From positions 1 through 36,435 of the IMG/VR virus record IMGVR_UViG_3300036770_000514: a stretch of 36,435 bases of DNA, one strand, 5' to 3'. The notes beneath the pieces are model-generated. The model did not search any database and was not told where the DNA came from. It saw nothing but the letters and a program-made list of their open reading frames with translations. Both the position numbers and the translations under genes were made by a program. Every line of letters starts with the position of its first letter. Positions within the stretch are counted from its first letter, which is position 1. This document shows, one piece after another, positions 1 to 36,435 of the stretch. This stretch comes from a virus.

Positions 1-851
1 TCGGTCTTGAGTACGCTCGCTATGGCGAAGAACACAAAGAGATCTACGAAACCGAGACCTCTGAGCGTTCATTTGAAGAGGAAACCAAGCTGTCTGGATT
101 CTCGGCCGCACCGGTCAAGAACGAAGGCGCTGCGATTCGTTATGACAACGCGCAGGAAGCTTGGACAGCTCGCTACACCCATGAAACGATCGCTATGGGC
201 TTTTCAATCACTGAAGAAGCGATTGAAGACAACCTGTACGACTCGCTCAGCTCACGTTATACCAAGGCACTCGCACGCGCCATGGCATACACCAAGCAGG
301 TGAAAGCAGCAGCCGTATTGAACAACGGATGGGCATCAAGCGTTACTTACGGTGACGGCCAGCCTCTGTTCTCTATATCACATCCTCTTGTGTCCGGTGG
401 CGTTAACAGCAACACGCCCACGACCCAAGCAGACTTGAATGAGACTTCGTTGGAAAACGCAGTCATTCAAATCGCAGCTTGGACCGACGAACGTGATCTG
501 TTGATCGCAGCTCGCCCACGCAAGCTCATCGTTCCTCCTAACCTCCAGTTCGTGGCAACGCGTCTGTTGGAAACCGAACTCCGTGTCGGCACCAACAACA
601 ACGACATCAACGCCATCAAGAACAACGGTTCGATCCCAGAAGGCTATACGATCAACCACTTCTTGACCGACACGAACGGCTGGTTCCTCACCACCGATGT
701 ACCTAACGGATTGAAGCACTTCGTGCGGACACCGATGAGTACTGGAATGGACGGTGACTTTGACACGGGGAACGTCAGATATAAAGCGAGAGAGCGATAC
801 TCATTCGGGGTTTCGGACCCGCTCGGTATCTTCGGAAGCCAAGGTGCGTAA
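1..851 (+). CDS. Major capsid protein (5' end outside window)
   Basis: This is the C-terminal part of a phage major capsid protein, the subunit of the icosahedral head shell. The reading frame is open from base 3 with no start in the window, so the gene begins upstream; about 282 residues are visible. The sequence resembles a large environmental family related to Mu gpT-like major head subunits. Recognisable stretches include an AMGFSITEEAIEDNLYD region, a KLIVPPNLQFVATRLL segment, NDINAIKNNGSIPEGY, and a C-terminal DFDTGNVRYKARERYSFG segment ending in SDPLGIFGSQGA. The family assignment comes from recalled sequence patterns; an HK97-type fold is inferred. An ATG at 195 gives a shorter frame, but the conserved region begins well before it. 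A strong terminator follows about 50 bases after the stop, as is common for highly expressed capsid genes. Confidence 0.93.
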   Translation, partial: GLEYARYGEEHKEIYETETSERSFEEETKLSGFSAAPVKNEGAAIRYDNAQEAWTARYTHETIAMGFSITEEAIEDNLYDSLSSRYTKALARAMAYTKQVKAAAVLNNGWASSVTYGDGQPLFSISHPLVSGGVNSNTPTTQADLNETSLENAVIQIAAWTDERDLLIAARPRKLIVPPNLQFVATRLLETELRVGTNNNDINAIKNNGSIPEGYTINHFLTDTNGWFLTTDVPNGLKHFVRTPMSTGMDGDFDTGNVRYKARERYSFGVSDPLGIFGSQGA

Positions 852-899
852 CGTAAGTCATTGATTTCACAGTAGAAATTAGTAACTAGCGTTGTATCA

Positions 900-930
900 C
901 AGAACCCCGCTCCGGCGGGGTTTCTGTTTT
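900..930 (+). terminator. Intrinsic terminator after the capsid gene
   Basis: A GC-rich hairpin lies here. The left arm CAGAACCCCGC pairs with the right arm GCGGGGTTTCTG around a TCCG tetraloop, with one bulged base, and a T-rich tract (TTTCTGTTTT) follows. It lies 48 bases after the capsid stop codon. It should end or reduce capsid transcription before the homing endonuclease gene. Confidence 0.85.
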
Positions 931-955
931 GTAGAGTATGCAGCAGTACATACAG

Positions 956-984
956 TTGCACATCGCCATCCATACATGTATACT
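956..984 (+). promoter_or_regulatory. Putative sigma70-type promoter of the GIY-YIG gene
   Basis: TTGCAC at 956-961 and TATACT at 979-984 are separated by 17 bases. The -10 box matches the consensus at five of six positions, while the -35 box keeps only TTG clearly. ATACATGTAT (972-981) is a perfect 10-base palindrome overlapping the -10 box and could bind a regulator. The predicted start near 990 gives a short leader carrying AGGAG at 1001-1005. No transcription data support it. Confidence 0.45.
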
Positions 985-1011
985 ACAGACTCCATCACTA
1001 AGGAGTCACAG

Positions 1012-1950
1012 ATGTACTACGTATACGTTTACAAAGATCCACGTCCCACCAAGAACCAGCAGGTTGTTTACGTTGGCAAAGGTATTGGCGACAGAGCCTG
1101 GTACCACTGGAACAAAAGAGTTCGTGGCAATAAAGGCTTTGGCGCATTCTTGGCGCTTCTCAGACAAGAAAAGCTTGAACCAATTATTGAGATCGTCCGA
1201 GACGGTCTAGAGGAGGCTGAGGCTTTTTATGAAGAGGTAAGACTTATTGAGGCTTACGGAAGAAGAGACTTGGGAACAGGAACCCTATTTAATTTAACTG
1301 ATGGTGGCGAGGGTTTGGCAGGTGTAATCCGCACCGATGAATGGCGAAAAAATATAAGCGAAGCAAATAGCACGCCAGAAAAAATAGCTCTGTATAGCGA
1401 AGGTCAAAAGCGTAGATGGGCCAATCCATTATTCCGCGAACAAACCATTGCAGCCATTCGCAAGGCTCTCCAAGATCCAGAGGTCATAGCCAGACGTGAA
1501 GCTGGTAAGGCTGCATTTATTCATACTGAAGCTTTCCGTCAAACCATGAGCGAAGCTACATCAAAGATGTGGCAAGACCCTGCGTATGTTGAAAAGGTTA
1601 CTCAGGCACAAAAAGAGGTCCAAGGCACTGATGAGGCTCGAAGCCGCAAATCAGAAGCAAGCGTTGCTACATGGGCCGATTCGACCGTCCGTGATAAACG
1701 AACCGAGGGTATTAAACGTAGTCGTACGACAGCCGTGTCCCGCCAAAAGACTAGCGAGCAATCCAAAGCCCAGTGGGCCGATCCAGAATATGCGGCAAAA
1801 CAAACTGCCAATAACAAAGAAATTGCTAACCGTGATGAAGTTAAGGCGGCCAAGAAAGCTGCTGCTAAAGCTCTGTGGGCAGATCCTGAATGGCGAGCAA
1901 AAATGCTGGCTGCACGTAAGAAACGAATTGACACCCACCCCACAAACTGA
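1012..1950 (+). CDS. GIY-YIG homing endonuclease with NUMOD3-like repeats
   Basis: This is a free-standing homing endonuclease of 312 residues. The N-terminus carries a GIY-YIG-type core: YYVYVY at residues 2-7, VYVGKG at 19-24, then R28 and H32, a form closest to the LEM-3-like branch. The likely catalytic glutamate is in EEVRLIEAYG and is followed by LFNLTDGGEG. The C-terminal half contains five repeats starting W-A/Q-D/N-P/S (about residues 134, 186, 220, 254 and 289). These resemble NUMOD3 DNA-binding modules that wrap along a recognition site. ATG 1012 was chosen because AGGAG lies 6 bases upstream; an ATG-less extension back to 892 would run through the terminator. The gene sits between the capsid gene and the rest of the head genes and appears to have its own promoter. 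Its target is unknown; an adjacent intergenic site in related phages is plausible. Confidence 0.88.
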   Translation: MYYVYVYKDPRPTKNQQVVYVGKGIGDRAWYHWNKRVRGNKGFGAFLALLRQEKLEPIIEIVRDGLEEAEAFYEEVRLIEAYGRRDLGTGTLFNLTDGGEGLAGVIRTDEWRKNISEANSTPEKIALYSEGQKRRWANPLFREQTIAAIRKALQDPEVIARREAGKAAFIHTEAFRQTMSEATSKMWQDPAYVEKVTQAQKEVQGTDEARSRKSEASVATWADSTVRDKRTEGIKRSRTTAVSRQKTSEQSKAQWADPEYAAKQTANNKEIANRDEVKAAKKAAAKALWADPEWRAKMLAARKKRIDTHPTN

Positions 1951-1956
1951 TACAAC
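1928..1956 (+). promoter_or_regulatory. Putative promoter restarting the structural operon
   Basis: A perfect TTGACA (1928-1933), a 17-base spacer and TACAAC (1951-1956) form a sigma70-like promoter. TG at 1948-1949 one base before the -10 box gives an extended -10. It overlaps the last codons and stop of the GIY-YIG gene. It would start transcription near 1963, ahead of the gene at 2042, compensating for the terminator at 900-930. Confidence 0.5.
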
Positions 1957-1974
1957 CACCCTACTAGGATTTAA

Positions 1975-2017
1975 CTCATACCGACTGGCCTAGCAGACTT
2001 AGTAGAGACGGTATGAG
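1975..2017 (+). promoter_or_regulatory. Leader hairpin upstream of the structural gene at 2042
   Basis: A 9-base perfect inverted repeat (CTCATACCG at 1975-1983, CGGTATGAG at 2009-2017) encloses 25 bases. It lies in the predicted leader between the promoter at 1928-1956 and the ribosome binding site GGAG (2032-2035). There is no T tract, so it is not a typical terminator. It could stabilise the mRNA, act as a regulator site, or mark the boundary of the inserted endonuclease module. The function is not known. Confidence 0.5.
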
Positions 2018-2041
2018 GATGCGCTACTACGCGGAGTTATC

Positions 2042-2581
2042 ATGGCTATTTCTACCTTTGACGGTCCAGTCCGTTCCCTGGGCGGTATTTATCAACAAGG
2101 TCCGTCCACGATCGTTGAGATCACTTCCAGTACCACATTAAATCCCGTGGCCCATGCAGGCCGGATTATTTCTGTTGGCGGCACGCTTGCAGCTAACGTG
2201 GTTCTGACACTTCCAGCAATCAATACCTCGGCTAACGTATCCTCGTCTGGCCCTGGCAATGATCCCAATACGGCCAACAACGAAGGCGTTGTTTATACGA
2301 TCTGGGTTCCAACCACGATTGCTACATCTTCACTGAAGATTGGTACGGATGGCACTGACAAGTTTGTCGGTACGATCCTTGGTGTTGATACTGACTCTTC
2401 CAATGCGCTTGTGGCTTATACAGCTGGTGCAAGCGATGACTTCATTAACTTTAATGGCACAACGACCGGTGGCGTTGCAGGCTCATGGGTCCAGATCGTT
2501 GCGATCGCAGCCAATAAGTACATGGTCAACGGTATTGCCCTTGGCTCAGGAACTGTCGCTACACCATTCGCAACGTCCTAA
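2042..2581 (+). CDS. Hypothetical virion protein, probably head-associated
   Basis: This 179-residue protein is rich in Thr, Ser, Gly, Val and Ala, with no charged clusters, transmembrane segment or catalytic motif, as is usual for beta-rich phage structural proteins. The start has GGAG at 2032-2035, 6 bases before the ATG. It is the first gene after the putative promoter at 1928-1956 and the next structural gene after the capsid gene. A capsid decoration or accessory role is therefore plausible, but this rests on position and composition only; I recognise no named family. Confidence 0.75.
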   Translation: MAISTFDGPVRSLGGIYQQGPSTIVEITSSTTLNPVAHAGRIISVGGTLAANVVLTLPAINTSANVSSSGPGNDPNTANNEGVVYTIWVPTTIATSSLKIGTDGTDKFVGTILGVDTDSSNALVAYTAGASDDFINFNGTTTGGVAGSWVQIVAIAANKYMVNGIALGSGTVATPFATS

Positions 2582-2593
2582 TAGGAGTGTCAC

Positions 2594-2866
2594 ATGGACA
2601 CAGACGTCCTAGGCAAGTCTCTTGCTGCGTCTGGTGATGTCTCGGCTACACCAACTCGTGTCCGCGGGTTGGTTGTTGAACCGGGTACATCTACTGGCAG
2701 TGTTGAGATTAAAGACGGCGGATCGAGCGGCACAAGCAAGTTCATCATTAACACAGTTGCTAATGGTGAAACCTTTGCTGTACTCATTCCTGCCAATGGC
2801 GTTTGGTGTAAGACAAGTGCTTACGCCACACTGACTAACGCCAAAGTCACGGTGTTTTATGGCTAA
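2594..2866 (+). CDS. Small hypothetical virion protein
   Basis: This is a 90-residue, Gly/Ser/Thr/Val-rich protein with alternating beta-strand-like segments and a low content of charged residues. An AGGAG motif (2583-2587) supports the ATG at 2594. It lies 12 bases after the preceding structural gene and its last 8 bases overlap the start of the next gene (ATGGCTAA), implying translational coupling. Size and composition fit a small head decoration or fibre-base protein, but no family is recognised. Confidence 0.72.
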   Translation: MDTDVLGKSLAASGDVSATPTRVRGLVVEPGTSTGSVEIKDGGSSGTSKFIINTVANGETFAVLIPANGVWCKTSAYATLTNAKVTVFYG

Positions 2867-3113
2867 GACGCCGGCTTGGCAACGCAAAGAAGGTAAAAAC
2901 CCGGCCGGTGGCTTAAACGCCAAGGGTCGGGCTTCTTATAACGCAGCCAATCCCGATAAGCCAGGTCTTAAGGCTCCTCAACCCGAGGGCGGTTCACGTA
3001 AGAAATCATTCTGCGCCAGAATGGAAGGGATGAAAAAGAAACTTACGTCGGCCAAAACAGCCAAAGATCCAAATAGCCGTATTAACAAAAGTCTACGCGC
3101 ATGGAAGTGTTGA
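2859..3113 (+). CDS. Small basic conserved phage protein (KTPAWQRKEGKNPAGG type)
   Basis: This 84-residue basic protein begins MAKTPAWQRKEGKNPAGGLN and continues KGRASYNAANP, a pattern I recognise from many marine and freshwater phages, where it is annotated only as a domain of unknown function. The C-terminal half is Lys-rich (KKLTSAKTAKDPNSRINKSLRAWKC). It starts inside the stop region of the upstream gene and its TGA stop directly precedes the ATG of the next gene. Its basic character suggests DNA or nucleoprotein contact, possibly inside the head, but that is inference. Confidence 0.8.
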   Translation: MAKTPAWQRKEGKNPAGGLNAKGRASYNAANPDKPGLKAPQPEGGSRKKSFCARMEGMKKKLTSAKTAKDPNSRINKSLRAWKC

Positions 3114-3365
3114 ATGGATACGGGCGCTCTTATTTGGAATCTCATCACATCATTCTTTGTGGGTTTGGTGATGTTCATGCTTAAGCAAGCTTCAGATGAA
3201 CAGAAGCGCATCCAGATCCTACTTAACAGAACTCGGGAGGAAATTGCCCGTGATCACATCACTCGCGCAGAAGTTCGTGCTGACATGGAAAAGATTATTG
3301 AACGCTTTGACTCAGGCTTTGCAAGACTTGAAGCAAAAATTGATGCCCTCGCTGAAAGGAAATGA
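3114..3365 (+). CDS. Small membrane-anchored coiled-coil protein
   Basis: This is an 83-residue protein with one predicted membrane helix at residues 6-23 (LIWNLITSFFVGLVMFML). A long charged helix follows (EQKRIQILLNRTREEIARD onward) with heptad-like spacing up to the C-terminus. It starts immediately after the TGA of the preceding gene, and its stop overlaps the next ATG. The topology resembles small phage membrane proteins such as holin accessories or inner-membrane spanin-like subunits, but the lysis cassette is 16 kb away. The role is unassigned. Confidence 0.75.
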   Translation: MDTGALIWNLITSFFVGLVMFMLKQASDEQKRIQILLNRTREEIARDHITRAEVRADMEKIIERFDSGFARLEAKIDALAERK

Positions 3366-3613
3366 TGATGCAAAATGATCCCCGTAAAGGCCGTGGGCGC
3401 CATGGCGACACAAACTACAACCCTAACTACGATCTTGTACCCACCCAAAAAGAGAAGGGTGCGATGCAACAAGAAGTAGAGGATGCCAAGCTCCGCAAGA
3501 TGGATCAGCGCCCCAACCTTGGCAAGATGTTCAAAGCCGGTGGTTACGTGAAAGCCGCCGATGGATGCGCCAAGCGTGGCAAGACTAAAGGCACGATGGT
3601 CGTGATGAAGTAA
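3362..3613 (+). CDS. Small basic protein carrying the C-terminal KRGKTKG tag
   Basis: This is an 83-residue protein. The N-terminal half is polar and probably disordered (GRGRHGDTNYNPNYDL). The C-terminal part reads FKAGGYVKAADGCAKRGKTK and then GTMVVMK. This tail matches a module shared with the proteins at 3656, 4576 and 8930. The start overlaps the upstream stop (ATGATG). Its own stop codon TAA (3611-3613) overlaps the first bases of the 22-base palindrome of the repeat element at 3612. No enzymatic motif is seen. A structural or packaged-protein role is inferred from position only. Confidence 0.75.
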   Translation: MMMQNDPRKGRGRHGDTNYNPNYDLVPTQKEKGAMQQEVEDAKLRKMDQRPNLGKMFKAGGYVKAADGCAKRGKTKGTMVVMK

Positions 3614-3649
3614 TTCCGTCCATGGACGGAATTTGCTACTAAAGTAGGG
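3612..3649. repeat. 38-base double-palindrome element, copy 1 (intergenic)
   Basis: A perfect 22-base palindrome (arms AATTCCGTC and GACGGAATT around CATG, 3612-3633) is followed by TG and a 12-base hyphenated palindrome CTACT-AA-AGTAG (3636-3647) plus GG. The same 38-base unit occurs in inverted orientation at 29383-29420 with 35 of 38 bases identical. This copy lies between two genes, overlaps the stop of the upstream gene, and its 3' end supplies the G-rich ribosome binding site of the gene at 3656. In RNA it would form two consecutive hairpins. Confidence 0.9.
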
Positions 3650-3655
3650 GGTAGT

Positions 3656-4576
3656 ATGAAGAAGCGCAGGCGTTTCCAAGAAGGTGGCGACATTCCTGAT
3701 ATAGACCGGGAGCCACTAAGGGATAGCAGCGGCGAGATTGTTAGGGATAGTAGCGGTGAGGCCATCATGTCTGGCAGCACACCAAGGAAGCCCTTGCGCC
3801 AAGTTATGTCTGAAATGGACGACCAGCAGGGCATAGATCTTAGCAACATACGTAAAGCCGAGTCTGCGCCGGTACGAACCCCTCGTATTGAATCAGTAGG
3901 TGATACAGACCTTGCCGAGCCTAGTACCGCTGGTTTTTCTCGCACACCTTTGAAAACCACGGCCCCGAAGGTTGTAGCAAAGCCAAAGTCAGAGGTTAAA
4001 TCGCAGCCTAAAGCAGAGGTGAAACCCGTTCCCAAGAAGGATGTCAAAGCTGAGATTGAGAGGCTCAAGGCTTATGACAAACCTATTGAGCGTGTTACAC
4101 CGGAGATGAATCTTTTTGGCGGACCTTTGCTCAAAGGTCTTAAAGCAGCTGGCGCCGGTTTAGCTGCAAAGATTGCACCGCAAGCGGCTAAGGCTCGCGT
4201 TGAACCATCCATCCCGCAGGAAGCGGCTAAAGCGCTTGCCATGGCTCCCAAGCGCGGTGGTGAGTTGGCCACTCGTGGCGGAGAGCTTGCTACAAAGTCT
4301 CCCAAAGGAGAGTTGGTTACCAAGGGAAGCGATTTGGTTAAGCGTCGAGAATCCATGGCGCAATTAGAATCTCCTCGCAGGCGATTACCTTTTGAGAAGG
4401 ATATGGGTAAGGCCAGGCTTGAGACTCAAGCCAATAAGCGCAGGCAGCTCGGTGGAACTAGTCGTAGTGAAGATGTGATTGAGATGGGTATGAAGCGCGG
4501 CGGCAAAGTAGGATCAGCATCTAGCCGTGGTGATGGCATTGCAAAGCGAGGCAAGACCCGCGGAAGGTATATCTGA
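3656..4576 (+). CDS. Lys/Pro-rich protein with C-terminal GDGIAKRGKTRGR tag
   Basis: This 306-residue protein looks mostly disordered. It begins MKKRRRFQEGGDIPDIDREP, carries a tandem near-repeat (LRDSSGEIV / VRDSSGEAI), a Lys/Pro/Val-rich stretch around residues 100-130, and a repeated GGELATRGGELATKSPKGEL segment near residue 200. It ends in MKRGGKVGSASSRGDGIAKR followed by GKTRGRYI. The terminal 26 codons are strongly similar, in DNA as well as protein, to the end of the gene at 8930. GGGGG at 3647-3651 is the likely ribosome binding site and comes from the palindromic element. The stop overlaps the next ATG by one base. Function unknown; high positive charge suggests binding to DNA or an acidic virion surface. 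Confidence 0.75.
   Translation: MKKRRRFQEGGDIPDIDREPLRDSSGEIVRDSSGEAIMSGSTPRKPLRQVMSEMDDQQGIDLSNIRKAESAPVRTPRIESVGDTDLAEPSTAGFSRTPLKTTAPKVVAKPKSEVKSQPKAEVKPVPKKDVKAEIERLKAYDKPIERVTPEMNLFGGPLLKGLKAAGAGLAAKIAPQAAKARVEPSIPQEAAKALAMAPKRGGELATRGGELATKSPKGELVTKGSDLVKRRESMAQLESPRRRLPFEKDMGKARLETQANKRRQLGGTSRSEDVIEMGMKRGGKVGSASSRGDGIAKRGKTRGRYI
4499..4576 (+). repeat. 78-base C-terminal tag repeat, copy 1 (partner 9212-9289)
   Basis: The last 78 bases of the gene at 3656 align without gaps to the last 78 bases of the gene at 8930 (9212-9289). Both begin GGCGGCAAAGTA and share an exact 17-base run, TCTAGCCGTGGTGATGG. Both end at the stop codon. The rest of the two genes is not similar, so this is a shared module rather than a duplicated gene. 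Confidence 0.85.
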
Positions 4577-4953
4577 TGGACAAGGTAAAACGCGTTATGC
4601 GTGAATTCAAGGAAGGTAAACTCAAGTCTTCCTCTGGCCGGAAAGTTACTAACCCCAAGCAAGCAATTGCGATTGGACTATCGGAGCAAAGAGCTATGAA
4701 AGGTTACAAAGCGGGCGGTGAGCCCAAGGCAATGGTTAAGAAAGAAGTTGCCTTTATGAAAGCTAAGGGCGCACCCAAGTCTATGGTCAAGCATGAAATG
4801 GCCGAGATGAAAGGTATGAAGAAAGGCGGTTCGGTTGGTCAGACCAAGATGGGCTCTGTAAAGACCGCTGCTCCTTCCAAAGATGGTGTTGCCGTGAAGG
4901 GCAAGACCAAGGTAACCATGGTTAAGATGGCCAAGGGCGGCTATTCTTGCTAA
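4576..4953 (+). CDS. Basic protein with MVKKE repeats and KGKTK tail
   Basis: This is a 125-residue, very Lys- and Met-rich protein. It contains two tandem copies of a helical motif, PKAMVKKEVAFMKAKGA and PKSMVKHEMAEMKGMKKGG, a type I recognise from marine phage proteins of unknown function. The C-terminus (SKDGVAVKGKTKVTMVKMA) is a diverged version of the tag found in the proteins at 3362, 3656 and 8930. The ATG overlaps the upstream TGA by one base. No catalytic motif or membrane segment is visible. A packaged basic protein or scaffold-like role is possible, but unproven. Confidence 0.75.
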   Translation: MDKVKRVMREFKEGKLKSSSGRKVTNPKQAIAIGLSEQRAMKGYKAGGEPKAMVKKEVAFMKAKGAPKSMVKHEMAEMKGMKKGGSVGQTKMGSVKTAAPSKDGVAVKGKTKVTMVKMAKGGYSC

Positions 4954-4961
4954 GGTGATTT

Positions 4962-7900
4962 GTGGCACTTCCTGTATTTGATAGTGAATGGTTTGGTCTA
5001 GGTGCGGCTGACAAAATTGCGCGGTTTACCGCTGCCGGTACAACGCTTGATGAATTAAGAAGCATTGCCGACGAAGGAACCATTCAATGGATGATTGAAG
5101 AGGGCGGGTGGAAACCTCCTCAAGAAACCGTCCAAGAAGTACAGGCGCAGCCTTCTGATCCCATAGCAGACCTAGCTTCCGAGTTAGGTTTGCCAAAGTT
5201 TCTTGTTGCCAATTTAGTAAATGCTGGTTACTCGGCAGGTGAGATTCGTAATATTTACGCCCCTCAACCTTCTCCCGAACCTCAACCAGAACCACCACCA
5301 CCTCCACCGCCACCTCCGCCATCAGGACCAACGCCACAGCAGATAGCTGATTCGCAAAGGTCAAAGTTTGGGATGACTGCTGATGAGTTTAAGACTCGTC
5401 TAACGGCAGGGAGTCCAAGTGATTTGCTGATGGATCAGCGATTGCTTGAGATAACGCTAGAGAAATCATGGTCCCCGCAGTTGGCTGTGGACATGGTGAA
5501 TACGGCTTTTGGTACAAGCAAAACGGTTAATGATTACACCACGGCAATGTCCAAGGTGTTGCAAGATCCAATTACCAAACTTGTACAGAATGGCGCCACG
5601 GCAGATGAGGTAAGGCAGATAGCTAAAACTATTGGCGTTGATGAAACGACCGCCAATGCAGCCATTAGCACCGCAATAAAAACCAAGGAAGCAAGTGCTA
5701 TCCAAGCAGACGTTACCAAGTTCCTAGATAAGGACGGTAATGTCAGCATGACTAAGATTGTTGAATACGCAGATGGCAATAAGCTTGCGTATGCAGATGT
5801 TCAAGACGCGCTGAAAGAAAAGTTTCCCAAGCTTACGACAGACATGTTGGTCTATGAAAAGGACCGGCAGCAGATTGCTTCAGTGGCAGACGCGGCAGGG
5901 GCGGTTGGATTGCCCAAGGCTTTGGCGTTGGCTATTGATAAAGGTATTGAGCTAGACAACCTGGCTAAGTTTTTTAACAAGACGCCAGATGAATTCAAGA
6001 CGCTTGTATCAGATAACCTGGGTACGATCGCCACGGCTATTCGGGACTCTGGTACTAATGCACCGGTAGGGCTGGCTGACTTGCTTGGTATAGACCAGGC
6101 TGCAACTAATTCGGCCATGAAGAGCCAAGACTTTGTTGTTGGCCTAAACAAGCTGGCTGATACAAAGGGGAATATCCCATTTGATAAAGCGCTTGATTAC
6201 GCATCAAAGAATAATGTCGGTCCGTATGCGCTTGCAGGTTATTTGAAGGTAGCACCAGAGCAGATATTCAAATACCAGAAAGATCAGGCTATAGCTTCTG
6301 ATCTAAATAAGCTTGCAGACGATAAAGGCCAGATTGCTTTTGACAAGGCACTTCAGTACGCATCGACAAATAACATGTCGATCGAAGACTTGGCCGGCTA
6401 TATTGGCGTTAAGCCTGATCAGCTTACACAGTATCAAACAGATACCAAGATTAAATCGGGCTTGGATCTTGCGGCCGGTGAAGATAAGCAACTGAGTTAT
6501 GACGAGATCATCAAGTTTGCTTCAGACAACAAGATGAATCTTGCTGATGTTGTGAATTACATAGGCACCCCGGAAAGCCGCAAGGACTTATTAACCGGTA
6601 TCCAAGGCTATGTAACTGCCAAAGAAGCAGATGCAAAGCTTACTGGCCAAGAGCGTTTAACCAATCAGCTTAATGAAATTACCAAGGGCGGTACTACCGC
6701 GGGCGTATGGGATAAGAACCAAGGTTGGGGCCATCACTCTAAGAAGATGGTTGATTACCTAACCCAATACGGTATTACGGATCTGAATCAGATTGGCACG
6801 CGTGTTGAGACAAGGAATTTACCGGCCACTGGTCAAGCCATACCGGGCGAGGATTTCCGCGCTACTGAAGGCGAGCAGGCTACCAATTACGTTGTTTACT
6901 TTGACAAGAAGACAGGCAAAGAGTTGCAAGCTGTACCTCAGTCAGAGAATAACGGTATGTGGCGCTTTGGATCCGAGGGTGAGGGCACGGGCACTACAGG
7001 CTACTTTCTTGGACAAACATCTGGTGGTGGCGCTGGTATAGCCAGCAATTGGGAAGAAAAGTATGGCGCGAAAGAGTATGCCCTTCCTCTTGCTGTAGCT
7101 GCGGCTTTTGCTGCACCCTACTTGTTGCCTGAGCTTATTGGTGGCGCAGTCGGTGGTGTTGAGCTTGCTGCACTTGGTGGAGAAATGACGGCTGGGACGG
7201 GACTTACGGGGATGCTGATGTCTGCTGGTATGCCTGCCGCCATAGCCGGACCTACGGCAACAGCAATTGTTCGTGGAACATACCAAGGTCTGGTCAACGA
7301 AGCCGCCGGCGGCGATTTTAACAAAGGCTTTGTGTCTGGGGTTGCCCCTGTTATAGGGACGATGGTGGCAAAGCAGGCTTATGACTTAATGCTTCCTAGC
7401 TTAAGAGATGTTGATTTTGGTGTGGATATAGCGACTACGGCAGCAAGATCTGTAGGTAGTGCGGTAAGTCAGTTAATTGTTGATGGAAAGATTGATTTAA
7501 CCAAAACACTTACAACAGCTGTGACGCCCTTGGTAACCGAAGCTATTGTGGATGCAAGCGGAAAAACTATAACGCCTGCACAAGCAAAGTTTATTACTCA
7601 AACCGTTCTCTCTGGAGCGCAGAACATAACATCGATGGCCCAAAACCCGATGGCTGTCATGAATTTCATTACCAACAATTCCAAGCTAATTGATGAGATC
7701 GCTTCTGGTGTATCAAATGCTACGAACAAAATTACGCTTAGCGGACTAACGTCAGACCAGCAACAGGCGTTTGCCAAGGATAGCCAAACGGGCAGCGACA
7801 TATCGCAGCTTGCATCTAATGCTGTAACAGTAACGGGTGCTGCTGATACAGCCATGGGGGCGGGAGGAATAGACGTAATACCTCCTGGATCAACAACACC

Positions 7901-8726
7901 ATCCGTTACAGTTTCTAGCCCTTCAACACCCATAGGCGATCAATTAACAATCGACGCTCTTACTCCAGGGTTGGGGCTAGGCGCTACAAATGTAATGGCA
8001 AGTACGCCAACCGTTACAGTGACTGGTCAAAAGCCTTCTGAGGTCGTAGATTTCACGGACATCAACACAATCATCCCTGGCGCCGGTGAAATACAAAAAG
8101 CAGGCACTGTGAATGTGGCAGCAAAATCAGAAGATCCAAACGCAGCTAAGTTAACCGTTGAGTCTGCTGTTCCAAAGGCTGATACCACCACAGAAGGTGG
8201 GACTGCTCCTGTAGTAGTTACTTCTAAACCAATAGTAGATGAACCAAAGCTTGATATTGACACCTTGATACCGGACGTTAACGTCGATAAAAGCGGCATC
8301 TTTGTCGGTGGTACACCAACGGTAGAAGTTAAGTCAACAAAAGAGTTGCCTACAGATGATCCTTTGGATATTGGCGGTACAACTACTACGACCACAACAA
8401 CAGGTGGAACGACTACGACACCTGTAACGCCTACCCCGCCAATAACTATTCCACCAATAACACTGGAACCTGGTGTACCGGTTAACAAGCCCGTTGGCCC
8501 CGGAACTGGTACTGATAACACGATGGACTTCCAGCAACCCACGGTTTTAGGTCCAGAACTTTCAACTTATTACGGTATGCCGTATCCTAATTACCTACGT
8601 CCCTTGGATCCTTATTTGCCGATGGGATTAGCCGCACTGATGGAGGCGATGAATGCTCAAAAGTCGGGGAATGGGGATTATAAATCCCTCCAAAATGCCG
8701 CGCCCAAAATTACGATCCCGACGTGA
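4962..8726 (+). CDS. Large modular repeat virion protein (1254 residues)
   Basis: The GTG start is supported by AAGGTGA overlapping the upstream stop. Modules in order: a helical N-terminal domain; a Pro-rich linker with ten consecutive prolines (about residues 100-125); helical repeats of about 50 residues with the pattern DLNKLADDKGQIAFDKALQYA then NNxxxxDLAGYIGVxPDQL (clear copies near residues 393, 446 and 497, a weaker one near 250); a Gly/Ala-rich hydrophobic region (about 705-790) that could insert in a membrane; Val/Thr-rich repeats containing TVTV and LTPG/LIPD; a Thr-rich tract (about 1137-1160); and a short C-terminal domain with YYGMPYPNYLRPLDPYLP. It overlaps the next gene by 74 bases. 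Size, hydrophobic core and location suggest a tail or ejected virion protein. I recognise no named family, and the DKDGN-like loops are too degenerate to claim EF-hands. Confidence 0.8.
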   Translation: MALPVFDSEWFGLGAADKIARFTAAGTTLDELRSIADEGTIQWMIEEGGWKPPQETVQEVQAQPSDPIADLASELGLPKFLVANLVNAGYSAGEIRNIYAPQPSPEPQPEPPPPPPPPPPSGPTPQQIADSQRSKFGMTADEFKTRLTAGSPSDLLMDQRLLEITLEKSWSPQLAVDMVNTAFGTSKTVNDYTTAMSKVLQDPITKLVQNGATADEVRQIAKTIGVDETTANAAISTAIKTKEASAIQADVTKFLDKDGNVSMTKIVEYADGNKLAYADVQDALKEKFPKLTTDMLVYEKDRQQIASVADAAGAVGLPKALALAIDKGIELDNLAKFFNKTPDEFKTLVSDNLGTIATAIRDSGTNAPVGLADLLGIDQAATNSAMKSQDFVVGLNKLADTKGNIPFDKALDYASKNNVGPYALAGYLKVAPEQIFKYQKDQAIASDLNKLADDKGQIAFDKALQYASTNNMSIEDLAGYIGVKPDQLTQYQTDTKIKSGLDLAAGEDKQLSYDEIIKFASDNKMNLADVVNYIGTPESRKDLLTGIQGYVTAKEADAKLTGQERLTNQLNEITKGGTTAGVWDKNQGWGHHSKKMVDYLTQYGITDLNQIGTRVETRNLPATGQAIPGEDFRATEGEQATNYVVYFDKKTGKELQAVPQSENNGMWRFGSEGEGTGTTGYFLGQTSGGGAGIASNWEEKYGAKEYALPLAVAAAFAAPYLLPELIGGAVGGVELAALGGEMTAGTGLTGMLMSAGMPAAIAGPTATAIVRGTYQGLVNEAAGGDFNKGFVSGVAPVIGTMVAKQAYDLMLPSLRDVDFGVDIATTAARSVGSAVSQLIVDGKIDLTKTLTTAVTPLVTEAIVDASGKTITPAQAKFITQTVLSGAQNITSMAQNPMAVMNFITNNSKLIDEIASGVSNATNKITLSGLTSDQQQAFAKDSQTGSDISQLASNAVTVTGAADTAMGAGGIDVIPPGSTTPSVTVSSPSTPIGDQLTIDALTPGLGLGATNVMASTPTVTVTGQKPSEVVDFTDINTIIPGAGEIQKAGTVNVAAKSEDPNAAKLTVESAVPKADTTTEGGTAPVVVTSKPIVDEPKLDIDTLIPDVNVDKSGIFVGGTPTVEVKSTKELPTDDPLDIGGTTTTTTTTGGTTTTPVTPTPPITIPPITLEPGVPVNKPVGPGTGTDNTMDFQQPTVLGPELSTYYGMPYPNYLRPLDPYLPMGLAALMEAMNAQKSGNGDYKSLQNAAPKITIPT

Positions 8727-8937
8727 CGATACTGATTTCATTCAGTACGCAGAAGGCGGGAAAGTATCAAAGGTCAATGAAGCTGGTAATTACACTAAGC
8801 CTGGAATGAGAAAGCGTTTGTTTAATTCAATCAAAGCTGCCGCGGTTCAGGGGACTGGTGCAGGCCAGTGGAGTGCCCGCAAAGCACAGCTACTTGCTAA
8901 GCGATATAAAGCTGCCGGAGGTTCCTATCGTGACTAA
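8653..8937 (+). CDS. Conserved small phage protein (GQWSARKAQLLAKRYKAAGG type)
   Basis: This 94-residue basic protein starts within the end of the preceding gene. GGAGG (8642-8646) 6 bases upstream fixes ATG 8653 over the internal ATG at 8695, which has no Shine-Dalgarno. After a basic N-terminus it reads YAEGGKVSKVNEAGNYTKPG, then MRKRLFNSIK, and ends GQWSARKAQLLAKRYKAAGG. This pattern is widespread in marine phages and in some giant viruses as a domain of unknown function; I do not commit to a family number. It carries the shared AEGGxV motif. Its 3' end overlaps the GTG of the next gene. A DNA- or virion-associated structural role is the best guess. Confidence 0.82.
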   Translation: MLKSRGMGIINPSKMPRPKLRSRRDDTDFIQYAEGGKVSKVNEAGNYTKPGMRKRLFNSIKAAAVQGTGAGQWSARKAQLLAKRYKAAGGSYRD

Positions 8938-9289
8938 AAAAGTTAAAAGGTTTGCTGAGGGCGGAATAACCGGTCCCGATCAGTTACCTATCATGCCAAA
9001 CTTAGCCAAGCCTATTAGTACTTTACCTTTTGACAAAACCGAAAGAGCTCCTTCTGGCGGTAACGCCATGGAAAGCTTGAATCAAATAATGACGGGCTCT
9101 CAAGGCGTCAGCAGAGCTCTTCAAAGTATTCAAGGAGCCATAGGTGGCAATTCACCGGTTTCGGGGTATGGAGAACCGGATTTTTTATATCACACACAAA
9201 ATTTCAAAAAAGGCGGCAAAGTAAAGTCTGCGTCTAGCCGTGGTGATGGTATAGCCAAGAGAGGTAAGACCAAGGGCCGTATGGTATGA
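8930..9289 (+). CDS. Small protein with C-terminal GDGIAKRGKTKGR tag
   Basis: The GTG at 8930 (119 residues) is preferred because GGAGG (8917-8921) lies 8 bases upstream; an ATG at 8858 in the same frame would overlap the upstream gene out of frame for 80 bases. The N-terminus is MTKKVKRFAEGGITGPDQLP (GTG read as Met). The middle is a low-complexity Ser/Gly/Gln segment. The C-terminus is FKKGGKVKSASSRGDGIAKR followed by GKTKGRMV, nearly identical to the end of the protein at 3656. The stop overlaps the next ATG (ATGA). No function is recognised. It is notable for having the shared module at both ends: an AEGG motif near the start and the RGKTKG tag at the end. Confidence 0.75.
   Translation: MTKKVKRFAEGGITGPDQLPIMPNLAKPISTLPFDKTERAPSGGNAMESLNQIMTGSQGVSRALQSIQGAIGGNSPVSGYGEPDFLYHTQNFKKGGKVKSASSRGDGIAKRGKTKGRMV
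9212..9289 (+). repeat. 78-base C-terminal tag repeat, copy 2 (partner 4499-4576)
   Basis: This is the terminal 78 bases of the gene at 8930, collinear with 4499-4576 and including the shared 17-base run. Most differences are third-position changes. It is in the same orientation and about 4.7 kb from its partner. Confidence 0.85.
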
Positions 9290-9531
9290 AGGCTCCGCAG
9301 CAATCCTTGAAAGCTTGGGGTGACCAGAAATGGACCACCAAGAGTGGTAAACGATCGTCTGATACAGGGGAGCGTTATCTCCCAGAGTCAGCAATCAAAT
9401 CGTTATCGCCACAGGAGTATGCTGCGACCACTAGGGCAAAACGTGCAGGCAAGGCTAAGGGTAAGCAGTTTGTAGCGCAGCCAAAGACTATTGCCAAAAA
9501 GGTTGCGCCGTTTAGGAAGGTGGGCAAATGA
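9286..9531 (+). CDS. Conserved small basic phage protein (TKSGKRSSDTGERYLP type)
   Basis: This 81-residue basic protein has the pattern SLKAWGDQKWTTKSGKRSS, GERYLPESAIKSLSPQEYAA and TTRAKRAGKAKGKQF. I recognise it from many aquatic phages and giant viruses, where it has no assigned function. The ATGA overlap with the upstream gene and 4-base overlap with the next gene put it in a tightly coupled operon. The Lys/Arg-rich sequence and conserved Trp residues suggest a nucleic-acid contact, possibly in virion DNA organisation, but this is only inference. Confidence 0.83.
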   Translation: MKAPQQSLKAWGDQKWTTKSGKRSSDTGERYLPESAIKSLSPQEYAATTRAKRAGKAKGKQFVAQPKTIAKKVAPFRKVGK

Positions 9532-10502
9532 CAACCACGGGAACGACAACATTTAATCCAAACCTGAACGAATACGTTGAGGAAGCTTATGAGCGTTGTG
9601 GACGAGAGCTGAGGTCTGGTTATGACTTGCGTACAGCTCGGAGATCGCTCAACCTTTTGCTCTCAGAGTGGGCGAATCAGGGAATAAACCTGTGGACCAT
9701 GGAGCAGGGGGCAATCCAGCTTTATGCCAATCAAATTACCTATCCTATTCCAATTAACACAGTAGATCTTGTTGAAACGGTTATCCGTACAGGGGAAAGT
9801 CAAAACCAGACGGACATCAATATCAGCCGGATCTCGGTAAGTACTTACTCAACCATTCCTAATAAGCTTGCCACGGGGCGGCCTATTCAGATCTACATTG
9901 ACAGGCAAGGCGGTCAAACATATGTCTTTACTGGGACGCTTGCGGCTAACATCACAGCCTCTGCTACAACAATACCGATGTCTAGCCTCGCGGGGGTACC
10001 ATATGCAGGATATGCAAACATTGGTTCGGAGACGGTTTATTACTACGGTACTTCAACCCAAGCCGAGAATGTGGCAACAGGTGCTTCGGCTTATGCAACG
10101 CTGGATAATGTGGTCCGTGGGCAGAACAACACAACGGCTGCAAGTCATTCGTCGGGCGCAGAGGTAAGTAATACCAAGTTCCCTAACGTCACGGTATGGC
10201 CGGCCCCAGATCAGGGTTCTATCAGTAGCCCTTATTACACGTTGGTTTACTGGCGCATGAGAAGGTTGCAAGACGCCGGTAATGGTGTGAACGTGGAAGA
10301 CATCCCATTCAGATTCCAAGAGGCTCTGATTGCTGGATTGGCATATAAACTTTCATTGAAGGTAGATGGGGCTTTGGAGAGGATGCCAATCCTTAAAGCA
10401 CAGTATGACCAGGCTTGGGAGTTGGCATCCACGGAGGATCGTGAAAAGGCGCCGATTAGGTTTGTGCCAAGGCAGTCATTCTTAGGAACGGGTGGGTTCT
10501 AA
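9528..10502 (+). CDS. Head-to-tail adaptor / connector candidate
   Basis: This 324-residue protein has a helical N-terminus (NEYVEEAYERCGRELRSGYD, RTARRSLNLLLSEWANQG, NLWTME) and a YPIPINTVDLVETVIR strand. This is the pattern of connector-adaptor proteins such as P22 gp4-like or other podovirus head-closure proteins. A beta-rich insertion (about residues 120-230) interrupts the helical core, which resumes at PFRFQEALIAGLAYKLSLKV with a Lys/Arg-rich C-terminus. Such proteins form a dodecameric ring below the portal. The start overlaps the previous stop by 4 bases, and the next gene begins right after its stop. The family is inferred from recalled patterns, not a search; the insertion could be a decoration domain. 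Confidence 0.65.
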   Translation: MTTTGTTTFNPNLNEYVEEAYERCGRELRSGYDLRTARRSLNLLLSEWANQGINLWTMEQGAIQLYANQITYPIPINTVDLVETVIRTGESQNQTDINISRISVSTYSTIPNKLATGRPIQIYIDRQGGQTYVFTGTLAANITASATTIPMSSLAGVPYAGYANIGSETVYYYGTSTQAENVATGASAYATLDNVVRGQNNTTAASHSSGAEVSNTKFPNVTVWPAPDQGSISSPYYTLVYWRMRRLQDAGNGVNVEDIPFRFQEALIAGLAYKLSLKVDGALERMPILKAQYDQAWELASTEDREKAPIRFVPRQSFLGTGGF

Positions 10503-10928
10503 ATGCCCAATCAGTTTGCTAGTGGTAAGTGGGCTATATCGCAGTGTGATCGCTGCGGGTTCCGCTATAAGCTTAAACAGCTAAAGCCGCTGACAATCAA
10601 GACAAAAAATGTCAATATACTGGTATGTCCGACTTGCTGGGAGCCTGACCAGCCGCAATTGCAGCTAGGCATGTTTCCCGTGAATGACCCGCAGGCCGTA
10701 CGGAATCCTCGTCCCGATTCCAATTCGTATTACCAGTCAGGTTACAACGGGATGCAGACGAACAACACGGTAGGAACAAGCCCGCTTTACACGGGGGTTC
10801 CATCTGAAGGAAGCCGAGTTATTGAATGGGGCTTCAACCCTGTTGGCGGTGCAAGATCATACGATTCCGGCATGACCCCTAATCACCTTGTGGGTCAAGC
10901 ATTGTTGAACAGTGTCACAGCATCATAG
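10503..10928 (+). CDS. Zinc-ribbon virion-associated protein
   Basis: This 141-residue protein has a four-cysteine zinc ribbon: C15-x2-C18 and C42-x2-C45. The N-terminus, MPNQFASGKWAISQCDRCGF, is a pattern I recall from marine phage structural regions. After the ribbon comes a polar, Gly/Asn/Tyr-rich tail that looks extended or disordered. It abuts the adaptor gene with no gap, suggesting work at the head-tail junction or in DNA handling. The zinc site is read directly from the sequence; the role is unknown. Confidence 0.72.
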   Translation: MPNQFASGKWAISQCDRCGFRYKLKQLKPLTIKTKNVNILVCPTCWEPDQPQLQLGMFPVNDPQAVRNPRPDSNSYYQSGYNGMQTNNTVGTSPLYTGVPSEGSRVIEWGFNPVGGARSYDSGMTPNHLVGQALLNSVTAS

Positions 10929-10936
10929 GAGCTGAC

Positions 10937-11113
10937 ATGAAGGACGACATCAAGCAGGACAAAAAGACGGCAGCGGCTGCTGTGCATAAGCATGAGAAGG
11001 CCATGCACCTAGGCAAGCCACTAACCAAATTGCGTAAGGGTGGCCCTACATCAGAGATGATGAAAAAGATGGGTCGCAATCTTGCAAGGGTTGCCAACCA
11101 AAGGAGCAAGTAA
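10937..11113 (+). CDS. Very small basic phage protein (58 residues)
   Basis: This short gene begins MKDDIKQDKKTAAAAVHKHE and continues HLGKPLTKLRKGGPTSEMMK, ending in NLARVANQRSK. I recognise it from many marine phages, where it has no function. AGGAG (10927-10931) 5 bases before ATG 10937 supports it. Its TAA overlaps the next ATG by one base (TAATG). It is highly basic and predicted mostly helical. The short spacing on both sides and the conserved pattern make it a real gene despite its size. It belongs to the same set of small basic proteins around the adaptor genes. Confidence 0.82.
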   Translation: MKDDIKQDKKTAAAAVHKHEKAMHLGKPLTKLRKGGPTSEMMKKMGRNLARVANQRSK

Positions 11114-11373
11114 TGGCCAAATACTCCATGAAGCAAGGCGGCAAGGAAGTCGGTCCGGCGTCTGTTTACGCAGAGCCGCATACGATGACTGGCGCCAAGG
11201 TCGTTGCATCGCCTAATCCAGGCAAGCAAATGCCATACAACATGGATAAGGATTGGCAGCCCACACATGGGGTGGCCATCAATCCTAATAGCCAAGTCAA
11301 GACGACTGGTATTAAAATGCGTGGCGCAGGGGCAGCAACCAAGGGTGTTATGTGCCGGGGGCCGATGGCGTGA
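11113..11373 (+). CDS. Small protein with C-terminal RGAGAATKG motif
   Basis: This 86-residue protein begins MAKYSMKQGGKEVGPASVYA and ends with GIKMRGAGAATKGVM followed by CRGPMA, a C-terminus recurring in marine phage proteins. The tail is Gly/Lys/Arg-rich and could be a variant of the RGKTKG tag of neighbouring proteins. It overlaps the upstream stop by one base and the likely GTG of the next gene by four bases (GTGA). Function unknown; position between the two adaptor candidates suggests a connector-associated role. Confidence 0.78.
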   Translation: MAKYSMKQGGKEVGPASVYAEPHTMTGAKVVASPNPGKQMPYNMDKDWQPTHGVAINPNSQVKTTGIKMRGAGAATKGVMCRGPMA

Positions 11374-12035
11374 ACTGGGGTGAGCTGAAGACAGCTATTC
11401 AGGACTATCTTGAGACGACGTTTGAGACGGCGACGCTTCAGACATTTGCTCAGCAAACTGAACAGCGCATCTTCAATACCATTCAATTCCCATCGCTTCG
11501 CAAGAACGTAACCGGGAGTTTGACTAGCGGCAATAAGTATCTTCAGTGCCCGTCAGACTTCTTGGCCGTCTATTCCATGGCGGTGATTGATACGGATGGA
11601 TCGTATAGGTATCTCCTGAATAAGGATGTGAACTTCATACGTGAGTCATTTCCATCGCCCACGGATACAGGCTTCCCATACTGTTACGCACTATTTGGTC
11701 CAGATTACCCGACATTTCCGAAAGAACTGACGTTCATTATTGGGCCAACGCCTAATTCGGGTTACTCGGTAGAGCTTCATTACTTCTACTACCCGTCTTC
11801 CATTGGCGCAGGTAATGTGGATGCAACGACAACATGGCTGAGCGATAACTTTGACTCGGTGCTTTTATACGGATGCTTGGTTGAAGCAAGTACATTCTTG
11901 AAGCTTGAGCCCGACTTGATGGCCAATATCAATGGCAAGTACAAAGAAGCATTAATTCTTGCCAAACGACTTGGTGATGGACTGGAGCGCCAGGATGCGT
12001 ACAGGACTGGCCAAGTGCGGGATAAGGTGGTGTAA
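11370..12035 (+). CDS. Tail tubular protein A-like adaptor (T7 gp11 type) candidate
   Basis: This 221-residue protein starts NWGELKTAIQDYLE after the first residue and continues LQTFAQQTEQRIFNTIQFPS and YLQCPSDFLAVYSMAVID, the usual beginning of podovirus tail tubular A / gatekeeper proteins. A C-terminal helix (YKEALILAKRLGDGLER) also fits. These proteins join the portal to the tail nozzle. GTG 11370 is preferred because it forms a GTGA overlap with the upstream stop, has GGGGG 8 bases before it, and matches the usual N-terminus. A GTG at 11352 would add six residues and also has a possible AAGGGTG. The next gene overlaps by one base. Confidence 0.75.
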   Translation: MNWGELKTAIQDYLETTFETATLQTFAQQTEQRIFNTIQFPSLRKNVTGSLTSGNKYLQCPSDFLAVYSMAVIDTDGSYRYLLNKDVNFIRESFPSPTDTGFPYCYALFGPDYPTFPKELTFIIGPTPNSGYSVELHYFYYPSSIGAGNVDATTTWLSDNFDSVLLYGCLVEASTFLKLEPDLMANINGKYKEALILAKRLGDGLERQDAYRTGQVRDKVV

Positions 12036-12463
12036 TGGCGATCATTCAAACCCTGACGACAAGCTTCAAGGTTGAAGTAGCGCAGGGTCTTCATAACTTC
12101 ACCACGGGAACGGGCGATGTCTTTAAGCTGGCCCTATACACCGCCAACGCGGATCTCGGTGCCTCAACGACTGCTTACACGACGGCAGGTGAAGTCAGTG
12201 GAACCAATTATTCCGCTGGAGGAATTATCCTCACAAACATCACGCCAAGCTTTCAAGGAACTACTTCTTATTGGTCTTTCCAAAATGCGACATTCACAAA
12301 CGTCACGTTAACGACCAATGGGGCGCTTATTTACAACTCAACTAATGGAAATCGTTCCGTTGCAGTATTAAACTTCGGGGTTAATATCACTAAAACCGCA
12401 CAGGACTTGGTGATTACATTCCCGGTTAATGATGCTACCAACGCCGTTTTAAGGATTGCATGA
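12035..12463 (+). CDS. Beta-rich virion protein
   Basis: This 142-residue protein has alternating hydrophobic/Thr segments (FKLALYTANADLGASTTAY, GIILTNITPSF, LVITFPVND) without catalytic motifs. The N-terminal part, AIIQTLTTSFKVEVAQGLHN, resembles small structural proteins seen in aquatic phage tail regions. It overlaps its neighbours by 1 and 4 bases. It is probably a tail or fibre-base component, judging from its place between the adaptor and fibre genes. Confidence 0.7.
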   Translation: MAIIQTLTTSFKVEVAQGLHNFTTGTGDVFKLALYTANADLGASTTAYTTAGEVSGTNYSAGGIILTNITPSFQGTTSYWSFQNATFTNVTLTTNGALIYNSTNGNRSVAVLNFGVNITKTAQDLVITFPVNDATNAVLRIA

Positions 12464-13041
12464 TGGAAAAAGCAAAAGCGGGTGATCAAGTTTCTAGCGG
12501 GTTAGCCGCTAAAACATCGTGGGGTGAATCGGCTGTGGCCTGCGGTAGGTACTATGCAGAGTGCCATGACAAGGATGGCAACCTCAAGTGGACTGCTGAG
12601 GGTGATAACTTAGTGGTTAACGTCGGTCTTCAGTACATGGCTGGCACAGCACTGGCAAACTCGGCAGCACAGATCACAACGTGGTATGTGGGCTTATACG
12701 GTGCTGCTGCAAGTAACACACCGGCTGCTTCAGATACGATGTCTTCCCATGCTGGCTGGACAGAGATTGATTGCTACAGTGATGCAACCAGACCAGCGGC
12801 AACTTTTGCCGCATCAACAAACGCCAATCCCTCGGTAGTAACGAACACCTCTAATAAGGCTGTGTTTAATATTGACGCAACCGCAACGGTGGGTGGTGCC
12901 TTCCTAACAAGTAACAATACGATCTTAGGAACGACGGGTACGTTATTCAGTGCCGCAGACTTCCAATCACCCGGAGATCGGTCTGTGGTATCCGGGGATG
13001 TAATTTCTGTAACGTACCAATTTTCATTAACGGCAACATGA
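12460..13041 (+). CDS. Conserved tail/fibre-associated protein
   Basis: This 193-residue protein has a recognisable N-terminal pattern, YYAECHDKDGNLKWTAEGDN, then LVVNVGLQYMAGTAL, WYVGLYGA, ASDTMSSHAGWTE, which I recall from many phages where it is annotated as a structural or fibre protein. The C-terminus is Ser/Thr/Val-rich and predicted beta. ATGATG gives two possible starts (12460 or 12463); the first overlaps the upstream TGA. It is followed by other fibre-like genes with 4-base overlaps, so a shared tail-fibre operon is likely. Confidence 0.72.
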   Translation: MMEKAKAGDQVSSGLAAKTSWGESAVACGRYYAECHDKDGNLKWTAEGDNLVVNVGLQYMAGTALANSAAQITTWYVGLYGAAASNTPAASDTMSSHAGWTEIDCYSDATRPAATFAASTNANPSVVTNTSNKAVFNIDATATVGGAFLTSNNTILGTTGTLFSAADFQSPGDRSVVSGDVISVTYQFSLTAT

Positions 13042-13514
13042 GTGAAGGCGGCTGGGGATCAGGTGCATGGAACTTTGGGCCTTGGGGCAGGTCAGCTTAT
13101 GATCGTTCTGTTCTTGAACTGGCTTCAGGAAACGACACAGTTGCTGTGCCGGGGGTTGAGTATCCAGCATCTATTCTTGAAGCCGCATCGGGCAATGACC
13201 TCATGGCAGGCAACCCGTACTTCGCCGCCAATATTCTTGAAACAGCCAGTGGTGCAGATACAATTGCAGGGGCTGCTAATTTTGGTGGAACGATTATTGA
13301 AACATCTGCTGGTGCAGACAGTATTTCAGGTTCAGCAAGTTTTATTAGTTCTGTGCTTGAGAATGCGGCTGGTAATGACCTTGTTTCAATCAACGTGGAA
13401 ATGCAGCTATCTGTACTTGAAAACGCATCTGGTGCTGATAGCATCTCTGCTGTATTGTTCTGGGAGCAGATCAATACTTCTCAAACCGCTAATTGGACTG
13501 AGATAACGACATGA
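13038..13514 (+). CDS. Tandem 20-residue repeat fibre protein
   Basis: This is a 158-residue protein. A Trp/Gly-rich N-terminus (GGWGSGAWNFGPWG) precedes six tandem repeats of 20-21 residues from about residue 24. The pattern is (S/N/T)-(V/I)-L/I-E-x-A-(S/A)-G-(N/A)-D-x-(I/V), then a hydrophobic or Gly segment. The regular E and GND/GAD positions suggest a beta-solenoid or triple-stranded beta fibre. The repeats resemble common phage fibre repeats and slightly resemble calcium-binding GGxGxD repeats, but the second glycine is absent. It overlaps both neighbours by 4 bases. Confidence 0.78.
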   Translation: MSEGGWGSGAWNFGPWGRSAYDRSVLELASGNDTVAVPGVEYPASILEAASGNDLMAGNPYFAANILETASGADTIAGAANFGGTIIETSAGADSISGSASFISSVLENAAGNDLVSINVEMQLSVLENASGADSISAVLFWEQINTSQTANWTEITT

Positions 13515-15922
13515 CAGTCAATTACACATCCCTTTTGGCCCTCGGTCAGCCTGTCACGGGTACCGAGTCTGGAACTTGGGGCGACGATGTCAACAACGCC
13601 GTTACCTCATACCTTGATATTGCAATTGCGGGTACACAGACATTAAGCACTGACGGTGATGTCACGCTGACCCTGACGCAAGGTACAAGTTCAGCAACAA
13701 ATATTGGGACGACATCAGCCCAGTACATGATCTTGAACTGTACGGGGTCAAGAACAGCACTCAGGTATATCAACGTACCCAATAGCAGTAAAGCCTACAT
13801 TGTGATGAACAACACCTCTGGTGGGTTCAATGTCACGATCCGGGGAAGCACTGGGCCTACGACAGGTATTTCGGTTGCTCCGGGTAAACAGACTTGGGTG
13901 GCCTGGGATACGGATGCCGGTGATTTCAAAGAGATTGCTTCGGGTGATGTAGACGGACCAGCGTCTTCTACTGATAATGCAGTTGCTCGGTTTGATGGCA
14001 CGACCGGCAAGATCATTCAAAACTCAGCCGTTACGATTGCTGATAGCACAGGTGATATTACTGGCGGGGCTTACAACAAAGTCACGATCACTGCTCCAGC
14101 ATCTAGTGCAACACTGACGATTGCTGATGGCAAGACACTAACGGCTAGTAATAGCCTGACACTGGCAGGTACTGATAGCACCACGATGACCTTTCCGGGA
14201 ACCAGTGCAACGATTGCACGGACGGATGCGGCTCAGACATTTACGGGCATACAGACCTTTAGTTCGGCACCGATTTTATCTTCGGCAACGGCAAGTAAAG
14301 CAGTCTTTACGGATGGGTCTAAGGCACTTACCTCTACAGGTACGCTAGCCACGGATCAGGGTGGTACAGGTCAGTCTAGTTACACCGCTGGTGATTTGGT
14401 TTACTACGCCACGGGTACAGCGTTTACCAAGCTTGCGATTGGTTCAAGCACGACCATCCTTACGTCTTCAGGAACAGCACCACAGTGGAGTTCTGCATCA
14501 GGTGTGACGGTTGGGACGGCTACGAATCTTGCAGGTGGTGCAGCAGGGTCGGTGCCTTATCAGACAGGATCAGGGGCGACAAGCTTCTTATCCATCGGTA
14601 CGTCTAACTATGTCCTGACTTCCACGGGATCAGCGCCAACCTGGACAGCGAATACCGGTACAGGGAATGTCGTTAGGGCAACATCACCTACGCTTACCAC
14701 GCCTGTTCTTGGTGTAGCTACAGCAACAAGTTTGAATGGTCTAACGGTATCCACGACCACAGGTACGCTGACACTTGCAAATGGATCTACGCTTGCAACC
14801 TCTGGTGCTAATAGCATCACGTTGACTTCCACAGGTGCCACAAACGTCACGCTTCCCACATCGGGAACCTTGGCAACCACAAGCAATACCGTATCCACGA
14901 TCTCATTTGGCACGACAGGTCTAACGCCAAGCACGGCAACAGGTGGTGCAGTAACGGTTGCGGGTAATTTAAGTCCTGCTAATGGTGGTACGGGTGTATC
15001 TAACAATGCACTGAATACGATTACCTTCACAGGTAACTACAGTCTTGGTCTGACCTTAAACGGCAATACATCGGTTACCTTACCAACGACCGGCACGTTA
15101 GCGACTTTGGCAGGGGCAGAAACCCTGACCAACAAGACCATCAATGGTGCTAACAATACGATCAGCAATATCAACCTAGCCTCTCAGGTCACAGGTACGC
15201 TGCCTTTTGGGAATGGTGGTACAGGCAATACGGCCACACCAACGAATGGTCAGTTACTGATTGGTAATGGATCAGGATTTAGCCTCGCTACGTTGACTGC
15301 TGGGTCAAATATCACCATCACGAATTCCTCCGGTGGCATTACGATTGCATCAGCTTCGGGTGGTGGCACAACAACTAATGCGTTAACGCTAAACAATAGC
15401 GGCGCGGGTGCAGCATCTGGAACGACCTTTAATGGCTCAACGGCTGTCACGCTGAGTTACAACACGATTGGCGCGGCTCCAGCACCAACAGGAACGTCTG
15501 CTCAGTTATTAGCTAATAACGGTTCCGGTGGTTTTAGCAACGTCACAGTAGGTTCGGGGCTGACTTTTAGTGCAGGCACCTTAAGTGCTAGTGGCGGCGG
15601 TACAGGCGATGTGGTTGGTCCAGCTTCTGCAACCGATAACGCGATTGTCCGGTTTGATGGCACCACGGGTAAACTGATCCAGAACTCGGCTGCAACGATT
15701 GCCGATACAACGGGTGACATCACGGCAGGTAAGTACAACGGCTTAACAGTCTCAACAAGCACGGGTACGTTGACGGTTGCCAATGGTTCGTCGCTTATCA
15801 CTTCCGGTGCAAACAGCATTACGCTGACATCTACTGGTGCAACGAACGTGACGTTGCCAACGTCTGGAACTCTTTCTACAACAGGTTTTGCTATAGCTAT
15901 GGCTTTAGTTTTCGGAGGTTAA
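13511..15922 (+). CDS. Tail fibre protein (803 residues)
   Basis: This is a long Thr/Ser/Gly-rich fibre protein. The N-terminus (MTVNYTSLLALGQPVTGTES, GTWGDDVNNAVTSYLD) is a common virion-attachment domain of aquatic phage fibres. The shaft contains repeated motifs: STDNAVARFDGTTGKIIQNS and its second copy near residue 705, two copies of a 45-residue NGLTVST..TLPTSGT unit, and several NGGTG turns. The C-terminus ends in a short hydrophobic stretch, FAIAMALVFGG. No intramolecular chaperone or carbohydrate-binding domain is evident. It lies between other fibre genes with a 4-base overlap upstream and one base before the next ATG. The role is host recognition or a base for a separate adhesin, perhaps the glycine-rich protein at 16318. 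Confidence 0.85.
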   Translation: MTVNYTSLLALGQPVTGTESGTWGDDVNNAVTSYLDIAIAGTQTLSTDGDVTLTLTQGTSSATNIGTTSAQYMILNCTGSRTALRYINVPNSSKAYIVMNNTSGGFNVTIRGSTGPTTGISVAPGKQTWVAWDTDAGDFKEIASGDVDGPASSTDNAVARFDGTTGKIIQNSAVTIADSTGDITGGAYNKVTITAPASSATLTIADGKTLTASNSLTLAGTDSTTMTFPGTSATIARTDAAQTFTGIQTFSSAPILSSATASKAVFTDGSKALTSTGTLATDQGGTGQSSYTAGDLVYYATGTAFTKLAIGSSTTILTSSGTAPQWSSASGVTVGTATNLAGGAAGSVPYQTGSGATSFLSIGTSNYVLTSTGSAPTWTANTGTGNVVRATSPTLTTPVLGVATATSLNGLTVSTTTGTLTLANGSTLATSGANSITLTSTGATNVTLPTSGTLATTSNTVSTISFGTTGLTPSTATGGAVTVAGNLSPANGGTGVSNNALNTITFTGNYSLGLTLNGNTSVTLPTTGTLATLAGAETLTNKTINGANNTISNINLASQVTGTLPFGNGGTGNTATPTNGQLLIGNGSGFSLATLTAGSNITITNSSGGITIASASGGGTTTNALTLNNSGAGAASGTTFNGSTAVTLSYNTIGAAPAPTGTSAQLLANNGSGGFSNVTVGSGLTFSAGTLSASGGGTGDVVGPASATDNAIVRFDGTTGKLIQNSAATIADTTGDITAGKYNGLTVSTSTGTLTVANGSSLITSGANSITLTSTGATNVTLPTSGTLSTTGFAIAMALVFGG
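13946..14062 (+). repeat. 39-codon fibre repeat (partner 15608-15724)
   Basis: These 39 codons encode the DGPASSTDNAVARFDGTTGK unit and its continuation. The partner at 15608-15724 encodes the same unit with 32 of 39 residues identical, but only 13 of 39 codons are the same. Confidence 0.85.
14735..14869 (+). repeat. 45-codon fibre repeat (partner 15737-15871)
   Basis: These 45 codons encode NGLTVSTTTGTLTLANG and its continuation up to LPTSGT. The partner at 15737-15871 has 41 of 45 residues identical but only 11 of 45 identical codons by my manual count. Confidence 0.85.
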
Positions 15923-15923
15923 T

Positions 15924-16307
15924 ATGGCGGCGCCGAATATAGTTTCTGTAACAAGCATCGTACCCCATACGGTGTCCATCACCCCTGCTGATACCTCACG
16001 AAATGCTTTGGTGACGGCACCTGCGACAGGGGCAACGCATAAGGTCAATTCATTGTTAGTGTCTAACATAGACACGGCATCGCCTTACAGTGCCACGGTA
16101 GAGTTGAGACTGGCGGACGGAACGACTTATCGGTCTATCATTACATCGGTAACGGTTCCAGTTGGCGGCACGGTTGAGGTGATTACCACGGGAACTTCGT
16201 TGTACTTACTGGATACAAGCGTGTCAGGTGAGGCATCAACCTTATGGGTAACAAGCTCCACGGCATCTAAACTGACTTACACCTGTTCTTACACGACGAT
16301 TTCTTGA
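15924..16307 (+). CDS. Beta-rich virion protein
   Basis: This 127-residue protein is rich in Thr, Ser and Val (NIVSVTSIVPHTVSITPADT, TYRSIITSVTVPVGGTVEVI) with a predicted all-beta fold. GGAGG before the ATG (15915-15919) supports the start, and it begins just after the fibre stop codon. It resembles small structural proteins lying next to fibre genes in marine phages. It may be a fibre accessory or decoration protein; no specific family is claimed. Confidence 0.72.
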   Translation: MAAPNIVSVTSIVPHTVSITPADTSRNALVTAPATGATHKVNSLLVSNIDTASPYSATVELRLADGTTYRSIITSVTVPVGGTVEVITTGTSLYLLDTSVSGEASTLWVTSSTASKLTYTCSYTTIS

Positions 16308-16317
16308 GGCATAGATC

Positions 16318-18003
16318 ATGGCTCAATTTCCTAATAATACGTTTGCAACAGGCATATGGTCTTTGAGGGATCAGTTTGTTGCTCGGATGGGCAATAACTG
16401 GCCCGGTCCGGTAACAGTAACAGAGATTTTCACGGCGTCCACGACATGGACTTGCCCCACGGGTGTCACGGCTGTTGATTACATGGTTGTTGCTGGCGGG
16501 GCTGGTGGTGGCTGTCAAGGGTCTGGTGGTGGCGCTGGAGGTTTTAGAACAGGTTCTGGATTAAGTGTCACCGCTGGAACTTCGTATGCCATCACAATTG
16601 GTGCTGGAGGCGCTGGAGCAACAAGCACTTCTAGCGTCGGGTCTTCGGGTGCAAGCTCCATATTCAGCTCTATAACATCAGCAGGCGGAGGCGGTGGCGC
16701 ATCACGATTTGCCGGTACAGGCGCTAACGGCGGCTCTGGAGGAGGAGGGTATTATGGAAATCCTGCCGGAAGCGGAAATACGCCTGCTGTTACACCGTCA
16801 CAAGGCAACAACGGAGGCGGCGGCATATTTTCTCCCGCAGAGTCCGGTGGTGGAGGTGGCGGTGCAGGCGCTATTGGTGGTACCGGAACAGGATCACAAG
16901 CAGGAAACGGCGGCTCAGGTGCGGCTGTAACGTTAACAGGTTCCTCTTTGATTTACGCGGGTGGAGGTGGTGGTGGTACAACATCGCCGTCGGTTGCTGT
17001 AGGTTCAGGTGGTGCAGGTGGTGGTGGTTCAGGCGGAAGATTCACTGTAGGTTCAGATGGTGCTGCAAATACTGGCGGTGGTGGCGGTGGTGGCGGAAAT
17101 TTATTTGCTTCTACTGGATCAAACGTGCCAACGGCAGGCGGCGCAGGCGGCTCCGGCATTGTCATTCTTCGTTACACCGTAAACCCATCTACCCAATCAG
17201 TTGGCGTTCTTACGTTCACTAGCAGTACCGTGTGGGTCTGTCCTGCTGGTGTTGTTTCGGTGGATTACTTGGTTGTTGCTGGTGGCGGTGCGGGAGGTGG
17301 TGATATAGGAGGCGGTGGTGGTGCGGGCGGATTTAGGACAGGAACTGCGCTTGCTGTTACCGCAGGCAACGCCTATGTAGTAGCGGTCGGTGCTGGCGGG
17401 GCAAGCTCACCTAGAACACTTGCTGCCGGTGCCAATGGGAGCAATTCATCATTTTCTTCAATTACATCTACCGGCGGCGGCGGTGGTGGATGTTATAACG
17501 CATCGCCTGCTGCGCCGGGGCAAAATGGTGGCTCTGGAGGTGGTGGGCCACCCGCTGATACTGGATCAAGTATAGCGGGTACTGGAAATACGCCAAGCAC
17601 ATCGCCAAGCCAAGGAAATAATGGTGGGGTAGGTAAAATTACTGGGTTGCCGTGGCTTGGCGGTGGCGGTGGCGGTGCTGGCGCTGTAGGTGTAGCGGCA
17701 TCAAATCCAAATGCTGGTGCTGGTGGAGCGGGTACTGCATCAACAATCTCAGGTACATCCGTTACATATGCCGGTGGGGGCGGGTCAGCGGCGCATAGTA
17801 CGGGTGGCGTTGCTGGTTCTGGAGGTTCAGGCGGGGGCGGTGCTGGTGCAGTAACCGGTGGAGCTACAGGTGGTACTGGGTCATCCACTGGCGGTAGTGG
17901 AACGGCAAACACAGGCGGAGGCGGTGGCGGCTGCGCGTTCAGCACAGGATCTTCCGGCGGTGGCGGCTCTGGTATCGTCATCATCAAAACTAACTACTCA
18001 TAA
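16318..18003 (+). CDS. Glycine-rich duplicated adhesin-like protein
   Basis: This is a 561-residue, extremely Gly-rich protein. A short N-terminal domain (MAQFPNNTFATGIWSLRDQF) precedes two tandem copies of a roughly 270-residue unit. Each unit begins with a beta segment (TASTTWTCPTGVTAVDYMVV and TSSTVWVCPAGVVSVDYLVV) and runs into AGGxGGG-type tracts with a FRTGxxLxVTAG motif. Each ends GGSGIVILRYT or GGSGIVIIKTN. This matches the glycine-rich domain of phage adhesins and environmental fibre proteins. Poly-Gly regions of this type can pack as polyglycine-II helices, as in the T4-like S16 adhesin; that structural parallel is inference. Position after the fibre gene suits a receptor-binding tip. 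Confidence 0.83.
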   Translation: MAQFPNNTFATGIWSLRDQFVARMGNNWPGPVTVTEIFTASTTWTCPTGVTAVDYMVVAGGAGGGCQGSGGGAGGFRTGSGLSVTAGTSYAITIGAGGAGATSTSSVGSSGASSIFSSITSAGGGGGASRFAGTGANGGSGGGGYYGNPAGSGNTPAVTPSQGNNGGGGIFSPAESGGGGGGAGAIGGTGTGSQAGNGGSGAAVTLTGSSLIYAGGGGGGTTSPSVAVGSGGAGGGGSGGRFTVGSDGAANTGGGGGGGGNLFASTGSNVPTAGGAGGSGIVILRYTVNPSTQSVGVLTFTSSTVWVCPAGVVSVDYLVVAGGGAGGGDIGGGGGAGGFRTGTALAVTAGNAYVVAVGAGGASSPRTLAAGANGSNSSFSSITSTGGGGGGCYNASPAAPGQNGGSGGGGPPADTGSSIAGTGNTPSTSPSQGNNGGVGKITGLPWLGGGGGGAGAVGVAASNPNAGAGGAGTASTISGTSVTYAGGGGSAAHSTGGVAGSGGSGGGGAGAVTGGATGGTGSSTGGSGTANTGGGGGGCAFSTGSSGGGGSGIVIIKTNYS

Positions 18004-18007
18004 TCCT

Positions 18008-18259
18008 ATGACCAAAACATACAGACTCTACGGTGTAGATACAGCTATGGCATTGCTTCGTCCCGGTGCTAAGTGGGAGATCAGCAACTCTCATTTCACG
18101 CGCTGGGATGATCCAAGACCTTGCCCGACATGGCAGGAAGTGCAAGACACGATGGAAAAGATCAAAGCCTTTGAGGATTCCATCAACACGATCTACACCG
18201 AAGAACAAATCAAAGAACACAACGCATGGACAGACATGATCAACAAGGCGGCGGCATGA
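18008..18259 (+). CDS. Conserved small phage protein (YGVDTAMALLRPGAKWEISN type)
   Basis: This is an 83-residue protein. ATG 18008 is chosen because the conserved sequence starts there (MTKTYRLYGVDTAMALLRPG) while the upstream extension in this frame only mirrors the glycine-rich gene. WDDPRPCPTWQEV and a helical ending (DTMEKIKAFEDSINTIYTEE) follow; I recall the pattern from many aquatic phages next to fibre genes. It begins 4 bases after the adhesin stop and overlaps the oxygenase by ATGA. It might be a fibre assembly chaperone, but there is no direct sign of that. Confidence 0.78.
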   Translation: MTKTYRLYGVDTAMALLRPGAKWEISNSHFTRWDDPRPCPTWQEVQDTMEKIKAFEDSINTIYTEEQIKEHNAWTDMINKAAA

Positions 18260-18858
18260 ATTTGCTCGGCTTATTCGCCCAGCCGGTTGGGTTCTTTGAC
18301 CTTGGCAGGCCACTGTCTGACGAGGAGAAGTTCTTCCTCATGGAATTAGAACAGCGTCCCAACACGGGCAACCGCACAAGCGCCAACAACTTTGTCCTGC
18401 GCGATAAGTTGATGACGAGTCTGCGCGGATGGATGGAAGACTGCGTTGCTGAGTATTTCAAAGCCACAACCAACCCCAAGCACGATGTCACGCTGAGACT
18501 CACACAGTCTTGGGTGAATTACAGTGAACCGGGGCAGTATCACCACAAGCACGCGCATCCGAATTCTTTTGTGTCTGGTGTGTTTTATATCCAGACCAAC
18601 CCCAACGACAAGATCTTTTTCTACCGTGATGGCTACAGCCAGATTAAATTCCCTCCCGCCGAGTGGAATAGCTGGAACAGTGAGTCATGGTGGTTTGAAG
18701 CACTAAATGGACGGCTTATTCTTTTCCCATCAAGTCTGACGCACATGGTGCCGACGGTGGAAGGTGAAGACGTTCGTGTGAGCTTGTCATTTAATACCTT
18801 CCCTGCGGGAACCGTTGGCGAAGAGATGGATTTAACCGGACTGAAACTGGAGGTTTAG
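18256..18858 (+). CDS. 2OG-Fe(II) oxygenase family protein
   Basis: This 200-residue protein matches the putative 2-oxoglutarate/Fe(II)-dependent oxygenase family (TIGR02466 / 2OG-FeII_Oxy_5 type). It has QSWVNYSEPGQYHHKHAHPN with the His cluster H96-H101, SFVSGVFYIQ, then LNGRLILFPSSLTHMVPTVE (H163) and VRVSLSFNTFP, where R174 is the likely 2-oxoglutarate-binding arginine. Such enzymes use Fe(II), O2 and 2-oxoglutarate to hydroxylate a substrate. The substrate here is unknown; location among fibre genes hints at modification of a virion or host-surface component. ATG 18256 overlaps the previous stop (ATGA); an ATG at 18226 would overlap further and lacks support. This family is frequent in cyanophages and other marine phages. 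Confidence 0.85.
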   Translation: MNLLGLFAQPVGFFDLGRPLSDEEKFFLMELEQRPNTGNRTSANNFVLRDKLMTSLRGWMEDCVAEYFKATTNPKHDVTLRLTQSWVNYSEPGQYHHKHAHPNSFVSGVFYIQTNPNDKIFFYRDGYSQIKFPPAEWNSWNSESWWFEALNGRLILFPSSLTHMVPTVEGEDVRVSLSFNTFPAGTVGEEMDLTGLKLEV

Positions 18859-18859
18859 C

Positions 18860-19228
18860 ATGGCCCACTATGCCCAGCTTGATGCAAATAACGTAGTGAC
18901 CCAAGTGGTGGTCATTGATAACAAAGATACCGCAGATGCTTTTGGTGTGGAAAAAGAGCACATCGGCGCGGCGTTTTGCGAACGACTCTTTGGCGGCACA
19001 TGGAAGCAGACTTCGTATAACGGCAATCTTAGGAAAAATTACGCTGGGATTGGTTATACCTACAGGGCAGACATTGATGCTTTTGTAGCGCCAAAGCCTT
19101 TTGCCAGTTGGATTCTGAATGCCAACGCGCAGTGGGAAGCACCGGTGGCTATGCCGAACGATGGTCAGATGTATAGCTGGGACGAAGCAACAACCTCATG
19201 GAAAGTAAATGAACCAGCTCAAGCTTGA
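18860..19228 (+). CDS. Conserved tail-associated protein (LFGGTWKQTSYNGNLRKNYA type)
   Basis: This 122-residue protein starts MAHYAQLDANNVVTQVVVID. It has the hallmark segment FCERLFGGTWKQTSYNGN followed by YAGIGYTYRADIDAFVAPKP and a W-rich C-terminus (MYSWDEATTSWKV). The pattern is very common in cyanophages and other aquatic phages, often near fibre genes. GGAGG lies about 6 bases before the ATG. Its biochemical role is unknown; a structural or fibre-assembly function is suggested by context. The next small gene begins inside its last 20 bases. Confidence 0.82.
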   Translation: MAHYAQLDANNVVTQVVVIDNKDTADAFGVEKEHIGAAFCERLFGGTWKQTSYNGNLRKNYAGIGYTYRADIDAFVAPKPFASWILNANAQWEAPVAMPNDGQMYSWDEATTSWKVNEPAQA

Positions 19229-19361
19229 ACTCACTGTTGATGAAGTCAATGTTGTGCTAGATGCGCTGGGGAATCTTCCTTTAAAGCAGGTTGCTGCTTT
19301 GTTTGAGAAGATCAAATCACAGGCTATGGCACAGCTTGAGGAACAGAAGGTTGAGTCCTGA
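19209..19361 (+). CDS. Very small acidic phage protein (50 residues)
   Basis: ATG 19209 opens a 50-residue frame reading MNQLKLELTVDEVNVVLDAL, then GNLPLKQVAALFEKIKSQA and a Glu/Gln-rich end. I recall small proteins of this form (LxLxVDEVNxxLxxLGxLP) in the tail-lysis region of aquatic phages. It overlaps the upstream gene by 20 bases and its stop lies two bases before the GTG of the next gene, so it fills the otherwise unexplained gap at 19229-19363. The sequence is predicted helical; function unknown. Confidence 0.78.
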   Translation: MNQLKLELTVDEVNVVLDALGNLPLKQVAALFEKIKSQAMAQLEEQKVES

Positions 19362-19363
19362 CC

Positions 19364-19789
19364 GTGGATGATAAGACCCACGAACTAGCGGTTCTCAAAG
19401 CGCAAGCCAGAATCAAGCTTGAGGAGTTAAAAGCCCAAGATTCTGCCAAAGAGGTTGCTGGTAAAGCGATTGGCGAAGATGGACTGCTTTATATCTTTCT
19501 CATCGTACTTGTGGGTGTCGGCGCGTCCCTCTTTTTAGAGGGTGAAAAAATTGCTGCTGTAATGGGTCTGCTTGGCGCGTCACTTACTGCGCTGATTCAA
19601 ATGCTTAATGGGATTGCTGGCACTGCTGCCAAACAGGAAAAGCCAGAGTTTGAAGTCATCAAGGATCTTATCCATCGTCTTGACAAACTAGACCGTGCCG
19701 AGCAGCCCATGCAAGTTGATGTGGAAGGCAGCAAAGTCACGGTCAAGAAAGGTGCCGATCAGATTACCGCAAGGGGCGAACATGTTTGA
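19364..19789 (+). CDS. Two-helix membrane protein, holin candidate
   Basis: This 141-residue protein starts at GTG 19364. It has a charged N-terminal helix, two adjacent predicted membrane segments (about residues 41-58 LLYIFLIVLVGVGASLFL and 63-85 IAAVMGLLGASLTALIQM), and a polar C-terminal domain of about 55 residues. It is the first of three membrane proteins directly before the endolysin, so a holin or holin-like role in permeabilising the inner membrane is the best hypothesis. No in-frame ATG lies near the start. The last 8 bases overlap the next gene. Confidence 0.65.
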   Translation: MDDKTHELAVLKAQARIKLEELKAQDSAKEVAGKAIGEDGLLYIFLIVLVGVGASLFLEGEKIAAVMGLLGASLTALIQMLNGIAGTAAKQEKPEFEVIKDLIHRLDKLDRAEQPMQVDVEGSKVTVKKGADQITARGEHV

Positions 19790-20267
19790 TCTTCTCTCAG
19801 GCGGTCTTCTTGGTTCCATATTCGGTGGTCTGTTCAGGCTTGCACCGGAAGTCCTTAAATTCCTTGATAAGAAGAATGAACGCCAGCATGAATTGAGTAT
19901 GTTCCAACTCCAGACTGACCTTGAGAAGATGCGAGGTGAGTTCAAGATGGAGGAGAAGTATGTTGACTACTCGATACAGCAAATGGATACGATTAAGGCT
20001 GCGTTCCAAGAGCAAGCTGAAACGGCTAAAGCAGCGGGTTGGTTTATGTCGTTTATTTCAGCTTCAGTGCGTCCCGGCGTAACGTGGTTTCTGTTCTTTA
20101 TGTACGCAGGTGTTAAGGCAGCGGCTTTGTTTATTGCGTTTCAAACCAATGCGAATTGGGCCGAAGTGCTTATTAAAACGTGGGATGAAGATGATTTTGG
20201 GATGCTGTCTATGGTGCTGTCGTTTTATTTTATTGGCAGAAGCGTAGAGAAATATCAGAAGTCGTAA
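19782..20267 (+). CDS. Membrane protein of the lysis region, holin-like
   Basis: This is a 161-residue protein. ATG 19782 is preferred over an upstream in-frame ATG at 19695 because AAGGGG precedes it and the Gly-rich hydrophobic start (MFDLLSGGLLGSIFGGLFRL) matches related phage proteins. After a helical charged segment there are membrane helices around residues 85-122 (WFMSFISASVRPGVTWFLFF and YAGVKAAALFIAF) and 140-156 (MLSMVLSFYFIGRS). The RPxxTW segment recalls 3-TM holins of gene transfer agents, but that link is tentative. It lies between two other membrane proteins and the endolysin; a holin or spanin-partner role is likely. Confidence 0.68.
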   Translation: MFDLLSGGLLGSIFGGLFRLAPEVLKFLDKKNERQHELSMFQLQTDLEKMRGEFKMEEKYVDYSIQQMDTIKAAFQEQAETAKAAGWFMSFISASVRPGVTWFLFFMYAGVKAAALFIAFQTNANWAEVLIKTWDEDDFGMLSMVLSFYFIGRSVEKYQKS

Positions 20268-20452
20268 TGGAAACGATTGCCGAATCCCTCGCCAAGGTTT
20301 GGTTTCTGGGGGTTGCGGTAGTAGGTATCGCGGCTTATGCTGTGACGCTTAAAGTGCGGGTTGATTACTTAGAAAAGAACTACGACAAACAGATCACTGC
20401 TTTATGGGAGCAGATTAACAAGTTGGTGAATGAAAGGTCCGGCGGTGAATGA
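20267..20452 (+). CDS. Small membrane-anchored coiled-coil protein, spanin-like candidate
   Basis: This 61-residue protein has a membrane helix at about residues 11-30 (VWFLGVAVVGIAAYAVTLKV) and then a charged helix (DYLEKNYDKQITALWEQINK). It overlaps the previous gene by one base and the endolysin start by up to 23 bases. One N-terminal membrane segment plus coiled coil, next to an endolysin, is the design of an inner-membrane spanin, although most are longer and I see no outer-membrane lipoprotein partner. It could instead be a holin regulator. Confidence 0.7.
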   Translation: METIAESLAKVWFLGVAVVGIAAYAVTLKVRVDYLEKNYDKQITALWEQINKLVNERSGGE

Positions 20453-20912
20453 AGCCAAAAAGCTTTGCAAAGATGTTCTCATCAAACCCTTTGAAGGGTT
20501 GGCAAAGCGTTTGCCTGACGGACGAGTAACTGCTTACCCAGATCCCGGAACCCGTGGGCATCCTTGGACGATTGGTTGGGGGGCGACAGGGCCAGAGATT
20601 CAGCCGGGAACTATTTGGACCATGCAGCAGTGTGAAGATGCGCTTGACCATCATGTTGAGTATTTTGTCCGTGGCTTGTTTAAGCTCTCTCCTAAGTTAG
20701 CAAACGCTTTTCCACGCCGCATTGCCGCCGTGACAAGCTGGGCATACAATTGTGGCTTAGGGAACTATCGGGTTTCCACGTTCAAGAAGCGTATTGATGC
20801 GGGGGATTGGGATGGTGCAGCTACTGAATGCCTCAAGTGGACAAAGGCTAATGGCCGAGTTCTTCCTGGCTTAAAGAGGAGGAGAGAAGCTGAGGCTCTT
20901 TTAATGAAATGA
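20430..20912 (+). CDS. Endolysin, GH24 lysozyme (hybrid C-terminus)
   Basis: This is a 160-residue T4-lysozyme/lambdoid-type muramidase cleaving the peptidoglycan glycan chain. The catalytic triad is visible as E22 (IKPFEGLAKR), D38 (AYPDPGT) and T47 (PWTIGWGA); the C-terminal helical lobe has TSWAYNCGLGNYRVST. There is no signal peptide, so export needs a holin. ATG 20430 is given; GTG 20445 with AAAGG 7 bases upstream is an alternative start. The last 22 codons (KANGRVLPGL, RRREAEALLMK) lie within the inserted HNH module, while a second, diverged version of the same C-terminus lies at 21466-21543. The final part of this protein therefore appears to have been supplied by the insertion. Confidence 0.92.
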   Translation: MKGPAVNEAKKLCKDVLIKPFEGLAKRLPDGRVTAYPDPGTRGHPWTIGWGATGPEIQPGTIWTMQQCEDALDHHVEYFVRGLFKLSPKLANAFPRRIAAVTSWAYNCGLGNYRVSTFKKRIDAGDWDGAATECLKWTKANGRVLPGLKRRREAEALLMK

Positions 20913-21441
20913 TTGCCTTTTCAACACCATGTTTTTTAATGCGGTACGACAGCTTTCCGTATGTTGTGGATAGCTTTTCTGCCCACCAAGTTATGCAACC
21001 TGATTGCCCTTCAAATTCAATGTTGCGGTTTGACTTTGTATTTCTTTGTTGATCCTTTATAGATGCCCACCGACAATTTTCTTTACTATACCCTTTTGAC
21101 CCGTCAATACGATCAATCGTTGTGTTTGGCGGTCGCTCTCCCATGTCTTTCAAAAAATCAGCAAACGAATTTCGCCAAGCATCGCACACAAAAATACCTT
21201 TTGCTCCATAGTTTTTATACTTTGAAGAGTAAGTTTTGTGGCATCGTGAAACCATATTTACCCATGAGTTATAAGTTGGAGAAACCGAGGTTTTTGTCGT
21301 ATGCCCATGTTTTGTGGACTTTGTTTTTCCTAGGCAACCCCGACTGCAAAAAATGCCCCGACCAACCCTGCTTGGTGCAGCACTAACTTTGAAGTCTTTA
21401 CCACAATGAAGGCACTGGCGTACAATTTGTTTGGATTTCAT
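20848..21441 (-). CDS. HNH homing endonuclease, antisense insertion
   Basis: This is a 197-residue protein on the opposite strand to the late operon. The N-terminus has a zinc-ribbon-like CLHC (C10, C13) and C32/C36. The middle is the typical phage HNH region: YNSWVNMVSRCHK, YKNYGAKGIFVCDAWRNSF, FLKDMGERPPNTTIDRIDGS, KGYSKENCRWASIKDQQRN. The C-terminus (ITWWAEKLSTTYGKLSYRIK, KHGVEKAI) is a helix-turn-helix-like DNA-binding segment of homing endonucleases. It interrupts the junction between the endolysin and tail-nozzle genes; its 3' end overlaps the last 65 bases of the endolysin. Free-standing homing endonucleases spread by cutting uninterrupted alleles; the cleavage site is predicted at the 3' end of the endolysin gene of relatives. 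Confidence 0.9.
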   Translation of the reverse strand: MKSKQIVRQCLHCGKDFKVSAAPSRVGRGIFCSRGCLGKTKSTKHGHTTKTSVSPTYNSWVNMVSRCHKTYSSKYKNYGAKGIFVCDAWRNSFADFLKDMGERPPNTTIDRIDGSKGYSKENCRWASIKDQQRNTKSNRNIEFEGQSGCITWWAEKLSTTYGKLSYRIKKHGVEKAIISLKEPQLLSSSLSQEELGH

Positions 21442-21448
21442 AGCCCGA

Positions 21449-21476
21449 ATTATATCAGGATAGTTATGAAAGACAA
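21449..21476 (-). promoter_or_regulatory. Putative promoter of the antisense HNH gene
   Basis: On the minus strand, TTGTCT (21476-21471), a 16-base spacer and a perfect TATAAT (21454-21449) lie just upstream of the ATG at 21441. The start of transcription would fall almost on the ATG, so the mRNA would be leaderless or nearly so, consistent with no Shine-Dalgarno being visible. The -35 box lies inside the displaced endolysin remnant. Confidence 0.35.
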
Positions 21477-21543
21477 AGCCGCTGGAAGAGTCCTGCCGGG
21501 GCTTACCCGCCGCCGAGCGGCAGAAGCTGCACTGATGAGGTGA
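21466..21543 (+). pseudogene. Remnant of the original endolysin C-terminus
   Basis: Twenty-five sense codons (reading MKDKAAGRVLPGLTRRRAAE and AALMR, then TGA) are clearly homologous to the last codons of the endolysin at 20430-20912, which read KANGRVLPGL and RRREAEALLMK. The remnant has no lysozyme core attached. Its stop is 3 bases before the GTG of the tail-nozzle gene, and GAGGTGA inside it provides that gene's ribosome binding site. This is the arrangement expected if the endolysin originally ran directly into the nozzle gene. The remnant could still be translated as a tiny peptide from ATG 21466, but more likely it persists for the ribosome binding site. Confidence 0.82.
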
Positions 21544-21546
21544 GCC

Positions 21547-23682
21547 GTGCCACTGTCCAAAATACTATACCGTCCTGGTGTAAACAAAGAGAATACTCGT
21601 TATACTTCTGAGAATGGTTGGTATGTCTCTGACAAGGTTCGTTTCCGCCAAGGTACACCAGAAAAGATTGGTGGCTGGCTACGCATCTCACAAGCTACGT
21701 TCCTTGGTATCTGCCGATCCTTATGGAACTGGGTAACGCTTTCCAATTCTAACCTGCTTGGCGTAGGCACCAACCTCAAGTATTACATTGAGCAGGGTGG
21801 CGCTTATTCCGACATCACTCCCATACGTTTAACCCAATCAGTCACATTTGCTGCGGTTACTGCCTCTCCCTTCTCCTCAACCATCACGGTTACATCGGCA
21901 AGCCATGGGGCCATTACCGGGGATTTTGTCACCTTTTCAGGGGCGGTAAGTCTTGGTGGAAACATCACGGCAGCGGTGCTTAATCAGCAGTATCAAATAG
22001 ATTCTGTACCTACATTAAATACCTTTACCTTTACGGCTAAAGATCCTTCCACGGGTGCGCCTGTCACTTCTAATGCTTCGGATGTTGGTAATGGCGGTGG
22101 ATCTTCTGTTGGTGCTTTTCAGGTCAATACTGGGCCTGGTATTGCTCAGGTTCCTCTAATTGGTTGGGGCGCAGGTGCTTGGGGTTCTGGGTCATGGGGC
22201 GTTACGCCACAGGTTACAGATCCACTGAGGATATGGAACGCAGGCAACTGGGGCGAAGACCTTGTGTTTGGACCGAGGGCGGCTGGTATTTATTACTGGG
22301 ATGCAACCAACGGTATATCAACCAGGGGCGTAGCACTCAATAGCCTTGGCGGCACGGTAACGATTACGATCGCATCGCCGGCTGTTGTCACGTTTGGTGT
22401 GGTTCTTGCAGAAGGCACGGCTGTGTCATTCACAACTACGGGGGCGCTACCAACGGGCCTAACTGTAGGAACAACGTACTACTTGCGTAATGTATCTGGG
22501 CTGTCGGCAAATCTTTCTGCCACGTCATCAGGTTCGCTGATTACAACCACCGGTACTCAGTCAGGTACGCATTCCATGGTTCTTGAGGATGTACCAAAGT
22601 ACCAGTACTCACTAATCATCTCTGATGCCTTACGGTATCTCATGGTCTTTGGATGTAATGACATCGGAAGTACCGTGGCTGATCCTATGCTTATTCGCTG
22701 GTGTGACCAGGAATCCTTGGTGGATTGGCTTCCGTCATCGACCAATACCGCAGGATCAATCAGGCTTTCCCATGGGTCGCAGATCATTACGGTCCAGCAG
22801 ACACGCCAAGAAATTCTTGCGTGGACGGATTCAGCTCTCTTTTCCATTCAGTACCTAGGGCCGCCGCTGGTCTTTGGCTCCCAAATCCTTGCGGATAACA
22901 CGTCCATCGTTGGGCCAAATGCTACAGCGGTGGCATCTGGTGTGACCTACTGGATGGGCGTGGATAAGTTTTACCTGTACAACGGACGTGTTCAGACGCT
23001 TAACTGCGACCTACGCAGATATATCTTTAATGATATAAATCGTTACCAGAACTTCCAGGTATTTGCTGGGACCAACGAAGGATTCAATGAGGTCTGGTGG
23101 TTCTACTGCTCGGCTAATTCCACGACCATCGATCGGTATGTGGTGTTCAACTACGCAGAGAATGTCTGGTACTACGGAACCATGGCACGAACTGCTTGGA
23201 GTGATTCAGGTCTAAGACAGTACCCACAAGCTGCGACTTACAACTACAACCTTGTTGATCATGAACGTGGTGTAGATGACAATGAGACAGGAACAGCGTT
23301 ACCAATCAACGCCTATATTGAATCGTCAGAGTTTGATATTCAGGATGGGCATAGTCTTGGGTATGTCTACAGGATATTGCCTGACATAACGTTTGATGGA
23401 TCAGAGACGGCTTCTCCCGCTGTCACCATGACGCTGATACCCATGATGAACTCTGGATCGGGGTACAACAATCCTCAGTCTAATAGCGGATCTTCTTCAG
23501 CATCGGTGGCGAGGACATCCACCACAACGATTGAACAGTTCACAGGTCAGGTTTATGTCCGTGTTCGTGGCAGGCAGATGATCTTTAAGGTAGAGTCTAA
23601 TCAGCTTGGATGTGCATGGCAGCTAGGATCGCCGCGAATTGATATCAGAGCAGACGGCAGGGCCACTGGAAGAGGCGCATGA
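21547..23682 (+). CDS. Tail nozzle / tail tubular protein B-like candidate
   Basis: This 711-residue protein has the pattern of large podovirus tail-hub proteins (P22 gp10 or T7 gp12 role). The N-terminus is YRPGVNKENTRYTSENGWYV, SDKVRFRQGTPEKIGGW; a GWGAGAWGSGSWG stretch, then RIWNAGNWGEDLVF. Later come RWCDQESLVDWLPS, GSQIITVQQTRQEILAWTDS, GVTYWMGVDKFYLYNGRVQ and a C-terminal DIRADGRATGRGA, all typical of this beta-propeller-bearing family. A beta-rich insertion (about residues 95-200) resembles an Ig-like or carbohydrate-binding module. The GTG start uses GAGGTGA within the displaced endolysin remnant. The next gene overlaps by 4 bases. Family assignment is from pattern recognition. Confidence 0.78.
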   Translation: MPLSKILYRPGVNKENTRYTSENGWYVSDKVRFRQGTPEKIGGWLRISQATFLGICRSLWNWVTLSNSNLLGVGTNLKYYIEQGGAYSDITPIRLTQSVTFAAVTASPFSSTITVTSASHGAITGDFVTFSGAVSLGGNITAAVLNQQYQIDSVPTLNTFTFTAKDPSTGAPVTSNASDVGNGGGSSVGAFQVNTGPGIAQVPLIGWGAGAWGSGSWGVTPQVTDPLRIWNAGNWGEDLVFGPRAAGIYYWDATNGISTRGVALNSLGGTVTITIASPAVVTFGVVLAEGTAVSFTTTGALPTGLTVGTTYYLRNVSGLSANLSATSSGSLITTTGTQSGTHSMVLEDVPKYQYSLIISDALRYLMVFGCNDIGSTVADPMLIRWCDQESLVDWLPSSTNTAGSIRLSHGSQIITVQQTRQEILAWTDSALFSIQYLGPPLVFGSQILADNTSIVGPNATAVASGVTYWMGVDKFYLYNGRVQTLNCDLRRYIFNDINRYQNFQVFAGTNEGFNEVWWFYCSANSTTIDRYVVFNYAENVWYYGTMARTAWSDSGLRQYPQAATYNYNLVDHERGVDDNETGTALPINAYIESSEFDIQDGHSLGYVYRILPDITFDGSETASPAVTMTLIPMMNSGSGYNNPQSNSGSSSASVARTSTTTIEQFTGQVYVRVRGRQMIFKVESNQLGCAWQLGSPRIDIRADGRATGRGA

Positions 23683-24320
23683 AGCTAGATAGCCCAGCGG
23701 CCCCGAATCTGCCGTTAGCACCGCAGGAATACGCTGCCTTTTATGCGGATCAGCTTAATAACGTCTTGCGTTTATATTTCAACCGGCTAGAAAACATTAC
23801 CCGTAATCTGCTCGGGCCCAACGGCGGTCAGTTTGTTGAATGCCCTAATGGTTTGTTTTTTAACACGGCTGACCAGAACTTTGCCGCAATTAATACAGGT
23901 TATCCGGTTGTTTTTAATGCAACGTATCTTAGTAATGCAGTAAAGCTTCAGACAGGAAGCACTAGCAAGATTGAAGTTTCTATAGGTGGCATTTACAACT
24001 TTCAATACTCAGGTCAGCTATTGAGTACAAACTCAAGCGCAAAAGACGTGTTTATATGGATCAAAAGAAATGACACCACTATTGGTTATTCGACTCATGC
24101 TTACACTTTGACGGGCAATAGCGAATACCTAGAGATTAGCTGGAACTTCAATATTGATTTGGATGTTGGCGATTATCTTGAGCTAGAGATAGCTGCAACA
24201 GATACCAATGTAAGGCTTGATGCGGTAGCCGCGACATCCCCTCATCCCGGTATACCGTCGAGTGTTATGGCGGTAAACTTCATATCTCCCTTGCCGGACC
24301 CCCGGCCCACACCTCCCTAG
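23679..24320 (+). CDS. Virion protein with C1q/TNF-like jelly-roll domain
   Basis: This 213-residue protein has a helical N-terminus (QEYAAFYADQLNNVLRLYFN) followed by a region typical of phage jelly-roll domains: STSKIEVSIGGIYNFQYSGQ, DVFIWIKRNDTTIGYST, LDVGDYLELEIAATD. A Pro-rich tail (PLPDPRPTPP) ends it. C1q/TNF-like domains in phages trimerise and often bind host surface or decorate tails. It overlaps the nozzle gene by 4 bases, supporting a tail location. The fold is inferred from the pattern of strands, not from a search. Confidence 0.75.
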   Translation: MKLDSPAAPNLPLAPQEYAAFYADQLNNVLRLYFNRLENITRNLLGPNGGQFVECPNGLFFNTADQNFAAINTGYPVVFNATYLSNAVKLQTGSTSKIEVSIGGIYNFQYSGQLLSTNSSAKDVFIWIKRNDTTIGYSTHAYTLTGNSEYLEISWNFNIDLDVGDYLELEIAATDTNVRLDAVAATSPHPGIPSSVMAVNFISPLPDPRPTPP

Positions 24321-24329
24321 GAGTTAACA

Positions 24330-25652
24330 ATGTCTTGGATAGACGAATTATTTGGTGGGGATAGCTCTTCATCTCTACCCGAGGGCGTAACAGACTCTGG
24401 GGATGTGGATGCTAACGGCAATCCTATTTACGTTGACACATCAGGAAATGTTGTCGATTTAAGCGGGATGGATTTTGGTTCCATATCAAGCGGCACTTTT
24501 GGTAATGTATTGAGAAGTATTCTTGACGGATCAGGTGGCGGAACAGGTGCGGGGCTCGCCTTGGGTCTGGGCGCATTAGCAGCCGCACTTACACGTCAAC
24601 AAGCGCCTGAAGTTAAGCAGCCTGAGTACAAAGCTGCTCCTGTGTATAACCGTGCACTTACTGCGCCTATGTTCCCCCCTCAACCAGCGCCACAAAAGTC
24701 CGCGTCTGGCCAGAACATATACACGCCCATGAAGGGTATGCCCCTCTTCTTCAACCCGAATCCATTTCAGTTTGACCCAACAGAGGCAGCAAAAAGATAC
24801 GGGCCAACGCCTGAGCAGATTGCACAAGGGCGAGCAGGGTATGAGGCAGGATTAGCTTCTTTGTATAAGCCAATGACAATTTCACCCATAACCTTTAAGG
24901 GTGCAAGCACGGTAACCGGTGCAAGTGGTAACGACACGGTTTCTGGTGGTAATAGCACTTTAACAGGCGGGTCAGGGAATGACACTGTAAATAGCGGAAA
25001 TAAATTAGTAACAACGCCGAAAACTTCACCATCTGACCCAATACAAGCTTTTAGAAGCTCTTCTGAATATCAAGACTTTCTAAAGGCAAATGAAGGGGGT
25101 ATAGGTACGATGGATATGTACGATTCGCCGTACTTTGGCCCTGTATCATCCGGTTCTTACGGGGGAGCACAAGATCAGGCCTATAAGGATTGGTACCAAA
25201 AAACGTATAACGCTGAAGCACCAATAGTTTATAAAACTCAATCTAATCAAGCTTCTGACATGTCGGGCCTGTTAAATACGGTATATGGCCAGAATGCTTC
25301 TGCGCCTGTGCAGGGCGGCGCATCGGGTGGTTCGGTAGATGACATCTTTGTTGGTTATAACGAAGGTGGTGATGTCTATGCAGCAGCCGGAAGATACCTA
25401 GAAGGTCCGGGCGACGGAATGTCTGACAGCATCACAGCACAGATTGACCATGGCGGTGGTAAGACTCAGCCTGCCAGGTTAGCCCGCGGAGAGTTTGTTG
25501 TACCTGCTGATGTGGTATCTGATCTTGGTAATGGCTCATCGAATGCTGGGGCACAGAAGCTCTACGACATGATGAAGAAGATCCGCAAGGCGAGGCATGG
25601 AACAAGCAAGCAGCCTCCGGCAGTCAAGACAGATAAGGCTATGCCTGCATGA
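24330..25652 (+). CDS. Virion protein with C-terminal GDGMSDSI...EFVVPADVV module
   Basis: This is a 440-residue protein. The first half is low-complexity, Gly/Ser/Pro-rich, with a hydrophobic Gly/Ala helix (GAGLALGLGALAAALT, about residues 72-87) and two GNDTV repeats (ASGNDTVSGGN, GSGNDTVNSGN). The C-terminus has YNEGGDVYAAAGRYLEGPGD, GMSDSITAQI, ARLARGEFVVPADVVSDLGN, and a basic helix KLYDMMKKIRKARHGTSKQ. This C-terminal module is very common in marine phage proteins of unknown function. GGAG precedes the ATG. The last 4 bases overlap the next gene. It may be an internal virion or tail component. Confidence 0.78.
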   Translation: MSWIDELFGGDSSSSLPEGVTDSGDVDANGNPIYVDTSGNVVDLSGMDFGSISSGTFGNVLRSILDGSGGGTGAGLALGLGALAAALTRQQAPEVKQPEYKAAPVYNRALTAPMFPPQPAPQKSASGQNIYTPMKGMPLFFNPNPFQFDPTEAAKRYGPTPEQIAQGRAGYEAGLASLYKPMTISPITFKGASTVTGASGNDTVSGGNSTLTGGSGNDTVNSGNKLVTTPKTSPSDPIQAFRSSSEYQDFLKANEGGIGTMDMYDSPYFGPVSSGSYGGAQDQAYKDWYQKTYNAEAPIVYKTQSNQASDMSGLLNTVYGQNASAPVQGGASGGSVDDIFVGYNEGGDVYAAAGRYLEGPGDGMSDSITAQIDHGGGKTQPARLARGEFVVPADVVSDLGNGSSNAGAQKLYDMMKKIRKARHGTSKQPPAVKTDKAMPA

Positions 25653-26002
25653 ATGAATGGGAGCGTTGCAGTGCATGGATCCAAGCGGCCTTGGACCAAG
25701 CCGGCAATTTGTTTTCCCTAGAGGATGTGTTAGAAGCAATACAGCAAGGGCAGGCGCAGTTTTGGCCCGGTAAGGAATGTGCGCTAGTAACAGAGATTAA
25801 GCAGTACCCACGCAAAAGGCTTTGTAATGTGTGGCTTGCAGGGGGCAATTTAGATGAGATTCAGCATATCGTGACGTACATACGATTGTTCGCCAAGCAA
25901 GCAGACTGTGATGCCATCATGTTGCAAGGGCGTCCGGGCTGGCAGAAGATATACCCGCAACGATTGAAAACAGTAACTTTGATGGAAGAGGTGTCCAAAT
26001 GA
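25649..26002 (+). CDS. Conserved phage protein, possibly GNAT-like fold
   Basis: This 117-residue protein has the pattern MNEWERCSAWIQAALDQAGN, EDVLEAIQQGQAQFWPG, CALVTEIKQYPRKRLCNVWL, AGGNLDEIQHI, and DCDAIMLQGRPGWQKIYPQR, which I recognise from phage and prophage tail regions. The order of elements (strand with ALVTEI, then WLAGG, then a helix and a GRPGW strand) resembles a small acyltransferase-like (GNAT) fold, but the acetyl-CoA-binding signature is not obvious, so activity is doubtful. It is coupled to both neighbours by ATGA overlaps, which puts it in the virion operon. Confidence 0.75.
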   Translation: MNEWERCSAWIQAALDQAGNLFSLEDVLEAIQQGQAQFWPGKECALVTEIKQYPRKRLCNVWLAGGNLDEIQHIVTYIRLFAKQADCDAIMLQGRPGWQKIYPQRLKTVTLMEEVSK

Positions 26003-26742
26003 GTATGGGCGGCCCGTCGCAAACAATCACGCAAATGCCCCCGGAGTTCCAACTCCCGTACATATCTGATGTGTTCCGCATGGGGCAGCAGATTGCGTAT
26101 ACCCCCTATACGCCTTACTCTCAGCAGCGATATGCTGAGACGGCGCCTTTGTACCAGCAAGGTGTTGAAGCTGCTCAGCAAGCTGCCTCTTCGCCGGGTC
26201 TGCTTGGTCAGATTGACGTGGGCGGCCAGAAGATGGGCGTCATGCAGGCTTACATGAATCCGTACCAGCAAGGCGTTACGGATGTAGCCAAGGCTTCCGC
26301 GGTGCGTGATTACACACAGGGATTGCAAAACCTGAAAGCACAAGCCGGCCAGCGCGGTGCGTTTGGTGGCTCGCGTCAGGCGATTGTTGAATCAGATCTC
26401 ATGCGTAATCTTGGATCTCAGCTATCCAACATTCAGATGCAGGGGTCGGCTGCGGCCTATGACAAGGCTGGCCAGTTGTATCAGCAAGACTTAGCCAATC
26501 AAATGCAAAAAGCCCAGACCTTGCAGCAGCTTGGGCTTACGGATGAAGCACGCCGTCAGCGCGATTTGGATGCCATGTATCAAGAGTTCCAGCAGCAGCG
26601 GGATTATCCGGCGCAGCAGGCAGAGCGTTACAGGAACATCATCTTTGGCTTACCAGGTTATGCCACACAGTCTGCTTATCAGTCTTCTGGTAATCCACTA
26701 ACCCAAGGGTTAGGATTAGCACGTCTCTTGTACGGGGGCTAA
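25999..26742 (+). CDS. Internal virion / ejection protein candidate
   Basis: This 247-residue protein is Gln/Ala/Tyr-rich and largely helical. Patterns such as YMNPYQQGVTDVAKASAV, LQNLKAQAGQRGAFGGSRQA and QQRDYPAQQAERYRNIIFGL recur in a family next to ejection proteins in aquatic phages. The GAFGGSR segment is the most conserved part. There is no transmembrane helix. It lies directly upstream of two other large helical proteins, so a role as a scaffold or DNA-ejection component inside the head is likely. The start overlaps the previous stop by 4 bases. Confidence 0.72.
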   Translation: MSMGGPSQTITQMPPEFQLPYISDVFRMGQQIAYTPYTPYSQQRYAETAPLYQQGVEAAQQAASSPGLLGQIDVGGQKMGVMQAYMNPYQQGVTDVAKASAVRDYTQGLQNLKAQAGQRGAFGGSRQAIVESDLMRNLGSQLSNIQMQGSAAAYDKAGQLYQQDLANQMQKAQTLQQLGLTDEARRQRDLDAMYQEFQQQRDYPAQQAERYRNIIFGLPGYATQSAYQSSGNPLTQGLGLARLLYGG

Positions 26743-26745
26743 GCA

Positions 26746-28311
26746 ATGCAAGCACAAGCAAATACCGGCCTTGGCGGGGATGTCAATATCCTTGAGGCCA
26801 TGGAGATGTTCAAGGCAGTGCCTGATCAGGTGCTGCCTAAGTACGCACAAGATCCTAAGCTAGCGATCTTTGCCGCGGCGGAAATGGCTCGCCGGGAGGA
26901 TATGCGTAAGCGTTACAGCCAGAGAGCGCAGAAGCCTAACAAGCCTGTTATTGCTCAGTTAGCTGAGTCCATGGCGCCAAGTATGCCCATGGTGCCACCT
27001 GGTATGAATGCTCCGCAAGAGCAGCAGCCTATGCAAATGGCTCCGTCGCAACAACCTCCTATGCAGCAACCACAAGCCGGTCTTGCTGGGTTAATGCCTG
27101 AGCAGCGCATGGCCGGTGGTGGTCCTGTTGCGTTCTATCCTGGTGGTGGTGTTGGTATGGAGTTTGGTGGTGATCCGGTGGTCGAGGAAGAGAAAGAGGT
27201 CCGCGTCCCTGCCATCATCAATGGCCAGCGTGTCATGGCTACAGCAGCAGAATTACGTGCGGCGGGCTATCCTGAGTCTACGATCCAGCAACGCGTGAAA
27301 GAAGCTACGCCTAAGCCTGCACAACCAGCTGCACAACCAACTCAGCCCCAACAAAGACAGCAGGTTATTGCACCGCAGCAAGTTATTGCACCGCAGCAAG
27401 CCCCTGCCGCTCAAGCTCCTATGGGTATTGATGCCATCATAGCTATGGGCAAGAAGGCTATGGCTGGCGTACCTCAGATCCAGCCAGAACTTGCGGCTGA
27501 AACCGCTGCTCGTGCCGGAACGCTTTATGACGAACGACAGAAGCGCTTCCCTGATCAGATGTCTACAACCATGGAGCAGCTAAAGAAGTTCTATGGTGAA
27601 CAACCTAGCCAAGCTGACATTCAGAAAGCCGCTAATCGCCAGATAGCTTTGGCCATGCTGGGTAGCAAGGATCGTAATTTCCTTTCTGGACTTGCCGGTG
27701 GCTTGCAGGCCGGTGAAGATGTCAAGAAGTCTATGGGCGCAGAGAATCGTGCGATGGAACAAGCTTCATTGCAGGCACAGTTGGCTCATGCCAAGTACCA
27801 AGATGCTGTGCGTCGCGGGGATTATGATGCGGCTGACAGGGCGGCAAGAGAAGAGCGTACATACAGACTGCAAACGCAGAAGCTAGCGCAAGAGCAAGCA
27901 ATGCAGCCACTTGAAGTTGGTCTTGGTTTGGCCAAGGCTATGCAGCCAAAGGGTGGTGGCGAGAAGCCAATCAACCCGTTGCAGCTATCCAAAGAAATGC
28001 GCGAAGTCTATGCCCTTCCACAGGTGCAAGCAGAAATTAAAGCTATTGAAGAAAAGTACAACAAGATGGCTGAAACAACGCTTGGGTTTGGTGGTACCGG
28101 TATATTTGGAAGCGTTCCTAAGACCTGGCGCGAACCTGGGCCTGTTGACGCACAAGGTAGAAAGACAGAAAGCCTTGGGGATAAAATGCGCCGTGAGCAG
28201 GATGATGTCTTGAGACGCTACGCATCAAAGTTTGGGGTTCCCTATTCACCGTATGTTGTACCTGCTGACGATGTACAGCGTTATAGGCAAATGGGTCAAG
28301 GTGGACGATAA
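26746..28311 (+). CDS. Helical internal virion protein candidate
   Basis: This 521-residue protein begins with a helical domain (LEAMEMFKAVPDQVLPKYAQ, DPKLAIFAAAEMARREDMRK). A Pro/Gln/Met-rich disordered linker follows (about residues 75-125), then RMAGGGPVAFYPGGG, and a second Gln/Pro/Ala linker with a tandem VIAPQQ repeat (about 195-220). A long helical region follows (LYDERQKRFPDQMSTTMEQL, AMLGSKDRNFLSGLAGGLQA, YDAADRAAREERTYRLQTQK). The MAGGGPV motif recurs in marine phage proteins. It sits between the ejection-protein candidate and the 2076-residue protein, and its stop overlaps the latter's ATG (TAATG), so it probably belongs to the ejected complex. Confidence 0.72.
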   Translation: MQAQANTGLGGDVNILEAMEMFKAVPDQVLPKYAQDPKLAIFAAAEMARREDMRKRYSQRAQKPNKPVIAQLAESMAPSMPMVPPGMNAPQEQQPMQMAPSQQPPMQQPQAGLAGLMPEQRMAGGGPVAFYPGGGVGMEFGGDPVVEEEKEVRVPAIINGQRVMATAAELRAAGYPESTIQQRVKEATPKPAQPAAQPTQPQQRQQVIAPQQVIAPQQAPAAQAPMGIDAIIAMGKKAMAGVPQIQPELAAETAARAGTLYDERQKRFPDQMSTTMEQLKKFYGEQPSQADIQKAANRQIALAMLGSKDRNFLSGLAGGLQAGEDVKKSMGAENRAMEQASLQAQLAHAKYQDAVRRGDYDAADRAAREERTYRLQTQKLAQEQAMQPLEVGLGLAKAMQPKGGGEKPINPLQLSKEMREVYALPQVQAEIKAIEEKYNKMAETTLGFGGTGIFGSVPKTWREPGPVDAQGRKTESLGDKMRREQDDVLRRYASKFGVPYSPYVVPADDVQRYRQMGQGGR

Positions 28312-31300
28312 TGCCAATCTTCAATGTTCCGGGTCGCGGCCGGGTACAGTTACCTGAAGGACTGAAGCCCGAAGACTACCAAGCCATTTTGCGCGGTATG
28401 CAAATGGAGATGGGGGTAGCACCTGAGTATTCGTTTGGTCAAATTGCTGGCCGACCTGTACAGCGAACACTTGAAAATATTGGCACTTCAATTACCAAAG
28501 AATTGCCCGCCATGGGGCTGGCATTTATTGGCAAAGATGAGGCCGCAAAAGGTCTTCTTGAGGAAGCAAAGCAGGAATACGCTGAACGTGCAGAGCGTCT
28601 TCCAAGGATGTACCAGTCTTATGAGGATGTGACAGGTCCGCTATCTGCTCTGGGTTTTGCCTATGAGCGTGCTGGGGAGGCCTTACCTTATGGACTTGCT
28701 ATGTTACTACCTGGGGGCGCCGCTGCTGCTGGTGCTAGAGGTATTGCAGCAAGGGCTGGAACCGCTGCTACAGAAGCTGCCCTTGCCCGAGGTTTGCCTG
28801 CTGCGGCTGCTGAATCTCTTGGCGCAGCTCGTGCAACACAAGTTATGCAACGTGCAGGATTGGGAGGCGCTGGTGTTGGAGGCTATGCGCTAAACGCTCC
28901 TGAAACCTTTGCCAAGGTTGCTGAAGAGACAGGTGAACTCAGACCTGGGGTTGCTGCCACGGCCGCCATTGGTCAGACACTATTAGACCTAGTGGCGCCA
29001 TCAGCCTTCCTCAGTAAGCTTGGTATGTTTGGCAAGCTTAAGGCTGGTGAAGAGGTTGCCAAGCGTGCTGGCTTTACCGAAGCCGCCAAGGATCTTGCGA
29101 TAGCAGCTGCCAAGACTGCACCCAAGGAAGGACTTACCGAGGCCACTCAAGAAGTCATTGGCAACGCAGCCGTAGACTTTGTGCGTGGCAGTGGTGATCT
29201 ATTCTCACCAGAGCGTATCAAACAATATATCGAAGCAGGCCTATCCGGTGCTGTTGGCGGTGGTGCGCTTGGCGCTGCTGGCCGTGGTATTCAGCGTATT
29301 GGTATGCCTGTTGAGCAACCTGTACCCGCTCAGCAAGCCGCCGTTGCCGAGCCACAAGTTACACAGCCTGCTGCTGACGACACCCTACTAAAGTATCAAA
29401 TTCCGTCCATGGACGGAATTACCCCTGAGATTGTTACAGATCAAGCACTTACGCCACAACCTTCAAGTGTTGGCTATCAAGTACCGCCCGAAACCTTCAC
29501 AGAAACGCCTGTTGACCAGAAATATTTCCAGCAATTTGTTGCGGATATTATGGCTGGCGTACCGCGTCAGGCGCCAGAGGATCAGCAGTTCTACGCCAAT
29601 AATGCACCGGCTATCGAGCAGCGTTTGCGTGAGGCTCAAGCTGCGCCGGCACTACCTGCGCCGTCTGTACAACCCACTGGTGATTTGAATATCCCTGTAC
29701 CTCAAGCAGAGGTGCTTCAGTTAGCTACGCCTGATCAGGTTGCTGCCGAGCAAGTTGTTGAAGAAGGTCCACCTGAGTTTGTTGAACCTCCTCCCATGGA
29801 AGGTCCAGCCCCGCTGAGTGAAGAAGATCAAAGGATTACAGACGAAATAGCTCAGCTAGAGAAACAAGCGGCTGAACTAGCTACGCAAAAAGAGGCCGTT
29901 GAAGCCAGGGAGCGCAAGCGTAAGACGCAAGGAGATACGTTCCTTAATGCGCTGAAGAAAGCCGGTGTAAGCGCCAAGGATGTGGCGGATATACGCAAGA
30001 CGCAATCTGATAAGAACCTTGATAAGGCTGTTGTTAGCGGGCTGTTGGACCCATGGCTTGGGGAGTTTTCATCTGTTGCTGTTGACCAGGCGGATGTGTT
30101 TGACCAGAAGATGAAGCAAAACGAGGCGGTTGAGTATCTCAAAGACCGCATCCTGAATTTTGACTATGTAAGCGACACGACGAAGGCTGAGCTTGCTGAC
30201 TTAGATTTCAAGCTAGACGAAGTGTTAACCATGATTAGGGAGTTTCGCAGTGAACTTGAAGCCAATCTTAAAGCCGCGGAAGCTGCCGATGAGCAAAGAG
30301 TTGTTTATGAGCAAGTGGAACAAGCTATCCCCGAAGGCGAAGAGCGAGTTGCTGAACCTGGCGAAGCTGCCAGAGCTGAACGTGAAGCTGCCAGAGCTGA
30401 AGTAACCTTCACGCCCCGCTCCTATGCGGAGCAGATGATGGATGGTACGTTGCCTGATACAGATGAGGCTTATGATTTCTTTGTGGAAAACAGAGAAGCC
30501 ATTGAAAAAGAAGTTGATGAGCTTCAAAAGCAGGTTGTGCAGCAGTCACGAAAAGGCACGGATGAAGAGAAGAAATTCCTTGATGACCTGGTTAAAAATA
30601 ATCCGAAGCTTGAGATTGCCTACCAAGATGGCCCGCTTGCATTAATCCGCACCTACGGCGATAAGTACGGCAGCATCATGTACTTAGCAATGAATGGCAG
30701 TAGGCATGAGTATGTTGATGTTGCTGATGGCACAACAGCTTTATTAACCAGCCAACAGCGTGCAAAGCTTATTGCCGCGAAGAAGGCTATTGAGGATGCC
30801 GAGCAAAAAAGGCATGACGCTAAGCCTTTTATTAAGTTTGATCCTTCTGGTGTGACCGCTTCAGCCAATGTTCCCAAGGAACTAACCCAAGTATTGCTTG
30901 GCTGGAAGAACCTGCTCAAGATTAAACCCAACATCTATGTAACTACGATTTCTGAAGCCAAGGCTAATCGTGAGAAGTACACGGGGCCACATAGAAAGAT
31001 TGGTTCGGCTGGCTTAAACAATGAGTATGGCCGCATGGGAGGTATGCCTGACGGCAACTACTTCATAGCTTTTACTGACGGGATGTCAACAAGCAAGATG
31101 CTTGAGACGCTCGCTCACGAGCTAGGCCACATTCACATGTATGAAGTGTTTGAAAAGACTGATGTTCAAACACACAACGAGATTGTTGGAGAGTTCAACA
31201 AGTTTATAAGGTCTAGCAAGGGCAAAGACGCCAGAGAATTTATCCAATCGTTTCGTCCTCGCGGCATAGGAAAGGTTACCAAGGGCGGTGAAGGCTTAAA

Positions 31301-34300
31301 AGCTGAGCAGTTAGCCCCGTACTGGACAAGCTTCCATGAGTGGTACGCAGACCAAGTATCGCGTTGGGCAACCACATCCGCTAAACCACTGACGGTTGTA
31401 GAAAAGTTTTTCAAACGCTTAGCTAATGCGTTGAAATCTTTCTACGCGAAGTTGCGGAATCAGAAGTACCTCCCCAATGAAACCTTCAAGCAATACTTGG
31501 ATAAAGTTTCCGCTGATTCGTGGGACATCGCCCCTGAAAAAATAAAGCCTTTGGGTAGCGCCGAACAGATGCCGCTGTTTATGAGTAGCAGTGTTAGCGC
31601 CGCTACGAATGCCGGCAAGGACATGTCAATAGATGAACGGCAAGATCTGTTCAACGCCGTGGACAAGATTGATGACACGCCTGCTGAAGGCATGAAGTCC
31701 ATGGATACGATGATCAAAGACACACCGTCTTTTGAAGCGACCAAGGAAAAGCTTCGCCAGTTTGTTGGCGATGCAAGCATGAATAGTTCTAAGAACCTGA
31801 TGTCGTTCTTGAACATGCGCCAGCTATCAGAGCTAGCCAAGAAAGAGTTGCCCCAGTTTGCTGAGTACTACCGTGTGCTCACCAACATGCTGAACGATCG
31901 GGATGCCAAGCTGACCGAGGCGGCAAAGACTTTGCAGGAGTGGCAGGACTGGTCAAACAAGAACCCGGTTCAAGGCAAGGCGCTGGATGAAGTGATGCTA
32001 GACGCAAGGATGTCTGGCATTGATCCTACTGATCCCATCAAGGCAGAGAAGATCAAGAAGGAATCGTTCCGCAAGAATTGGGAGATGATCAAGGGCACGG
32101 AAGGCGAGAAGCTCTTCATCAAGATCCGTGACTTTTACAAAGCACAGCTCTTGCGTAAGAAGGACATCATTGAGCGCCGGCTCATGACTGCGCTGCCGGA
32201 CGGTCCTGTGCGCCAAGCTAATTTACTTGGGTTGCGCCAGCAGTTTGAGAAGTTCCTTAATGACGGCCCTTACTTCCCGCTTAACCGTTTTGGCGATTAC
32301 TTCGTTGCCTACGATATTAAGATGCCCAACGGTGAGACGATCCCCTACCATGAGATGTTTGAATCTCAGTCGGATCAGCGGGCGCACCTACAAAGTATTG
32401 AAAAGGACATTGCGTCCGGCAAGATAAAGAACCTCAAAACGGGCGTTGATTCCAAGGAGCTGCTCTCTCAGGGCGTCATCAAGTCAGCTTTCTTGAACGA
32501 CATCTTTGATGCGATCGATAAGACAGACGTTGGCGATCTTGTGTCCACGGATACCAAGGCCAGACTCAAGGACGACATCTACCAGGCTTATCTAAGCATC
32601 ATGCCGGATCTGTCTGTGCATAAGCACTTCATCCATGCCAAGAAGGTGAAGGGCGCAAGCATGGACATGAAGCGTGCCTTTGCCGAGACGGTATTCCATA
32701 GCACCTACCATCTGGCTAGGCTTGAGTATGGTGGTTCGTTAGATGCGATTGTTGGTGACGCTCAGAAGTATTTCAATGAGCGCGGTGGGAATGCCCGTGG
32801 CCGGTATCTGAACGAACTAAAGCAGCAGCACGCAGAGTTCAGTGCGCCCCAGAAACAGAATCCTATCTGGTCCAAGATCAGCAACTTTGCGTTTATGTTC
32901 TACCTGACCGCCCCTGCATCGGCGCTGGTCAACTTAACGCAGACACCGATCATCGGTATGCCTACCTTGGCAGGTAAGTTCAATGTGTCATTTACCAAGG
33001 CTTCTGCTGCGTTATATGGCGCATCGAAAGACTTCATGTCATCACGCACCAAGCTCTTGGAGTTTGATCTTGAGGGTGTGTTGCGCAAAGCTGGCAAGAC
33101 TTTCGAGGCTGATGCACTGAAGGCTTTGGAAAGTACGATTAACCGTACACAGACGCTATCGCTTGCTGGTATTGCAGAGCGGCCCAGTGCGCTCTATGCC
33201 TCGGGTATCCGCGGCGCCATGCAGTCCAAGGGGCTTGGTATCTTTGAGAAAGTATCGCTTGGGCTTGGCTACATGTTCAATCAGGCCGAGCTTTTCAACC
33301 GCCAAGTTACAGCGCTTGCTGCCATTCGTTTGGCCAGAGAGATCAACGCTCAAGAGGTTGCAGCTGGCCGGGTGCGTAAGTACGGTGATGGCGAGATAAT
33401 TGGTTTGGCTAGGGATCTTGTAGACCAGATTCACTTTGAGTACGCATCAGAAACCAAGCCAAGGTTCATGCGTGGTCCGATCGGTCAGGTGGCTTTGCAG
33501 TTTAAGAACTACGCACAGCAGATGACGTATCTCCTTGTGGATACGTTTAACAAAGCTTTCCTAAGCAACAAAGACTTAGAGTTGCTGAGACTTAAGACCT
33601 TGGATAAAGGGCTTAGCGAGGAAGAGCGTGCAGATGCCAAGCGTGTCTACAATGATGCGCTCATGTTGCGTAAAGAGGCCCGCAAGAAGTTCACTGGGAT
33701 CATGGGCATGACTGCACTCTTTGCCGGGTATGAAGGCTTGCCTTTGTACTGGGTGGTTGAAGGTGTGATGAATACGCTCTTTGGTGATGATGATGAGCCG
33801 TATGACTTCAGCCTAGAGATGAAGGTTGCCATGGCCGAGTTGTTTGGCGATAACTTCGCCAGAGCCATGAGCCGTGGACCCATGTCAGAGCTGCTGCAAA
33901 TAGACCTGGCCAGCCGTACCAGCTTGAACGGTATCTGGTTTAGAGATGATGCAACAGCCAAGGATGAAGAAGAGTGGGTCAAGAATATGGTGATTGACTT
34001 GCTTGGTCCTTCTGTTGGCATTGTGGTCAACACGGGTGATGCGATCAAGAAGATCAACGAAGGTCATTACGCCCGCGGTATGGAAGCCATGATGCCGCCC
34101 ATCATCAAGGACTTCTTCAAGGCTTATCGATTCTCTACAGAAGGTGCGACGACCTTGCGCGGGGATCCGATCGTGGCGGATGTCGGGCTCTTTGGAATCT
34201 TTGCTCAGGCGGTTGGATTTACGCCGCAGGATGTGGCCAGATCCTATGAAGCCATGGGCGAGATCAAAGGTATTGAGAAGGCGCTGGATATGCGCAGATC

Positions 34301-34541
34301 TAGGCTGCTTGGTAAGTTATGGCTTGCACAGCAGGCCGGTGACTATGAAGCCTTTGCAGACCTTGGTGATGAGATCGTGAAGTTTAATGCTGCCAATCCT
34401 GGCGAAGCAATCGATGACAAGACGATCCGTCGATCGTTTGCTCAGCGTGAGAAGGCTGCATCGAGGGCAGAGCGCGGGATTATTGTTAGTCCCAAGCGAG
34501 AGTACCTGCTTGAGAAGACAGTCTATCTGGATGAAGAGTAG
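28311..34541 (+). CDS. Large polyvalent virion protein with zinc-metallopeptidase motif
   Basis: This 2076-residue protein begins with a short domain (MPIFNVPGRGRVQLPEGLKP). A Gly/Ala-rich hydrophobic stretch (about residues 118-150), a Pro-rich linker (about 330-510) and long coiled-coil-like helices follow. A metallopeptidase site is visible as H936-E937-L-G-H940, with E1010 in FHEWYADQVSRWA as the likely third ligand. The C-terminal half is helical with hydrophobic patches near 1523-1555 and 1793-1830, including PRFMRGPIGQVALQFKNYAQ, which resembles PLxRFG-type ends of large polyvalent phage proteins. Such proteins are packaged and ejected with the DNA. The palindromic repeat element is embedded in frame at residues about 358-370, in the linker. 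Substrate of the peptidase is unknown: host defence proteins or virion processing are candidates. Confidence 0.82.
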   Translation: MPIFNVPGRGRVQLPEGLKPEDYQAILRGMQMEMGVAPEYSFGQIAGRPVQRTLENIGTSITKELPAMGLAFIGKDEAAKGLLEEAKQEYAERAERLPRMYQSYEDVTGPLSALGFAYERAGEALPYGLAMLLPGGAAAAGARGIAARAGTAATEAALARGLPAAAAESLGAARATQVMQRAGLGGAGVGGYALNAPETFAKVAEETGELRPGVAATAAIGQTLLDLVAPSAFLSKLGMFGKLKAGEEVAKRAGFTEAAKDLAIAAAKTAPKEGLTEATQEVIGNAAVDFVRGSGDLFSPERIKQYIEAGLSGAVGGGALGAAGRGIQRIGMPVEQPVPAQQAAVAEPQVTQPAADDTLLKYQIPSMDGITPEIVTDQALTPQPSSVGYQVPPETFTETPVDQKYFQQFVADIMAGVPRQAPEDQQFYANNAPAIEQRLREAQAAPALPAPSVQPTGDLNIPVPQAEVLQLATPDQVAAEQVVEEGPPEFVEPPPMEGPAPLSEEDQRITDEIAQLEKQAAELATQKEAVEARERKRKTQGDTFLNALKKAGVSAKDVADIRKTQSDKNLDKAVVSGLLDPWLGEFSSVAVDQADVFDQKMKQNEAVEYLKDRILNFDYVSDTTKAELADLDFKLDEVLTMIREFRSELEANLKAAEAADEQRVVYEQVEQAIPEGEERVAEPGEAARAEREAARAEVTFTPRSYAEQMMDGTLPDTDEAYDFFVENREAIEKEVDELQKQVVQQSRKGTDEEKKFLDDLVKNNPKLEIAYQDGPLALIRTYGDKYGSIMYLAMNGSRHEYVDVADGTTALLTSQQRAKLIAAKKAIEDAEQKRHDAKPFIKFDPSGVTASANVPKELTQVLLGWKNLLKIKPNIYVTTISEAKANREKYTGPHRKIGSAGLNNEYGRMGGMPDGNYFIAFTDGMSTSKMLETLAHELGHIHMYEVFEKTDVQTHNEIVGEFNKFIRSSKGKDAREFIQSFRPRGIGKVTKGGEGLKAEQLAPYWTSFHEWYADQVSRWATTSAKPLTVVEKFFKRLANALKSFYAKLRNQKYLPNETFKQYLDKVSADSWDIAPEKIKPLGSAEQMPLFMSSSVSAATNAGKDMSIDERQDLFNAVDKIDDTPAEGMKSMDTMIKDTPSFEATKEKLRQFVGDASMNSSKNLMSFLNMRQLSELAKKELPQFAEYYRVLTNMLNDRDAKLTEAAKTLQEWQDWSNKNPVQGKALDEVMLDARMSGIDPTDPIKAEKIKKESFRKNWEMIKGTEGEKLFIKIRDFYKAQLLRKKDIIERRLMTALPDGPVRQANLLGLRQQFEKFLNDGPYFPLNRFGDYFVAYDIKMPNGETIPYHEMFESQSDQRAHLQSIEKDIASGKIKNLKTGVDSKELLSQGVIKSAFLNDIFDAIDKTDVGDLVSTDTKARLKDDIYQAYLSIMPDLSVHKHFIHAKKVKGASMDMKRAFAETVFHSTYHLARLEYGGSLDAIVGDAQKYFNERGGNARGRYLNELKQQHAEFSAPQKQNPIWSKISNFAFMFYLTAPASALVNLTQTPIIGMPTLAGKFNVSFTKASAALYGASKDFMSSRTKLLEFDLEGVLRKAGKTFEADALKALESTINRTQTLSLAGIAERPSALYASGIRGAMQSKGLGIFEKVSLGLGYMFNQAELFNRQVTALAAIRLAREINAQEVAAGRVRKYGDGEIIGLARDLVDQIHFEYASETKPRFMRGPIGQVALQFKNYAQQMTYLLVDTFNKAFLSNKDLELLRLKTLDKGLSEEERADAKRVYNDALMLRKEARKKFTGIMGMTALFAGYEGLPLYWVVEGVMNTLFGDDDEPYDFSLEMKVAMAELFGDNFARAMSRGPMSELLQIDLASRTSLNGIWFRDDATAKDEEEWVKNMVIDLLGPSVGIVVNTGDAIKKINEGHYARGMEAMMPPIIKDFFKAYRFSTEGATTLRGDPIVADVGLFGIFAQAVGFTPQDVARSYEAMGEIKGIEKALDMRRSRLLGKLWLAQQAGDYEAFADLGDEIVKFNAANPGEAIDDKTIRRSFAQREKAASRAERGIIVSPKREYLLEKTVYLDEE
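29383..29420. repeat. 38-base double-palindrome element, copy 2 (inside a gene, inverted)
   Basis: The reverse complement of this segment equals copy 1 (3612-3649) at 35 of 38 positions. The 22-base palindrome (29399-29420) is identical in both. The second, smaller palindrome keeps its stem, but its two-base loop is TT instead of AA, and one flanking base differs. Here the element is read in frame as QIPSMDGI within the Pro-rich linker of the 2076-residue protein. Confidence 0.9.
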
Positions 34542-34816
34542 AACTGCTCAATGGTCATGGCAAGAAGGTCTAACTCGCTAAGCTTGTAGCGGGTATAGAA
34601 ACCTCTCTCGCCAAGACCATGGACGCCCGAGTTGCCTTGATGGTGCTCAGGGCACAAAGGCACTACAAGAAAGTTGCTAGCTCTCTGGCTCATACCTTGT
34701 CCTTCTCTGATGTGATGGATATGAGCCGGGGTCGCCCCAAGGTCTAAGTGTTTGCACAGGATGCACCCCATACTGGCGACGCGATCCATGTGCGCTTTAT
34801 CTGCTTTCCTAGTCAT
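34523..34816 (-). CDS. HNH nuclease, P1 Ref-like
   Basis: This 97-residue protein has C18-x2-C21, HIHHIREGQGMSQRASNF (H34, H35), VPLCPEHHQGNSGVHGLG (C55, H58, H59, H66) and a helical end. The HHIR..GxxQRAS..PLCPEHH pattern matches the small HNH family that includes the P1 recombination-enhancing nuclease Ref. The cysteines bind structural zinc and the His residues form the HNH active site. It is the last gene of the leftward cluster and overlaps the end of the 2076-residue gene by 19 bases, tail to tail. It may support recombination or replication. Confidence 0.85.
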   Translation of the reverse strand: MTRKADKAHMDRVASMGCILCKHLDLGATPAHIHHIREGQGMSQRASNFLVVPLCPEHHQGNSGVHGLGERGFYTRYKLSELDLLAMTIEQFYSSSR

Positions 34817-35075
34817 TTATCCTGCTCATACCTTTATCAAACCTTCTACGTCGTCCCCACGTTTGAATATCTTTGTCTGTCATGTAAGGGGCTCTGCGTT
34901 GCTGGGCTCTGCTCCACGTTGATACGTCTTTATAAAGCCTCTCCGCATCAAATCCTGGGTATCTTTTTTTGTATTGCATACAGCGATCCCAAAGCTTACG
35001 GGCAATCCAATCCTCTTCAAATTTAACTTCTGTCGGGTAGCTATTTATGCCTGATCCGTATCCCAAAGTTTCCAT
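34809..35075 (-). CDS. Hypothetical protein of the leftward cluster
   Basis: This is an 88-residue protein, charged and helical, with Trp/Tyr/Arg-rich sequence (FEEDWIARKLWDRCMQYKKR, YPGFDAERLYKDVSTWSRAQ). GGAGGTGA just upstream on the minus strand supports the ATG at 35075. It overlaps the Ref-like gene by 8 bases and the upstream gene by 31 bases. No family is recognised. Its place in a compact early-type cluster suggests a DNA-metabolism accessory. Confidence 0.72.
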   Translation of the reverse strand: METLGYGSGINSYPTEVKFEEDWIARKLWDRCMQYKKRYPGFDAERLYKDVSTWSRAQQRRAPYMTDKDIQTWGRRRRFDKGMSRIND

Positions 35076-35293
35076 TCTTCACCTCCGTTAACAATTTTCT
35101 TGGCGTCCTCCATGCCGGCGTCATACCCGGCACGGTAAGCTTTGCCATAGCTAGACCGGGAGAACATAAACCTGTTTGGCTCAATACCGTGCTTAGGGAA
35201 CCACTTCTCCCAGTGTTCGTAGGCAGGATGATTCTCTGCCGGACATGCACGTCCTTGATTACATTCGCCATGGCATGGCGGGCAGCTTTTCAT
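35045..35293 (-). CDS. Cys-rich small protein (CPPCHGECNQGRACP)
   Basis: This 82-residue protein starts at ATG 35293, chosen because it makes an ATGA overlap with the upstream gene's stop and has GGAGAA upstream; a longer frame to 35425 would run over the neighbouring gene. C4, C7, C11 and C17 form a compact Cys cluster that could bind one zinc ion. The rest includes FSRSSYGKAYRAGYDAGMED, an AYRAGYxAG motif seen in many small phage early proteins. Function unknown. Confidence 0.75.
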   Translation of the reverse strand: MKSCPPCHGECNQGRACPAENHPAYEHWEKWFPKHGIEPNRFMFSRSSYGKAYRAGYDAGMEDAKKIVNGGEEWKLWDTDQA

Positions 35294-35484
35294 TTGTTCT
35301 CCCATATACCAATCATTTGGTCCTTGTGTTCGCTCAGGTGGTTCAATACGTTGTAGGCCATTTTGATTTCTGTAATAGCTTCGAGGCATAGGCCCATGGC
35401 GGTCATGTAATCGTTGTTTTGGCAAAGGTCATACACGCGATTCATCAGTTGGTCTGCTTTGATCAAGTGGCCCGAATAATCCAT
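35290..35484 (-). CDS. Small helical hypothetical protein
   Basis: This 64-residue protein starts at ATG 35484, preferred because AGGAA lies 7 bases upstream on the minus strand; ATG 35505 lacks a ribosome binding site. The sequence (MDYSGHLIKADQLMNRVYDL, MTAMGLCLEAITEIKMAYNV) is predicted to be two or three amphipathic helices. It overlaps the next gene by ATGA and the upstream gene by 56 bases. No family recognised. Confidence 0.62.
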   Translation of the reverse strand: MDYSGHLIKADQLMNRVYDLCQNNDYMTAMGLCLEAITEIKMAYNVLNHLSEHKDQMIGIWENK

Positions 35485-35761
35485 CAATATGTTCCTGTAG
35501 TTCATCACACATAAGATCACTAAGGGTCTTGCCAAATACGGTGATGGCATTTCCCTTGGTGGATTTGGTAATAACCGTCTGAGCCTTTACGAAACCCTGG
35601 CGGTAGCCCTCATGATAATCAAGAGGGGCTTCACCGATCGTATCAATCGCCTGCCTTACAAGTTCTGAAGCCATGCCAGGTTTCTCGCGCAGCTTCTCAA
35701 CCTGATCGGGCCGCAGGTAGACTTGGTAAGGGATTAGCTTTCGTTTGTACTTTGCTTCCAT
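35429..35761 (-). CDS. Ribbon-helix-helix-like DNA-binding protein
   Basis: This 110-residue protein begins MEAKYKRKLIPYQVYLRPDQ and continues VEKLREKPGMASELVRQAID. A short strand (YQVYLR) followed by two helices with a turn is the ribbon-helix-helix pattern of CopG/Arc-type repressors. The C-terminal 60 residues carry HEGYRQGFVKAQTVITK. AAGGAGT 8-9 bases upstream of the ATG supports the start. It could regulate the leftward genes, but no operator is identified. The upstream gene overlaps it by 28 bases. Confidence 0.72.
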   Translation of the reverse strand: MEAKYKRKLIPYQVYLRPDQVEKLREKPGMASELVRQAIDTIGEAPLDYHEGYRQGFVKAQTVITKSTKGNAITVFGKTLSDLMCDELQEHIDGLFGPLDQSRPTDESRV

Positions 35762-36156
35762 TTTTCAAACTCCTTACGCAAATCAATCAATGCGCCTTGT
35801 GCTTCTGTATTGGAAGCAAGTTCCGATCGAGACTCGATGTTCAGTGCCTCACATATGGCCCGTGCTGCGTCATCTTCTGAGTGAGAAAAGCACCAACCTG
35901 TATCCACGCACCAGCGCTGGAACTCTGGATCTTTGGCCAGTATTCCTGCTGTCTGCACAAAGCTGCTGACCTTGGGTCTGACATAGGGCTGCTCATCTTC
36001 ACCAATCCGAACCATGGCCACGGCGTAACGTGAGCCTACAAAGTCACGCACAAGGTCTTGGTTAAGGTCATCTGGATGAATGGCCAGCGTCAGCATGAAG
36101 CCTTCTTTATTCTGGCGCAGGGATACTTTGACGCATTCAAAGTTAATGGGATCCAC
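35734..36156 (-). CDS. Conserved phage protein (LAIHPDDLNQDLVRDFVGSR type)
   Basis: This 140-residue protein starts at GTG 36156, selected because AGGAGG (36169-36164 on the minus strand) is 7 bases away; a TTG at 36159 is possible but poorly spaced. It has the recognisable stretch LTLAIHPDDLNQDLVRDFVG, SRYAVAMVRIGEDEQPYV, and KDPEFQRWCVDTGWCFSHSE, a family common in phage early regions, without a known function. It overlaps the upstream gene by 14 bases. Confidence 0.76.
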   Translation of the reverse strand: MDPINFECVKVSLRQNKEGFMLTLAIHPDDLNQDLVRDFVGSRYAVAMVRIGEDEQPYVRPKVSSFVQTAGILAKDPEFQRWCVDTGWCFSHSEDDAARAICEALNIESRSELASNTEAQGALIDLRKEFEKWKQSTNES

Positions 36157-36435
36157 CAAGGAGCCTCCTAAAGAATTGGCCTACCTTTTCAAGGAAGGTT
36201 GGTTGAGGTGGAACGACAAAGATCTCCCCAGGCTTAGCATCAACCGGTGCACCCTCGATCGCTGCAATACCTGCGGGCTTGGGATTAACGATACGGTTGA
36301 TAACCCAGACTGGTCTGCGATGAGCACTGGCAAGCATCGGTTGTTTGACGCCTAAATGATGCCTTTGCATGATCAGATCACGTTCTTCAGAGCTAGGCGC
36401 ACCACGCGCCCAGCCGCCATTGACAGGGGAGAACC
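36143..36435 (-). CDS. Hypothetical protein (5' end outside window)
   Basis: The minus-strand frame is open to the right edge, reading FSPVNGGWARGAPSSEERDL before the internal ATG at 36370, so at least 96 residues are present and the start lies outside. The remainder includes VWVINRIVNPKPAGIAAIE and a short basic C-terminus (FLEKVGQFFRRLLGGSH). No family is recognised. The operon continues beyond the window. Confidence 0.65.
   Translation of the reverse strand, partial: FSPVNGGWARGAPSSEERDLIMQRHHLGVKQPMLASAHRRPVWVINRIVNPKPAGIAAIEGAPVDAKPGEIFVVPPQPTFLEKVGQFFRRLLGGSH

Follow-up and report, generated by a model that had tools for sequence, protein, structure and literature searches.

A free-standing homing-endonuclease module appears to swap one end of a phage lysozyme gene for a foreign one rather than interrupting the gene, a reading to which we assign a probability of about 0.8. 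The module was identified in an IMG/VR virus record of 36,435 bases, referred to here as the window. Its parts would be an HNH-type gene on the strand opposite to lysozyme, a promoter for this gene, and a foreign lysozyme end that shares DNA with the HNH 3' end. The features of the locus are the following:

20430..20912, plus strand: lysozyme (endolysin) gene with a hybrid 3' end (Pfam Phage_lysozyme, E 4.8e-29; PHROG 7, endolysin)
20822..20912, plus strand: acquired lysozyme 3' end, placed by the drop in identity to empty relatives, with the replacement tail KANGRVLPGLKRRREAEALLMK at 20844-20909
20848..20912: convergent overlap of 65 nt in which the lysozyme tail meets the 3' end of HNH, from the ORF coordinates
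20848..21441, minus strand: HNH-type homing-endonuclease gene, 197 aa (PHROG 3377/374)
21449..21476, minus strand: candidate promoter of the sigma-70 type for the HNH gene, with the boxes TTGTCT-16-TATAAT and TG before the -10 box
21457..21543, plus strand: possible leader ORF of 25 aa, MKDKAAGRVLPGLTRRRAAEAALMR, with AGGA at 21457-21460 and ATG at 21466, reading through the remnant
21475..21543, plus strand: remnant, i.e. the displaced native lysozyme tail KAAGRVLPGLTRRRAAEAALMR with its stop, in protein identical to 70 of 77 native tails
21537..21543, plus strand: Shine-Dalgarno-like GAGGTGA of the structural gene within the remnant, from the sequence and the equal layout in empty relatives
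21547..23682, plus strand: virion structural ('nozzle') gene, 711 aa, GTG start (PHROG 3287 'virion structural protein', E 4e-54)

The name 'nozzle' for the gene at 21547..23682 is putative, as the family match itself reads 'virion structural protein'. The initial annotation had described an HNH gene inserted at the endolysin 3' end together with a new C-terminus and a leftover tail, and the ORFs bear this out: both tails were located, with KANGRVLPGLKRRREAEALLMK forming the C-terminal end of the lysozyme ORF (20430-20912, +). It was also correct in stating that the 3' end of the antisense HNH gene overlaps the endolysin C-terminus, the two genes sharing 65 nt, and that the second tail ends 3 nt before the nozzle gene, whose ribosome-binding site (GAGGTGA) it contains; the remnant stop is separated from the GTG at 21547 by these 3 nt. 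The nuclease matches PHROG 3377 'HNH endonuclease' with an E value of 1e-44, and the module has a GC content of 41% compared with 50% in the window. No tRNA was found in the window, which disposes of the idea of a tRNA-related integration.

Relatives provide the empty form of the site. Among 80 lysozyme relatives taken from IMG/VR one, L004, was occupied, and 77 readable tails were obtained from loci without this HNH gene, a few candidate loci coming from a later pattern scan. The native tail is exactly KAAGRVLPGLTRRRAAEAALMR in 70 of these 77 loci and differs at one or two residues in the others. In most loci without this HNH gene lysozyme runs straight into the nozzle gene, which, where it is directly next, usually begins 3 nt past the lysozyme stop. 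HNH-less relatives had been predicted to end like the remnant, and they do; nor did any HNH-less relative among the lysozyme loci scanned carry both tails, again as anticipated, two tails being confined to HNH loci. With 4 occupied loci set against 77 native tails, the nuclease shows the sporadic presence at an otherwise intact site that is looked for in homing endonucleases. In several relatives an ORF of 147 aa without a PHROG match lies between lysozyme and the structural gene (e.g. L011:4033-4480 and L044:1545-1992).

The new tail supplies roughly the final 22 codons of lysozyme together with a stop codon, and occurs in the form KANGRVL[P/L]GLKRRREAEALLMK in the window and in three IMG/VR contigs. 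In the window it has 17 of 22 residues in common with the remnant tail but only 36 of 66 nt, and different codons are used at 15 of the 17 common residues, in agreement with the earlier view that the tails differ at synonymous positions and did not arise by a recent local duplication. The second tail is not a chance similarity, since the best ungapped identity to the new tail in the 634-nt downstream stretch is 17/22 whereas 40 shuffles gave at most 8/22. By its residues, the new tail resembles the tails of a second lysozyme clade and is foreign to the native lysozyme: its E15/L19 signature is present in none of the 77 native tails (0/77) and in 38 of 60 tails of the second clade. The tail of L164, KANGRVLPGLKRRREAEALLLQ, is identical to the window's new tail at 55 of 66 nt, and the L164 lysozyme is 74% identical to that of the window. 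A convergent helix-turn-helix gene shares DNA with the L164 tail and reads through it in the antisense frame that is also used in the window; although unrelated to the window HNH gene, it has the C-terminus SSLSQEELGH in common with it. About 20 C-terminal residues of the HNH protein extend beyond the aligned family, whose members end about 20 residues sooner, and these overlapping residues look like an add-on. The antisense overlap was probably derived from a second-clade-like lineage such as that of L164. The foreign 3' end is in phase with the lysozyme core, as in elements of the fungal mitochondrial type, and the overlap of the reading frames means that a complete nuclease gene can be transferred only together with the tail.

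The boundaries of the module emerge from the comparison with L001 and L009, the nearest empty relatives, to which most 40-nt bins of the window lysozyme are 90-100% identical from 20470 to about 20821. Beyond about 20821 the identity drops to 50-62%, and many of the alignments with empty relatives reach no further than 20821; the tract common to the occupied loci begins at about TGGACAAAGG (20838). The right-hand limit of the module is 21474, and the Lys codon at 21475 is already native sequence; in the uninterrupted lysozyme gene this corresponds to an insertion at TGGAAT^AAAGC, within the 3' end. The remnant comprises all of the native tail, beginning with the first Lys codon. As the whole native tail survives in the occupied allele, the cut site would not lie wholly within the tail, and if the enzyme spares its own allele, the putative site must span TGGAAT^AAAGC. 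The loss of the cleavage site supposed in the initial annotation is to be qualified in this sense. The left edge as such is no hallmark of the module, identical short WTKANGR tracts being present in L011/L247, L248, L250 and L210; the tract was seen in L011, L014, L247, L248, L249, L250, L210, L246 and L251, all without this HNH gene. For L247, L248 and L250 it may be speculated that partial conversion produced alleles resistant to the enzyme, and the other loci of this group may likewise represent partial conversion or resistance.

No more than four occupied loci came to light: the window, L004 (which is the contig of L081), L082 and L083. All four contain the replacement tail, the antisense gene, an equal right junction and a native-tail remnant, and the nucleases of L081, L082 and L083 are 85-86% identical in protein to that of the window. 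Among L004, L082 and L083 the DNA of the new tail is 100% identical and the module (nuclease and promoter) 97-98% identical, whereas identity is only 77-81% in the lysozyme cores and 55-57% over the 300 nt that open the nozzle gene. This difference shows that tail and nuclease travel together between diverged backgrounds, and the same figures (97-98% in the module against 55-57% in the nozzle flanks) reveal horizontal movement to one and the same site, as is looked for in homing endonucleases. Support was thereby obtained, from the empty and occupied alleles and from the movement of the tail with the nuclease, for the earlier proposal of a mobile module that carried a replacement lysozyme tail and displaced the native one. 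An assembly chimera is very unlikely given the equal junctions in three other contigs. Among the matches listed from phage records all relatives are below 50% identity and none represents an occupied locus, two records beyond those listed falling in the 60-80% band by best piece; HNH relatives in bacterial genomes are only 34-45% identical. Immediately in front of lysozyme, L004 has the terminal part of a further HNH-like ORF (2705-2850), such that the lysozyme gene may have nuclease genes on both sides. At the edge of the L083 contig (last ~150 nt), upstream of lysozyme, a Lys/Arg-rich ORF finishes with IEKYQK, the C-terminus of the gene located upstream of lysozyme in relatives, and this ORF is possibly a nuclease fused to a displaced gene end.

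Retention of the native tail can be explained by the ribosome-binding site of the nozzle gene, as GAGGTGA lies inside the remnant. The Shine-Dalgarno sequence, the ATG and the open leader frame are kept in all four occupied loci, AGGA and ATG being supplied by the end of the module. The 25-codon leader ORF ends just ahead of the structural gene and, if it is translated, could restore translational coupling to the nozzle gene. The displaced 3' end resembles those of empty relatives, again as in the fungal type of element: the L004 remnant is identical to the native tail of L046 at 65 of 66 nt, and the window remnant encodes the consensus protein. The window and L004 remnants display no protein-level decay; the other two of the four remnants are altered at residues that are invariant in the 77 native tails, G9R in L082 and R12S in L083. 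Since the 7 differences between the window remnant and its nearest native tail are all synonymous, this remnant was either acquired recently or is still constrained. It differs at about 10 synonymous positions from the tail of the near relative L001, to which the lysozyme core is mostly 90-100% identical, and for this reason it may have travelled with the module. Thus, of the earlier description of the leftover as the original C-terminus, the part concerning the protein stands, whereas the window copy is not clearly that phage's own.

The nuclease is composed of an N-terminal Cys4 motif, an HNH-like core and possible C-terminal DNA-binding helices. In an AlphaFold model with a mean pLDDT of 81, the best solved structural match of the core is PacI (3ldy; Z 5.7, 81 residues, 3.2 A, 21% identity), and residues 139-174 weakly match the DNA-binding domain of I-TevI (Z 2.8); a sequence search of solved structures with the nuclease returned nothing usable. 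Arg111, Tyr118 and Asn122 are invariant among 38 family sequences, in the alignment of which no canonical HNH histidine is evident. The PHROG 3377 match and the PacI fold place the protein among nucleases with an HNH or beta-beta-alpha-metal domain, one with no evident canonical His. In PacI a Tyr has been placed as the general base (PMC4081073), and by analogy with the invariant Arg111, Tyr118 and Asn122 a PacI-like active site in the window nuclease is plausible. PacI differs in being a restriction enzyme, and the resemblance is limited by a low identity over the 81 residues and a modest Z score.

The nuclease gene may be expressed from a promoter of its own. In all three loci scanned (window, L004, L083) the top promoter-like site lies on the HNH strand and has the form TTGTCT or TTGACT, 16 nt, and TATAAT preceded by TG, with 10 of 12 positions matching in the window and 11 of 12 in L004 and L083. 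The transcript is probably leaderless, since 7 nt separate the end of the putative promoter from the start codon of HNH. Its -35 box extends as far as the junction with the remnant and may define the right edge of the module.

In the mechanism that we propose, the enzyme would cut the intact junction in a co-infecting phage, and repair would copy the module in by means of lysozyme homology on the left and the native tail and nozzle start on the right. The carried tail would keep lysozyme working, and the insertion would split the site and spare the occupied allele. The native tail would be retained for the ribosome-binding site of the nozzle gene and would perhaps be translated as the 25-codon leader from the AGGA-ATG of the module.

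An unlikely alternative that nevertheless has to be weighed is ordinary mosaic recombination, in which an HNH gene situated beside a donor lysozyme was swept in with its flank, the tail representing hitch-hiking co-conversion and not a working unit. Phage endonucleases are well documented to co-convert flanking DNA (PMC2988022), L164 has such a tail beside a convergent gene that is not an HNH gene, and left-edge tracts exist in L247-L250 without the HNH gene. Arguing against this scenario is the persistence of the 100% identical tail and the 97-98% identical nuclease as a joined pair across flanks that differ by 20-45%, with a constant right junction. Moreover, the overlap makes tail and nuclease physically inseparable, and a relative of the nuclease in L084, described below, does likewise at the 5' end of a gene.

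Two further explanations are highly improbable. The tail might have been duplicated locally and then have diverged under the antisense HNH frame, and indeed the DNA shared with the HNH gene could constrain the tail sequence. This is contradicted by the tail identities, on which the duplication was rejected: the two tails agree at only 36 of 66 nt, as against 90-100% identity with near relatives over most of the lysozyme core, and the new tail is 55/66 identical to that of L164 and has second-clade residues. Equally remote is a self-splicing intron between the lysozyme core and the downstream tail, with the remnant as a working exon, an arrangement brought to mind by the two alternative 3' ends that flank a gene of the homing-endonuclease type. 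Rfam families, introns included, gave no match in the window, nor in 20700-21700 at a threshold relaxed to E values of up to 1, and with no group I core detected there the intron was rejected. In addition, the HNH gene runs antisense, the new tail is entire and closed by a stop codon of its own, and the L082 and L083 remnants are altered at invariant residues. The nuclease therefore resides neither in an intron nor in an intein: there is no Rfam match, its gene is antisense to lysozyme, and there is no fused frame.

The module that swaps the lysozyme end is located at a junction which, judged from the loci compared, is a hot spot. In L015 (5484-6046) an Endo VII/HNH-type gene in sense orientation lies exactly between lysozyme and the structural gene; it begins at the usual start of the structural gene, and its own 3' end re-creates the ribosome-binding site GAGGTGAGC. 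In L016 (5480-6203) and L067 (3899-4624) the lysozyme/structural gene junction contains an antisense gene of the homing-endonuclease type (PHROG 314). A further HNH-family relative (33% identical) is found about 140 nt after the structural gene match in L030-L033 and L036.

When the flanks of 63 HNH-family loci were compared for repeated gene ends, L084 was the only one beyond the lysozyme loci clearly above the controls, with a score of 74 versus a control maximum of 41. At L084:2863-3983 a distant HNH relative (42% identical) is located at the 5' end of a DUF1367 gene, between a short upstream remnant, MKLNLLNTTLGLIPL..., which is read as the native N-terminus, and the DUF1367 gene, which starts with the replacement N-terminus MRINVLNTTMGLIPL.... 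In the empty site, L265:2480-2640, the upstream gene, whose counterpart in L084 encodes an RNA ligase, runs directly into MKLNLLNTTSGLIPL.... To judge from this pair, L084 and L265 are an independent mirror image of the lysozyme case in which the 5' end of a gene is replaced. The odds are about even that phage homing endonucleases quite generally resort to replacing gene ends, in addition to using introns, inteins and sites between genes. According to such a strategy, the nuclease would overlap or abut a spare 3' or 5' gene end and would insert at a conserved gene edge, the old edge remaining as a leader that keeps the translation start of the neighbour.

In fungal mitochondria endonuclease elements are known that carry a foreign gene end and displace the native one; mobile ORFs with replacement C-termini have been described for Allomyces atp6 and for Glomus atp6, atp9, cox2 and nad3 (PMC3630166). 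The lysozyme module resembles them in that a homing endonuclease is associated with a foreign 3' end that continues the frame of the core, the native 3' end has been shifted downstream and is similar to the one found in relatives, and the two tails are closer in protein than in DNA. The fungal enzymes are of the LAGLIDADG or GIY-YIG type, whereas the phage enzyme is of the HNH type; here, furthermore, the nuclease gene lies on the opposite strand and shares DNA with the carried tail, the remnant contains the ribosome-binding site of the next gene, and a 5'-end version occurs as well.

Free-standing nucleases of the T4 type (seg, mob) likewise occupy variable sites beside conserved genes and move with their flanks (PMC2988022). 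Seven T4 free-standing nuclease genes are described as promoterless (PMC2988022), in contrast to the window HNH gene with its putative own promoter. Insertions of the T4 type into genes, such as mobE in nrdA and mobA in the topoisomerase gene, split the gene (PMC2988022) and supply no replacement end. In T4 gene 60, sequence adjacent to the nuclease also preserves the function of the host gene, and protection against cleavage has been proposed; there, this is achieved by ribosome bypassing of 50 nt in a split gene and not by a replacement gene end (PMC5009743). The open-licence literature yielded no description of gene-end replacement or duplication in phages, a result that argues only weakly for there being none; the principle itself has been described for fungal mitochondria, and the phage version is a variant thereof.

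A selfish nuclease that lacks a self-splicing intron can in this way occupy a needed coding sequence and leave it unbroken, and gene-end replacement widens the range of sites that are open to phage homing endonucleases. It also gives rise to hybrid ends of phage genes that annotation and phylogeny would miss. The natural pairs of empty and occupied alleles are available for tests of target recognition.
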